64,000 nucleotides of DNA, from contig SMSO01000007.1 of the NCBI GenBank assembly GCA_004764695.1, forward strand, positions 203,501 through 267,500. Direction: 5' to 3'. Below, piece after piece: positions 1 through 64,000 of this stretch. The notes under the pieces were generated by a model. That model saw only the letters and a list, made by a program, of their open reading frames with translations. It was not told the DNA's origin and made no database searches. Both the position numbers and the translations under genes were made by a program. Each line of letters starts with the position of its first letter. Position 1 is the first letter of the stretch. This DNA is from Schizochytrium sp. TIO01. Its lineage: Eukaryota; Sar; Bigyra; Thraustochytrida; Thraustochytriidae.

Positions 1-1069
1 GTGTTGTAATGCTTTTGACTAAGCAATATATAACTTCAACTTTGTTTTATATTTGAGAGAAAATTAATGGATTTGGTTCCCTACTAACCTACCTACCTAC
101 CTACCTACCTACATGAACCTATCATATGATGCGCAAAATTCTTTCTTAATCAAAAGAAAGGCTGAGAGGGCACGAGAGTTCTTTCGTTCAGTGTCCGAAT
201 CGCTCTCAAAGATCAAGTAACACTTTTCTTTTCTATTCTTAAGGACTTTTGAGAGCACATGGAAAGCTCAAGTTACACTTTTCTTTTCTATTCTTGAGGA
301 CTTTTGAGAGCACATAGAAAATGCTACTTCCTTAATTTAAAGTGTTTTTTAATTTCGACTTGGAAGAGCGACGTGATGAATAAGAGGCAAATATTAAGAC
401 TCTACGTAGACATGGGCATCCTTACAATCTGATGATCGGAGCGAAAGTCCGAATCTATAGCAATAGAGGCATATCTCAGCACAGCCTCAGAGATGATTAG
501 TGGTCGCCCGCTCTACTGTAGTTTGACAGGCACCTAATACAATTCTCTCTGTAGTTCTGTTTGCAGCCGCTCTCACTACTGAGTTAATTTTTTTTCACAT
601 GGCAGATAGAGATTTTTAAAATACTACTATTGGAAGAAGTGGCCCTTTAGAGTGGAACTGTTTGGTTCATGTTTTTTAGAAGGTAGTGGAATAGGGAAAT
701 CATCATCAGAAGTATCAAAGTAGCTCAATCGTACTCAAAACTAGTATGGTGATTTTGAGAAGAAGAGCCAAAACAACCAATGTTAACAATAAGAGATTCA
801 AGTTCTAGATAGAACATTACAATTCGTTTTTTTAATAACTCGAAAAAGGTTTTTAAAACGAAAAATCACATAATCTGAATAATTTGAGAGCTTTTGGTAT
901 TTAGTTTAGAGAGGGAAGGCCCATATTAAAACCCGTTTGTAACTCCTTGAGAGCTTCTTCGTCACCAACTTTAATGAAAATATGAAAGCCAATGCAAAAC
1001 CAAAACCAACACCAGAACCAGATTGGGCATGGAAAGACAGACCACGAGCATCACGGTTGCCGAGGAACC
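1..1069. other. Upstream region of paralog A
   Basis: No gene seen. The stretch is related to the region upstream of paralog C (about 9860-10900): both contain a 'TTTTATATTTGAGAG' block followed by a CTAC/CCTA-type repeat and then 'GAGAGTTCTT' and 'CGCTCTCA' blocks. The shared upstream sequence shows that the duplication unit includes the promoter region. At the position where C carries a TATATAA box, A has a degraded TATGAAAG (about 981-988). Confidence 0.6.
87..112. repeat. CCTA/CTAC tetranucleotide microsatellite
   Basis: About six tandem copies of a CCTA-type tetranucleotide. A shorter, interrupted version lies at the matching place upstream of paralog C (about 9943-9975). Confidence 0.8.
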
Positions 1070-2872
1070 ATGAGTAGCGAAGGAGCAGGGAGCTCGAGCA
1101 ACAACAAGGCGAAGTCCAAACCATTCGTCGATTTGTGCCACTTTGATGATAGCGATAGCGATAGCGATAGCGATAGCGATGACGACCACGACCAGGGCAA
1201 CACGGAATCCCACGACTCCTCTGACCCGCTAAAACATGAGCAAGACGAACCTGGACCATCTTTGCAGCGTACAGGAGCGTCGAGCTCGTGTACTCAAGCT
1301 CAAGGTGCAGAGTCTGAGTCTGAATCTGCAGAAGAAAAGCACAACCATGAAGAAATACTGAACAACTGCTTTGATAATGAAGCAGATAGCAGCGGGCCAG
1401 CGGATGAAGCAGATGGCAGCGGGCCAGCGGATGAAACAGATAACGGCACAGTGGGGAACGACGCAGCTCGAAGAGAGACTGCTGTCCCAAGTAACACAGC
1501 AAAGATAACTAAAGGTCCCCAAGCTCAACGTCGAATTTCTAAATCGCCCAATTCTCCCGATTTGGTGAAAAAGACCAGAACTCTGCTTATGAAAATCGTC
1601 GACTATTTTCTTGATGAGTCGGACTCTCCTCTGGATGTAAAGGTTGATTTTTACCAGATAGACAACGGCACAAAACTAAAGCTGAACAATGATGAGGTCT
1701 CTGCAAGAGATGTCGGACTGACACCTGGGCTTCTGTGGAGAAGTCTCAATACCCTTGCTCTTAACATGAACGTTGATGAAGATAAAAGAACAGAAGCACT
1801 CAACGAAGTCCTTGCCATGGACAATCAGGGGTTCAAAATCGAGAAGTTTGAGGCATGTGAAGGAAGGGAGGACAATCTGATTGGGTCGTTTAAGATTCAC
1901 TTAAATGAAGGAAAGGCTTCCGGAAAACCACGCGTGGCTGGTACTAAACATGCTCAGAGCGAATCGGATAAAAACGAAGGAAAGGCTTCGGATGATGAGG
2001 ACTCAAATGAGGATCAGGATTCGCTCCGCCGCTCAAGCCGTCGCCAGACAAAAACCTCATTTTATCATAACACTGAGCACTGTCGCGGTTCTAAACGCAA
2101 ACAAGAAACAGATGAGGACGCAGATGATGCAACGGATCGAACTTCGCGCCGCCGTTCAAGCCGAAAGGCTTCGGATGATAAGGACTCAAATGAGGATCGA
2201 ACTTCGCGCCGCCGTTCAAGCCGTCCCCAGTTGCAAACCTCATTTCGTCATAACACTGAACATTGTCACGGTTCTCAACGCGAACAAGAAACGGATGCTG
2301 AAGCAGACACTTTGTCCAAGAAGGCTCAAACCCAATTCGTCAGTAGCAGTAGCTGCAATGTTAAGAACTCCGCGACCACTAGTCGTAGTGATGATGATAG
2401 CATCAGTAACCAGAGTAATAGCGATGATGAGGTCATCAGTCATAGTGGGGGAAGCAACACAAGCAGCACCAACCAAAGTGATACAGCTTCCATCAATACG
2501 TCTACGTCTGGCACACCCTCAATCGAAACTGCTCAAAACAATATTGCAAACGAAGCTGTTGCTTGGAGAAGATTCAACATGTTGTATTCGGCGATTTCCC
2601 AATATAAAAAGCCTCGGCACTTAAAAGAGATGCTTTTAGAATTAAAGAGCGAAGATGATGTTAGGAAAACACTCGAATTGTGGTTCAGAAACAATTCCAG
2701 TGATACAATGATTCAGCTCGTACACGAGCTTCTTATAGAAGAAGGTGAAGAAGACAATTCTAGGATAATACAATTGTTTTATGAAATGGCTCCTCGTGTT
2801 TTAAAACATTCGTTCGAAAACCTCATGAAAAAGGAATTCGCAGACGCCTTAAGGTTACCCAGATTAGCATGA
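1070..2872 (+). CDS. Paralog A: acidic/Ser-rich cassette-repeat protein, family unknown
   Basis: First member of the three-gene array; product 600 aa. I do not recognise the family. Layout: a short Ser/Asn N-terminus, then VDLCHF followed by a (DS)n acidic run resembling a phospho-dependent SUMO-interacting motif; a conserved central domain of about 115 residues ending in the 'CEGREDNLIGSF' type motif; two basic cassettes (RRSSR..TKTS..HNTEHCRGSKRKQ type) separated by acidic DED linkers; a Ser/Asn/Thr-rich linker; a helical charged C-terminal domain. The ATG at 1070 aligns with the starts of B (5547) and C (10905). An in-frame ATG at 992 would add 26 residues, but it aligns with sequence just beside the TATA box in C and so probably lies upstream of the transcription start. 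Composition suggests a nuclear protein (inference). No introns are needed. Confidence 0.72.
   Translation: MSSEGAGSSSNNKAKSKPFVDLCHFDDSDSDSDSDSDDDHDQGNTESHDSSDPLKHEQDEPGPSLQRTGASSSCTQAQGAESESESAEEKHNHEEILNNCFDNEADSSGPADEADGSGPADETDNGTVGNDAARRETAVPSNTAKITKGPQAQRRISKSPNSPDLVKKTRTLLMKIVDYFLDESDSPLDVKVDFYQIDNGTKLKLNNDEVSARDVGLTPGLLWRSLNTLALNMNVDEDKRTEALNEVLAMDNQGFKIEKFEACEGREDNLIGSFKIHLNEGKASGKPRVAGTKHAQSESDKNEGKASDDEDSNEDQDSLRRSSRRQTKTSFYHNTEHCRGSKRKQETDEDADDATDRTSRRRSSRKASDDKDSNEDRTSRRRSSRPQLQTSFRHNTEHCHGSQREQETDAEADTLSKKAQTQFVSSSSCNVKNSATTSRSDDDSISNQSNSDDEVISHSGGSNTSSTNQSDTASINTSTSGTPSIETAQNNIANEAVAWRRFNMLYSAISQYKKPRHLKEMLLELKSEDDVRKTLELWFRNNSSDTMIQLVHELLIEEGEEDNSRIIQLFYEMAPRVLKHSFENLMKKEFADALRLPRLA
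2008..2310 (+). repeat. Basic/acidic cassette repeats inside paralog A (2 copies)
   Basis: Two tandem protein modules of about 40 residues, each with an RRSSR-type basic patch, a Q-x-TS-F-x-HN-T-EHC core and a K/R-rich tail into an acidic D/E linker. The nucleotide sequences are close enough to imply expansion by slippage or unequal exchange. Paralog B has four copies and C has two. Confidence 0.75.
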
Positions 2873-3070
2873 TGTTGGGAATAGCAACAATCTAACTGCA
2901 TAAATAGGCTATAACTTCTTTCGAATGATATCGTTTTCATTAATTATGTTATCGAAGTATATATATCAAATCAGCCAGTTACCTTTTCCATAGCTTACCA
3001 TTTGTACATCACGCAAAGTCATAGGACATAGAGGTCATTAGACTCAAGCTTGATTATAATGAATCACACA

Positions 3071-3672
3071 GTGCTGAGATCTCCAGGCGAACGAACTAGT
3101 GGACAAGACATTGCTAGGGCTTACAATAGAGCAAGAGGAGGCAGCCAGATTCATGTGGCTGCCAGAGTCAAGAATCAAAGTGCGACTACATATTACCTAG
3201 ATCCAAGTATAGTGTTATTGGAATCGATAGCTGAAGAGGTTGAATTAACCTAAACCTATCAATCTCGAACACTGTTCAAGAGTATCTAGCTTCCTCAATT
3301 ACTACATGAATTCATCTGACCTGGAATTCATTCACCAGGACAGAAGTTTGCTAACTCTTGAATCAACCTTCATATTGCAGAGTAGCTTGTGCTGTGAAGC
3401 GTGCAGAAGTAGTCTGACAAGAATGGCGAGCTCAGGAGAAAGAGAAAGAGGATGATATATGAGTTATTGGGGTTTGGGGTCTGGTTGCAGGCAGGGATGA
3501 ATGTATGATGTCAGTCCAACGGATAGGAGAACTAGGATAGGATAGGTTTGGTTAGGTTAGGTTAGGCAGTAGCTGTATATTACTTCAATACTTCATAAAG
3601 CATTCATCAAGACTCTTGCCTTCATCTTTACAGTCAACTTCAAGCTGACCAGAATCAATTTTCAGCGCAGAG
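3071..3672. other. About 600-bp insertion in the 3' flank of A relative to B and C
   Basis: The flank of A matches that of B up to 'AATCACACAG' (A about 3070, B about 7920) and resumes at 'CCCTTG..ACATG/GCATG' (A about 3672, B about 7921). The extra 600 bp in A contain a short ATG-initiated ORF (3059-3253, 64 aa, starting in the shared flank, unrecognised) and a solo LTR. Either A gained the segment or the B/C ancestor lost it; the LTR inside favours a gain. Confidence 0.65.
3376..3590 (-). mobile_element. Solo LTR, same family as the 29.6-31.1 kb copia remnant
   Basis: A 215-bp segment closely similar to 28859-29063 and to 29560-29753, the last of which abuts the 3' end of the copia RNase H region and so is a 3' LTR. 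Written in element orientation it begins near TATTGAAGTAATATACAGC and ends near GCTACTCTGCA. It is flanked on both sides by CTTCATA (3368-3374 and 3591-3597), consistent with a target-site duplication of about 5-7 bp. It contains (TTAGG)3 at about 3552-3566. No internal coding region remains, as expected of LTR-LTR recombination. Confidence 0.72.
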
Positions 3673-3891
3673 CCCTTGTTACATGTGACTATCTGCTATG
3701 AGACATCCACTTCAACCGGATCGAATCGATCCAAGCAACATACTGAAAATAGTATTCATAACAGCTTGAAGTTGAAAGAGAGAATTGATGTACGATAAAC
3801 TTAGAATCATTCATCTTCTTGAACATCTGGATTATTGACCTCCCAATTCAAAAGTCTTGAAGCCTTATCCTCGCGCCTACTTTAGTCTTCA

Positions 3892-4749
3892 GATGGATCA
3901 ATGATACTGGCTAGATTATTTGATTCTCGAATGGAGGCAAACATTCGAGGAGTAGTTTGCTCAGAAGGCATGGTTACTGGTTTCCTTGCATTATTTGGGT
4001 TAGCAGGCTGGATGTGAGAAAATGAGTAAGCTTTTTGGAGTTCTTCAAACGGCGCACGTGCTCTCCCAAATGCTTGCTGCCCGGAATGCAGCCAGATTTC
4101 ACCAAGTATATGAGCAAACGGTGTCTCAATTGCAAGTTTTTGCGTATTGTAGTAGGGAAGCGATGCCGGGTATTCTCAAGGCACTGTTTGAGAAACTCGG
4201 AAATGGTGTTGCGTATAGTTTTGATACAGCCTTTATTTCTGTAAGTATATTTACGCCCTATAAAAAGCCAAGTGCGATCAAATGTGATAATTTTACGAGC
4301 GTCTTTCACAGGACCCATCGACCTTTTTCGTGAGAGATTGCATGGCCGCAATACGGACAGAATACCCGGCTTGTATCTTTTGAAACATCTTGCTTGGGTA
4401 CCAAGCCCCGGCTGCTCTTGCATAGAAGGTCTCTGTTGAGCTCCCAGCCTCACACTTTGGCCACCATAACTAATGATCAGACATGACATACGCATCTTTA
4501 ACAGTCATATGCATGACCTTTTCAGTCACTTCCTTGAGAATTCCATTTCAAATGAGTGATAATCTTCTTTCGCTCTTCCTTGTTTTCCTGATTTTCGTCT
4601 ACTACGCTCTCCTCATCGACAACGCAATCTTGCTCATGACCGGTTTTATCCTCGACAAACTCAGAAGGCTTGTTCGTATCATCTGCTTTTGTTCCATCTT
4701 CTTCTTCTTCTTCCAGCTCGAGCATCTGCCTCTGTTTCCACTCCAGCAT
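3892..4749 (-). pseudogene. NOB1-like pseudogene (3' portion, frameshifted)
   Basis: Coding-like sequence runs on the minus strand through several frames. In order: a Glu/Asp-rich segment from an ATG at 4749; a stretch reading ILKEVTEKVMHMTVKDAYV; a zinc-ribbon-like FCPYCGH (4342-4362); TIRKNLQLR near 4150; and a C-terminal stretch of 'APFEELQKAYSFS' then 'NPNNAR', ending at a TAA at 3892. This order resembles the C-terminal half of NOB1, the PIN-domain endonuclease of 40S ribosome maturation (zinc ribbon FCPKCG, then 'KNLILRE', then a terminal 'VF..RNPN' motif). The PIN domain is absent and at least three frame changes would be needed, so I call it broken. Family assignment is from memory of motifs and is tentative. 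Confidence 0.4.
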
Positions 4750-5546
4750 CAGCTATGCTTGCCTTACACAATTGCTAGGTTCGAAACCACCTAACCATCT
4801 GAATCTGCAAACCAATTCAAGAGCTTAGGATGCAGGACCAAATAAACAATACCTGACTCCCGAAACATGGCACCAACCACAACCAATTAATTCATGTGCG
4901 AAGCTCACCATGTGACAGGAATGCGAAATGTACAACCCTTTTCACCATCCTCTCCAGTGTTGTTGTGCCGAAGTTTTATATGACAACACTGTTATCCTAG
5001 TGAGGAGAACGATGAAATTTTTTTCAGAGGTCCTCTCAATATATTAACAACGAAAGCTTCCACTTGAATATGTTACACTCTGTTACTGCAGAAGCGGTGG
5101 CGTGGAGAGGAAGATACTAATTTTGTGATGAAACTCATCACAAGATCAACTATGTGTCCCACTTTGAATTTGACCCTCACATGGAAACATGCTATTCACC
5201 TCTCGAGACAATACCTTAAAGTTGATAAATGCATGAAGTACAGTACAGTCAATAAAGAAAACAAGACTATATTTCAACCAAAGTCATATATGTTTGGTCA
5301 CTTTTTAGTCTCTTAGCACCACCAGCTATAGCCACCTTACCTTAAAGTTAATATTCTCTGTTTCCCATATTCCCCGTGTTCCCATGTTACAAGAACAGGC
5401 CTATCCTCGCAAACTCTTTATGTACGGAGGCCCCCCCAAAAGTAAAAAATTCTTTGTCACAAAAGTAAGAATTCCAAGCACAAGCAGAGCAGAATCAGAT
5501 TGAGGGTGGAAAGACAGTGCATGAGCATCGCGGTTACCGAGAAATC
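4750..5546. other. Intergenic region upstream of paralog B
   Basis: No convincing gene. Only the last 60-70 bp before the B start resemble the A and C upstream regions (the 'CAGATTGAG...AAGACA' block); the rest is unrelated. At the place where C has TATATAA, B reads AAGTAAGAATTCC, so no TATA box is evident. Confidence 0.5.
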
Positions 5547-7652
5547 ATGAGCAGCGGAGAAGCAGAAATTCCGAGCAATGACAGTGCGAAGTCCAAGGGG
5601 CTCTTGAAATGGCGCGAAATAAGCGATGACGAGAGTGACTCAGGTTCGTTGTCAGACGATGAGCAGGAAGAGCCGGGACCAAATCTACAGCTCACAGGAG
5701 CGTCGAGCTCGTGTACTCAAGCCCAAGAAGATGACAGCGAAGATAAAAGGGTTCCACAAGTTGCAGAGTCTAAGTCCGAATCTGCAAAAGAAAAGCACAA
5801 TCATGGAGAAATACCGTACAATGGCTGTGACAACCAAGCAGATAGCAGCGGCCCTGCAGATGAAGCTGGTGACGGCAAGGTGGGGAACAACGCAGCTGAG
5901 AGAGAGACTCCTGGCCCAAGCAACATAGCAAAGATGGCTGAGGGTCCCCAAGATCAACGTGAATTGCCCAAATTGGTGAAGAATGCAAAATCTATGCTTA
6001 AGATAATTACCCAGTATATGTCTGATAAGTATCGTAAGCCAGACCCTCCTTTGGTTATAAAAGTCGATTTTTTCGAGACTCGCAACGGGCAAAGGGGCAC
6101 GAGACTAGAACTGAATGATGAACCTGTCTCGAAAGAAAACATCAGACATGGACCTGGACAAATCTGGAGTAGTATCAAGGCCCTCGTTTCTGGAATGAAC
6201 GTTGACGAAGATACAAGAATAGAAGCACTCAACGAAGTCCTTGCCGCGGACGACTGGAAGTTTAAAATCGAGAACTTTAGGGAATGTGAAGGGAGAGAAG
6301 ACCATCTGATTGCGTCGTTTGAGATTCACTCAACTGACCAAGCATCTTACAGAAAACGGCACTTGCTTGATACTAAACATGCTCAGAACGAATCGAATGA
6401 AAACGAAGGAGAGGCTTCAGATTGTGAGGACGCAGAACATACGGCCTTGGATGATGAGGTCTCAGATGAGGCTTCGGATAGTGATGATGGGGCTTCGAAT
6501 GATGAGGACTCAGATGATGCAAAGGATCGAAATTCGCGTCGCCGCTCAACCCGTCTTCAGAAACAAACCTCAATTAGTCATAACAATGAGCGCTGTCGCA
6601 GTTCTAAACGCAAACAGGAAGCAGATGAGGACGCAGATGATCAGGACGCAGATGATCAGGGATCAGATGATCGGGACACAGATGATGGAAATACAGATGA
6701 TGAGGACTCAAATGATGCAAATGATCAAGATGCGCCCCTCCGCTCAACCCATCTTCAGAAACGAACCTCAATCAATCATAACAATGAGCACTGTCGTGGT
6801 TCTAAACTCAACCGAGGAACAGGTGCCGATGTAGACGATGCAAAGGATCGAAATTCGCGCCGCCGCTCAGCCCGTCTTCAGAAACAAACCTCAATTAATC
6901 ATAACACTGAGCACTGTCGCGGTTCTAAACGCAAACAGAAAGCAGATGAGGACTCAAATGAGGATCAGGATTCGCTCCGCCGCTCAAGCCGTCGCCAGAC
7001 GCAAACCTCATTTTATCATAACACTGAGCATTGTCACGGTTCTCAACACAAACGAAAAACGGATGCTGAAATCGGCACTTTGTCCAAGAAGGCTCAAACC
7101 CAATTCGTCAATAGCAGTAGCTGCAGCGTTGAGAACTCCGCGAGCACTAGTCGTAATGGTAGTGATTGTCCGAACATCAGCAACCAGAGTAATAGCAATG
7201 GCGAGAGCAACAGTTGTAGTATGGGTAGCAACGCAAGCAACTCGAACCAACGTGATACAACTGCTATAAATACAACTACGTCTGACACACCCTCAATCGA
7301 AGCTGCTCAAAACAATACTGCAAACGGAGATACTGATTGGAGAAAATTCAAAATGGTCTACAAATCGTTTCCTAAAGATGCGAAGCTTCAGTCAGCAAAA
7401 GAAATGCTCAGAAAAGTAAAACACGAAGATGTTGTTAGGAAAATACTACGATTGTTGATAGAAGACGAAGATCGTGAGTATTTAATGTCTCAGCTGATAA
7501 AGGAGCTTTTCGTAGAAATAGGTGGAGAAGATATTGTCGAGAAAATACTCGGATTGTTGAACGAGATGGATTACGGTGATAAAAAACGTTTCGAGCACAA
7601 GCTCATAATGAATGCCTTCATGGACTATCAAAACACTATATGCACCAACTGA
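5547..7652 (+). CDS. Paralog B: acidic/Ser-rich cassette-repeat protein, family unknown
   Basis: Longest array member, 701 aa from the conserved ATG. The N-terminus differs from A and C: the VDLC-acidic motif is replaced by KGLLKWREISDDES and a longer acidic run. A central domain (roughly residues 140-265) contains NVDEDTRIEALNEVLA and CEGREDHLIASF. Then come DED/DDA-rich acidic spacers alternating with four basic cassettes of the RRRS-RLQKQTS-HNNEHCRGSKRKQ type, a Ser/Asn-rich linker, and a helical C-terminal domain of about 105 residues (DWRKFKMVYKSF to the end). From about 7017 onward B is virtually identical to C. The second cassette is diverged (APLRSTHLQKRTS). No catalytic motif is visible. 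A role as a scaffold or nucleic-acid-associated protein is only a guess from composition. Confidence 0.72.
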   Translation: MSSGEAEIPSNDSAKSKGLLKWREISDDESDSGSLSDDEQEEPGPNLQLTGASSSCTQAQEDDSEDKRVPQVAESKSESAKEKHNHGEIPYNGCDNQADSSGPADEAGDGKVGNNAAERETPGPSNIAKMAEGPQDQRELPKLVKNAKSMLKIITQYMSDKYRKPDPPLVIKVDFFETRNGQRGTRLELNDEPVSKENIRHGPGQIWSSIKALVSGMNVDEDTRIEALNEVLAADDWKFKIENFRECEGREDHLIASFEIHSTDQASYRKRHLLDTKHAQNESNENEGEASDCEDAEHTALDDEVSDEASDSDDGASNDEDSDDAKDRNSRRRSTRLQKQTSISHNNERCRSSKRKQEADEDADDQDADDQGSDDRDTDDGNTDDEDSNDANDQDAPLRSTHLQKRTSINHNNEHCRGSKLNRGTGADVDDAKDRNSRRRSARLQKQTSINHNTEHCRGSKRKQKADEDSNEDQDSLRRSSRRQTQTSFYHNTEHCHGSQHKRKTDAEIGTLSKKAQTQFVNSSSCSVENSASTSRNGSDCPNISNQSNSNGESNSCSMGSNASNSNQRDTTAINTTTSDTPSIEAAQNNTANGDTDWRKFKMVYKSFPKDAKLQSAKEMLRKVKHEDVVRKILRLLIEDEDREYLMSQLIKELFVEIGGEDIVEKILGLLNEMDYGDKKRFEHKLIMNAFMDYQNTICTN
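6520..7065 (+). repeat. Basic/acidic cassette repeats inside paralog B (4 copies)
   Basis: Four modules of about 36-40 residues starting near 6526, 6724, 6838 and 6961. Each has an R-R/P-x-S-x-R-x-Q core, then TS, then HN-x-E-H/R-C, then a basic tail and an acidic spacer. Spacers in the first gap are themselves short DD-Q/G-DAD repeats. Paralog C has lost, or never gained, the two middle copies. Confidence 0.78.
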
Positions 7653-9491
7653 CCTTGGAAATAGCTACAAATGACAACAAACTAAAAGCATAAATAGGCT
7701 ATATCTTCTTCAACAGAAGTACATTATTTTCATTAATTATGTTATCGATGGATTTTCTCATTTTTACTTTTTGAACTTTGTTGAAACCTTTGAAAATGAG
7801 CAAAAAGGAAAATACCAAACTAGCCAGCCAGCCTTTCTACAGCTCACCATTAGTACATCACGCAAAGTCATGGAACATAGAAGTCATTAGACTCAAGCTT
7901 CATTATACTCAATCACACAGCCCTTGATGCATGCGACTATCTGCTATGAGGCATTCATTTCAACCGGATTGAATCGATCCAATCAGCACACTGAAAATCA
8001 AATTCAGAACAGTTTGAAGTTGAAAGAAAGATTCGATGTACGATCAACTTAGAATCATTCATCTTCATGATCATTTGAATTAGGAGATGGTGAAAGTGAG
8101 ACTTGAAAGCTATAGGAGCCTGTTCATCTGAGAACCGAAATTTAGACTGCAAGAATTCTTGCTCTCTGGTAACTATAAGTTTATTTATTGATAGCACAAC
8201 ATGGAGTTGGATAGATATCCGTAACGGGGGCGACCAATTTCGAGTCTGATAGTTTTGATCTATCAATTTCTATATCTTGTATCGATAAACTTCAATGGCA
8301 TGGTATGGCATGGCATGGCATGATATATTTTTTGAAAGTTGGACATCACCCAAAAGACTCTAGTAGATATTCAATGACTAGATTACTATTGTACACACTA
8401 GTCTCGATCTATCGCCCTCGACTTGCTGGACTACTCGAAAATAAATGTTTCCAGTTAGACAGAACCTTTGAACTGGAATTTAAAGATAGTATTGCCTCGG
8501 GTTAGGATGAGTTTGTTGGCATGAAATAAGTTCTTGACTTGTGGTAGTATCATTAAGTTTTGTAAGCTGTGGCGCATCGAAAATTCAGCTACTGCGATTG
8601 AAATGGGGCTTATGTAGGATTAGGATTTGATATAATAAAGAGGCATCCTGACTTCAAGGAATGCACTTAACCTATACTAAATATGTATGTATAGATTGTC
8701 CGAAATAGTGTGATGTAAAAAAAGTGAATGATAGGGAGTTTGGATAGAAAAGTATTTTTTGGTTTCAGTTATTGGCTTGAAAACTTAGTTACTTCATAAG
8801 GGAATAATCAATTAAGGAAAACAAGCAATCTTGAGTAAGCTCTCAAAATGTTTGGGACGAAGTAGAAGAGATGGCGTCAAGTTTTAAGTTGCTCGATAAT
8901 AAATAGAAACACAGAACATCTACATTTTACCTATCGAAGCGAGTTAATAAAAAAAGACGATTTAAAGAACTCACTTTAGAACCTATATCCGAAGTATTTT
9001 AATAAAGGGGTATACCCCTCAAATACGGATTCTACTATAAATCGAGAGGTGATTCAAACGAGCTTCTGAAATTCAGTTGATAATATAGTCCCAGCCTCCC
9101 TTTGAGCTTTATCTACAATCTGAGTAAGATGATATGAACTGAGCCTCGTCTGCATCGTTCTTGTGGATAGTTTGGAGTCGATACACTACTAGCTGCGCGT
9201 GAATCATATAGAGGGAAAGTTAGGAGGCCTCTCTTTATAGGCTTTCCTTCTGAGTTTGTTGACGTATATTAACCGCAGAGTCTAAAACAACGCAGTTTGA
9301 GAGGTGCTATTATTTTGTTTGTGAGGTCCGGATCGTAAATTCTCAGTAGCGTGAAGTAGATTTCGATGGAGATGAATGGCTTTGTGAGCACATCGCACGT
9401 TGGAGTAGACCAAGTAGGGGTTAAGGGGTCAACAAATGAATTTGAAATTCCATGTTTCGTTCTAGGACCCTCCATCCACCCTCCGTACTAA

Positions 9492-10814
9492 CTCAGAGTA
9501 CTTCTATGGGCAGTTTTTTTTTTTTTTTTCCCACTTGCTGTCTACTATGGACTGCTTAAAAGCAATGTAGCCGTGGTCCGGTAATTGTTGCAACGCTCCA
9601 ACGAGAATTTTGACCGAATTTGTTATGACGTCATGTGTTGGGGTTAAAACGTTTTCCGATTAAAGGACAATTGAAAAATAAATATGTGCAGTTTTTGACT
9701 ACGCAGGCCAAATTGCAACCACCAGGGCGGGCGGAAAAGTGGTAGTGATGCGACATCGATTTGAACATTTTATTGTATACCCCTGTTAGTCAGTTCCCCG
9801 TGTTCCTGCAGGGTGTCTGCCCACTGACCGACTCAGTAAGTGCATTTTATGTATAAAAAGGAACGTCGCAATGATTTCGACTATCCGATATACGAACCTC
9901 TATTTTGTTTTATATTTGAGAGGAAATTCCCCTCTGACCTCCTACCTGCCCTACCCACCTACGTACGTACCTCCATAAACCTATGCGCAAAACTCTTAAA
10001 GGAAGTGTTCCACTGAGAGGGCTCGAGAGTTCTTCAGTTCAGAGTCGCTCTCAGAAATATCCAGTTACTCTTCTTTTTAAAAGTGTTTTTTTAATCTTGA
10101 GAGCAGGGTAGAAAATGCTAACTGGAAGCTTGTTTTTTCTTTTTTTAATTAAAAACCTTGACCGGAGAATGATGAATACGAGGGAAACATTACTAAGACT
10201 CTACGTCCTCCACAATACGAAAAGATGGACGTCCTTACAGTCATTTGATTGTTCCGAAAGTCTGAACCTATAGCAACAGGAGCATATCTCGGCACAGTCT
10301 CAGAGATGAATAGTGGTCGACCTCTCTACTGTAGTTTGGCAGACACCTCATGCCATCCCCTATATAACTAAGTTCTGTTCGCAATACATACGCACCATCT
10401 TATAGATAAGAGATTTAATACAGTGTCGTGCTATTATCAGAAGACGTTGCGCTTTAAAGTGGAACTGTTTGGATCATGCCGTATAAGCTTTAGGAGGGAA
10501 AATCGCCATCAGAAGTATCAAAATAGATCAATCATACTCAAAACTGGTAAGGTGTTTTTGAGTACTTAAAAAGGAAGAGCCAGAGCAAACCAATTTTGCC
10601 AATTAGATATTTGAGTACTAGGTAAAACATAATAATTCGATTTTTTACTTGAAAAAGATTTTAAAAACGAAGAATCACAGTTTTGAGGGCTTTTAGTTTG
10701 GAAGTTTGGGGAAGAGTATTTTAAGATTAATATTTAATTGAGAGAGGGAAACCCAATTTGAAACTGATTTTTTAAACCTTTCGTCGCACAGTGTAAACAA
10801 CATGTAAAGAAAAG
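9492..10814. other. Upstream region of paralog C, A-type
   Basis: A poly-T run lies near 9516-9530. From about 9860 the sequence resembles 1-980, the upstream region of A, and not the upstream region of B. No ORF of note. This supports a mosaic origin of C. Confidence 0.6.
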
Positions 10815-10821
10815 TATATAA
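10815..10821 (+). promoter_or_regulatory. Putative TATA box of paralog C
   Basis: TATATAA, 90 bp upstream of the C start codon. The equivalent position is TATGAAAG in A and has no TATA-like sequence in B. Confidence 0.45.
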
Positions 10822-10904
10822 GCCAAGCGAAACCAGAGCAGAACCAAAGCAGAACCAGATTGAGCTTGGGAAGACAGAGCATAAGCATCACGGTTACCGA
10901 GAGC

Positions 10905-12755
10905 ATGGAAAAAGCAGGAGGTTCAAGCAACAACAAGGAGAAGTCCAAACCATTCGTCGATTTGTGCTACCTAAGCGACAGCGATAGCGATGACGACCAC
11001 GACGAGGGTAACACGGAATTCCACGACTCCTCTGACCCGCTAAAACATGAGCAAGACGAACCGGGACCATCTTTGCAGCGTACAGGAGCGTCGAGCTCAT
11101 GTAATCAAGCCCAAGAAGATGACAGCGAAGATAAAAGGGTTCCACAAGTTGCAGAGTCTAGGTCCGAATCTGCAAAAGAAAAGCACAACCATGGAGAAAC
11201 ACCATACAATGGCTGTGACAACGAAGCAGATAGCAGCGGCCCTGCAGATGAAGCTGGTGACGGCAAGGTGGGGAACAACGCAGCTGAGAGAGAGACTCCT
11301 GGCCCAAGCAACATAGCAAAGATGGCTGAGGGTCCCCAAGATCAACGTGAATTGCCCAAATTGGTGAAAAATGCAAAATCTATGCTTAAGATAATTACCC
11401 AGTATATGTCTGATAAGTATCGTAAGCCAGACCCTCCTTTGGTTATAAAAGTCGATTTTTTCGAGACTCGCAACGGGCAAAGGGGCACGAGACTAGAACT
11501 GGATAATAAACATGTCTCGAAACTAAACATCGGACATGGACCTGGACAAATCTGGAGTAGTATCAAGGCCCTCGTTTCTGGAATGAACGTTGACGAAGAT
11601 ACAAGAATAGAAGCACTCAACGAAGTCCTTGCCGCGGACGACTGGAAGTTTAAAATCGAGAACTTTAGGGAATGTGAAGGGAGAGAAGACCATCTGATTG
11701 CATCGTTTGAGATTCACTCAACTGAACAAGCATCTTACAGAAAACGGCACTTGCTTGATACTAAACATGCTCAGAACGAATCGAATGAAAACGAAGGAGA
11801 GGCTTCAGATTGTGGGGACGCAGAACATACGGCCTTAGATGATGAGGTCTCAGATGAGGCTTCGGATAGTGATGATGGGGCTTCGGATTATGAGGATTCA
11901 GATGATGGGGCTTCGAATGATGAGGACTCAGATGATGCAAAGGATCGAAATTCGCGCCGCCGCTCAGCCCGTCTTCAGAAACAAACCTCAATTAATCATA
12001 ACAATGAGCACTGTCGCGGTTCTAAACGCAAACAGAAAGCAGATGAGGATGAAGATGATGCAAAGGATCGAAATTTGCGCCCCCGCTCAACCCGTCTCCA
12101 GACGCAAACCTCAATTGATCATAACACTGAGCACTGTCACAGTTCTCAACACAAACGAAAAACGGATGCTGGTATCGGCACTTTGTCCAAGAAGGCTCAA
12201 ACCCAATTCGTCAATAGCAGTAGCTGCAGCGTTGAGAACTCCGCGAGCACTAGTCGTAATGGTAGTGATTGTCCGAACATCAGCAACCAGAGTAATAGCA
12301 ATGGCGAGAGCAACAGTTGTAGTATGGGTAGCAACGCAAGCAACTCGAACCAACGTGATACAACTGCTATAAATACAACTACGTCTGACACACCCTCAAT
12401 CGAAGCTGCTCAAAACAATACTGCAAACGGAGATACTGATTGGAGAAAATTCAAAATGGTCTACAAATCGTTTCCTAAAGATGCGAAGCTTCAGTCAGCA
12501 AAAGAAATGCTCAGAAAAGTAAAACACGAAGATGTTGTTAGGAAAATACTACGATTGTTGATAGAAGACGAAGATCGTGAGTATTTAATGTCTCAGCTGA
12601 TAAAGGAGCTTTTCGTAGAAATAGGTGGAGAAGATATTGTCGAGAAAATACTCGGATTGTTGAACGAGATGGATTACGGTGATAAAAAACGTTTCGAGCA
12701 CAAGCTCATAATGAATGCCTTCATGGACTATCAAAACACTATATGCACCAACTGA
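10905..12755 (+). CDS. Paralog C: acidic/Ser-rich cassette-repeat protein, A/B mosaic, family unknown
   Basis: 616 aa. The first ATG of the frame is at 10905. Residues 1 to about 65 follow paralog A (SNNKEKSKPFVDLCYLSDSD, then DDDHDEGNTE), including the SIM-like VDLCYL-SDSD motif. From GASSSC-x-QAQ onward the sequence follows B almost exactly. The central domain, two basic cassettes, Ser/Asn linker and helical C-terminal domain are all present. The acidic segment between the central domain and the cassettes has one more DDGASDYEDS-type unit than B. It is the only one of the three with a clean TATA box, so it may be the best-expressed copy (inference). Function unknown. Confidence 0.72.
   Translation: MEKAGGSSNNKEKSKPFVDLCYLSDSDSDDDHDEGNTEFHDSSDPLKHEQDEPGPSLQRTGASSSCNQAQEDDSEDKRVPQVAESRSESAKEKHNHGETPYNGCDNEADSSGPADEAGDGKVGNNAAERETPGPSNIAKMAEGPQDQRELPKLVKNAKSMLKIITQYMSDKYRKPDPPLVIKVDFFETRNGQRGTRLELDNKHVSKLNIGHGPGQIWSSIKALVSGMNVDEDTRIEALNEVLAADDWKFKIENFRECEGREDHLIASFEIHSTEQASYRKRHLLDTKHAQNESNENEGEASDCGDAEHTALDDEVSDEASDSDDGASDYEDSDDGASNDEDSDDAKDRNSRRRSARLQKQTSINHNNEHCRGSKRKQKADEDEDDAKDRNLRPRSTRLQTQTSIDHNTEHCHSSQHKRKTDAGIGTLSKKAQTQFVNSSSCSVENSASTSRNGSDCPNISNQSNSNGESNSCSMGSNASNSNQRDTTAINTTTSDTPSIEAAQNNTANGDTDWRKFKMVYKSFPKDAKLQSAKEMLRKVKHEDVVRKILRLLIEDEDREYLMSQLIKELFVEIGGEDIVEKILGLLNEMDYGDKKRFEHKLIMNAFMDYQNTICTN
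11935..12165 (+). repeat. Basic/acidic cassette repeats inside paralog C (2 copies)
   Basis: Two modules with the same consensus as in A and B, starting near 11941 and 12061. The second (RNLRPRSTRLQTQTS) is a hybrid of the first-type and last-type cassettes of B. Confidence 0.75.
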
Positions 12756-14799
12756 CCTTGGAAATAGCTACAAATGACAACAAACTAAAAGCATAAATAG
12801 GCTATATCTTCTTCAACAGAAGTACATTATTTTCATTAATTATGTTATCGATGGATTTTCTCATTTTTACTTTTTGAACTTTGTTGAAACCTTTGAAAAT
12901 GAGCAAAAAGGAAAATACCAAACTAGCCAGCCAGCCTTTCTACAGCTCACCATTAGTACATCACGCAAAGTCATGGAACATAGAAGTCATTAGACTCAAG
13001 CTTCATTATACTCAATCACACAGCCCTTGATGCATGCGACTATCTGCTATGAGGCATTCATTTCAACCGGATTGAATCGATCCAATCAGCACACTGAAAA
13101 TCAAATTCAGAACAGTTTGAAGTTGAAAGAAAGATTCGATGTACGATCAACTTAGAATCATTCATCTTCATGATCATTTGAATTAGGAGATGGTGAAAGT
13201 GAGACTTGAAAGCTATAGGAGCCTGTTCATCTGAGAACCGAAATTTAGACTGCAAGAATTCTTGCTCTCTGGTAACTATAAGTTTATTTATTGATAGCAC
13301 AACATGGAGTTGGATAGATATCCGTAACGGGGGCGACCAATTTCGAGTCTGATAGTTTTGATCTATCAATTTCTATATCTTGTATCGATAAACTTCAATG
13401 GCATGGTATGGCATGGCATGGCATGATATATTTTTTGAAAGTTGGACATCACCCAAAAGACTCTAGTAGATATTCAATGACTAGATTACTATTGTACACA
13501 CTAGTCTCGATCTATCGCCCTCGACTTGCTGGACTACTCGAAAATAAATGTTTCCAGTTAGACAGAACCTTTGAACTGGAATTTAAAGATAGTATTGCCT
13601 CGGGCTAGGATGAGTTTGTTGGCATGAAATAAGTTCTTGACTTGTGGTAGTATCATTAAGTTTTGTAAGCTGTGGCGCATCGAAAATTCGGCTACTGCGA
13701 TTGAAATGGGGCTTATGTAGGATCAGGATCTGGTATTATAAAGAGGCATCCTGACTTCAAGGAATGCACTTAACCTATACTAAATATGTATGTATAGATT
13801 GTCCGAAATAGTGTGATGCAAAAGAAGTGAATGATAGGGAGTTTGGATAGAAAAGTATTTTTTGGTTTCAGTTATTGGCTTGAAAACTTAGTTACTTCAT
13901 AAGGGAATAATCAATTAAGGAAAACAAGCAATCTTGAGTAAGCTCTCAAAATGTTTGGGGCGAAGTAGAAGAGATGGCGTCAAGTTTTAAGTTGCTCGAT
14001 AATAAATAGAAGTACAGAACATCTACATCTTTCCTGGTCAACCGAATCAAAAAAGACAATTTGAAGTTCTTGATCTGGAACATTTATCCGATGTATCTTG
14101 ATAAAGGGACACCCCCAAAAATAACGATTATACTATAAATTGTGAGGTGATTCAAAGCATGTTTTGAATTGAAGTTGATACAAATATGATGTAGTTCCAG
14201 CCTCCCTTTGAGCTTTATCTGGAATCCGAGTAAGATGATATGAACTGAGCTTCGTCTGCCTCGTTCTTGTGGATAATTTGGAGTCGATACACTACTAGCT
14301 GCGCGTGAATCATATCGAGGGAAAGTTAGGAGGCCTCTCTTAATAGGCTTTCCTTCTGAGTTTGTTGACGTATACCAACCGCAGAGTCTAAAACAACACA
14401 GTTTGAGAGGTACTATTATTTTGTTTGTGAGTTCCGCATCGTAAATCCTCAGTAGCGTGAAGTAAATTTCGATGGAGATGAATGGCTTTGTGAGCACATC
14501 GCACGTTGGAGTAAACTAAGTAGGGATTAAGGGGTCAACAAATGAATTTGAAATTCCATGTTTCGTTCTAGGACCCTCCATCTACCCTCCGTACTGAGAA
14601 GTGATACAGATACGTCTTTATGATGTCGAGGCAGTTCAATAATATTCTCTTCTTGAGCAGTCAGGCTAAGAACAGAGTATGATGATTCATGAAGGAGAGG
14701 TTCAGCGTACCTATACACGCATATTTTTCTCCAGGTGCATATTGATATGTAACAAAACCAATGAGAACAAACGTGTTTTTAGGATAATTTAAGGAAACA

Positions 14800-15012
14800 T
14801 CCAATGACCTGTTGAAGTATATTAAAGTTACAAAGTGCTCCACCCTGTTCTTTTGACAATTAGAGTAAAGTGCAAATTACTACTTCCTTCAGCAGTGAAA
14901 GCGCACTTCAGAGCAACATCCAATAATATGTCCTAGTATATTAAAGTTACAAAGTACACCACCCTGTTCTTTTGACAATTAGAGTGAAGCCCAAATTATT
15001 ACTTCCTTCTAG
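14800..15012. repeat. Tandem duplication of about 119 bp
   Basis: The block 'ACATCCAAT...TATATTAAAGTTACAAAGT...ACCCTGTTCTTTTGACAATTAGAGT' occurs twice in direct orientation; TATATTAAAG starts at 14818 and again at 14937. The copies differ by a few substitutions. No coding sense. Confidence 0.8.
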
Positions 15013-15696
15013 CTAGTTCAACTAAACTTTGAGAGTTGCCCTTCCATAAAGGTTTTTTCTCTAACAGCGAAGCGCTAAGTATAGCTACAGAACCTCTTTA
15101 CGACATGACTGTGCAAGGCTAAAAGGAATACCTCTTTGGACACCATAGCTCGATGGCGACACGATGGCATGGCGGTGACGTGTGTGGCGCTGCTCGAGAT
15201 GCCACCACGGAGCGGAGGGAACAAGGCAAAGCATCGAGGGGCGTTTGCAAAGCTACCGGGACAGCAGGCCCCATATTCAACAAGTAAGACAGACAACCCT
15301 TATCTCAATACTCAATACTCAGTTTTTAATTTTTTATTTTTTATTTTTTAAATTAAAATTAAATTAAATTAGTTTTAACTTACTTTAAAGAAAAGTTGGA
15401 AACTACGTCTACTAACAGTTCTTTAGGCAGTTCTATGATTTATTTTTTTCCATGGAAAAACAGAGAAATAAGTGGTCTAAGCCTCTTACAAGTGCTTCCG
15501 ACCAGCATTTTTACCTAGTCCGGTAAGAAAAAAAGTATACGACAAGGTGTATGAATCTATCTCTAACAAGTGTTGTAACGAGGTTAGTCGATCTTAGAGA
15601 CTACTGGACCACGTGTAAGCGATATTCTTAAGAGGTCTCGCGCTCTCAATAGAACAGACCTACCCGAGGTGACATTAGCCGATCAGACTTGCGCAA
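15013..15696. other. Intergenic region
   Basis: A GC-richer island at 15171-15293 reads open from an ATG for about 40 codons and ends at a plausible GTAAGA donor (15288), but nothing downstream extends it. AT-rich simple sequence follows at about 15325-15372. No supported gene. Confidence 0.4.
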
Positions 15697-15703
15697 TATA
15701 AAC
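15697..15703 (+). promoter_or_regulatory. Possible TATA element of the ARM/BTB gene
   Basis: TATAAAC in a GC-rich context, about 420 bp upstream of the start codon. If real it implies a long 5' UTR that includes the 24-bp tandem repeat at 15907-16028. Confidence 0.25.
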
Positions 15704-15906
15704 TATTGCTCCGGCGAAGACGCAGACCACCGCGACAGCGACTAGACAAACAAAGCTCACGCCGCTCGCGATCAGCTCGGCGCCGAACGGAGAGACCCAC
15801 CCTTCTCCGCTCTATCCTTGCGCGATCCGCTCTTGGGCGAGTGAAAGCAGGACCTTCACTCATTGGCCGAGACTTAAAAGAATTTGCGCAGGGCCGTCTG
15901 CGAATT

Positions 15907-16028
15907 AACTCGCACGCTCCCAGGCGCGATAGCTCGCACGCTCACAAGCGCGGCAGCTCGCAGAGTCACACACGCGGCAGCTTGCACGGCCATAAGCCAC
16001 ATTAGCTCGCACGCTCCCAGGCCCAAGC
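15907..16028 (+). repeat. 24-bp tandem repeat, 5 degenerate units, upstream of the ARM/BTB gene
   Basis: Units start at 15907, 15931, 15955, 15979 and 16004, each near AGCTCGCACGCTCCCAGGCG. The array ends about 90 bp before the start codon, so it lies in the promoter or 5' UTR. Confidence 0.78.
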
Positions 16029-16116
16029 GCTCACTCCCTGGGCTAGAAAAAGCAAGCCTTTTATTTTCTTTAACCTTTGTTTGTCTTTCCGTTTCATACT
16101 AAGCGGTCTTATCAAA

Positions 16117-19100
16117 ATGCAGCAGCAACAGCAGCAGCAGAACCAGCAGCAGGACCAGCAGCAGCAGAATCAGCAGCAGCAGCGGCAGCAAGAACAACAA
16201 TTATTTGATAACGGAGAACAATATAATGACGCTGTGCGGTATCAACAGTTTGGGATGAATTTAAGACAGGCCCCGACCCATGCCTTAGCTGATGGGTCGC
16301 TGGACACGACGATGCTCGACACAGGGCACAATTACGACTTGGGCTTTGCAGGGCCAGGAGCAATTCAATACGAGATAGTTGATGATGATTTACTTGGTGC
16401 CTCAAATGTAGGCACCGAGCCTGGAGCCGAGGTTGAAAGCTCGATTGAAGGTGAAACCACAGAGCCCCAAATACCAGGCAATTCGGAAACACAAGAACAG
16501 GAAAGTCGAGATGTCGAAGTTTCTGAAGAGTTACTTGAATTATCTGAAAACGAAGAAGGTCGTTCAAATATTATAGATAACCGCATGGAGCAGGTCAAAT
16601 CTCTATTGTTGAGATGCAAGAATATGAAAGTACAACATAATTGTCTCGTTTGTCTTCGCAGGCTCTGCGAGACCATTCATGGGAGGTACGGGGTGATTAA
16701 CCAAAGTGTAGTTCACATCATACTTGCTATTCTAAAGAAGTCCATCGAAGACGAAGAGTTAATCAGTCAACGAGAGTGCCTTCATATCATAAGAGGCCTC
16801 TCACTGATTGAAAACGGCCGGGCAGAATTAGGCACACATGATATTGTCGAAATCCTCGTGAGATTGATAGCTTCCGAAGATGAAGAGGTACGCTGCAGTG
16901 CACTGCGTGCTACGTTCAACCTTTCAGTTGTGGATGCTGCAACCCGAAAGTCAATTGTGGACTGTGGTGCGCTGCCCCATCTTATTGAAGCCTCCCAACA
17001 CCCTTCTGATGGACAATGTGCTGCCGTGGGAACTCTGGCCAATCTTGCAACTGAAACTGAGATAAAACGTGCGATTGTGTGCGAGCACAATGGCCTCAAA
17101 CCTCTGCTGGAGTTGTTGCGGTCCAACGATACATCCATTCTCACTCATGCCTGTCGTGCTCTCTTTGCGATTGCTGCAAATGACGAAAATAAACTCGCTA
17201 TCACTGATGCGAACGGTTTGCCATTGCTAGTTAATTGTATGGTATCAGTATGTGATGCCGTTCGCATGAATGCGACGGGTGCAATCGCAAACCTAGCCAT
17301 TCATCCCGTCAACAAACGCAAACTTGTGGAGGGGGGAGTACTTCCTCACTTACGCAATCTGGCTTTCTTCCCTAATGCCAAGATCCAGCGTCAGGTGGCC
17401 CGCTGCCTCTTTGCCCTCGCTGCGCATAGTGAAAACCGCAAGGCAATTCTTGAAGAGCGCTGTCTGGAGGCTCTGGTTGTCCTCCTCAATTCTTCGAGCA
17501 CCGATGTGCAAGTCAATGCAGCTGGAGCTATCGGTAACATTGCCATGACCGACGAATTCAAGCGTCGTGTCGTAAGCTCTGGAGCTCTTCTGCGCCTCAT
17601 TGATCTTGCAGCATCAACTGATGTTCGCGTGCAACGTCAAGCTGCACGAGCTATCTTTACGCTGACAGCTAAGGAGTTCTCGAAGAAAAAGTTAGCCTGC
17701 CATCCAGAAGGGCTTCACAATTTAATTAATCTTACTAAATCTACCAATGAGGAAATCCAGCGAGATGCCGCTGGTGCCTTGGCTAATATGGCCATTGGAA
17801 GTGAAAACAAGGACCGAATTGTGGAGCTAGGAGGTCTTCTGCCGTTAATTGAATTGCTGAAGTCCAAGATCGTTGCTGTCCAACGCCAATCTGCGCGAGC
17901 TATCTTTGCTCTTGCGGGCAATGCAAGCAACCAGTTGTCTATTCTCAATGCGAACGGTTTGAAACCTTTGATTGATCTGCTTGGTTCTAAGAACGACGAA
18001 GTCCAAAAACATGCTGCAGGAGCTATTGCGAACATGGCTAACCGGCACCCCGCTGAAGTCGTTAAGTTCGAGGCGCTCCCCAAATTAGTCGAAATAGTAC
18101 TGACGCATCGCTCGCTCGAAGTACGACGCCAAGCCGCACGAGCAGTTTTTAACTTGACCCCTCAATGTAATCGCCGGGGTCAAATGGTTCTTACGTCTTA
18201 TGCTGGTATTGAAGGCGAACAACAGCGTGTGCGTCACGAGATGCGTTCTCTGTTTGAGAATGTACTCTCGTTGAATGTGCATAACAAATTGTATGAATTA
18301 CCTGTCCAAACGCGGTACCGTGTTTCGCCTAACGGCAAGATGCGTAAATGCGGTCCTGCTACCAAGAGTCTCAAGAGGCCAACCTTTGATTCAGAGTCTC
18401 TTGAGAATCGTGGCCAGAAGAGGTCCATCGATGGTTCCTTGACCAACGCCCTCGAAGATAAGAACGCAAGCTTTTCTTCCCGCTCAACTAAGAAGAACTC
18501 AGTTCTGTCTCATGATTTGATCGTTTCAGTTCCTATCAGTGATTCAGGCGTTTCTCTTGAAAATGAAAATGGAGAGCGTTCCTCTGTCAAATACATGGAC
18601 TTTTCTGGCCATGCTGCTATTCTCTCGGCAAGATGCGAGCACATCGCAGTAGAAGTAGAGAAAAAAATTAGTGAAATGAGCCGTGGGGTACAGAAGCGGC
18701 GCAAATCTGATGCGGAGGTGTCCATGATGGACATTGAAGAGGGAGGCGAGAGCAATGAGCTCCAGCAGAAATTACACATAGTTCTTGATGCCAAATATGC
18801 TACATCTAGAAACGTTTGGCTCGCCTTCATGGAGTATCTTTATACTGACTCAGTTCGTAAACATGCTCAAGTCCTTCGAACCGACATGTTGGTCGCTGAG
18901 AAACTAGGCACGCTTTCAAGGTTGATGGACCTACCCCGCTTGTGTTGCTTTTGTATGGAGCTTGCTCCTAAAATTAGTTCCAGGAACCCCACCTTTCGTC
19001 AGTTTACTCGTGATGACAAGGCCCGGGAGTCTACCTGGGTTAGGGACATGAGCAAGCTTCTTCCTGATTTTTCTGGGCATAAAAAGATGACCTCCAGCGG

Positions 19101-20001
19101 ATCTCTCCCCGATTTTACAGATATTGACATTTATGAGAGTGAAGTGACGTCACTTGATCTAACTCTCAAAAATTGCGGAGTCAATTTCGTGGATACGAAT
19201 AAGATGAGACCTTCCCAGGACCCTCTTTCGCGTCTTCAGCACGTTGATGAAATGTCATCATCACCGAAGCGTTTTAAAATCAACGACAGTCTTCACCAGC
19301 CAATCAATGCTAGTTCATCGCCTTCGAGGCCTCGATTTCCTGCACATAAGGTGATTCTCGCCTCCCGCTGCGCATACTTCAAGGCGCTGTTTGGAGGTAA
19401 CGCAAACTGGAAAGATTCTGCAACTGAATCTGTAAAGTTTTGTGCATCCCCTAAAGCTCTGAAGATTTTCCTGCGCTACCTATACTGTGGCCTTGACGGC
19501 GAGGTAGTAGCTGCTCTATCTGAAGATGCTTCCGTGACTTTGGAAGTCCTTGTTGTTGCGAACGAATACAATCTTGATGGCCTACAGCTGCTGTGCGAGA
19601 ATTCTTTGATTTCCCAATCTTGCATCAATGAGTCTACCATATCCGTTCTATTGCAAGAACTCGACCTCGTTCACGCACCACTTCTTCGTAGCATGTGTCT
19701 CCTACATTTTCTCGATATGTGGAAAAAATCGGAACTTTCTTTTGATGAATATATCAAGCACGGCCCTTTAAAATATGGCAATATTGTTCAGAATGATGAG
19801 AAGAAGAACATGCACTGCAGCACTGTGCGGAACAACGAGACTTTCATTAAGAATCTGAAGGAGGAGTTACTAGAGACTGGTAAGAAATGGGGCTACGTGG
19901 TGCCTAATCTGCCTACTGATCTGCCTACTGTTGGCAACACCAAACCTTATCACCCTGACGGTGAGGAACGCCACATGGAGGTTGAAATGAAGGAATACTG
20001 A
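16117..20001 (+). CDS. Armadillo-repeat protein with two C-terminal BTB/POZ regions
   Basis: 1294 aa from the first ATG; the frame opens slightly upstream without an ATG. Order: poly-Gln N-terminus (residues 1-30), acidic linker, then about twelve armadillo repeats (about 157-680; recurring 'AAGAIANMA', 'RQAARAIFTL', 'LIDLL' signatures). Next is an interrupted BTB-like region (about 826-950: GHAAILSARCEHI, an inserted KR-rich loop, then FMEYLYTDSV). A second BTB with a BACK-like helical tail follows at about 1074-1200 (FPAHKVILASRCAYFKALF). The arrangement resembles plant ARIA/ABAP1 ARM-BTB proteins, which bind transcription factors or replication licensing factors and may act as cullin-3 adaptors. 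Plant forms have one BTB, so the second, split copy is unusual. No introns. Confidence 0.85.
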   Translation: MQQQQQQQNQQQDQQQQNQQQQRQQEQQLFDNGEQYNDAVRYQQFGMNLRQAPTHALADGSLDTTMLDTGHNYDLGFAGPGAIQYEIVDDDLLGASNVGTEPGAEVESSIEGETTEPQIPGNSETQEQESRDVEVSEELLELSENEEGRSNIIDNRMEQVKSLLLRCKNMKVQHNCLVCLRRLCETIHGRYGVINQSVVHIILAILKKSIEDEELISQRECLHIIRGLSLIENGRAELGTHDIVEILVRLIASEDEEVRCSALRATFNLSVVDAATRKSIVDCGALPHLIEASQHPSDGQCAAVGTLANLATETEIKRAIVCEHNGLKPLLELLRSNDTSILTHACRALFAIAANDENKLAITDANGLPLLVNCMVSVCDAVRMNATGAIANLAIHPVNKRKLVEGGVLPHLRNLAFFPNAKIQRQVARCLFALAAHSENRKAILEERCLEALVVLLNSSSTDVQVNAAGAIGNIAMTDEFKRRVVSSGALLRLIDLAASTDVRVQRQAARAIFTLTAKEFSKKKLACHPEGLHNLINLTKSTNEEIQRDAAGALANMAIGSENKDRIVELGGLLPLIELLKSKIVAVQRQSARAIFALAGNASNQLSILNANGLKPLIDLLGSKNDEVQKHAAGAIANMANRHPAEVVKFEALPKLVEIVLTHRSLEVRRQAARAVFNLTPQCNRRGQMVLTSYAGIEGEQQRVRHEMRSLFENVLSLNVHNKLYELPVQTRYRVSPNGKMRKCGPATKSLKRPTFDSESLENRGQKRSIDGSLTNALEDKNASFSSRSTKKNSVLSHDLIVSVPISDSGVSLENENGERSSVKYMDFSGHAAILSARCEHIAVEVEKKISEMSRGVQKRRKSDAEVSMMDIEEGGESNELQQKLHIVLDAKYATSRNVWLAFMEYLYTDSVRKHAQVLRTDMLVAEKLGTLSRLMDLPRLCCFCMELAPKISSRNPTFRQFTRDDKARESTWVRDMSKLLPDFSGHKKMTSSGSLPDFTDIDIYESEVTSLDLTLKNCGVNFVDTNKMRPSQDPLSRLQHVDEMSSSPKRFKINDSLHQPINASSSPSRPRFPAHKVILASRCAYFKALFGGNANWKDSATESVKFCASPKALKIFLRYLYCGLDGEVVAALSEDASVTLEVLVVANEYNLDGLQLLCENSLISQSCINESTISVLLQELDLVHAPLLRSMCLLHFLDMWKKSELSFDEYIKHGPLKYGNIVQNDEKKNMHCSTVRNNETFIKNLKEELLETGKKWGYVVPNLPTDLPTVGNTKPYHPDGEERHMEVEMKEY

Positions 20002-20073
20002 GGAGATTCAAACTGTCATCGTTATACCTGACTTAGTAGTAGAACTCAGCACTCTAATCAAATCAGCTAGTTG

Positions 20074-20097
20074 TATCTGTCTCATCTGAGACAGATA
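20074..20097 (+). promoter_or_regulatory. Perfect inverted repeat in the 3' flank of the ARM/BTB gene
   Basis: Arms TATCTGTCTCA and TGAGACAGATA are separated by two bases, 73 bp after the stop codon. It could form a hairpin in the 3' UTR or be a protein-binding dyad. The right arm is repeated at the start of the second duplicated block (about 20213). Confidence 0.6.
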
Positions 20098-20328
20098 ACC
20101 CACCCCCCCCACCCCCCCTCCCGGGGGCCCTTGATGTCTCTTCTGGGTGAGTTTCAACATAAACTGAAGTTTTACCTTCGAAGGTATCTTACAGATAGTT
20201 GAAAGTGCATCATCTGAGACAGATAATCCATTTCCCCCCTCCCTTAATGTCTCTTCTGGGTGAGCTTCAACATAAACTGATGCTTTACCTTCGAAGGTAT
20301 CTTACAGACAGATCTTTCAAAGTGCGCA
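20083..20328 (+). repeat. Tandemly duplicated 3' flank block (about 120-128 bp x2)
   Basis: Blocks at 20083-20210 and 20211-20328 share CATCTGAGACAGATAA, a C-rich tract, TGTCTCTTCTGGGTGAG, TTCAACATAAACTGA and the 14-bp palindrome TACCTTCGAAGGTA. The first copy has an expanded poly-C tract (20100-20124). The duplication sits in the presumed 3' UTR or termination region. Confidence 0.8.
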
Positions 20329-21226
20329 CCAAATCATGATGAAATGAAGATGTAGTTAGCCAAAACTCTTTCCGTCTTTTAAAATGTGATTAGGATCAAA
20401 TATTTAGTGGTATGTATCACATTTTAAAACCATGGAAATCTTTTGGTAGACATGTCTTCATTCCAGAGAATTCTCTTTGCTCGGTAGGCGTATTTATCCA
20501 AAGCCAAAAAAAGAAAATGGAAAAGATACTGGCGCACGGAATTGCGCAAGAGTGCATAAGGATTTCAATTAAAAGAAAAACGATTTTCATGTTAGTAGTA
20601 TGTGGTCTTCCTAGATATTAAAGAAATTAAGGTTTAGATAATTACAAAACATGCGCTTGAAATTCCCCCACCCAAAGCAATTTTTAGCAAAAAGGCTCAT
20701 TAAGTGTCCGATGCAAATCGATTATCGTCGAAAATTCGATAGTAATTAAAGAAGCATCTATCTAGGTCAATTCTGTACTTTCCTCTCTAGGATGATAGAG
20801 TGTATTTGGTGGAATCCTCTATCATTAATTTAATACTTGTAATTTTTTACGTTTAATTCCCGTTCAATAGACTTTTGCCCTTATAGGTAAGAAAAGAAGG
20901 CACAAGGAACTCGATTGTATATTTCTTTATAGTAGCTTACATCTCATACGATTGGTGAGAGCATGGCATCTAGACACAATTACTGCACTCAAAACAAAGT
21001 AGTAATAGTTCGTCTGCTCGGCATCTTCCCTCGTGTGCAAACCAGGAAAAGCTATTTCTATCAGCAAATAGCAATTGAAATATTAGTAAATAGAATATTT
21101 TTCATCATGGTTGCAAAATCGTAGAAGATTATGGCAATGCGCGGTTTCCCTGTGTCACTCTCTTGAGGAGAATGAGCTAGCTGAGATTGGCGAATTCGCC
21201 AAATGAAGTGCCTTCTAATCATTTGT
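20329..21226. other. Intergenic region between convergent genes
   Basis: This lies between the ARM/BTB gene (+) and ALG3 (-). A short ORF (20412-20621, 69 aa) has no coding character I can defend. No RNA gene or repeat seen. Confidence 0.5.
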
Positions 21227-22531
21227 TCATGCTTGTTTAGGGCGCTTGCTCTGTGCTGTAAGTGGGCAAGGTTTTCGTGTAGCAAGTCTCAATAACAAAA
21301 CAAGATGAGTTGCCTGCAAGATAGCACTCGATTCTGCTGTTGAAGGATACACGTTAAAGCATACTTCTAGAGAAACGCAAATAAGAAGAGACAACGCGAA
21401 GTTTCCACCACTGGCGTACACTAAGAATGAGACAGTGTGAAAGTACCAAGTGTAGAATTGGTAATGGATGCTTCGCGCAAAAACGATGCCAATAAAGTTG
21501 CTTGTGAATAGGAGCGTCAAAACGTGAAGTTTCCAGTCATGCATTTGGACGGTTGAAATTGTGTCTTCAAGCGGAGCTTTCAGTGGTCGAACAATGCTCG
21601 TGTACACAAGGCCGCGAAGGCCACCTGTGTGAGAGGAAGCAAAATGGCGAGACCCAAAGCCGACCCATGTAAGTAAAGTGGCAGACAGCAGGCCTTGGGC
21701 AAGTGCCTTACTCACAAAAGCTTCAGGGCTGAGAAACTTGAAGTTTACTGTCCACTTGTACGTAAAGACACGACCTAGCTCAAAAGCCCGATTTAGATAC
21801 CCTGCTGCATTGACTTGGAGGAACGGCAAAGCTAAGGCAATCTGTGATGCTACGCAGATCACTGCCTGCAGTATGCTCGACGCCAAACCCGTAGCCTCGA
21901 GCATCAACACGGCTAATCCTGGCGCAAATAGGAGTATATTCATTTTCACGCTAAGTGCTGCGCTGAAGAAAGCCGTACCTAGCGTCCAACGCCTCCGCAC
22001 ATACATATATACTGCTGCATACATAAACACCATAGCAATGCCGTCGTTGAAGAGCCTCAGAACAAAGATTGAATGCACACGTCTCGATAATACTGCTAGA
22101 GGTCCTACCCAGAACGGCACTCTGCGAGGATCTTTTGATGCATCTGGCTGGTAGTATATGGATCCAAGTACAAGGTAAACAAGAATTGCATGCAGACTTG
22201 CAAAAAGTATCTGGCCTCGCCACAGGTTTGTGCCGTCTTCAGTGAGCCAGCGGATGCCCATATAAATATACACAAAACCAGCAGGATAAACCAGCGGGCC
22301 TGTGTCGCCCCTGAGTTTTGTATAGTCCCATTCATCATGCAGTAGGGGGCCTTCAACCTCTTGCATGTACGCTTTAAAGTCGATCTCCGTATAAGGCACG
22401 AGTTTCACAATAAGCAGGCTAAGTGCCAAGTCTGCCGTGGCTGCCATGGCCCACCACCACCACTGAGTGCTTGCATTGTCGAGGGCCCCTCGAAGACGTA
22501 CGAGGGCATCCTTACTCGCACGGAAAGACAT
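21227..22531 (-). CDS. ALG3: ALG3, dolichyl-P-Man:Man5GlcNAc2-PP-dolichol alpha-1,3-mannosyltransferase
   Basis: Adds the first lumenal mannose (from dolichol-phosphate-mannose) to the lipid-linked oligosaccharide in the ER, in the N-glycan precursor pathway (GT58 family). 434 aa, close to the usual 430-460. Family signatures near the N-terminus: EIDFKAYMQEVEG (49-61), with the acidic residues expected of the first lumenal loop, and GDTGPLVYPAGFVYIY (75-90); SIFVLRLFND lies near 142. About ten hydrophobic segments follow, and FARSIHYQFYTWYFH near the C-terminus is also typical. The start is the first ATG of the frame (22531); a few upstream codons are open but lack an ATG. Single exon. No ER KKXX signal, but the C-terminus is basic (KRPKQA). 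Confidence 0.93.
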   Translation of the reverse strand: MSFRASKDALVRLRGALDNASTQWWWWAMAATADLALSLLIVKLVPYTEIDFKAYMQEVEGPLLHDEWDYTKLRGDTGPLVYPAGFVYIYMGIRWLTEDGTNLWRGQILFASLHAILVYLVLGSIYYQPDASKDPRRVPFWVGPLAVLSRRVHSIFVLRLFNDGIAMVFMYAAVYMYVRRRWTLGTAFFSAALSVKMNILLFAPGLAVLMLEATGLASSILQAVICVASQIALALPFLQVNAAGYLNRAFELGRVFTYKWTVNFKFLSPEAFVSKALAQGLLSATLLTWVGFGSRHFASSHTGGLRGLVYTSIVRPLKAPLEDTISTVQMHDWKLHVLTLLFTSNFIGIVFARSIHYQFYTWYFHTVSFLVYASGGNFALSLLICVSLEVCFNVYPSTAESSAILQATHLVLLLRLATRKPCPLTAQSKRPKQA

Positions 22532-24088
22532 CCTCAGCCCTGGCAAGCCGTCTAGTGCTCCTTGGTGAAGGAGTACAAATTGCAGAATTGACGACGTGCC
22601 AAGCTGTACTCCTCTAGAGATACTAGAACCGCCCTACAAAAAGCTGCAAAAATACCATCATTCCTGTTTTCGGATTTCACAAAACAGCTTGAATGCAATT
22701 TATGAACTTTTCCACAGATGATCAATACTTCAACTCACAAATGGTTAGCTTTGGCGCAGCAGTCTCTCAAAACCCACATTACTCATGAGCAAGTGTCTTG
22801 AAAGTAGGTGCAGTCTCTTCGCTTGGTAGACGACTCATTCCCATTCCGAGTGAAGGGACAATTCCAACCTGCAATAGAGAGATCAGGCAAACTGTCATAT
22901 GGATGTTAACAATATCATCCTAACCTATTGTCAACACAATAAGTGTCTTCAATTTTTTAAAGTTAAAAGTGCAGAGGTTATCTTTATCCCTATAGAAGTA
23001 GTAGTAACAAAGAAAAGAAAAAAACAAAAACAAAAACGATCATAGTATTCAGTTAAGCTAGATATAGAAGCCTCTGTGTTTCTATTGATGTTTAAAAAAG
23101 AAAAAAGGAAAAGTAACAAAGTAACGAATCCCTTCTTATTCTTTAAAAACCCTAGCTAGGCTTAATTACTTTCTATATTCTATATACGGACCTAGTAATA
23201 AATAATCCTAGAGCAGTATAGGCACATCTGCCATGGTGAGTGAGCTCAAAAAAAAAAAAAAAATCGCGGGGGAGAGGGAACATAGGAGAGAACAGGCGAA
23301 AATATGGGGGTAAATTATATTTCTCCTCACAAAAGCATTGTATTGGCGAGTTTTCTGATATGCATGTTATAAGATAAATGGTTTTTACTGGGGGGCATGA
23401 CATAACGTTTAGCTTTAAATCTAAAAGTGTTTATGGGCTTTGTTAATGGTTTAAGCAAGAACACACAGTGGTAACTCTCCTCTGAAAACAATTAAGTCTA
23501 CCGCCACTGGGTCTCCTCACAAGGTATACACAATAGAGCTTATGGTTGCACCATAATTATGTTTGTATTTGTATATAAGTTACACAGAAGCTAATACCAG
23601 ACTATTCTCAACAATTTGCGAACCTTGGCAAAGCGACCCAGGTTTCTGCGCTTGGACAATCTAAATGACGCGATACTAGACAAGTGAATGAAAGGAATTT
23701 TGGATAGAGAAGTATATTTCCTGGTTTTGATATAATTATTTCACAAAGTGGGAAGGTAACTTGGTGTAAGCCTAAAGAGGGATAGAAGAGAATACGAAAC
23801 TTAATCTAAAAGTACGAATGGTTGATGTAGTTTGCTTATAAAATTTGATGTAAAACCAGGGTATAAGATGTAGTGGGAGGGTTGCAATTAGTTTTTAAGG
23901 TAAGGCCAGCAAAAGTATTCGTTTCTTGCAAAGTCGATACAGGTGAAATTAGACCAATAACAGTAGCGATAGCGGTAGCGAAAAATATTTGCAGCAGCAT
24001 TGGTAGGAGGTAGCTTCCTGATCATAAGACGACGTATGAATCCATTTAATGAGCTTAGCTTACTAGTGACCTGTGTATCTACTGCTGC
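22532..24088. other. Intergenic region
   Basis: AT-rich, with short A tracts (about 23017-23035 and 23249-23263). No gene, RNA or ordered repeat recognised. ALG3 and the CBS gene both point left, so this holds the ALG3 promoter and the CBS 3' flank. Confidence 0.5.
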
Positions 24089-25207
24089 TTATTCGCTCTT
24101 GTCACCCGTGACGAGAAGCTTAGCAATGTCTGAGACGCTGACTACGCCGAGCGGTGTGCGGCTTTCGTCGCAGATGAAGGCGCGGTGCTTCTTTGTAAGC
24201 GCCAACTTGGCGATAATTTTACGGATAGGGGTATCCACATGCACAATGACAGCAGGAGCACGGGTGCTACCTTCTTTGTTGGTTGCAGTGAGCTCGACCA
24301 TGGACACAAAGTCGCCGCAGTTGAGGTCCATGAGAGCAAGAGACTCACGGCCGCCAGCCCTGACCTTCGCAGCCTCGTCGGTGATACTGACTTGCTGCTC
24401 GCCGTCAGTACGCTTAGTCTGTTCAGCGTTAAGACGTTGAAGAGCAGCCTCCTCCATGCTGCCAAAAAGGCGGATATCCTTGGTGGTGATAGAACTGAGC
24501 AGCTTACCCTCCTCGTCAAGCACACCAATCGCACTCACGCCATTCTCGATGATGAGGCGAAAGGCATCCTTGGCTTGCTGCGCCTCTGAGTCAACTGTCA
24601 GTACTTGACGAAGACCAAACCCACCAGAGTTTTTAGGAGTCCGCGAGAAGACCTCGGGGAGAGCTTGCTTTTTGCCCTCCATCTCCTTAAGGAGACCGTC
24701 CAAAACGTGTGTAACGTGAGACTGAGAAATAATCTTCTTGACTCGACCGTCAGGACCGATGACAGGAACCCTGCGAGTGGAGGTAGCAAGCAATGTCATG
24801 ACCTCCTTCATTTGAGTATCCTCGGTGACAGGGTGCCAAGCAGCGCCAGCCTCAACTCGGTCCTGATCCTCTTCCTCATTTTCGAAGATGCTGGCGACAA
24901 GAAGCTCTGTGCAGTCGGGGCAGGCAGACCCGGAGGTGGCGAGACGCAACGCGGTGGACTTCTTGAGCATGGAGTCGGGAATTGCGGAGATGAGCAAATC
25001 GACGCTGTAAATGAGAGCAAGGGCATCTGTAATGTCGAAGAATCCGAGGTACTTTTTCTGAGATGGGTCCCAGACGGGAGCCGAAAGAACCTTGTGCTTG
25101 ACGAGTTGGCGAAAAGCAGCATCAACAGTGTCTGTCTTCTTCACCTCAACAATGTCGCGTGCAGCGAACGGAAAGTCCGCGACCTTCTTAGTGGAGAAAA
25201 GATCCAT
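24089..25207 (-). CDS. Four-CBS-domain protein (AMPK-gamma/SNF4-like)
   Basis: 372 aa built almost entirely of four CBS motifs, as two Bateman modules: about 18-76 (DTVDAAFRQLVKHKVLSAPV ... GFFDITDAL), 123-175 (TRRVPVIGPDGRVKKIISQS), 200-262 (NGVSAIGVLDEEGKLLSSIT, then KDIRLF) and 308-366 (KHRAFICDESRTPLGVVSVS, then DI). This is the architecture of the nucleotide-sensing gamma subunit of AMPK/SnRK1. It is also seen in plant PV42-type proteins, so assignment to the kinase complex is likely but not proven. The start is the ATG in a CACC-ATG-G context at 25207. No introns, transmembrane segments or signal peptide. Confidence 0.85.
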   Translation of the reverse strand: MDLFSTKKVADFPFAARDIVEVKKTDTVDAAFRQLVKHKVLSAPVWDPSQKKYLGFFDITDALALIYSVDLLISAIPDSMLKKSTALRLATSGSACPDCTELLVASIFENEEEDQDRVEAGAAWHPVTEDTQMKEVMTLLATSTRRVPVIGPDGRVKKIISQSHVTHVLDGLLKEMEGKKQALPEVFSRTPKNSGGFGLRQVLTVDSEAQQAKDAFRLIIENGVSAIGVLDEEGKLLSSITTKDIRLFGSMEEAALQRLNAEQTKRTDGEQQVSITDEAAKVRAGGRESLALMDLNCGDFVSMVELTATNKEGSTRAPAVIVHVDTPIRKIIAKLALTKKHRAFICDESRTPLGVVSVSDIAKLLVTGDKSE

Positions 25208-25244
25208 GGTGGAATGCTTTTTCAAATAGTCTGTCTGTGCGCGA

Positions 25245-25259
25245 TTTATATGTATATAT
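25245..25259 (-). promoter_or_regulatory. Putative TATA region of the CBS-domain gene
   Basis: On the minus strand this reads as alternating TATATATACATATAA, about 40-50 bp upstream of the ATG at 25207. That implies a short 5' UTR. Confidence 0.45.
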
Positions 25260-27079
25260 AGGTACGAAGAATGTCAGAATTGAAAGACGCGAGCAACCTT
25301 CGGAAGATATCACGTCAGGTAATATTCTCTGGCTCAAGCAGAAAGCTTCTTTTCCACGTGCAGGAGGTGATCACTCCAGCACAGGCCCTGAGGGTACTGC
25401 TGCTGCTTGCTGTACGGAGACGGGTAATCTAAAGCTCTCTTTACGTCTGTCTGCCCAGCTAGCTAGCTACCTAGCTACCTGTCTCTCAGTCTGGGTCAGA
25501 CCGAGGAAGATCAAGGCTGGTGTGAGGAAAAGATGCGCAGAGTGGAGATTGAAGAAGAGAGGGGGCGGTGTTGGCGAGAGCGCCTGAGGCGACTGAGTCC
25601 GCGGCGCTGTGCTGTGGCGGCTGCGAAACAGGATTTACCAGCTTTCTCCTCCTTCTCCTTCTTTCCACTGTTCTTCCTTTTGTTCTGCGCGACTGTTTCA
25701 TTCACCTCTTTCCTCCTAATATTATGGCAGTTCTTCCTTCCTTCCTCTTACATATATATATCTACCCATACATATATTATATTATATATATATATATATC
25801 TTTGCTTTTATTCAATTGTTTATATAAAATAAATATGTATCTTTGCTTTTATTCGGTTAGATTCGTATAAAATAAATAGAGCGTACCTTACTTATTATGG
25901 GCACTTATTTCACTCTCGTGGAAAGCAGTTTCTTTATCTGTCATATCTGTCATGTCTAATAGATCATATCTGTCTGTCTGTCTATCCATCCGTTCATCCA
26001 CCCATCCGTTCGCTCGCTCGCTCTGTGAGGGAAGAGCAGCGCCGCAGAGCTCTTCAGGCCCCAAAGCGTCTGCAGCGCCACGCTCTCTGGTGCTCCATCG
26101 AGGTAGGCCGCTTGGATTCTTTGGAGGAGTCTGGATGAGGGAGCGAGCGACCATGAGGCAAAGGAAGGGCCTCATGGGATTTTGTATTGGAATTATAGGG
26201 GGGAAACGGGATGTCATCGACGGCAAGATCCGACTGCTGGGCTTTCTTTCTTCATTCTCTCCTTCATTCTCTCATTCTCTCGTCCTTTTGCGAAGCGGTC
26301 GAATAAAGGCGATGAGGCGGTAGAGCTGGGCCGATGGAGGTCTGAGGGGAGAATGGCGCGAAGGCAGGGAGCGATTCTGTCTTCCGCGCATTGTCCTTTT
26401 GGGGTTCGTTCGATCGTTCGTTGTTTCGTTCGTTCACGTTCATTTCGATTCGGGAGAGAAAAGTTTGTTTATTGTTTGTTATTTATTTATTTACTGTTGT
26501 GGGAAAGAGGAGAAAGAAAGAGTTTTGTTGATTGGTTTACAGATAGATAGATAGATATAGATAGATATAGATCTAATCTTCTTCTTCAAGTGGCGCTGCG
26601 AATGTGCGGAAATGGGCGACGGAGAGGGCGAAGGCGGCAGGAAGTCGTCGAGAGAACGCGGGAAACGATACGCTGATTGATCCATCGAAGACTGCATTTG
26701 TTTGCTCAAGTTTACCATCACCAATCTGCGAAAATTAACGGAGATTTTAGAGGTGAACTTAGTTTGGTTTCAGATTCTCTGGAGAGAGAATTATTTATTT
26801 ATTTTATTTTTTAATTAGAAAAGTTTAAAAAAAAAATAAAAAAATTGAAGGAAAAAGAAAGAAACAAGAGGAGGTCCAGGGGCGGGCGGAGCTGGTAGGA
26901 GTCGCTTAGCGGTCAGGATAGGACCTGTTCTGTTTGAGAAGGATGGTACGTTCTTGTAGATGCTGTGGACAGGGACGCAGGGAAGCAGTAGCAGCGGCAG
27001 TAGGAGCGGTAAGAGAGAGGTGAGAGATCCGGCAAGCGTGAAACTGGAGCAGATGCAGTGCGCAGGAGCTCGCGTTTGG

Positions 27080-27382
27080 CTACGCTGGGTCTGAAAAGGC
27101 CTCCATGAGGGAGCATTTGTGGAGCTCAGAGCGTGGAGAACGTACGCTGCGGCGCTGAACGCTGGGGAAAGCGGCGTGGTCTTGCGAGCTTTGGGTTTCG
27201 ACGGCACGGATTAAGTTCAAGAGGGCGTTCTTGCGATTTAAAGTTTCTACAAGTTTGGGGGGACAGCTGAAGGGCCTTCCTACTGTGCACTTTGTGATTG
27301 ACTTAGGGTTAAGAGAGGAAGGAGAGAGAAAGCGTCCGTCCTTAAAAGTGCAGGGGTTCCCGTGCCGCAGAGGTGGGGGCAT
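27080..27382 (-). CDS. Hypothetical 100-aa ORF, possibly an exon
   Basis: ATG-initiated and open for 100 codons on the minus strand, with a fairly balanced composition (CPPKLVETLNRKNALLNLIR core). I recognise no domain. It could be one exon of a spliced gene or a chance ORF in GC-rich DNA. Confidence 0.25.
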   Translation of the reverse strand: MPPPLRHGNPCTFKDGRFLSPSSLNPKSITKCTVGRPFSCPPKLVETLNRKNALLNLIRAVETQSSQDHAAFPSVQRRSVRSPRSELHKCSLMEAFSDPA

Positions 27383-27877
27383 CCAAGAAGTGGTTGAGGG
27401 GGCAGAGAAGGAGCATGCAAGAAGTGTCGGCGCGCAAGCCCTTTTTCACGCCTGGACGGCTCAGAGTACAGATCCTTGAGGTGCGAATGGGACGCGTAAT
27501 ATACCCCCACTAGGGCACTTGGTTTCAGCTACAGACGTCTTCTGAAACCCCGGTTGAACTCCCTCAGTTATGGAGCATCGTATCTAATGAGGGCACAAAA
27601 GGAGTCTTCTGGGAAGTGCGAGAGGTAAGTATAGGGGGTAGGGAGTGAGTCTGTGGGCAGCTGGAAGAATCCACTTTGAAATGAGCAACAAGGAACTTGT
27701 GAACCTGAACTCTCAAAGACGGGAGAATAATAATCAATCAGTGGAGACGGGCAGCGATGGGGAAAGGATGCCGTGGCTGATGAAATATGGTCTGAGAAAG
27801 AATGTTAATGATATTTATGTATGGAAATATGGAAAGTGCTGTAAAAGGCGTTGGAGAAAATGAAGAGTTGATGTTGT

Positions 27878-27945
27878 GTTCCTGGCATTGTCCCTTAGTT
27901 TTGGCACTGGTGTTCCTGGCATTGTCCATTAGTTTTGGCACTGGT
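27878..27945. repeat. 34-bp direct duplication
   Basis: The unit GTTCCTGGCATTGTCC followed by C/A-TTAGTTTTGGCACTGGT occurs twice head to tail at 27878 and 27912, with one mismatch. Confidence 0.85.
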
Positions 27946-28299
27946 CAATTGTGACGGTCATGACCACGATCGCTCAAGGTTTCTGGTTTTTGTTGTGTTT
28001 TATAGATCCATGCAGGAGTTGATCCGATTGGCTTGCTAAGTTGATATTATGAGTCTGATGGTGATTCCTATATAATAGCACCAATATAGCTTCAGATCCT
28101 GTAATCTCGATCTTTCTTCAGGCCACAATGAATAAGCCTTCTTGAGATACCCCTATGGTTTTCATTAATAGAGTATTAGTCGAATCACTAAGAACCTGGA
28201 GATAAATGCTCAAGTATGCCAGTCACTTGAAAAATCACCGTATGAAGCTGTTTCCGACTTCGTTAAATTTCAGATAAGCTTGTTCAGAATTGTTTAATT

Positions 28300-28695
28300 C
28301 AACAGTTTTAAGCAAAGAGATTGCACGCATATTTGATTTGGAAGAATGGTCAAGATGTAGTTGAGGCAAAGTGTAAACCTGAGAGCGCCTTGGAATGGTT
28401 GCATTTGCACATAACTACATTTGTGTGGAATTAGTTAAGTCAACAATTTTAAGCAAAGAGATTGCACTTGTATTTGATCTGGAAAAATGGTCAAGATGTA
28501 GCTGAGGCAAAGTGTAAACTTGAGAGCACCTTGCAATGGTTGCATTTGCTACATTTGTGTAGAATTAATTAAGTCAACAATTTAAAGCAAAGAGATTACA
28601 CTCATATTTGATTTGGAAGAATGGTCAAGATGTAGCTGAGGCAAAGTGTTCACTTGAGAGCGCCTTGCAATGTTTGCATTTGCACATAACTACAA
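28300..28695. repeat. Tandem repeat, three units of 134-141 bp
   Basis: Units start at 28300, 28441 and 28575. Each contains CAACA-TTT-AAGCAAAGAGATT, ATTTGATTTGGAAGAATGGT, CAAGATGTAG-TGAGGCAAAG and GAGAGC-CCTT-AATG. They differ by scattered substitutions and small indels; none is open in a common frame. The array may be a decayed minisatellite beside the retroelement cluster. Confidence 0.85.
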
Positions 28696-28858
28696 CTCAA
28701 GAATAAGCTGAACTACAAGATGACGGGTATGATGAATTTGGCAACCTTGTCTGGACCATAGCATCTCCCTCATACAATTGTCAACTCTCATAGTCTTCCT
28801 GTTCTTATCAGGCGATCGTACTTGGTAGAGAAATATATACGTTGGTTTTCATTACTAA

Positions 28859-29063
28859 TGCAGAGTAGCTTGTGCTGTGAAGCGTGCAGAGGTAGTCTGA
28901 CAAGGATGGCGAATTCAGGAGAAAGAGAAAGAGGCTGATATATGATTTATTGGGGTTTCGGGTTTGGATACAGGCAGGGATGAATGTATGACGTCAGTCC
29001 AATGGACAGGAGAGCTAGGTTAAGTTAGGCGAGGTTAGCCAGTAGCTATATATTACTTCGATA
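28859..29063 (-). mobile_element. LTR copy (solo) of the copia family
   Basis: About 205 bp, clearly similar to 3376-3590 and 29560-29753 and in the same orientation. No target-site duplication is obvious. The 5' part of its TTAGG tract is degraded. No internal region follows on either side. Confidence 0.68.
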
Positions 29064-29559
29064 ATTATATTTAAATACCATTAAACTGTTCACATTTTAG
29101 TATGCAAGTGGGCCACATTTAAATTATTTGAAAGAAGAAAATAATCACTTTGTGGGGTATTGCAGAACATGTAAATCAGAATTATGGGCATGAAATCAAC
29201 CCTTAATGGAAAATCACATTTTAATGTTGCACATGAATGTCAACCAGATATAAATGTTTAGCTCTTATAGTACCAAACCGAGAAAGCAGAATGTAAACAC
29301 ACACATGTCAACTCCTATCTTTCGCTTCTATATGCATGACAGCTACCCATAAATTTAGATTCATCTTTCATCTTTATCAAGCATCCAATCCTGATGCTCT
29401 AGAATTTCATGATATAAAGTGAGACGCTCACATAGAAGAACAGAAACTTGTTCACGAGCATTGAATTGCGTCAAGTGCTCAGGTAACTAAAATGTCACGG
29501 TGCCTGTTTTTATATTTTTAACAACTAAGGACCTCCACCACTATTGGTTTATTGCTTAT
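29064..29559. other. AT-rich spacer between two LTR copies
   Basis: No coding sequence or repeat recognised. It may be old flanking DNA or eroded element sequence. Confidence 0.4.
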
Positions 29560-29753
29560 TGCAGAGTAGCCTGTGCTGTGAAGCGTGGAGAGGTAGTCTG
29601 ACAAGGATGACGAACTCAGGAGATAGAGAAAGAGGATGGTATATGAGTTATCGGGGTTTCAGGTCTGCATACAGGCAGGTTAATGTGTGGACAGGAGAGC
29701 TTGGTTAGGTTAGGCTAGGTTAGGTTAGACAGTAGCTGTATATTACTTCAATA
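29560..29753 (-). repeat. 3' LTR of the copia remnant
   Basis: Third copy of the LTR family (194 bp). It holds TTAGG-type repeats (about 29703-29728) and abuts the presumed polypurine tract on the element side. Confidence 0.7.
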
Positions 29754-29765
29754 CTCCTCCGCAAA

Positions 29766-30167
29766 TCACACGTCAGGACCTGAAGCATCAAGTAAGCGAC
29801 TAGCGTGTTTCCAATGAGATGGTGCTGCAAGTGGTTTGGTGAGTAAATCAGCTACATTTTCTGTGCCTTTAACATGGTGTACCTTGAGTAATTGGTTTTG
29901 TCTTCGATGAATCAGTACTCCAAGTTGTACTGCGAGATAACCATTTGTACCATTAACTTCTTCCTTTTTGATTGTGTTTACTAATGCTTGACAATCTATA
30001 TATAACTGTATTTCATTGATGTAAATGTTCATGTCTGCTAAAAGTTGTCGAATGGATTCTGCTGTGAGAACTCCTGCAACTGCAGCAATTAGTTCAGCTT
30101 CGTGAGTATTTCTTGCAACTGTAGACTGTTTGGTTGTTTTCCATACAACAGGACTATCATTTATCAT
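29766..30167 (-). pseudogene. Copia RNase H fragment
   Basis: 133-codon open segment with the typical copia RNase H core: VVWKTTKQSTVARNTHEAEL (catalytic Glu of EAEL), YIDCQALV (catalytic Asp), KVHHVKGTENVADLLTKPLA near the end. It removes the RNA strand in RNA-DNA hybrids during reverse transcription in intact elements. Here it is preceded directly by the linker segment with no reverse transcriptase between, so it is a deletion relic. The ATG is incidental. Confidence 0.82.
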
Positions 30168-31075
30168 AACAATATGTGTAATTGTTTATTATCTGTGTTC
30201 GTTTTAACAAGAAAAGCAAAAAGTTCCCGTTCCTGCGGATATATCGTAGAAATGATTAGGTCATGTGAGGTCTCCTCTTTTGATAGAGAATTAATTTCCG
30301 AGAAATCTAACTCTGTATTCGTCATATTACGTTTTCGTTTCAGACGATTAGTATAGTATCGGTATTTATTTGCAGCGCCTTTGGCACTGGGACCAACATT
30401 TAGTGGTACATGAGGTTTGGGAGTCCTTTTGGATCTCCGATGACTATCGTGTGCATGGACTGAACTATGTTCTAGTTCCATGTCTTCACGAGCATGTTCA
30501 CTATTGGATTCACGGTCATCATTATTTACCTCAGAATGACTAACGTGTTCACTATTGGATTCACGGTCATTATGATTGAGTTCCGGATGACTAACGTGTT
30601 CACTACTTGATTCACGGTCGTTATGATTTGCCTCCCGACGACTAGCGTGTTCACTACTGGATTCACGGTCGTCATTGTTTACCTCCGGACGACTAGCGTG
30701 TTCACTATTAGATTCACGGTCATCATTATATAGTGGGGTATTAGGAGTGATAAAAGATTTAGTGTTATTAACTGCGGAGGGTAAAGCAGGTAGTTTCTGA
30801 TACAGTTTTTCGTCAATCAGTTTATTTGATTCTTCACGTGTCCAATGAGTAATTAGATCAGGTGTCAGAGCGGTTTCTATCGACATTGCACGCTGACGAG
30901 TTTGTTCAGTGAATGCTTGAACGAAAATCTTGACTTCACGTGTTTGAAGGATGCTGGATTTGTCTCTGGGTAAGACATGTTCAGTTCCATGAGTGTAACC
31001 ATTAGCATATCCAAGGAAAACGCCTAGTCCACGACTACCTTTTGAAAAGAGGAATGAGAATCCTTGCTGAGTCAT
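30164..31075 (-). pseudogene. Copia integrase C-terminus plus tandem-repeat linker fragment
   Basis: 303-codon open segment. The beginning reads GLGVFLGYANGYTHGTEHVL and then a TREVKIF-like end, the usual copia integrase C-terminal (GKGYRL-type) region. Five copies of a 17-residue acidic repeat follow (NDDRESNSEHASR type), then a basic stretch (RRSKRTPKPHVPLN). The frame stops at 30164, overlapping the RNase H segment by four bases in a different frame. The expected reverse transcriptase domain of about 250 residues is absent. Confidence 0.72.
30488..30731 (-). repeat. 51-bp minisatellite inside the copia remnant
   Basis: Five in-frame copies of a 51-bp unit encoding a 17-residue N-D-D-R-E-S-x-S-E-H-x-S-x-x-x-x-N motif, with mild divergence between units. 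Confidence 0.85.
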
Positions 31076-31480
31076 AAGAGACGTTGACAGTAATGTGTGT
31101 GCTCAACAAACTATATCAAATTGAAAACTTGTTGAAATTACTGTCTCCCCAGTTTACATCCGACACCTAACCTGTAGCGGGAGTATAAAACAAGATGAGG
31201 TTCCTTACTAAAGATAAACCCACAAAGCATGGCATTCTAGAGATTTCAAGTGCATGCTTGGTAAAGAACGATTGCATTAAATGAATCGACTATCGCCCTA
31301 AATAACTCCTTACTATAGTGCTATAACTACTGCAAACATTAGTAGTGTATATTGTGTCTAAAAAGGTGGTGTCTAAAAATCAAATAAGACGCTTATTTTA
31401 ATCGTGGGGACGGGGGCGGTGGAGAAGAGCAATTCTGCAACCAAAGACTTCGGTAAAGGCGGGACTGGCAGCGCAGGCAG
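31076..31480. other. Spacer between copia remnant and dioxygenase gene
   Basis: Contains an imperfect inverted repeat: GACAGTAAT (31086-31094) pairs with ATTACTGTC (31137-31145), with CAACAA/TTGTTG inside. No 5' LTR is detectable here. Confidence 0.45.
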
Positions 31481-31488
31481 TATAAATA
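31481..31488 (+). promoter_or_regulatory. TATA box of the dioxygenase gene
   Basis: TATAAATA in a GC-rich context, 94 bp upstream of the ATG at 31575. Expected transcription start near 31510-31515. Confidence 0.65.
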
Positions 31489-31574
31489 GCGGGTTCGCTC
31501 ACAAAAACCCAAGGGTAGGTATCCTCCTTACCTGTGGTGCTTGTAATTGGATCGCAGCTAGCTCCCAGCCCACC

Positions 31575-32585
31575 ATGGCAGCCACACGAGAGGCCAAAAA
31601 CATCCCAAAGACGCACAATAAACGCAGCAAAGGTGGTCTTCAAAGCGTCGGCAAAAGTGGAAACAAACGTAGATTCGAAGCTGGCGAGTCAGATGGTATT
31701 GGGAGCATGAAGTCCACCAAGAATATCAAGGGTGACCACAAGAACAGAAATAGTCGTCCTACAAGTGGCAAGCGGAGTCGTGAACATCAACACGGTGATA
31801 TGAAAAATGAAACGAAATCGAAGCGAAGCAAAAAAGCTGCAGGGGCGAGTATTTCGCAGGCAGAGCATGATGCAGTTTTAGCAGAGCTGAAGAAAGTGGA
31901 ATGGGGAGATGTAGTTAATACATCTCGCAAGAATGTGATTCCAGAGGATGCTCCCAAGTGCAAACGCGGCAAACCTTTCTGCATGTCATTTATTTTAGGG
32001 CCTAATATGAAAGACCCAGAGCGAAAGCCAAGCTTCTGGACAGAGCAAAACCCAGAGCTGTTCAGGCTACTCTGCGAGCTGATGCGCAAGTATGATCCTT
32101 CTCATAAGTTTACAAATATTACGATCAACAAGAACCTAAAATGCAAAGCACACAGAGATCGTGGCAACAACGGAATGTCATATATCATTGGATTTGGTGA
32201 CTACGAGGGTGGAGAGCTGATAGTTGGGCCTAGAACAGCCAAGCCACCAGCCGACACCGTGCTCGAAGCCAAGATTGGCCGCGGCTTTGTCAGCCACTCT
32301 ATTCGCAAGCGATGGCTGTCCTTCTATGGTGGTGAAGAGACCCACTACACCGCTCCGTTCACTGGGGATCGATACACGTGTGTGTTTTACAACTTTCCTG
32401 AAGTCCATGTCAAAGCTCAGCGTGTTAAGTCTTCACATGATGACGATGATGACAATTCTGAAGAGGACACAAAGGCAGACTCCAAGCGAGGTGTGAAGAA
32501 ACCTATTGACAATATCGATAAAGGTTCCGCTGCTCTGCGAAGCAAGTTAGAAGCTTACAAGGCTAAACTCAAGAAGAAGAAATAA
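31575..32585 (+). CDS. TET/JBP-like 2-oxoglutarate/Fe(II) dioxygenase
   Basis: 336 aa. Basic, Lys/Ser-rich first 100 residues (probable nuclear targeting), then a dioxygenase core: HRDRGNNGMSYIIGFGDYEG with the H193-x-D195 iron pair, GGELIVG, WLSFYGGEETHYTAPF with distal His257, and GDRYTCVFY with Arg266 positioned to bind 2-oxoglutarate. The HxDxxN...GGEL...H..PF.G.RY pattern is that of the TET/JBP-type superfamily found in algae and protists; known members hydroxylate thymine or 5-methylcytosine in DNA. The substrate here is unknown. The C-terminus is acidic then Lys-rich (LKKKK). ATG in a perfect CACC-ATG-G context with a TATA box upstream. It is next to a retroelement remnant but looks intact. 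Confidence 0.72.
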   Translation: MAATREAKNIPKTHNKRSKGGLQSVGKSGNKRRFEAGESDGIGSMKSTKNIKGDHKNRNSRPTSGKRSREHQHGDMKNETKSKRSKKAAGASISQAEHDAVLAELKKVEWGDVVNTSRKNVIPEDAPKCKRGKPFCMSFILGPNMKDPERKPSFWTEQNPELFRLLCELMRKYDPSHKFTNITINKNLKCKAHRDRGNNGMSYIIGFGDYEGGELIVGPRTAKPPADTVLEAKIGRGFVSHSIRKRWLSFYGGEETHYTAPFTGDRYTCVFYNFPEVHVKAQRVKSSHDDDDDNSEEDTKADSKRGVKKPIDNIDKGSAALRSKLEAYKAKLKKKK

Positions 32586-33243
32586 TATGATTCCAAATAT
32601 GTGTTTTTATGTCAGACAGATCCTTGTAAACAGCCTATGCTAAACTCCATTTGTTTCCGGATTGTAGAGAGTCTCTTCAGAAATGAATACGCTTCCCAGA
32701 GCTACCAGCTCAATAGAAGTTCCATAGATAAATCGAAGTCCCAGCTACCTCTATAACTTAATTGATTCACCTTTTAACCCTAGCTAAGCCGCCTGAACAA
32801 CTGGGATCAAAAGGTTGGGCATGAAGAATGAAGAATGAAGAACAAAGCAAATAGAATATATACTCTAGAGTTAGAAAAATAGAATGTGAGGGGCATCATC
32901 ATATTTTAATAAGAATATACTTCTTTTGAGACATAAATAGCTCCTCTACCTAGCTCTCCTGGTGCTTACATTTAGAAGAACAGGCTTTGGTGATACAAAC
33001 ATGAAGCCCATACTAGGCAACACTTTTCCCACCATTCTTTTGTTTGTATAGCTGTGCGCTTACTATCGAACTGACTTTTGCCACTACAAGGCTGAATTAG
33101 AGAAAGCTTCTCCCCCTCTTGCGTTCCAGATCCCTGAGTCCCTCTCTGCAAGCTGGAAGGCACTGAGTACCCCTGGGCCAGCAAATTTTCTTGTAGTGCA
33201 ACTACAGCATTGGAAAAAGTATGCAGACCCTAAGGTGATATAT
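32586..33243. other. Convergent 3' flanks
   Basis: Between the stops of the dioxygenase gene (+) and the Sel1 gene (-). 'GAAGAATGAAGAATGAAGAAC' is a short trinucleotide-like repeat near 32824. No gene. Confidence 0.5.
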
Positions 33244-34725
33244 CTACTTGCTATTTGCATTTTCAATGTTCTCCACGGCTTGGAGAATCTCCTTGGCAAT
33301 CTCAACGCTCTGCTCGAGAGGGCCCTCGCCATGATAATACATGCTAGCAATGTTGCGGTACGCGTCTAGTGAACCAAGGCTCGCAGCAAGCTCGTAGGCG
33401 CGGTAGGCCTCAAGATCGTTCTTGGGAGTACCAAGACCATTGTAATGCATAGCGCCAGCACTCAAAGCAGCTTCCGCATTACCTTCCATCGCCGCACGCT
33501 CAAAGTAGCGCAGAGCTCTGGGGTAATCCACGGTAGGGTTGCCAAGGAAGCTGCCCTCTTCTTGCATGCAAAGTGAACCACAAAAGAAAAGTGCTTCGTC
33601 ATCATCCTGCTCGACAGCCGCCGAAAGGTAGGTTTTCGCAGCATCTTCCATCTCCGGGTCTTCGCAAAGAAATTGGCAAGCGTAAAGTTGTGCCTTGGGA
33701 TGGCCCTGCTCCGCCGAGCGAGCAATGTAATCCCAGCCACGTTCAATATCACCGTTAAAATCGGGATCTACACGAGGGTCGCCACCCATGAGATACTGGC
33801 CCACCCAGAACTGCGCAACTGCGTCATCGCACACATCAGCAGCCTTGGTAAATAACTCAAGCGCCTTCTTGCCGTCAGCCTCGATGAGCTCTGGCACACC
33901 ATCATAGTACATGGTGCCCAGGTTATACAATGCATCTGGGTGCGGTGGGTCATTGTTTGCAGCTTCGCGAAAGAACTCGAGAGCATCCTGAGCCGTCATT
34001 TTCAGGCCACGCTGCATAGCAGTGCGGTGCGAGTCGTTCTCAAACCATGCGTTACCAAGGATGACCATGGCATCTGTGTTTCCATTTCCAGCAGCTGTAA
34101 TGAGCCACTGGAGTGCCTCGAGGCGTTTCTCCGCTGGCGAAACCTTTTCAACGTTCTTCCGATTTGTGTTTCTGATCCTGAGAATTTCGAGCTTCGTCTC
34201 AGATGCATTGCGAGCTCCCCCAGTAGGGTTTCCTCTGGCATCAAGCGTAGGGACCAGCTCTTGGAGTACGCCGTCCGTTCGAGCATCTGCCTTTGTGGCG
34301 TCAGAGGTCTGCTGCTCTTCCTCCTCGGCACTATCCTGCAGCAAATTCTGGCCGAGGACCCTTTGAGCATCCACAATACCAGCCTCAGCAGCAGTACGAA
34401 GTTTCTGCAAGGCCACACGACGTCGCTTACCGGACTCCAGCAGCTTGACGCCCTCCGCGAAAACCTCCTCCGCAGACTTTGTCTCTGTGCTCGACCCAGG
34501 CGAAGGTGGCACACGTGAGCAGAACGAAGACGTCAAGGTTAAGTTGTGTGACGTCCCACTCAACCGTGAGCTGTTTGAACCCACAAGAGGATTCGCGGTA
34601 ACCTCATCGCGAGCGAGGCCCGAGACCATGACTGACAAGGGCCTTCCAGCAGAATGTCTTGAGACAGCCACAAGCTGAAGGGTGGCTGCCCAAGCACGCT
34701 GCGTGCGGAGCAACGCTGGCAACAT
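33244..34725 (-). CDS. Sel1-like repeat (TPR-type) protein, probably mitochondrial
   Basis: 493 aa. Residues 1 to about 40 (LPALLRTQRAWAATLQLVAV onward) are rich in Arg, Leu and Ser with no acids, as in a mitochondrial presequence. From about residue 90 there are six to eight Sel1/TPR-like helical repeats of 35-40 residues, for example 'AQRVLGQNLLQ', 'NTDAMVILGNAW', 'DALYNLGTMYYDG', 'EAALSAGAMHYNGLGTPKND' and 'DAYRNIASMYYHGEGP'. Such repeats form alpha-solenoid protein-interaction surfaces; no enzyme motif is seen. The start is the first ATG (34725); open codons further upstream lack an ATG. Confidence 0.75.
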   Translation of the reverse strand: MLPALLRTQRAWAATLQLVAVSRHSAGRPLSVMVSGLARDEVTANPLVGSNSSRLSGTSHNLTLTSSFCSRVPPSPGSSTETKSAEEVFAEGVKLLESGKRRRVALQKLRTAAEAGIVDAQRVLGQNLLQDSAEEEEQQTSDATKADARTDGVLQELVPTLDARGNPTGGARNASETKLEILRIRNTNRKNVEKVSPAEKRLEALQWLITAAGNGNTDAMVILGNAWFENDSHRTAMQRGLKMTAQDALEFFREAANNDPPHPDALYNLGTMYYDGVPELIEADGKKALELFTKAADVCDDAVAQFWVGQYLMGGDPRVDPDFNGDIERGWDYIARSAEQGHPKAQLYACQFLCEDPEMEDAAKTYLSAAVEQDDDEALFFCGSLCMQEEGSFLGNPTVDYPRALRYFERAAMEGNAEAALSAGAMHYNGLGTPKNDLEAYRAYELAASLGSLDAYRNIASMYYHGEGPLEQSVEIAKEILQAVENIENANSK

Positions 34726-36684
34726 TGAAGGTAACACAACACAAATACGCGTCAGAAAGGTTGCTTCGATGAAGGGTTCACCGAACGAAGCTGGAGGAGT
34801 TTTGCGGCGGAGCAAAAGCAGCAAAATTGCATTTGATTAATCCCTCTTTTTCTTTTCTTTTTTCTTGTTTCTTGTGCTTGGCTCTCTTTGTTTTGGGGAG
34901 ACAGCGCTGTTGAAGCCATGAAAGTGAAGTTGTAGAACAAATAAAACTCAGCCTTAGACGCTGCGCAAGGTAGAAGAAGGACGCAAGGTAGGAGAAAGAC
35001 AATGTCCCAAAAGTAGAATACCTAATTACGGGGGAAGATGCTATCAAGCTGGAATAGACAAATTGAGTGTTGCGAATGCAAGGGAATTGAGCTACTTGTG
35101 ATAATAACAGCTGGAAAGAGATCTGAGAGTGGAAATCTAACGAATTAACTTGCTCTGTAGGAATTCATTGCGCTATACGTGTAAGGGGTGTATTTAACAT
35201 TGATATATGAACAGGATGAACTATTCTGGGAATATTGAAGACAGGTCAAGGAGTTTAGAAGCATGCCAGCAAATGAAAGAAACCTCGGGGCGTCATAGAG
35301 ATGTTGTTAACTTTATTTACAATGTGTGTGGAGTATCCTTCCAGGTTCTCAACATGGTTTGAAAATCTGCAATAACTTGATACAACATTGACATACATAC
35401 CTTGGCCTAAGCATCTTACGAAATGAGTTTTAGCTCAAAAATACTCTAATTAAGCTGCAAAGCACGGATGGTCAGGTTTCAGTGTTGCTGAAGGCCGGGG
35501 AATAGCCACAATTGCAGGACGCTGCTTAATATATGCAACATATATGCTTATAAAGGAGCAATGCTTCATTTAAAAACAGACAGAAATTTGAAGATTAAAG
35601 AAATAAAAAATTAACAAGGATAGAGCAAACTATGACGAGTGAATTAGGACTTCACAGATCAACTATTCGGATCCTGTGTCGTTCTGCTCACATCTTCAGG
35701 TAATTATCAATGCCATGGAGCCGAGTAAAGATACATCAAGATCTGTAGGTTTCGGTTAAAAGGTTCTATGAGACAAGGAAACATCCACCTTTAAAAGAAG
35801 GAAATAGAGACCTATGTGCAGCAAAATGGATCTTCCACAGTATTGATTAGCTTTTACTTAGACTTAAACTGAAGGGCATATAAACTTGTAAATGTGCGTT
35901 TATGATTGAAACCAGGCAAGAGTGCAATGCTATGATGGTTTCTATACATCAAATCTTAATTTATGTACTACGACCATGGTTTGAATTTTAAAAACGTAGA
36001 ATGCGTTATCTTAAGCGTGAGTGGTTTTGTGGTAACATATTTGATTGCTGCTCAGTTGCTCCACATCCGCATTTCTTATGAAGAGCTTTCCAATGGGGGC
36101 TATCACGATGATAGAGATGGTGAAGACGATGAATGGAATGTCGATACTAAAGAATGGAGTTATTGACTAATGGTTGAAATAAGGACTACTAACGGTATGT
36201 TTTAGAAATAATTAGGCAAAGTACTCAATAGCACCGGTGGATGTTTCATTTTATCTTTATACATGGATGTTTCATTTTATCTTTATACATGGATGTTTCA
36301 TTTTATCTTAGTACATATGTGTATACTCATCTTATTTAGTTACAAACATGAATTAGAATCTGCAGAATCTCTGCAGATTCTGAATATACTGCTGCTTGAG
36401 AGGCCGAGTTAGTCTGCATCACAACAGTATCTATGGTTTGTGACAAGTAACTGAGTGTTATTAAATCGAGAAGAAGCTCAGGAACCCTTGGAAGTGATCA
36501 AGTGGGAGTAGCTTTGAGCCCTGTTTGTGCTTTGCAAACTCGGTCGTTACTCTCTTTTTACATTAAGTGTTGAATTGATTTTCACAGAGTCAGAAGATAG
36601 TTCTCAAGATTAAAGTAAACTGCTTCTTGACGTTTACCTGGTCTTGAGTTACTTGCTGGATTGTAGATCCCATTTCTATTCCTT
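34726..36684. other. Intergenic region
   Basis: Mostly AT-rich. A 67-aa ORF (35963-36166) has one hydrophobic segment and an acidic tail but no support. Short open segments at 36450-36600 (RSSGTLGSDQVGVALSPVCA frame) may be 5' exons of the candidate spliced gene at 36685. Confidence 0.4.
36239..36316. repeat. 26-bp tandem repeat, 3 copies
   Basis: GGATGTTTCATTTTATCTTT plus ATACAT at 36239, 36265 and 36291; the last copy is slightly diverged at its end. Confidence 0.88.
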
Positions 36685-37269
36685 ATGGTTGATGCCATGT
36701 CTGCTAACTTTACAGAGTATAACTCAAGAAAGTCGGCCCACGCTGTAGCTTTGTATATCGCATGCGTGCTAAACTTCGATGGTTACGTCACCTTCTCTGT
36801 GAGTCGAAACAAAGCCGTCTTCAGCTAAAGAATCTCGTCGACAGCGAAACTTTTTCATATTCTCACACTGCGCGTGCTCTTCATCTGTAGGCGAGTCATG
36901 TCATTGCCAGCTCAGCAGGTCTATCTTGGCCATGGGCCTATTCAATCCTCACTTTGAAGACTAGCGCAGTGCCCGCTCTCTTCCTTTACTGGATTGCTGT
37001 ATGTGATGACTCAGGAATGTGGCTCTATGCCTTGCGAGATTTGTCAGTGTGCGTGCAGTGAGCTTTATGGTGCGTCGACCATAGAAGTTTTAGTTCCATT
37101 TAACAAAAAACATGTTTTAAAATATTTTTTTAATTTTAATTTTCACCTTCTCCCTGAGCGCCGGCCATCTTTGGCCTCCTATGTGCATTTGAGGACTACT
37201 CAAAACCATCCCATCGATGATCTTACAACAGATAAACTAGTTATCCCAAGACCTGCCGAAGAGGCTTAA
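36685..37269 (+). CDS. Candidate spliced gene (3 exons), membrane-like protein, unrecognised
   Basis: Proposed exons 36685-36798, 36891-37046 and 37159-37269, giving 126 aa and a TAA stop. Both introns (92 and 112 nt) have GT...AG ends (GTGAGT...CTGTAG; GTGTGC...CCTGAG), are phase 0, and contain or adjoin stops in the read-through frame. The exons read smoothly: SAHAVALYIACVLNFDGYVT, then ASSAGLSWPWAYSILTLKTS and AVPALFLYWIAVC (a hydrophobic segment), then a polar tail. An acceptor-like TTGTAG at 36661-36666 suggests exon 1 could continue upstream (from 36667) and that more 5' exons exist. The model is by eye; chance cannot be excluded. Confidence 0.38.
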
Positions 37270-37667
37270 TTGATTCATAGATAGACTTGATCCCTCGCTT
37301 TTGATAAGGTCACGTTTGACTGTTCGAATACACACCTTCAGAAAGGGCGGATTTCCAGTTGGTCCTTACGTTTTGCGAGATTAACCTGAACCATGTAGTG
37401 TCAACATAAATATTGACTTTCGGGCGCCTGTGCTGCTTTTTAAGCCACCGCATAGGGCTATCCCAGAGCCTGGGCCTTTAAAGAAATAGCGAGGGGCTGC
37501 GAAAAGATTGTTCAAAGACTATTTAAGATTTATAGATTGACGGCACGTGCCTTTTTTTCATTTTCTTTTACCTTCTTTTATCTCAATTTATTGTGTTGCC
37601 ACTTTCGAGGTACAGCAGACCACCAACAGGCAAAGTGACGTACGGAGAGAGGTTCTCGTCAGAAGCT
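37270..37667. other. Short intergenic region before the cytochrome b561 gene
   Basis: No gene. A T-rich stretch at 37552-37580 precedes the b561 start by about 90 bp; no clear TATA box. Confidence 0.45.
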
Positions 37668-38525
37668 ATGTTTGTTGTTCAACAATTAGCTCTTGTTGTC
37701 CTGGTGGAGCTGGTCACGCTAGGGAGTGCCCTTCCAGCGGATGCGAGTTTACGGATGGCGGGTTCTGAGCCAGTAGAGTCTGCGCTGGCCCCTTCTGGCA
37801 GTTTTGTGGGCGCAGCTCGCCTCCTTGTAGCTAACGGGCGAACGATACGAGGGCTTTCTGGGGTTGAAGCACACCCAGTAGTTGCAGTGGATGATCATGT
37901 ACTTCAGATTGTGCGCTATGTGCATATGGCGGCAATGCTGATCTCGTTTGCAATTCTTGTACCAGTAGGGATCTCTTACGGGTTTCTGAAGATTCGGTAC
38001 TCCTATTCAACTGTATCCAACGAAGTTGCTCTACAATCACCCACAGATTACCCAATGCGTTCGATGAGCTTACTTGTAAACCCTCGCGAAGGCGTCATGT
38101 TCAAACGACATCGCAACTTCCTCATGGCTGCGTTCGCCTTGCAAGTTTTGGGAATTCTGCTTATTGCACTCTTCAAAAGGAACCACTTCGATTCGCTTCA
38201 CGCACAAGTTGGTGCTGCTGTCTTTGGAGCGATGGTTGTGCAGTCTTTACTAGGGGTTTTCAGACCAAACAAATTTTCTCGAGGCATACTCTGGACTATA
38301 CTTCATCGTCGGCTTTTGCCAACTTTAGTTATGGGAGGAGGTCTCGCATCGATTATTCTTGGTGCTGTGCAATTACTAGACCTAAATGGTACACCCATCA
38401 GCACGCAAGGTGGTGTAGCTCAACCTCCATTTTTAGTTGCTGTGATAGTGTCTGCGCTAGCTTTCATTGGTGTTGTTAGCGCATTTTTCGCTTTTAAAGT
38501 CACTATGGCAACGAACAAAGATTAG
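37668..38525 (+). CDS. Cytochrome b561-type transmembrane protein
   Basis: 285 aa. An N-terminal hydrophobic stretch ending ...LGSALPADA is a likely signal peptide (1 to about 26). A lumenal stretch follows, then a b561 core with four candidate haem-ligand histidines: H86 (RYVHMAAMLISFAILVPVG), H148 (KRHRNFLMAAFALQV), H178 (LHAQVGAAVFGAMVVQSLLG, then VFRP) and H213 (ILHRRLLPTL). The 'H.Q.G......Q...G..RP' signature is diagnostic of eukaryotic b561/DOMON-associated domains, which move electrons across membranes for ascorbate or ferric reduction. Five to six transmembrane segments. No DOMON domain is visible in the short lumenal part. Start is the first ATG; single exon. Confidence 0.82.
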   Translation: MFVVQQLALVVLVELVTLGSALPADASLRMAGSEPVESALAPSGSFVGAARLLVANGRTIRGLSGVEAHPVVAVDDHVLQIVRYVHMAAMLISFAILVPVGISYGFLKIRYSYSTVSNEVALQSPTDYPMRSMSLLVNPREGVMFKRHRNFLMAAFALQVLGILLIALFKRNHFDSLHAQVGAAVFGAMVVQSLLGVFRPNKFSRGILWTILHRRLLPTLVMGGGLASIILGAVQLLDLNGTPISTQGGVAQPPFLVAVIVSALAFIGVVSAFFAFKVTMATNKD

Positions 38526-38660
38526 ATGTTGCATTTACCTATCAGGCCTGGCATACCATTCTTGGAATGTGTTCGCTGTACTGTTTCGTGTAGTACTGTT
38601 GTTTGTCTTCCAACTATCCATTGATTTCATATATTCATTTTCTAAACTTTAAGATCCAAG

Positions 38661-39927
38661 CCTACCTTTTTACAATGGAGTTTCCTACGACCTTCAGTCG
38701 TCGAAGATGCTCAGATTCCATCTTCTCTCGTTAAAGCCCAAACGCTCGATTTGCAGCTCGCTCAGGTTCCAATTGCAAGTCTACCTTAAAGACCTATACC
38801 TAGTACATTGTGTCGCAACGAAAGTCAAAATTCAGGTCAGAAATTACTATCAACTTTTTGTCAACTCATTGCATTAATCAAATATATTCTTAGCTCAAGA
38901 TACGAAAAAGAGATCTATCAAAATTCATTCGTGCGCCAATTGAGACTTCACAGGTCCATTATTTAAGTATCTCTTAGTAAGGAGGAATAAGTTGCTAGGT
39001 GCTGAATTGCAAACAACCCTCAAACTAGAGAATTTGTTTCCCCTATTCAGAAGAGACTACATAAATTTATTATTTTTGTTGTAACTTCTTGCGAAGTGAT
39101 TTCATCTGTTCTACCTGATTAAGTCAAGCTTCTACGAGGGTATCACCAATCCTGCTGCTCAGTCAATGTGAGTTCCTCTCAGAGAGTATATATCCTCGCT
39201 TTTTGTATGGACATCGCTTTGTATCAAATCTCAAGTAGCCACAACATCTATTAAATATACATGCAAACATCAGAATTTCAGAAATTCTTTCGATTCTTCT
39301 GCTCTGTATTGTCTATTATGCCTTGCAGACAAAGTTGCGGTCCGACCAGTTTTGACTTTCAGCAAGCAAAAGCACACGCCCAAGATAAATAGGAAGGTCC
39401 CTGAGGTCAATGTAGATGAAGATCGGGACGCCGCGTTCAAAGTTCTCAATGCAAGGTGCCAACTATACTATATTCATAAACTAGATCATTCCCATCTCAC
39501 TTGGAATAGACGTTAGGGCAAAGGCGCCGATTACATCCAGAGGTGATTCAGATAAAACAGGTTGCATCGAACTCATCGACAAATATAGGTAAGGCCTTAA
39601 CGAAAACGACTATGTATGCAACTTCTCCGGACTTTTCCCCCAAATGATCTCTGTCGCCGAGTAACATGCAATCGCAAAGAACAATAATCCCAATTTCATC
39701 AAGCCAGACCTTGTTATTTCAGCAACTAGCTGCACGCACTAGCTTAGTTAATTTGATTGATCACCAAGCAAGGACTTTCGCCATCTAGATACATCCCTAC
39801 ACCTCTCTACTACAAAACCCCAAACAATTGCTCAACCGTACGTACAACGCTCCCACTCGAATTCGAAATCCACAACAAAGTCGACTCCGATGTCATTAGA
39901 ACCAAAACATCAATTGGCATTCCTTGA
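38661..39927 (+). CDS. Candidate spliced gene (7 exons), unrecognised product, 5' end open
   Basis: Proposed exons: 38661-38765, 38894-38966, 39029-39080, 39129-39167, 39282-39455, 39517-39588, 39789-39927 (TGA). Every junction is GT...AG and the phases agree at all six joins; total 654 nt, 217 codons plus stop. The last three joins are the most persuasive: AATGCAAG|GTGCC to TTAG|GGCA, and TATAG|GTAAGG to TCTAG|ATACAT. Introns would be 48-200 nt. Readable segments include 'FYEGITNPAAQS', 'KVPEVNVDEDRDAAFKVLNA', 'TGCIELIDKY' and 'PLEFEIHNKVDSDVIRTKTS'. I recognise no family and cannot find the initiator ATG. It may also be a decayed gene. Confidence 0.35.
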
Positions 39928-40702
39928 GTGATTTAATACAGACTAAGTACGTCTTCTCCAATCTCAGCGCATGAATTGAGATCAGATTCCACTCGCTTCC
40001 AGTTTCTTCGTGCCCGCATCTCATCCGCATTCCACTTGGCCTCAAACGGTTAATTAGTAGAAACTATAGCACCTATAGTAGGACCGCAGCAAATATGGAC
40101 AATTGCGGCAGTCAGCAGACCTCTAACTCGCTGCTGCTAACTACGCTCTAACCACCTCAGCAGCGCTCTCGTCCGGTTCACGCGAGGTCCACAGCGCTGC
40201 GAGACGGGAGGCGACTGGAGCTCAGCCCGGAGAGCCCTCGCAGGCTGCTGCTTGGGCGCTGAGGCGAGCTCGCTCTGGCGGTGGTTCGTCTATCAAGCAG
40301 CAGCAACCCTGGTGGTTTAATAGGCGCTAATAGGGGCAGCTGCGGAAATTCACTGCGAAGCGGTAGGATTTGCCACGAAGCGAAGCTTGTTAAGGGGAAT
40401 CAAACCTGCAAGCGGTAGGAGGACTGAGAAATTCTTGTTTGGTTAAAAAGTGGGCTTGGAGCAGAAATCTACAGTCTACAAGCCATAGACCAACTGCCAG
40501 ACACTGAAACCAAACTTGAGCCCAAGATCGCATATTCGCGGCTTCTGAGGGCCTACAAGCCATCTCCACGACTTTCCTATTGAATAGTGAAGCCAGCGCA
40601 TTGTTTATTGGCGGTTTCACTGCTGTGCACGGAGCAGACGCACACAAAGAGTGCTGGATAGATATTCCAAGGTGATTTCCTGGACTTCTACCGACTATCA
40701 CG
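39928..40702. other. Intergenic region upstream of the PHD gene
   Basis: GC-rich between about 40080 and 40330, with several GCTGCT/CAGCAG clusters. No TATA box or gene seen. Confidence 0.45.
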
Positions 40703-43504
40703 ATGGCTGTTGAGAGCAATGCGTATCGCGTGGGTGCTGACGGCAAACGCTACCCGAGGTATTATCGTGGAGAAGCGGCACTAAGCCGTGAAGACTCTGT
40801 CACAAGCGCTGAGGTTGGAGTGAATGGAGGTGAGCCGTCGGATACTTTAAAAGCTGAAAATGTGGCTGGAGCTGGAAATGAAAGCACACCGTCGAGACCT
40901 AAGCGGCATCGCCTGAGACCACAAAACTTTATCCACTATCGTCAGGAGGATGAAGTTGGTACACCGGGTGCTCCGTTGCCGCGTATGGATGATGAAGAAA
41001 TTGACCCATACGAAGACCTCATATTTTGGACCAAATGCCATAACCACCCGTACTGGCCATCTGTCAAGTGCACTGAAGAGGAAGTCGAAGTCATGAAAGT
41101 CCGCGATGGAATCAATATTGAAAAGGAAACTGAGAAGGCAGGCACACCAGTGACTGTTGTGAATTTCCTTGGCAGCAACAACATAGGTATTGTCAAGACT
41201 TCTGAGATCTTGTCGTATAGTAAACACTTCGATTATCACTCACGCAGAAAGAATGGATTGCAGTTTCGTATGGGTCTCGAAAAGGCAGATGAGCTTGTGC
41301 TTCAGGCTCGTGCCTTGAAGGACCCGTCCACAGCATGCACAGTTTGCACAAAGAACGTTGTTCATACAGATACAGAGAACGTTGAGGCTGGCTCGGACGA
41401 TGGAATTCGCTGCGCGCGCTGCCTAGCTCATGCCCATGCACGCTGTACTGAGCGCTCTGGGACCATGGCCAACCCATTCGGAAACGAGTTCCCCCCTGTT
41501 TGGTTTTGCAGCACTTGCACGAAGCACGCACCAGTGACCTTGCGGGCTCGCACTGACCAGGAAGCCAAAGCATTGAAGCGTGAACTTAAGCGAAAGACTC
41601 AGAAGGCCGATTCTGCCCGTAAGCCTAAACTCTCTGCAGCGCAAAGTGAAAAGCGAAATGGGAGCTCTGATCAGTCATCTGTCACCGACATTACCCGCAC
41701 CCCTACCAAAGATCGTTCCGGTAGCACAAACGGCATGTCTCTTGGGACTCCAGTCAAAGAAACTAGCAGTGCTTCAGTCAAAGACAATGCCAGCGTAACG
41801 AACACTGTTTCGCATACAAATAATACAGGCAAGCGCAAGGATGTGGACTCCCAAGATACGCACGAGGATATTTGTTTCATATGTAACGATGGTGGCGTGC
41901 TACTCATGTGCGACTATCCAGGTTGTCCCAAATCGTACCACCAGCAGTGTCTTCGAGGCTTCGAAGGCGCTTCTGATGATGATGAAGAAGATGACGAAAA
42001 AGAATGGTATTGCCCATGGCACACTTGTGCCGTTTGTGGTGCCAATGAAGGCCACAACACAGTTGCTCCTACCCCTTCGAAAAAAGGCCGAGGCAATGCA
42101 GCTGGAACCAATAGTGCCTCAAACAGCTCCAATAGTGGGAATGGAAACGGCTCTGGTGGTTCCCAGAATATTGGCCGAAAGCGTACGAGCCTCCCGGCTC
42201 CTCCAACGTTGGTATCCATCAAAGCTCCACAGGTGATGGATGCTGACCCGAAGCCTAGCACGCCAGCCAAATTAGAAAGGACCGGTTCCGACATCATAGA
42301 CGGGTTTATTCGATGCGCTACCTGCCCTACGAGCTTATGTATGAAGCACATGCGTGCTACGCGTCCTGTATTTGATGGCTCACATCACTTCGTACCGCCT
42401 GCGATTTCCCGTCCTGCTAAACGAGGATACTTTAAGTGCATGCACTGTTTTGGGGGAGCTTGTGATGGTTCTCCACATAACATCTCACCAATTGTCCAGC
42501 TTGCTCTCTTGTTGCACCGTGTTTGGTCTCGTGTAGTGAACTCGCATGATCGTATGTGCAAGATCTTTCTTGAGGACATTGACGAAACACGCATATCAGC
42601 CAAGGGGCGCCGCGCCTTGGAGGCTGCGCGCAAGAGTGGTGCTGTTCGTGGTCTTTTCGATGTTCGCAATAAGGTGTGGCGTCTCGAATACCATACCTGG
42701 GCTGCATTTGAAAACGATGTCAACACTGTATCAAATTTTGTTCTTGCAGTGTACGGTGGCGCGAGTTCACTAATTCGAGAGACCTGCAAGACTCTTCCTA
42801 TCTTGCTTACTCAGGCACTCAATGCGTTCGCTCAACCAATCACTGATACAGAAGAACGTATTCGAGAACTTGGTGATTTGCCAGAACCTGTCTCGGAGCA
42901 AGATGCTTTCCATTCTGGCTGTTTGTTTCCCAGCGTTGTTCTCAGTGATACACATAGTACCGAGCCTCGCACAGTAGCTAAACGCCGTTCGTTTGACGAG
43001 TGGGAGCAATACCTAGAGAACTCCTCATTCCTCGCCTCAAAGAAACTGAAGGATCCTGGTGCACATCCGGCCCGCGAAGAAGCACGGGGTATTGCTGCAG
43101 CTCTTTTGGCAGCTGCGGAGTCAGCAGGTGGCTTTAATGATCATCTGCCTCCCTCTCGACAGTCTTTGGATGAAATGTTGGAGAATCAAAGTATGGTGCT
43201 TCGTTCTGCGCTTCGTAGTACTGCTATACTGCGTGATGCTGTGTCAAAAACTCTTGAAGGCTTTCACTCTGACGAGCTTTCATCAGATGGCGTGGTAACT
43301 CTTGGAGAGATGCGCCTTGCTGCCGAATATCGCATGGTGAATCGTAATCTGCGAGCTAAGAACGAAAACCTTCTAAATCTTCTCAATCTTGAGCGCGCGG
43401 CGCGTGAGCAACTAGAGTTTCGTGTGAAGGAGCTTGAAGAACAACTTGGACGAAAGTCTAAATTCTCGAGTTCCGGGCCTCCTGCAAAGCGATCCAAGCG
43501 GTAA
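40703..43504 (+). CDS. PWWP- and PHD-finger chromatin protein
   Basis: 933 aa, single exon. Order: a PWWP-like domain (about 107-205; core HPYWPSV, a variant of the PWWP motif) that usually binds methylated histone/DNA; a first PHD-like C4HC3 finger (from C212 to about 274) with a long acidic loop; a KR-rich linker; a canonical PHD finger from C391 (ICFICNDGGVLLMCDYPGCP onward, ending WYCPWHTCAVC). The PHD then extends, after an Asn/Ser/Gly-rich insert, into further Cys/His pairs (RCATCPTSLCMKHM; YFKCMHCFGG). Next come a helical region and a C-terminal coiled coil (about 870-915). It ends PAKRSKR, a nuclear localisation type tail. The PHD arrangement recalls NSD/Nizp1-binding C5HCH fingers, but no SET domain is present, so it is a probable reader or scaffold. 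Start in GATGG context. Confidence 0.85.
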   Translation: MAVESNAYRVGADGKRYPRYYRGEAALSREDSVTSAEVGVNGGEPSDTLKAENVAGAGNESTPSRPKRHRLRPQNFIHYRQEDEVGTPGAPLPRMDDEEIDPYEDLIFWTKCHNHPYWPSVKCTEEEVEVMKVRDGINIEKETEKAGTPVTVVNFLGSNNIGIVKTSEILSYSKHFDYHSRRKNGLQFRMGLEKADELVLQARALKDPSTACTVCTKNVVHTDTENVEAGSDDGIRCARCLAHAHARCTERSGTMANPFGNEFPPVWFCSTCTKHAPVTLRARTDQEAKALKRELKRKTQKADSARKPKLSAAQSEKRNGSSDQSSVTDITRTPTKDRSGSTNGMSLGTPVKETSSASVKDNASVTNTVSHTNNTGKRKDVDSQDTHEDICFICNDGGVLLMCDYPGCPKSYHQQCLRGFEGASDDDEEDDEKEWYCPWHTCAVCGANEGHNTVAPTPSKKGRGNAAGTNSASNSSNSGNGNGSGGSQNIGRKRTSLPAPPTLVSIKAPQVMDADPKPSTPAKLERTGSDIIDGFIRCATCPTSLCMKHMRATRPVFDGSHHFVPPAISRPAKRGYFKCMHCFGGACDGSPHNISPIVQLALLLHRVWSRVVNSHDRMCKIFLEDIDETRISAKGRRALEAARKSGAVRGLFDVRNKVWRLEYHTWAAFENDVNTVSNFVLAVYGGASSLIRETCKTLPILLTQALNAFAQPITDTEERIRELGDLPEPVSEQDAFHSGCLFPSVVLSDTHSTEPRTVAKRRSFDEWEQYLENSSFLASKKLKDPGAHPAREEARGIAAALLAAAESAGGFNDHLPPSRQSLDEMLENQSMVLRSALRSTAILRDAVSKTLEGFHSDELSSDGVVTLGEMRLAAEYRMVNRNLRAKNENLLNLLNLERAAREQLEFRVKELEEQLGRKSKFSSSGPPAKRSKR

Positions 43505-45417
43505 GTAGAAACTTTTTACCTTCTTGACTTTTGAAAATTTGCCGCAACTACTTCGTGACAATGTGTCTTGCTTGGCCCTTCGCAATTCTTCGCCGGCTGT
43601 ATTTGCCAAAAGATGAAACCAAAAACAACAAAACCTTGTCTCCTACTATTTCAGTAAATAAACACATTACAAAGTCTACATCTTTCATCTCGAATTCCAA
43701 AACTCTTATTGATAGAGCTGTTTATCATTATTGTCTGTCTACATTATCCGTTGATTCATTGGAAAACTTGCTCACTAGTTCGAAACCAAAATTCACATAC
43801 TGGATTCACAAAATTTATTGGCGTCTGTCTACCTATCGCTACACAAGGTTAAGCTTGAATGTTCGAGTATTAGTTAAACACCACCTCTAGGTTATTGTAA
43901 GCTCTTGAGGTTGTATTTGAAAGGCTAAAGAGATTATGGCTAGACAAGTAGACAAACAATTTCAGAACTACAACAAGAAAATCTTATTTTAAAGTCAAAT
44001 ATATAAATGCACTTGCTGTTTATCACGAGTAATATTACAGCTTCAGTGTTGAATATTAAGGGCGGATCCCGATATGCAGTTTAGGAACAGTACATACGTC
44101 ACTTCATTGCAGCGGTTGTCTACAAAGAATGTGCAGAAGAGACATAAGTCTTCAAACGTATTTCAGTGTTATGGTGGGATCTGAATACTATTAAACCATT
44201 TTTGTCGGTGATGACTTTGAAGCTTTTTGACAGTCTCAAATTCTTAAATAATGAAGGATTTCCTCAGAAGATACCGGGGTGCTGAGTGCTCAGCTGTTGT
44301 ACAAAAGTCACACTCATCCTGAATGTCTGAGAAAATGATGGTGCTTAAATTAGTTAGACTTTATCCTGTTGTAAGGCATACTAAAAAGTAATTTGGTTTA
44401 GTCATCATGTACGGAGCTTCTTTGGAAAAAAAAAAAAAGTCTTTCAAGAATGTGCGTAGTTGCGACTGTAAGGAAAAAGAACTAATAGGTTCTACCATGG
44501 CAGGTGGCTTTTGCTCCTGCAAATGTAAAAATGCAATGAAAAGCTAAGCAGAGAAATTATCAGCAAGGTTAAATGATTTGAAAGCTTTCGAATAATATTC
44601 TGGTCAAGATGTGGACTATTTCTACAAATGTTCTGAACAACAAGCTTTCACATATTCCAACATTGTAGAATAAAAGGATAGCTTTGTGTAAGGATAGCGC
44701 TCGCCCAAAGTTACCAGCCAAACCAAACGATGTCAAGTTGATGCCACAAATGTAGATTGGAGAGGTTATTCATACGTCCTTTGTATGTGTATATTTCGGA
44801 GGCAATGTCGCAGCCATCGAGCTTTGCATATGAATGCTCCATCTGCTCAAATCAATTATATATAGAATGTGAGTTCATTTCATGTGTCATGACCATAGTC
44901 TACCAGCATGCTGCTCATTGTGTCTCTAAATGTGTCTCTTAGATACCTAATGGCTTTTCATGCAGATTTTTACACTTAGAAACGGGTCAAACGAATCTTC
45001 AACTTTTGTCCAAGAGTGACTTGAAACGTCGACATCATGTTTCATGAAGTGAAATGTATTCATTTATAATTTATGTTGTTTCCAAAAACCCCTCTCATCC
45101 AACTTTCGCAAGACGTCTATGCTGCTGATACAATTATCTCTTCCGAAATCATTAAAATTCCGGTCTTAATTATCTCACCCAAGTCTCCCTCACATGCAGT
45201 ACGAAGAGGAAGATTCATAAGTTGATCAAACCTGTTATCATCCTTCACAAATTCATAATTTGAGATCTTTGCTTTGAAACATTTCGAGTTGCGTTGCCTA
45301 TGATCTGTGTACTTTAGCAATTGAAAAAGACTCTTTTCGGGTTTCTGAATCGAGTTAACACTTGGAGGATCTTATGCTCCACTTGGACAATTTAACTGAT
45401 GGTTTGTAGAGCTGAAA
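43505..45417. other. Intergenic region between convergent genes
   Basis: AT-rich. A minus-strand open stretch at 45117-45300 (NLPLRTACEGDLGEIIKTGI) looks mildly coding but has no ATG and no recognisable domain. A poly-A run lies at 44429-44440. No RNA gene seen. Confidence 0.45.
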
Positions 45418-46914
45418 CTAGTAAAATATCGAGGTTGAATTTGGCTCAAACGAACAGGGCTCACAGGAACAGTTGTCAAATTTCCCGTCAAGCATGTCAT
45501 AGAGAGCACCTGCGGCGTTGATACGTTTCATCTGAGCAACAATACGTCGAACTCCAATGCGAGTTTGCAGAGAATCCATCAAGTTTGCAAACCCTCCAAA
45601 GAATATGAAAGCATACAACGTATAGAATGAATGCATGCGATATTGTAGAATACATTCATCGTACGAGGGAATTTGGTCAAGAGGGACTCCGTTACGGTGA
45701 AGTTCAGAAAGGTAATAGCGTAGAAGTTCTTCCTCGTCTTGGGCAAGGGCGTCCTCTGGATAGCTTGAGCCGAGAAAATATGTCACATCGCGCATAGGAT
45801 GCTCCTCACACTTCGTTTGGAAGTCAAAGGTACCCACAACACCAGTATGAGTGATGTAAAAATTGCCAATGTGCGGGTCTCCATGGCAGAGCGTCTTATT
45901 ACCTGGGCGAGACCAGAACTGGCGCAGCTTGGGCCAATGCCAAAGCGCTGTCAGGAAGACTCTTTGCATGTCAACATCAACAAGGTTGTGGGATGATGCT
46001 TGTTGAGCATTGTGCAGTGTGTACATCCCCATGAAAGCCGGCAAGTAAGGACGACGTTGGTCATTCCAGACACCAGAAGGAACGTGATTCCAGTACTTTG
46101 CATGGATTTTACTCAACGTGGAAAGTACACGTTTCGCGAGAGACTTAGAAATCTGTGTATCCCAAATGTTGGGGAACTCCACATCCTGGTATCTCAAATC
46201 ATCCATTGCTAAAACGAAGCGGCTCGGCGTCCATTGCGCAATGTGAATATGCGGAGTTAGTACAGGGAGGCGGAGGGCTGCATAGGTATGAAGCTCATTT
46301 CGGTAAACATCATAGGAAGACATGAGAACTCTCACAATCCATTTTCGAGCCTGAATTTTTGCAAAGATTGGTGTCGAGGTGCTTGCAACACCTTGCTGCT
46401 GAAAATTTGCTTCATCAGTATATGTGACCTTGAGCCAGGTCCTCTCTGTGCTATTTGCATGCTGTTCAAGTCGATCCGCAAATGAAACTTGGCTAACCGA
46501 GCGGCCTGCAAGTCGAGCAAAGAGGTCTGGTTTGAGGAGATCATTTATTGAAGCTGGTAGACGCTCCTCTTCGTGGACCTTTAAATGTGTATGGGCAATA
46601 TCTTTTAGGAAAGGCCATATGCTAACCACAAATATGGTGCTTGTTACAAGCAGTTCGTGCAGAAGGAAAAATGTCTTTTGAATAAGGGTAGGATCATAAC
46701 CGTCGCGACTTTGTGAAGTACATGCTGTTGCAGACGATCCGCGCCGAGGCCTTCTTGAGAAAAGGGATACGGTCGCATTATCCCCCCCATCGTTAATTCG
46801 ACTGTCTATAACTCCATTGCGCGATCCCAGAAGGCCCTGCCTATGTTTAATTTGACGGTGGTCCTCTTTGTTGCTCTCGTCAACACCCAAACATTGTTTT
46901 CGCTGCTCCCGCAT
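45418..46914 (-). CDS. CHK-type (ecdysteroid kinase-like/APH-fold) phosphotransferase
   Basis: 498 aa. Catalytic loop LCHGDPHIGNFY with the Brenner motif H344-x-D346..N351, followed by VGTFDFQ with metal-binding Asp364, then HPMRDVTYFLGSSYPED: the pattern of the aminoglycoside-phosphotransferase fold, EcKL/CHK branch, which phosphorylates small-molecule hydroxyls (ecdysteroids in insects). The substrate in a protist is unknown. An N-terminal extension of about 80 polar residues is followed by a hydrophobic stretch (HELLVTSTIFVVSIWPFL) that could be a membrane anchor. A second hydrophobic patch (YTLYAFIFFGGFANL) lies near the C-terminus, as in related proteins. A stop immediately precedes the ATG in frame. 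The C-terminus is Cys-rich (CSCEPC). Confidence 0.75.
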   Translation of the reverse strand: MREQRKQCLGVDESNKEDHRQIKHRQGLLGSRNGVIDSRINDGGDNATVSLFSRRPRRGSSATACTSQSRDGYDPTLIQKTFFLLHELLVTSTIFVVSIWPFLKDIAHTHLKVHEEERLPASINDLLKPDLFARLAGRSVSQVSFADRLEQHANSTERTWLKVTYTDEANFQQQGVASTSTPIFAKIQARKWIVRVLMSSYDVYRNELHTYAALRLPVLTPHIHIAQWTPSRFVLAMDDLRYQDVEFPNIWDTQISKSLAKRVLSTLSKIHAKYWNHVPSGVWNDQRRPYLPAFMGMYTLHNAQQASSHNLVDVDMQRVFLTALWHWPKLRQFWSRPGNKTLCHGDPHIGNFYITHTGVVGTFDFQTKCEEHPMRDVTYFLGSSYPEDALAQDEEELLRYYLSELHRNGVPLDQIPSYDECILQYRMHSFYTLYAFIFFGGFANLMDSLQTRIGVRRIVAQMKRINAAGALYDMLDGKFDNCSCEPCSFEPNSTSIFY

Positions 46915-49586
46915 TAGCCTTAGTAAAAGCTTGGTGTGCTCCCAAACTCTGTGGAAAACTTCGTAGTGTTAGGTACAAGAGAACAGGATTTAATTGAGAA
47001 GTCAAGTATTTTCTGTTGTTCACAATCTTCAACTAGATTGTAGCTGTTCCGGTTCTGCAAATAGCATCCCTAAAGCCCAACTGCTGCACTTGCAAGCCTG
47101 GCAAAGTTGTCTTTGTCTTAGTTCCTGGTAGCTTATAATTTCTTCACAAAGAAGAAGGAGAAGATCTCCTCTTGACTTTCACTTGTTCAAGCTAGAGAGA
47201 AGGTACCTTGGTACTAGAAATAATAACAATTCTGTACCTGCGCTTTCCGCGTCGTCTTTGTTGTTGTCGTCCCACAACACGCCGATTCCACCTCGAAAGG
47301 GGCTTCAAGGAGACTTGCAAAGCCTTCAGAGTCTTTCTCACGGGAGAGAGAGGAGTCCGCTCAGTGCCAATGGACCACAGGCCGTCGCGAAGGCGGGGTT
47401 CCTAAGCCGCAGATAAGGGTTCTGATTCACGTCCGCTTTCTTCGGTCTTTCTTTCTCTTCTTTTTTGATCTCGTTTCTTTTGTGTTGTTAATTATAGTCT
47501 CTTCCTCCTTTTATCTCCTAATTTCCTTTCTTGGGTTCCTGAACTGATGATTGAGGCGATTAAAACGTCATGTGCTACGAGGCACTGGCGGATAGATGGA
47601 AGCCTGTGCGCGCTTCTGCCACCCACTGCTGTGGCTATTGCATTCTCTACGCATAGTTGGGGCGGGTTGCCATATATGAAGGCTCGAGAGATGTTCGGGT
47701 ACAACTATGGTTATTGTTCAAAGAGGTAGCTTGTACCAAAAAGGGGAACCTAAGCTCATGACAGCCACGCCCTTTTGATGCATTTATGTATAAATAAATA
47801 TTGTACGGGTGATCACCAAATCAGTGAGTGCCACGCCACACCTGGGGCTAAAGCAGTAAATGCGGAACTTGATGTCATGCACAAGTTTTGTGAAACGACA
47901 AACTCGCTGCTGGTAATAAATAATTCTTGTACAAACTCATAAGTAAGCTCTTGTGAAAATATTAACTCGTACATGAGCTCTTGCTTCATCGAGATAATAA
48001 ATATATTTGGGCTTGTTGTCTTCATGAAGTTTTCTTTTGACCTATCTATAATCGAAACTCACTGTCAAACCAAACGACACGAATTTCTCAGGGTGGTTCG
48101 AGTTTAACTGGAGCTTGTTACTTCCAAGCTGCATACGAAGAGTTCGTTAATTCATCAAATCATGTCATACTTGCCTTGTGGAGATATTCAAAGAGAAGCA
48201 TATATATTTGGTTCTGAACTGATAGGGGATTATTTCCCTTGACAAAAGGCGCCTTTAACAAAGTAAGATAGCTTTTTGTCCGTGCGAACGTGAAATTTGG
48301 TTCTGCAAAACTATTGTTTATGCCGGTGCGAATGTCAAGTTTGGTTCTGCAAAATGGTTTTTATTTTTTCCAAAAGTCAAAGATTTTAAGTATATACTTT
48401 ATAGTTACTTTGTGAATCTATTTGAGTAAAATCATGCAAAAATCCGTCCCGCGTTTAGATCTGTGAAGCCTATTATTAAATGTGCGACTATCCTTTATAT
48501 GAAGAAAGGCTGCCAAAAAGCTAGTCTTCCACTAGTTTGTTTTATTTTAATGTTCTAGCGACTTTAATTCATCGGAATAATTGTTTTACCAATAAGCTTG
48601 GTTTGATGTAGCGCATTACTAGGTGAAGATGAGTAGCGTATGCGCCCTTAATGTTGACAAAGAGCTTTCGTTGGTTTTCTCGCGACGGTCGCAAAGCAAG
48701 AACACTTCAGAAAGCCACTGTAAGGATCTGCTTTCTAGGAACAAAACCTCCAGACAAGAATTGCACTCTCGAACTAGAGGTATTTGATTCAAGCTCGGCA
48801 ACAAGGAGAACCCAAGTACGACGCTTTAAAGCTCTGCCCTTACTTTTTGGACTCCGAGTCAATTAGAGCAGCATTGAATGAAATTGTGAAAAGTTGAATG
48901 GTAATGTACGGCCCAGACTAGAGGGTAAAAGGAGTGAAGGCATAGAGAAAGCATGGAGAAAATAACATGGATTTTCCATTTTATTAGAATGCGAGATTGC
49001 TATAGAAATTGAATTGCATTGTCATTGGGTTGCAGGAATAAAGGGGTAGATTGATAGGATAGCAAAAGGAGTAGAAAGGTTCCTACTCCACAATTATTTT
49101 GTTTGAAATCGTAAGGGTCATGTGGTGCTCATTTTACACTAGGTACACAAAGCAGCAGATGGTATTTTATAAATGAATTTTTGGGGAAAAAACATCTATA
49201 CATACCTATTTGAAAGGCTAATGATGACGTTGGAGAACACAGGAATAAACTCAGGGTTGTATTCCTGGCGATTAGAAACTTAATCGCTTGATTACTGTTC
49301 GGCCTTTCGCTTGGGTCACCGAATGAAAAACGAGGAAAAAGAGGGAGGTTGTATATACTTGCGTATCATGAATATGGATTGTGTTTCTCATCGCGAGAAA
49401 GATTGGTACGCATCTTGATAAGAGCAAATTACATTGAAGGTGCAGCGTTGCCTTCGGGCATCATCATCATGAGCGGGAAGGGAGCGGGGAAGAAGGAAAA
49501 AAGAGAATTGAGAATTCATGGTCATGGAACTTGCGAGATAGTGTGTTCTCAGGCAAGGGGGGAGGATGAGTAGAGATGCACCATGC
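46915..49586. other. Intergenic region
   Basis: No gene I can support. Near 47860-47990 the sequence repeats AACTCGTAC/AAGCTCTTGTG-like words; near 48270-48350 'TTTGGTTCTGCAAAA' occurs twice about 50 bp apart. A 60-aa ATG ORF (47547-47729) and others are unsupported. Confidence 0.45.
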
Positions 49587-50135
49587 TTAGGGAGATGATG
49601 ATGCAGGTGAGTCTCCAGAGATCCGCTTGAGGCTTCGTCTGTCACGATTCTTCTCAAGCTGCACTGAGATATCCTCAAGCTGCTCAACATAGTGTGGATG
49701 AATGTTCACGGCAGGGCGTTGGCGCTTGACAAGTTCGTATGCAGAGTCAAAGTCTTTCTTCCAGTACTTCATGAGGTAGAGGATTGCGATAGCCGGGCTG
49801 CGGTTAACACCGGATGTGCAGTGGATGAGGATGCGACCGTTCTTGGCACCGTCGAGGATGAATCCTTCAACGTCTTTGAAGAAGATTTCAAGGTCGTCAG
49901 AGCCATCATCTGCGAGCGGTGCACACATGAACTCCAGTTTGCTGTCTGGGTCCGGATACTTTGCAGAGGCTTCGAGGCACAGCACATGTGTAAACTTCAT
50001 CGGGTTGGCCATCTTGGCTGACATGGCGTCCAACCTGTTGCCCACAAAGAGATGTCCCGAGACGATTTGTGACGGCATCTCGCCCATCGAGGTCTCCCTC
50101 ACCATGCGGCTCTTGGATGCGTTGCTGTTTCCCAT
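49587..50135 (-). CDS. Dual-specificity protein phosphatase, putative N-myristoylated
   Basis: 182 aa, a minimal DSP domain. The active-site loop HCTSGVNRS fits HCxxGxxRS, with catalytic Cys106 and Arg112; the acid-loop Asp is probably D77 or D78 (APLADDGSDD). Other DSP landmarks: the N-terminal beta strand FVGNRLDAMS, 'THVLCLEAS', and 'AIAILYLMKYWKKDFDSAYE' after the loop, with VKRQRPAVNIHPHY. The N-terminus MGNSNASKS has Gly2 and Ser6, fitting the N-myristoyltransferase consensus, as in DUSP22/DUSP15-type phosphatases; membrane tethering is therefore likely. The Ser/Pro-rich tail is short. Single exon. Confidence 0.88.
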   Translation of the reverse strand: MGNSNASKSRMVRETSMGEMPSQIVSGHLFVGNRLDAMSAKMANPMKFTHVLCLEASAKYPDPDSKLEFMCAPLADDGSDDLEIFFKDVEGFILDGAKNGRILIHCTSGVNRSPAIAILYLMKYWKKDFDSAYELVKRQRPAVNIHPHYVEQLEDISVQLEKNRDRRSLKRISGDSPASSSP

Positions 50136-52430
50136 CTTGATCCCTCAAAAGCTCGCTCCGTCAATGCGTGAGTGAACAAACCCTTGCTTGTCTTTCCCAA
50201 ACCGACACTGCTGGGTCTTTGGTAATGTGAAGTGTATGTTCGACACTTCAATCACTCAACGTGAAAGCACCAACCCGCCAATAACGACTAGGTCTCCAGT
50301 TTCTTCGGTGTGCTCCACCACGTATTCGTAGTCTTTCCTCGCGCGAACAAAGATCGTGTGCTTGCTTGCTTGCTTGCTCAGGCACAGTCGAATTCGATTC
50401 TGTCACTCTTGAAAAGAACAAAAAGAAAAGAAAAAGCAAACAAGAAACAAACTTTTGAAAAGGGAGCCTCCCAGCGATCCACGATCCCTCGAGCCACCTC
50501 GTCTGACTCCGCCGCTCGAGCCACCTAGCTCGATCCCGTGTCGCTGCCTGGTCCTCCCAAGTCTCCAACGTCGCCGTTCAGGCTGACTAGCTAGCTCGCC
50601 CGACGACGCGGGTTATAGGCACCGGCTGTCTCGAAGACCTCGATAGGGTTTTGTTGGTTGTTTGTTGTTTGTTTATTGTTTGTTTGTTGCGGCCAAGGAC
50701 AAAGTGGGCCTTCGTTTAGTCTACAGTATCCACAGTAGGTTATACCGCCGCTCTACAGTAGAGCAAATCCAGAGCACAGTAGAACAAAAGCCCGCCTCAG
50801 TGGACTATAGCGTCCCCTCAAGTCGGTCTCTCTCTGCGCCTTTTCTGCTTCCTTTTCTTTGCTTGCGTTTGCTCTTGTTCGCGGATCGACGCTCTCCCCT
50901 CTGCCTCACAGCCGCCCCTCACAGCCGCTTCCTCCCTCCCATAAACGCCTGCGCTGCGGGCAGAGGGGGGTGAGGGCGGCCCTCACTGGGCGCCCGCGCT
51001 TCGACTCAGGGGCGATGTGGTATCCCTTGCTCTAACTAATAACCAGCTGCGGTCACCGCTGTGGGCGCGGTGTGGGTACAGGGGCGGTCGAACGAAGCTG
51101 GGGAGGCGCCGCCGCCCTGAGGGGCCTCGATTCCTATACTCTACTTGCCGCAAATTAGTTCTACTTGCGGCCTCCAAATCCTACAGTGCTGTGCCCTATT
51201 CTCTACTTGCGGGCGGCCCTATAGCCTACTTTCCCCCCGCCTGCTAGTGGGCGCCTAGGCGGCGGTAGGCGCCCCTCTTCCTGAGACCGAGTCAGTTGCA
51301 GCAAGTGAAGAATGATCGAAGAAGGAGAGAGGAAACGGGTCTCTGCTTTGATCCGGACCCGTCTGATCTCGAGTGAGTCGGCCCAAAAGCACTGTCTCTT
51401 TGGCCCTTCTTCTCTGCGGATTTCCGTATCCGCAGATGAATATATTACATGCATGCATGTATCCTTGCTTTGCAGTGGCTTTTGTGTGATGTCGTCTATT
51501 TTTAATGCATAAAATTGCTTTTAGAGCTCTTTGAAAGTAAAATATACTTCTTCTATTTTAATTTAATTTAGTTTAGTTTAATTTAGTTTAGATTAATTTT
51601 GTTTTGTTTTGTTTTGTTTGTACTAATATTTTATTGCGTGCGTGCTGGTTTCTAAGGGTGCCTAGGCGTTTGCTAAGGGTGTATTGAGGTTATGAACGTA
51701 GGTACTTTCTGGCACTCCTACGGTAAAGAGTAGCGGGTTCTAGTTCCGGGTTGAGGTACCGCAGAAAGCGAAAGGCGGCGAAGATCGATACACGCAGCGA
51801 AGATAGATCTCAGGGTTGCGGGAGTAGAGAATCGCGACGCCTGAAGGCGCTTCGTCTTCTCGAAACCCGCTTCTAGCTCGTCCTCTGCCTGCACTCATGG
51901 TACCTGTTCATGAGCGAGCAAGCAGTTCAACAAGTGAGCGAGCAAACCCACGAAAGAATTAAAAGATAAACAAACATTACAAACAACTGTAAATCATTTA
52001 TTTATTTATTTATTTATTTATAAAAGAGCCTCAAGCAGAAGAACTTTAGGTTGGTCTGCCTGGCGTGCTTCTCGACGCCCTCGCAGTAACGGGCTTAGGC
52101 CGGAGCGTCTTCGACGAAGTAGGCCAAAGATGCCGTCGTTCCCAGCTCCTGCGGCCTCAGTTCGTTTCTGATCGCCGCGCTGCGAGACGAGTGCTGCTGC
52201 TGCTGCTGGCGAAGAAGCCACCCTCCTTCGTGGCGTGCGTGGGCTAGCGATACGCCTAGGAGGCCACTAGCAGCCAGAGAGAGAATAGGGGTGTGTACTG
52301 CGATCTTGGAAAGTTTAGAGAGGAGGAAGAAGAAAGAAGAAGCCTTTCCACTATTCATCATTATTGTGTATATGTGTTTAAAAGCTTTTCTAACAATGTG
52401 TTTTCAATTGTATCTCACGAATATTCAATT
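50136..52430. other. GC-variable intergenic region
   Basis: Contains (GCTT)n at 50362-50379, GTTTGTT-rich runs at 50655-50690, an AT-rich simple-sequence zone at 51556-51620 and (TTTA)n at 51999-52020. Small ORFs on both strands have no common coding character. No gene supported. Confidence 0.45.
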
Positions 52431-52550
52431 GAAGCGAATTGAAGCGAATTGAAGTGAATTGAAGCGAATTGAAGTGAATTGAAGCGAATTGAAGCGAATT
52501 GAAGCGAATTGAATTGAATTGAATTGGATTGAAGTGAATTGAAGTGAATT
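52431..52550. repeat. 10-bp minisatellite, 12 units
   Basis: Unit GAAGCGAATT, alternating with GAAGTGAATT and GAATTGAATT, perfectly phased for 120 bp. The pattern of variants suggests recent slippage. Confidence 0.93.
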
Positions 52551-55500
52551 TAGAATTAAATTATGGTATAAGATGAAAAAGATGGCTCAAGCCGCGCAGA
52601 AGAATCCAAAAGCAAGCCCAAAGGCGAACTCGCTGAGCATATGTATGTATGTATGTTTGTATGTATGTATGCATGCATATACGCTTTGGCTCTTCAGGAG
52701 CCTTGGGCAAAAGTGGCCAAGGTTGGAGACGAAAGCGACGCGGCCGACGATAGATTGCGCTCGCTCCTCTGCTTGGAGGGCTCGAAATGGAGGAAATCGC
52801 CATCGACATCGATCCACTTCGAAAGCCGAAGGATCTTCGCTCTTATGGCGAACAGTACTCAATGCGAAATCGCCCACGAAGTGGACATTCTTCAGGCAAG
52901 AAGAAGCGAGAAATCGTTGACTTCGGCCTCACGTTTGGACGTGAAGTTTCAAGTTTCAAGGTTCAAGGTTCAAGATCCCAAGATCGATCCGAGAGCCCAA
53001 AACCAAAGCAAGAGTCGATATCCATAGAGAGATCATGGTTGAAAGGTATCGCTTTGAATTTGTATGGATTTGTATGGATTTGTATGTTTGTATATATGTA
53101 TGCATGCATGTATGTCCGCCCCATTCGAGGATCGCTTTGACGCATATGCGTCCACTCATTTACAGATCGAACGATCTTTGAGCTTGAAACGTCGAAGGTA
53201 TTATTTCATTGTCTGTTTCATAAGAGCCCTTCGTTCATTTAACTTTCATTGAATTTCATTTCATCGAATTTCATTTCATCTTTCGAATAAAATAAGTCCG
53301 CTTTACCAAAGTTGAAAGAAACCGGAATGACGACGCCCTTTGTATGTACTTACGCACTCACTTAGTTCAAAACATACTTCAAAACATACTTTAGAACTTA
53401 CTTTCTTTCTTTCTTACTGACGTTGTTTAATTGTTTAGTTAAATCTGCTTCGCGTTGGCCTTTGCAGTTTACAATGTTGGTCGATCGCTGAGATGGTGAT
53501 GAAAGGGCCACGAAGCGGAAGGCAGAGAAGAGAGGGCGCCTGAAGAAATAGACAGCTTTGCGAGGCCTGCGAAAGAGCCTTTGGCCAATGATTGATTCTC
53601 TGCTCCTTTGGAGCTTCTTTTTCATTTTCATTTCCATTTTCATTTTCATTTTCTCTTTCTTTTTCATTTCCTTTCTCCACGAAATCTTTTTCTTTCTCCA
53701 CGAAATCTTTCGTCTCTCAGTTCTTGGCGAGTTCTTGCATCCGCCGGTTTCCGAACACACGCTGCGGGGATCGAACCTCCCACAGTCCCCTCGCGCCCTC
53801 TCAAGCGCCACTGGCCCACGGAGGATGATCCGCAGCTCCGGTATATCCCACCCTGCCCCAATTCTGTGGTAGCCACATAGGCTAAATTGGTAAAATTGGT
53901 CGCGTGGGGGGGTCTCTCCGGGAGACTGCGCTGCTCGGAGATTGCGAGCCTCTGCGCGTCACGAGTGCGATCGCAACGACCGCCTTCCCCACAGCGACGT
54001 CACGGCCGCACTATGGACAAGCAGGGGGCCGCAACGCATTCTACCACAGCCAGCCTTGCGCTGTGGGGAAAGGGGGAACCCGACGCCAGATCCTGGGACC
54101 TTAGCGAGGGGTAGCAGTCGCTTAGCGGGCGGTGCCTAGGCGGGCGGTAGCTACTGCTAGGAGCTGCGAGATTGAGGTTCCCATTGAGGTTCTCATTGAG
54201 GTTCTTGAAGTCGTTGTGCTGGTTCTTGAAGACTCCTTCTTCTTCGGCGCCCGGGTTCGTGAGGTGTCTGTCGCCGCCAAAGCGCAATGGGCCTCGTCGA
54301 ATGCAGAATACCGATGTCCTGCTGTCGCGTTTGCGGCAGGCTTCATGGGCCTGTCTGCGCGCTGTGCGTGATCTGGGATGCATATGGATGCATGCATGCA
54401 GTTCTGGAGGAGGGATACGGGAAATAAGCGGAGGAATCAAAGCTGGAATGGTCGCTGCGCATCTCTTCGTGTTGGTGGACCAGGAGAACGGTCAGCGGAG
54501 CCGACTTTGGCTGCGAGCCCGAACTGGCGATCGACTGCTGCAAAAGACCTTGGAGACGTCCTTGAGGTCGAGCAGCCCCTGAATGAAAAGCTAGAGCTCC
54601 AGCTCCAGCTCTCGAGAGCTCGAGATGAGCGATGGAGCTCGAAGCTGCTGGCCGAGCTGGAGCTGAGCTGGGACGGGGAGAACCGCCAAGAACTCGATGA
54701 TGACAGCTCGTCGATTTCTTCGCGCGATCATCCGCTCGCTCATTCGTTCGTTTCGAAGGGCGATTCTGTGATTCTGTGAGATGATTCTGTGACTCAGGTG
54801 GTTGATTCTATGAGGTGCTAAATAAGAAGAAGGTGCTGAAGGGCAAAACTAAAATGTAGCGATTCCCGCCGGTTCTTTGGGCGCCGGTGGAGGGATCATC
54901 TTTCCGAGGTCGCCCAGCTCGCGATCGACTGCAAGCGTGCAGGGAAGGGTGAATGGGTGGTCGACGACGGTTCTCAGGTTTGGCAAGCATCGAAACTGTG
55001 CTTTCGGTTGTGTTTGTTTGATTGTTTGTTTGCCTGCTTGCTTGCTTGCTTGCTTTCCTGAGGTTGACAAACCAAGGACCGTGAATCGAGGATCGTGGAC
55101 GAAGACTTTACGCAAATGGGCTCAGGAAACCAAGCAATGCAAAGAAAGCAATGTCTAGGTAATCGTGCAAAGCGGTAAGGGCGGTGGTGCTGGTGCGAGA
55201 TTGATTGGTCGAAGAAAGCACAATGTAGCTGTCTGTCTGTCTGCCTGCCTGCCTGTCTGTCGAGGTCTCTTGGAACAGCACCAGATGATCTCTTTCTTGT
55301 GCGAAAACCTCATCGTTGTGCACAATTAATTCACGGCAGATTTACTCTTCCGGGAGCGCGACGCTGGTGTCCAAGTTGAATCAAGGCTCATCGAGAAATT
55401 CGCCATCGATCGATCGTGATAAACTCAATGATTGAGGATCGAGAGGCGTGCATTACTTATCATTACTCCAAGCTGAGAGTGAACGCAAATCGCCTCGAAA

Positions 55501-56797
55501 CTTGACCGGCGTTCCTCCCATCCTTGTGACTTGGACAAGCAAGGGCTTTCTCGTCCTCTGTGGCCCCTTCAAGTCCGCTGGCGCCGGCCCCGCTGAAGTC
55601 GCGCTCGGGCAACTCAAGTCCTCAATGAGGGAAGCAATTCTATGAAAGGACTAAGGGCCACTAGGCAATAGCTACCGGCAAAACGCCATCGTCGTGAAAC
55701 TGGAGCTGCTCATGCCTCTAGTTGGTGATAATGATGACTATGACGAGTCGATGACTCGGCGTCGGAACCAGAGAACTCTCATGATGCGTCATGCATAGGT
55801 ACACACGTGTCTGTTTGTTTGTTTGTTGTTTGTCCATTCAGCCCTGCATCATTTCGTTGTGGAGTAAATTATTTTGTTGGATAGGGAGAGGGATGGCTGA
55901 TGCCAATCGGCGGGGTCGTTCACTTCGGTTCTGCTTCGCAAAATAGCAGAGGCTAGCACCGCCTAGGGCCACGGTACTAGCTTATACAGCTCATCATATC
56001 ATGTCCCTCAGTGACAATGATTGAATGAATCGAAAGAAGTATGTGATAGGCAAGGTGGGTAGTAGCATTATTAGAATTGGCATTAGCAGTAGTAGTAGAA
56101 GTATTAGGTGCATATGTAGCTGGTATATATTTTTTCGAAAGTTGGAATGAATGCTCCGAGGTCGCTACAATTTGCCCCTTCAAGATCTACAGCAAAGTCA
56201 TACTTGGATAGACGAGGGATTTGTTTTAAAACCCAACAGATTGGGAACGAATAAATTGCGAAGCAGCATAATAACTTTCATGCAAGGCTGATCTACTAGT
56301 TCTACTTCGTGATTAAACAAATGTTTACATGACATACGCTGACTACATTGCGAAGAAATCTCATGCGAGTTTGAAGGCATATGTTAAGATCGCTTGAGGA
56401 ATATTTCTTGGTAACAATTCTATGTCGCTTGAGCATTTTTAATTGTAAGTAAGAAGGATTGTGTCTGAGGGCTGCTTCGTAATCGGAACGCTCTTTCTAG
56501 TGTACATTTGCAACGGTCTCTCTCTCTCTCTCCTCTCCTCCCTTTCCCTGTGCCAAATGAGAAGGTTGTATTATATAAAAATTGATGAGGTTTTTTCATG
56601 CGAAACAAGCTTGATTCGAAGTCCATGGGATACGGCACTGATACAAGCCATTATCATATACGTATGTGCCAATCAAACTACTCTAATAAGCATTTTATCG
56701 GTCCAACAATATATATGAAACTGGATTTAAAGAGTAGGGTAGAGACATACAATGCTTGTTTCTGCCCTTAGTTACCTCCCTTCTCTTCGCTTTTCAT
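52551..56797. other. Microsatellite-rich region without a convincing gene
   Basis: Two separate (TATG)n arrays (about 52640-52680 and 53060-53115), TTTTCA-type runs (53618-53668), a direct pair CTTTCTCCACGAAATCTTT-like near 53671-53709, ATGCATGC runs near 54375, (GCTT)n at 55030-55055, (CTGT/CTGC)n at 55230-55262 and (TC)n at 56518-56534. Apart from a tRNA-like segment, no feature. Possible coding ORFs (for example 54378-54779) look like chance. Confidence 0.45.
53752..53828 (-). ncRNA. tRNA-like sequence (possible tRNA-derived element)
   Basis: On the minus strand an A-box-like TGGGCCAGTGGCG is followed about 40 nt later by a B-box GGTTCGATCC, the internal promoter layout of tRNA genes and tRNA-derived SINEs. 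The T-arm pairs imperfectly (CTGTGGG with CCCCGCAG) and I could not fold a clean acceptor stem or name an anticodon, so a functional tRNA is unlikely. Confidence 0.3.
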
Positions 56798-56805
56798 TAT
56801 AAATA
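56798..56805 (+). promoter_or_regulatory. TATA box upstream of the coiled-coil/LRR gene
   Basis: TATAAATA. The expected start of transcription (about 56830) lies before the short ORF at 56903, which makes that ORF part of the same transcript as the main LRR frame. Confidence 0.5.
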
Positions 56806-56902
56806 CTACCTTTAAGGTGTGTACTTGTACGAATCTGAGAATGTGAATGCGGGGAACACAAACACAGCGCGCGGAAAGTCTGGCAAAAATTGGCCAACAC
56901 TC

Positions 56903-57151
56903 ATGAGCATCGAGGTTAGCCAAAAGGCACTTCACAATAAAAAAGGCAGATACTTTGCTGGGTGTTTCAATGAAAAAATCTGTATGCTGAAGGGCAAGTA
57001 CGTAGAGCTGCGAGAAAGCATCACTCCGGTTAACCCGAAGAAGCTAAGCGCTGACCTGACAACGAAAATCAAGGAGTTCTACGAGACAAAAGTAGCATGC
57101 AAGCGCCCCGAATTCGTCTCGCGCGCCTGCACAGTAATAACAATGATATAG
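56903..57151 (+). CDS. Short ORF overlapping the LRR gene; possible 5' exon
   Basis: 82 aa from the ATG at 56903, Lys-rich, with apparently genuine coding composition (GRYFAGCFNEKICMLKGKYV ... LTTKIKEFYETK). It runs into the main LRR ORF in a different frame. An intron 57092-57186 (GTAGCA...CCAAG, 95 nt, phase 0) would join ...EFYETK to MAKARARRR... of the downstream frame. Alternatives are a separate upstream ORF or a frameshift. Confidence 0.4.
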   Translation: MSIEVSQKALHNKKGRYFAGCFNEKICMLKGKYVELRESITPVNPKKLSADLTTKIKEFYETKVACKRPEFVSRACTVITMI

Positions 57152-58662
57152 AAAATGGAGATCGTAGCGCTGAAAAACGCGCCAAGATGGCGAAAGCGAG
57201 AGCCAGGAGACGTACGCGGCTCTCTGCTGTTTTGGGTATGCGTAAACCAAGCGTGACAATGGTCTCGTTGTCTAACTTACGCAGAAAACTCAATGATGAC
57301 GACGATGCTGACCCAGATGTGCAGGTGTTTGATTTGATGCAAGAAAAAATCAAAATGAAGGCCTTCCGTAAACGCATGCATTGGAAATGGCGTAATTGGT
57401 GCGATGAAAAGGGGTTTCCACAAGAGATTAGCCTGGAAGAATATGCCGAAAGACGTGAAAAAGATCCAGAGAAGTTTGCCGAGGAATATCCAAGCATATT
57501 GTGGCAAGAGGAGCGAACAAAACGGATCGAGAGGGAAGCATTAGAAAAACAAAGGCAAGAAGAGAAAGAAGCTCGTAGGCTTTTCGCAGAAGAAGCGATT
57601 CGTCGACAGAAGCTTGATGCGCACTCAGAGAAAATGAGGTTGTACATTAAGCGACACAATCACTTGTTTGACATTGAAGATCAGCGTGTTGTTGATCAGA
57701 TGGTCAAAGATAAAGAAAGAGTACTACGTCTAGAAGAATTCGAGAATGCGCGACATGCAAACGAAGTCCGTGACCGTCTGGCAAAAGAAGCAAAGGAAAA
57801 ACAAGAGGCCGAGGAAAAGCTAGCTTGGGAACGTGAAAAAGAGGAGGTACGGCTGGAAAACATCAGACGAGACAACGAGCGGATAGATCAAGAACTCACA
57901 GATCGGGTCCAAGCTATTATGATTAGCTCAGGAACAACCGAGGGCAAAAAGAGAACCAAACGCCCTTTTCGCAGTCCTGAAAGTATTACAGTACGCTTTG
58001 TGGGTGAGGTAGACAGCTTCGATGCAGGGCTTCTTCAATACAATATATTTCCACTAGCTGACTACCTTAAACGTTTTCCACGAGCAAAAGATGCCTCGAA
58101 GCAGTTTCCGCACTTGTTTCTTACTACAACTACAAAGGTGATTGGTCACCAACTTGGTGCTGAAGGAACACGAGCTCTAGCTCGTGCTCTATCAGCCGGG
58201 GCATTTCCACGCATGCAGAGATTACGCTTGAACTGGTGTGCTATGGAATTTGCGGGGTGCAATGCTCTTGCCAAGGCAATCAACACAGGTCAATGCGCCT
58301 ATCTTGTAAAGTTGTCGCTTCGAGGAAATGCTCTCGGCTGCGGTAGTGTCAAAGCGCTTGCTGAAGCACTCGAGAAAGAGAACGTTGCCCCAAAATTAAC
58401 AACAATCGACCTTGCGAAGAATCGAATTGCATGCGATGGTGCCAAAGCGATTGCTCATCTGTTGCTGAATCCTGTTGCTGCTTATGCTCTCGCCTCGATT
58501 GATTTAGACTCAAATCAGGTTTGTGAGCTTGGTGCACATGCACTTGCAAGAGCTGCTCGGGTACGTACTCAAGTAGCAGAAATTCGACTGACCAGCAATC
58601 GAATCCCACGGAAAGATATGCAAAAGCTTCGTAATCTTATTCCAATATCTCTCAAGATATGA
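57097..58662 (+). CDS. Coiled-coil protein with C-terminal RI-type leucine-rich repeats
   Basis: 521 aa from the first ATG of the frame; the start could instead be the ATG at 57187 if the upstream ORF is spliced on. The N-terminus is very basic (KMAKARARRRTRLS). A long charged coiled coil follows (about 85-280; ERTKRIEREALEKQRQEEKE, EKQEAEEKLAWEREKEEVRL). Four ribonuclease-inhibitor-type LRRs lie at about 345-510, with the signature L-x-x-L-x-L-x-x-N/C (MQRLRLNWCAMEFAGCNALA; LVKLSLRGNALGCGSVKALA; LTTIDLAKNRIACDGAKAIA; LASIDLDSNQVCELGAHALA). Probably a cytoskeletal or ciliary scaffold by analogy (inference). Confidence 0.75.
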   Translation: MQAPRIRLARLHSNNNDIENGDRSAEKRAKMAKARARRRTRLSAVLGMRKPSVTMVSLSNLRRKLNDDDDADPDVQVFDLMQEKIKMKAFRKRMHWKWRNWCDEKGFPQEISLEEYAERREKDPEKFAEEYPSILWQEERTKRIEREALEKQRQEEKEARRLFAEEAIRRQKLDAHSEKMRLYIKRHNHLFDIEDQRVVDQMVKDKERVLRLEEFENARHANEVRDRLAKEAKEKQEAEEKLAWEREKEEVRLENIRRDNERIDQELTDRVQAIMISSGTTEGKKRTKRPFRSPESITVRFVGEVDSFDAGLLQYNIFPLADYLKRFPRAKDASKQFPHLFLTTTTKVIGHQLGAEGTRALARALSAGAFPRMQRLRLNWCAMEFAGCNALAKAINTGQCAYLVKLSLRGNALGCGSVKALAEALEKENVAPKLTTIDLAKNRIACDGAKAIAHLLLNPVAAYALASIDLDSNQVCELGAHALARAARVRTQVAEIRLTSNRIPRKDMQKLRNLIPISLKI

Positions 58663-59760
58663 TTCGATCGCATATCTGCAAATCATCAGATGAATTTAGC
58701 ACCAGCCTTCTCTATAATACTACCACTAATATACGTTTTAGGTACTGAGAAACCCAACATTTTATTCACAAGCGATAGTGGGAAGCTTTTAAAGAAGTTC
58801 TTGCTTGAAGGAAGGCTAGGTGATATTTTAAAATTTGTTATTTTCGTTCCACAGAAATTTATAATGTAATTTAAAGTGTAAAAGTAAGCGCAAATATTCT
58901 CACAAAATTCAATTCGTAACTGTTTGGCATTTAGTATCAGCTCTCCCTTTTTCTCACAACAGAAATTGCGTGCGAACTGAAGCCGGTGTTCTTTATTTCA
59001 CGGACTTTGTTCAGAGAGGGGGGAGAGCGAAAGTCACAGACGAGTTTGAGCTTAATGAAATTCATTGTTTGTATCTGCGAGTTTTCAGGCTGTAACGTGC
59101 TCTGAATCTATATCATGAGTCTTGGTGCGTCACATTTGAAAAATAAAAAAAAACGGGTGGTATCTTTTTGCTGTTTTGACCGACACAAATATGTAAGAAG
59201 TATTTTTGAATACATTTTTCAGTAAGAGCTGATTGTTGATGGAGTTGCATGAGGTAGTTCTATTCCTCTATGTGACAAGCATCGACAATCAACACGTATA
59301 GCATTTATCGTAAAGTAGAAACACAACCAGCGATCTGGCCAAAGTAATATACTAGTTGGAAACGCACCCAGAGAAGAGGCAGAGACATCTTACCAACTGA
59401 TCTCGTTTTCTGGCCGAGAGCTACTATTGTTACATCCAACGTAAGACGAAATGGAAACTTCACCACTGTGCAATGATTGTTTCTGGGAAGAGCTAGGCTT
59501 CTGTGATTGGTGGGGAAAGTACAGAGTTGACCAAGGTACTCATAATGACTGTGCCTAAAGACAGCTGAACATGGCCAAGGAAAGGCGCTTCAACAACCAT
59601 AGCGAGGCAATGCAACACTCTTTTTAAAGAAAGGAGAGACTACCTCCGGTTTGGCGACTGAACCTAGTTTGTCTGAAGGGAGGCAGGAGGGTCACTGGCT
59701 GTAAAAACCAGCATAAATCATGTGCATGAAACCGTAGTAGGGTGTTGTTCCTGCTGAAAA
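58663..59760. other. Convergent intergenic region
   Basis: Between the LRR gene (+) and the F-box gene (-). No gene or repeat recognised apart from a short A run (59146-59153). Confidence 0.5.
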
Positions 59761-61113
59761 TTAAATAGCAAACTGTCGTGCTTGTAGGAGCTTACAAGTG
59801 GCTGGAATATCTTGCATAGACACACCTGAGTTGATGTTGAGCTTGTAACACCCACATAAGTTTACGTAGCGCAGTCTTGGGATAGCGCGAAGGGAAAGTT
59901 CCTCCAGATCGACCAGGAGACTTAGATCTAGGACTTGAAGGTTGCGAACCTCCTCAATGTGAATTTCTTGAAGACGGTCACACGAACCCACATCAAGCTT
60001 GCAAAGCTCTGGACATCGTGCAATTTTTACACTTGTAAGGGCTGCACATGCTTCGAGGTCAATTTCTTGCAAGAAGGGTAAGTCTGTGAGCTCAAGAGTT
60101 GTAGCAAGTCCATTCGGCGTACAGCTACCAGAAAGCCAGATACGGCGCAGCAGAGGGGTATACCGTGTCAGAAACTTGAGTTGGCTGAAGTCAAGCCAGT
60201 AATTAAACCGGAGATCCAGGGCCTTGAGTTGGGTGAGCGGCTTGAGTTGGTTTTCAACCTCTTCTGGCGTGCGCCGCACACGCACTCGTTCAAGACGGCA
60301 TGAACGGAGGCTAAGAACTTCAAGTGGGCGGGTAGAGGCCAACTCGAAAACGTCAAGTAACGGGCATTCGAAGAGTTCAAGGTTCTTCAGAGACTCACAG
60401 GTTTCCATTAACGTACGGACGAGTTTTCTTCCCATGTCTATTGAGTTACCGAGCTGTAATGACTTCAAGTTCTTGCCTTGCTGCTGAATAATCTTCGTAA
60501 GGAGGGTTTCGCCACAGACAATCATTCCGCTAAGCTCAAGTGCCTCGAGCGGCGGGTTCGCCTGAAGGACAGCTTTCGCAGCTTCCTCTCCAAACATAAT
60601 GCCTTGAAGACGAATTTCGCGCAAATTCACACAAGACGCAAGAGCTCCAGCCAAGGTAGCCTCAGAAATGCTCCTACATTCCCTCAAAGAAAGCGCTTTT
60701 AACCTTGGCGCTAGTTCTGAAATACGTGTCCAAGCCGTGGGACTGATGGCCATTCTCGCGGAAATTTCTGTGACCTGCTCATCGCAGACTCGCTGAAGAG
60801 TTCTGCATGTGCACCTTGCCGCCTCTACATCTTTCCATGTAGTTTGAGCGAGAATTCTTTCCAAAACGCTCTCTGGCAATCTTAATAAAGCACACGACTC
60901 CATGTTGCCACCACGTTTCGCCACATTCTCAAAACTTCTGCGCCTGAGTTGAGTTTGTTGTTGATTTTGTTGAAGGCGCTGAGCCTGATAACTGTTCTGG
61001 TGTTGAGTCTGGCGTTGGATCTGTTGCTGTTGATCCTGCAGTTGGATTCCGACGGAGCCCTGCGCAGAATTCAGGCCTTCAGGCGGTGGTGTCTGGTGTA
61101 CTAAGAGTGCCAT
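59761..61113 (-). CDS. F-box/LRR protein (SCF substrate-receptor type)
   Basis: 450 aa from the first ATG in the frame. A Gln-rich N-terminus (about 25-60) precedes an F-box (about 76-115: LLRLPESVLERILAQTTWKD onward) that would bind SKP1. About ten cysteine-containing, FBXL-type leucine-rich repeats follow to the C-terminus (LKALSLRECRSISEATLAGA, LKNLELFECPLLDVFELAST, LEELSLRAIPRLRYVNLCGC). Likely a substrate receptor of an SCF ubiquitin ligase; the target is unknown. An internal ATG at residue 71, just before the F-box, is an alternative start. A long poly-A/T tract lies 236 bp upstream. Single exon. Confidence 0.82.
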   Translation of the reverse strand: MALLVHQTPPPEGLNSAQGSVGIQLQDQQQQIQRQTQHQNSYQAQRLQQNQQQTQLRRRSFENVAKRGGNMESCALLRLPESVLERILAQTTWKDVEAARCTCRTLQRVCDEQVTEISARMAISPTAWTRISELAPRLKALSLRECRSISEATLAGALASCVNLREIRLQGIMFGEEAAKAVLQANPPLEALELSGMIVCGETLLTKIIQQQGKNLKSLQLGNSIDMGRKLVRTLMETCESLKNLELFECPLLDVFELASTRPLEVLSLRSCRLERVRVRRTPEEVENQLKPLTQLKALDLRFNYWLDFSQLKFLTRYTPLLRRIWLSGSCTPNGLATTLELTDLPFLQEIDLEACAALTSVKIARCPELCKLDVGSCDRLQEIHIEEVRNLQVLDLSLLVDLEELSLRAIPRLRYVNLCGCYKLNINSGVSMQDIPATCKLLQARQFAI

Positions 61114-61348
61114 GTCTGACCAATTTGGATTTGCCGCCGCTGTCGGTGGAGCGAGCAGTGGGCAAAGGGCTTCCCACGCAATAAACAGCCCCCTCTGCTC
61201 CGCGAAGTTTCCGCGGGGCCTGGTCTCGCGTTTCTCCGGTGGATGCGCGGTCCGAAGTGATGGACAATCGCCGCTGACCCCAGGCAAATTAAGGAATTGC
61301 CTTCAACACCTTCCTTTCAGAGCTTTCATTGAGTACTCTTATGCCAAG

Positions 61349-61402
<54 letters not shown>
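61349..61402. repeat. 54-bp homopolymer A tract
   Basis: 54 consecutive A bases (poly-T in the orientation of the F-box gene), 236-289 bp upstream of its start codon. It may be a nucleosome-excluding promoter element or the tail of a retroposed insertion; the length may be uncertain because of sequencing error. Confidence 0.9.
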
Positions 61403-61407
<5 letters not shown>

Positions 61408-64000
61408 AGTGGGCATCGGCTTCTACACAGAATTCTAAAGCACCAAACATCACTCAGAACGACATTTTTACATCAATGAATCAATGAACCAACCACATCA
61501 GTTTGAGGTGTTTCCCGCATACAGATTCCACGCCCGCAGCTTTCAAGCTCGATGGTTGTTTTCATAGAGTCCAAAGTTGGTTTCTTCAACTTCGCTGTGG
61601 TTGATTGATGATTACCGCTAGTGAACTCAAACTAATATTCGATAAATTGTTTTCGCAAAAAATAAACAAAGAAAGACCACCAAGAAGAAGCTTGCGTTGA
61701 AGTAGACGACGCCTGTCAGATCAAAGAAGTGGGTGGACGAAAATCGAGACGAATGCGACGCAGAGGCGATATGCACGAAAGCTCCATGCTCGGTAACCTC
61801 GTGCCGCGAGAATCCAGCTTATATAGCCGCCAAACCTCTATATTGCTCTCCTGTATAACCCACTTGTGCTCTGTATACTCTACTTATGAGGCCACCACAT
61901 AATGGATTATACAGACGTTCTTCACGAATTCCGCAGCTGGTTCAAAGGTGCTTCCGCAACACAGCTGCGGGAAGCACGGAGTCGGAGTTGTCCCGCAGTA
62001 GCTGCCAAGGTGTGGAGGGAAGCTCAGGTTCCTGAGGTAGAAGAGCATTGAGAGCTGTGAAGCTGCGAAAGCTGTTTGGCGGCTTCCTTGCTTTCAATTC
62101 TTGATCTGCTTCTTCATGTGTGGTGGCAAGCCTCACCACAAAAGTTACCGCAAAGATCGGCCCACGCCATCGGACGCGCCACCCATCTCGGCCGAGTCGC
62201 CCCCAGAGTCGATCTTCCCCACGCTCTTCTCTCGTTTAAGCTACTTTTGATTGCCGCATGGCCTCAAGACATCACTCACTTGTTTGGACATATTTCTGTG
62301 CAAGATTAGGACGTCTTCTTTAAGCACCTACCTAGGTGGCATACGGAGAAGCGCAATCGTCGCTATCGAAGAGTCAATCAACTTGTATCATTCAAGGCTT
62401 GATCACTTTGGGCACCCACCTCGTGACTTGACTTGAGGACTTCTTGGAATAAGTTACCTGCCTCTAGCTAGGTACCTTGTAGGTAAAAAAGCACATCGAT
62501 TCGAACCGAAACAAATTCTAGCCAGCCAACAGCCAGGTGCTGCTCTACTTTCCCGTTCGCATGCTTCCTGGCCATCGCCATCCTGATCGCCGCAAACTTC
62601 AACTTCTAGCTGGCTGGTTGGTTCCCCAGCCGTCCCTTTGCAATATCTGTTCTCAGATCCATTCGGGGTTAGCAGCTTATCGATTTGGCTCGCTCCCAGG
62701 CCTCCAGCTGGCTGCCATGATGCGCTCTGATGACCTTCTCCAACCTCAAGACGAAGGCAGACCCAGCTTGCCGTATTCGGTTTCTCGTTGGCGAGAACAA
62801 TGCGCTGCGAGCTCCGAGTCCACGCTGGCCTCGAGGTCCGCGAATCCCCGGAGATCTACTAGCTATCAGGAGCTCGAAGGCCGCGCTCACTCAAAAGGCA
62901 CACAACCTGCACCTGACCGTTTGGACTCTGAGAGGTTGAGATCCCAAGGGGTCACCAGGCCTCGCGGCTTCCTGCCAGCGCGCACCCAGCTCTTGTCGTT
63001 TTCCATGCCGGTCTCTTCGGCGTCATCGTGCGTACATCTTCATCTCAAATCAGAGTTTGAAGTACGATTTCAGATTTGAATTTGCAATTTGAGTTTGCAA
63101 ATTGCAAATTTGAATTTGAATTTGAATTTGCGAATTTGAATTTGAATTTGAATTTGCATTTGATATACGTAACACTACTGTTTATTTTATTTTTGAATTA
63201 AAAATTAATTTTTAAACTAGTAAGCCTTCAGTCAGAACTCGATCGGGACTCGCGTGCACAACAAGAAGAACTTAAGGCCAGTCGCATCCGTGGATTGCCG
63301 CTGTTGCCGCTGCTGTTGAGTTGTGGACCAAGTTGTGGTGGCGGTGGTGGTGGTCTTATTGGATGTTTTCAATCATGCACGAATGCTGTCAGCTAGCCAG
63401 CTTCCTCTCAGGTGCTTCCAGCACAGACTGTAACAACACAGTGGCACTGGCTCGCCAAGTACCTTCTACCAGCATGTGCTGCGCAAGGATGGTGCTCTCA
63501 TCTACACAGGGCTCAACATTTTGGCGACAGACTGACCGCATCGTCCAAGCTCGTTTGCCTTAGGTAGCTTGTTTGCTTGCTTCTCGGTGCATGGGATTAG
63601 CTCGCACTCAGGTTCCCCGTCAATGGATGCCAACATGGGCTTTGAAGATAACACATACGTAGACTTGAAGAAGAAGAGGCACACTCGACTTGGTGTGGCG
63701 TAGCTTGACTCGGAATGGGCGAGGGATGTCGCCATTGTTCTAGTACTTAGTACTTACTACCTAGAAACGTTGTTCTATCTAGTTATAATTCTACTAGGCG
63801 TACCTATGCGTTGTATAATCAAGAGCGCAAGCAGAGACACGGCAATTTTCCTTGCAAACTTGCTCTTGTCTTAGACTGTGTGCTGACTTGTGTCCCGCTC
63901 AAGCCTCAAGTGCATTATAGGGGGTTTCAGTCGTATGATCAGTTTTTTTGTTTATCTAAGCCATCAACAACACAGCTAGCCAATCGTTTAGCGTCGCTGC
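61403..64000. other. Right-end region, no supported gene
   Basis: An ORF from the ATG at 62561 to 63079 (172 aa, Arg/Ser-rich) and several shorter ORFs lack recognisable domains and overlap on both strands. AGCCAGC/CTGGCTGG words recur at 62520-62545 and 62605-62615. The region is probably promoter and intergenic DNA, or spliced exons I cannot resolve. Confidence 0.4.
63071..63163. repeat. AATTTG hexanucleotide repeat
   Basis: Irregular tandem array of TTTGAA/TTTGCAAA words over about 90 bp, with an inverted-repeat character (GCAAATTGCAAATTTG). Confidence 0.85.

Follow-up and report, generated by a model that had tools for sequence, protein, structure and literature searches.

What kind of protein is encoded by the three neighbouring genes in this stretch of 64,000 nucleotides (hereafter the window), and what drives their rapid change? 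The genes lie in tandem:

1070..2872, forward strand: gene A, 600 aa, a single intact frame with one central domain and 2 full cassettes
5547..7652, forward strand: gene B, 701 aa, a single intact frame with one central domain and 4 cassettes
10905..12755, forward strand: gene C, 616 aa, a single intact frame with one central domain and 2 cassettes; a chimera (see below)

The frames are as a first-pass annotation had called them, and the three genes align end to end in the domain order that it described. Amino acid identity is 92-95% between B and C and 56-58% between A and B, and in a neutral-drift simulation all seven copies stayed free of stop codons in none of 2000 runs; drift would by now have put stops into most of them. 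These identity levels, together with the stop-free frames, argue for homologous, functional genes rather than chance; a pseudogene array is ruled out, since every frame is intact and no neutral run matched this. The tandem array is not the whole family, however: the 64-Mb genome, that of a marine thraustochytrid, holds 8 intact paralogues in two clusters, A/B/C and five genes on contig C5. Common to all eight are an acidic N-terminal part and a central domain of alpha/beta type; the C-terminus carries a short helical motif in every member except P1, whose tail has diverged. In the array, the helical domain lies at:

2546..2869, forward strand: C-terminal helical domain of A
7320..7649, forward strand: C-terminal helical domain of B, modelled as six helices (pLDDT 75)
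12423..12752, forward strand: C-terminal helical domain of C, identical in protein to B

The central domain exists as two homologous types, D1 and D2. It varies in copy number as the cassettes do, being duplicated in the contig C5 cluster, where 3 of the 5 genes carry a second, diverged copy of type D2. The array genes carry D1:

1559..1915, forward strand: D1 of A, with five codons of omega above 1 in predicted loops
5970..6341, forward strand: D1 of B, structure modelled (pLDDT 79, pTM 0.77)
11358..11729, forward strand: D1 of C

From structure models resting on the three window sequences, D1 is predicted to be an independently folding alpha/beta domain (pTM 0.77) with no clear structural relative. 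Foldseek against the PDB gave nothing at E<=0.001 for D1 or the C-terminal tail, and neither did viral predicted structures for D1. The best structural similarity of D1 is to the second N-terminal domain of PilB/PilF/DotB (VIA Z 4.9; 93-101 residues, rmsd 3.6-3.9, sequence identity 7-10%), which is weak and, with a Z under 8, may reflect just a common arrangement; those proteins are bacterial secretion ATPases with an ATPase domain, whereas the eight-member family has none. An Alba-like fold (beta-alpha-beta-alpha-beta-beta, as in DNA/RNA-binding proteins) was considered for D1 and not upheld, several Alba chains reaching only Z 2.1-2.6 and Pfam giving no Alba match.

Sequence searches gave a similar picture. 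Pfam, against which all eight members were checked, and NCBIfam yielded at most sub-threshold noise (DUF761 at E 1.8; DUF4704 at E 0.3; DS8_antiphage at E 0.04 and 11.6 bits against a cut-off of 790), the PDB had no credible match for the family by sequence or by profile, and neither viral contigs, searched with profiles of D1 and D2, nor prokaryote genomes contained relatives. Two weak D2 matches (C7:107672 and C6:570288, E 0.3), which sit in herpes-type origin-binding helicase loci, were taken as chance. Within the reach of these libraries, which does not extend to eukaryote proteomes, the proposal that the family is undescribed is thus supported; the strong match of the central or C-terminal domain to a characterised family that would have overturned it did not appear in Pfam, NCBIfam, PDB or viral data.

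Between the central domain and the tail lie the basic cassettes:

2027..2113, forward strand: A cassette 1, DNA 90% identical to B cassette 4
2210..2296, forward strand: A cassette 2
6540..6626, forward strand: B cassette 1
6738..6824, forward strand: B cassette 2, diverged (LRSTHLQKRTSINHNNEHC)
6861..6947, forward strand: B cassette 3
6978..7064, forward strand: B cassette 4
11958..12044, forward strand: C cassette 1, sharing 99% identity with B cassette 3
12081..12167, forward strand: C cassette 2

A has an extra, truncated cassette (TSRRRSSRKASD). The number of cassettes does vary as anticipated, being 2, 4 and 2 in A, B and C and 0-4 over the eight paralogues; two members lack cassettes altogether, so that these are not the defining feature of the family. 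A search of the genome with the cassette alone found no carrier beyond the eight members. The idea that cassette number is the variable trait covers only part of the picture: paralogues do differ in it, but it is the central domain and the C-terminal part that are under the strongest selection.

C is homologous and intact but no simple paralogue. Informative sites, summed over the listed bins, link it to A by 46 and to B by 7 at 10905-11120, to A by 7 and to B by 141 at 11120-11760, and to A by 0 and to B by 156 at 12200-12755; on this evidence C is a chimera, with about the first 200 bases from an A-like gene and the remainder from a B-like gene. The same sites document gene conversion within the family, and genes have exchanged cassettes as well.

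Rapid evolution, which had been proposed from the sequence, is borne out by codon models of D1: M0 gave an omega of 1.19, and M2a fitted better than M1a (2dlnL 20.9, p 3e-5), as calculated from seven sequences by our own implementation with NEB site calls; conversion among the copies is able to inflate tests of this sort. With C left out, 2dlnL was 19.4, a value reached by 0 of 161 parametric null simulations (maximum 8.35), and the signal persisted with single-topology triplets (p 0.009-0.035). In the model, the five best D1 sites (S21, D35, D45, E46 and Q90 in A-domain numbering) are all found in loops or turns. D1 and the C-terminal part are under diversifying selection, and D2 (omega 0.48) and the acidic N-terminus (0.55) are under purifying selection with no significant positive class. 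A low synonymous rate was considered as the source of the high omega and rejected by means of non-coding DNA:

7653..8602, forward strand: 3' flank of B, about 72% identical to the 3' flank of P4 on contig C5, with no shared frame seen

Since this identity is comparable to synonymous divergence, synonymous sites do not appear unusually constrained.

In two array genes the acidic N-terminus carries a motif resembling the SUMO-interaction motif (SIM), the consensus of which is a four-residue hydrophobic core, hhXh or hXhh, with flanking acidic or phosphorylatable residues (PMC8616421):

1124..1180, forward strand: SIM-like motif of A, FVDLC followed by an acidic run, SDSDSD (consensus from PMC8616421)
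10953..10997, forward strand: SIM-like motif of C, FVDLC-YLSDSDSDDD

A loose match is found in 5 of the 8 N-termini (A, C, P0, P1 and P4), arising by shuffling at 1-5% per copy, the eight copies not being independent observations. The core reads F/V-V-D-L in A, C and P4, which in A and C fits the aliphatic consensus less strictly; B has a degenerate form, P2 lacks the motif, and P3 has a related AELCHL-SDSDSD. Animal nuclear-body proteins that read SUMO, of the PML, Sp100 and Daxx type, have a hydrophobic core for SUMO interaction with a Ser/acidic run after it (in PML, VVVI plus a Ser/acid stretch; PMC8616421) as well as nuclear-type signals. Homology to them is not claimed: the RING/B-box/coiled coil, HSR and SAND domains of PML/TRIM and Sp100 find no Pfam match in the eight members, and D1 and D2 are unrelated by sequence. 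By eye and by regular expression, the cassettes look like nuclear localisation signals of the bipartite kind. The N-termini are acidic and polar and, on inspection by eye, lack a hydrophobic stretch like that of a signal peptide. Of the two locations suggested earlier, nuclear or secreted, we infer the nuclear one.

Taken together, we tentatively propose, at somewhat less than an even chance, that this thraustochytrid family consists of adaptors that act inside the cell, most likely in the nucleus, and read SUMO, with the central domain and the tail serving as recognition surfaces shaped by genetic conflict. The acidic N-terminus would dock on SUMO through its SIM, and the Ser/Asp run would strengthen docking; the cassettes would mediate nuclear import and may also retain the protein on nucleic acid or chromatin through charge. 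D1 and the tail would bind a putative, ever-changing partner, whose change would drive the fast evolution, and this partner would most plausibly be a genetic parasite, a DNA virus or mobile element. Evolutionary contests are often marked by fast-evolving, gene-converting families, and on this proposal a conflict would lie behind the fast change here.

The main competitor, which we consider possible but distinctly less probable, is a charge-patterned nuclear or nucleolar scaffold, the domains of which drift fast under weak constraint and without any contest. In Nopp140 and treacle, acidic serine-rich blocks alternate with basic blocks in variable repeat number. The eight members show a similar pattern, acidic spacers alternating with basic cassettes (14-21% D/E and 13-16% K/R), and both fast evolution, frequent in lineage-restricted paralogues, and the documented gene conversion would fit. 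Unlike those proteins, the family combines a folded domain of alpha/beta type with a specific cassette, HN-x-E-H-C, and Pfam finds in it neither LisH nor the SRP40 C-terminal domain. The preference for M2a, which assigns an omega above 1 to some of the sites, also counts against drift, and purifying selection on D2 and on the N-terminus of these very proteins means that constraint is not weak overall.

In a narrower form, the adaptor proposal would make this a host restriction or nuclear-body family directed against DNA viruses (mirusviruses, herpes-like elements) or transposons. Restriction factors characteristically show diversifying codons and changes in copy number (PMC4687636); thraustochytrids host active mirusviruses, as in the culturable protist Aurantiochytrium (PMC12911909); and the genome contains herpes-type origin-binding helicase frames. 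However, the analysis revealed nothing that ties the family physically or by regulation to a virus, and positive selection has many possible causes; we regard this version as rather unlikely. Slightly less probable still is its fullest form, in which both clusters would encode a hitherto unknown, SUMO-linked nuclear restriction family with a new alpha/beta recognition domain, which gene conversion and positive selection would have diversified against persistent mirusviruses or other nuclear DNA parasites.

Selfish spore- or gamete-killing genes similar to wtf of Schizosaccharomyces (fission yeast) show in-frame repeat expansion and contraction, non-allelic gene conversion and rapid divergence (PMC9562144). 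Our family has variable in-frame cassettes, conversion and fast divergence too, along with clusters and chimerism, but wtf genes encode membrane proteins with multiple transmembrane segments and poison and antidote isoforms. The eight members are acidic, charged proteins in single frames; by eye they have no membrane-like hydrophobic segments, no poison/antidote pair was seen, and nuclear-type motifs are present. A killer family is very unlikely. Coding DNA left by a mobile element or virus, captured and then amplified, which the dispersed repeat of about 0.75 kb between the array genes might recall, is if anything less credible, since the genes are confined to two clusters rather than dispersed, have no viral-contig relative and carry no transposon or viral Pfam domain. 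Ser/Asn-rich linkers and variable repeats, both seen here, are frequent in surface proteins, but a secreted or secretory-pathway role, for example in the ectoplasmic net, is not supported and highly improbable given the lack of a signal-like N-terminus, the few cysteines and the basic bipartite cassettes.

To our knowledge, the antiviral defence of protists is poorly characterised. If the conflict proposed for the adaptors is real, deletions and binding assays can be aimed directly at the domains and sites described here; if there is none, the family still provides a folded domain of undescribed kind, and a cassette that is shuffled from gene to gene.

As for the DNA around the genes, Rfam gave no match inside the window, and one block recurs between flanks:

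7916-8082, forward strand: block in the 3' flank of B, 86% identical to the 3' flank of A

The dispersed repeat of about 0.75 kb lies in the intergenic stretches of the A/B/C array.

Our whole-genome search (64.06 Mb on 37 contigs, a eukaryote) adds to the array of genes A, B and C on contig C6 a second family cluster on contig C5 with five members, P0 to P4. The window spans C6:203501-267500. No further member was found in the whole genome with the central domain, the cassette (a short basic repeat in acidic spacers) or the tail (the C-terminal helical part) as query.

Family members (A to C in window positions, P0 to P4 in extracted loci of the same genome; D1 and D2 are homologous types of central domain)
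A, 1070-2872, 600 aa, single open frame, 2 cassettes
B, 5547-7652, 701 aa, single open frame, 4 cassettes
C, 10905-12755, 616 aa, single open frame, 2 cassettes
P0, L021:1072-2196, D2 only, 0 cassettes
P1, L015:2948-4900, D1 + D2, 1 cassette
P2, L015:5731-7023, minus strand, D1 only, 0 cassettes
P3, L015:7696-9393, D1 + D2, 1 cassette
P4, L016:2445-4418, D1 + D2, 1 cassette

The domain order that the first-pass annotation had described for A, B and C is right, with 2, 4 and 2 cassettes. In P1, P3 and P4 the central domain is present twice, as D1 (the type of A, B and C) and as D2; at ~20-25% identity the homology of the two types is still detectable (P3 D2 against P2 D1, E 2e-5). Since an acidic N-terminal part and a helical C-terminal motif of ~30 residues (consensus RRFxxLYxMAPxDVxLQLLKESL) are common to family members and cassettes are absent from P0 and P2, the cassette is an accessory expanded on C6 and not the family-defining part. 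The motif is diverged in A, B and C, where it is lengthened to about 110 residues, and barely recognisable in P1. A second forward frame, open through the cassette stretches of all three C6 genes (1905-2624, 6310-7269 and 11839-12372; 144-239 aa), is probably a by-product of repeat composition.

Gene C is a chimera of A-like and B-like parts: it sides with A at 46 sites and with B at 7 in 10905-11120, with B at 141 and A at 7 in 11120-11760, and with B at 156 and A at 0 in 12200-12755. In this last stretch B and C are identical; because the surrounding 2.7-kb block averages only 95.9% identity, it has the appearance of a recent conversion tract. Movement between genes is seen for cassettes too, A1 (the first cassette of A) being 90% identical to B4 and 84% to A2, and C1 99% identical to B3. 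The P3 and P4 cassettes are nearest to A1 and B4 among those on C6, which suggests a later expansion of the B1/B3/C1 type there.

Selection was tested on seven paralogues with our own implementation of codon models. For D1, pairwise NG86 dN/dS between C6 and C5 copies, except P2, is 0.65-1.04, M0 omega is 1.19, and M2a is favored over M1a (2dlnL 20.9, p 3e-5). Dropping gene C leaves the statistic at 19.4, against at most 8.35 in data simulated from the fitted M1a (n=161); the signal persists in sequence triplets, for which only one tree is possible (p 0.02, 0.009 and 0.035). The C-terminal part behaves likewise (p 0.0013; A, B, P4 triplet p 1.3e-7), although its Ser/Asn linker is difficult to align. 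Purifying selection acts on D2 (omega 0.48) and on the N-terminus (omega 0.55), and the positive class is significant in neither. Decaying copies are ruled out, because neutral simulation along the tree puts a stop in 6.5 of 7 copies on average and never leaves all 7 stop-free.

The D1 model of B, built with an alignment of only A and C, has the predicted order helix-strand-strand-helix-helix-strand-strand (pLDDT 79, pTM 0.77), and the tail is predicted to form six helices (pLDDT 75). All five top-posterior D1 codons (S21, D35, D45, E46 and Q90 in A's domain numbering), mapped by hand, fall in predicted loops or turns. Foldseek gave no match at E<=0.001 for either model in the PDB, or for D1 among viral predicted structures. 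In structural alignment D1 comes closest to the second N-terminal domain of pilus ATPases, but the Z of 4.9 is below the level that would indicate more than a common arrangement; the tail aligns with generic helical repeats (best Z 7.8). Across the libraries searched (Pfam, NCBIfam, the PDB, viral contigs and prokaryote genomes), the family is without recognised relatives. Orphan, fast-evolving paralogue clusters are common among protists; this family is set above ordinary ones by its domain-to-domain selection contrast, documented chimerism and motif set.

From SUMO-interaction-like motifs, cassettes resembling bipartite import signals (RRSxRL...SKRK) and the polar starts of A, B and C, which have no signal-like stretch, our favoured reading is a family of putative nuclear, SUMO-reading adaptors, a narrower one than the nuclear or secreted-pathway role first suggested. 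Five N-termini (A and C, FVDLC; P4, VVDLC; P1, VVYI; P0, FILT) fit a loose SUMO-interaction pattern with a Ser/acidic run behind it, and 1-5% of shuffles reach each. P3 has a near variant; the B and P2 N-termini have no match to the loose pattern. Since the motif is described in the literature as hhXh or hXhh flanked by residues that are acidic or phosphorylated (PMC8616421), these matches are suggestive only. A PIAS-type SUMO ligase (SAP, PINIT, MIZ/SP-RING; L017:875-2434) adjoins the array, ~4.6 kb upstream of window position 1, and has a SUMO-interaction-like C-terminus, DVIELLDSDDED; its position may be coincidence. In the adaptor reading, which goes beyond the demonstrated family, fold model, selection pattern and conversion, D1 and the tail would serve as diversifying surfaces for binding a partner in some conflict. 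A virus or mobile element is a plausible opponent, since thraustochytrids carry active mirusviruses (PMC12911909); this analysis gave no link between family genes and any virus.

Several other features were observed. The intergenic DNA of the array contains copies (window 8700-9480 and about 13800-14590; C6:202400-203056) of a ~0.75-kb repeat that is dispersed over many contigs at 66-79% identity. Rfam gave no match within the window. The 3' flanks of B (7653-8602), P3 and P4 share ~72% identity over 0.5-0.95 kb with no obvious common frame, and a ~165-bp 3'-flank block of A, shared with B, C, P3 and P4 at 84-86% identity, may be regulatory. A 312-aa frame with 51-bp repeat units (DDRESxSEHxS; window 30100-31150), with no Pfam match, is part of a multi-copy element on >12 contigs, several copies lying <=80 kb from a contig start. 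A PfaA-type polyunsaturated fatty acid synthase, matched repeatedly in its acyl-carrier region, is encoded in this genome; together with frames for herpes-type origin-binding helicases it suggests a thraustochytrid, most probably Aurantiochytrium. Two loci, L028 (C7:106172-109456) and L029 (C6:568788-572072), hold nearly identical long frames; that of L028, the one tested, has a Pfam match (E 4e-21) to the family of herpesvirus origin-binding proteins, and L029 lies on the array's contig, ~350 kb downstream.
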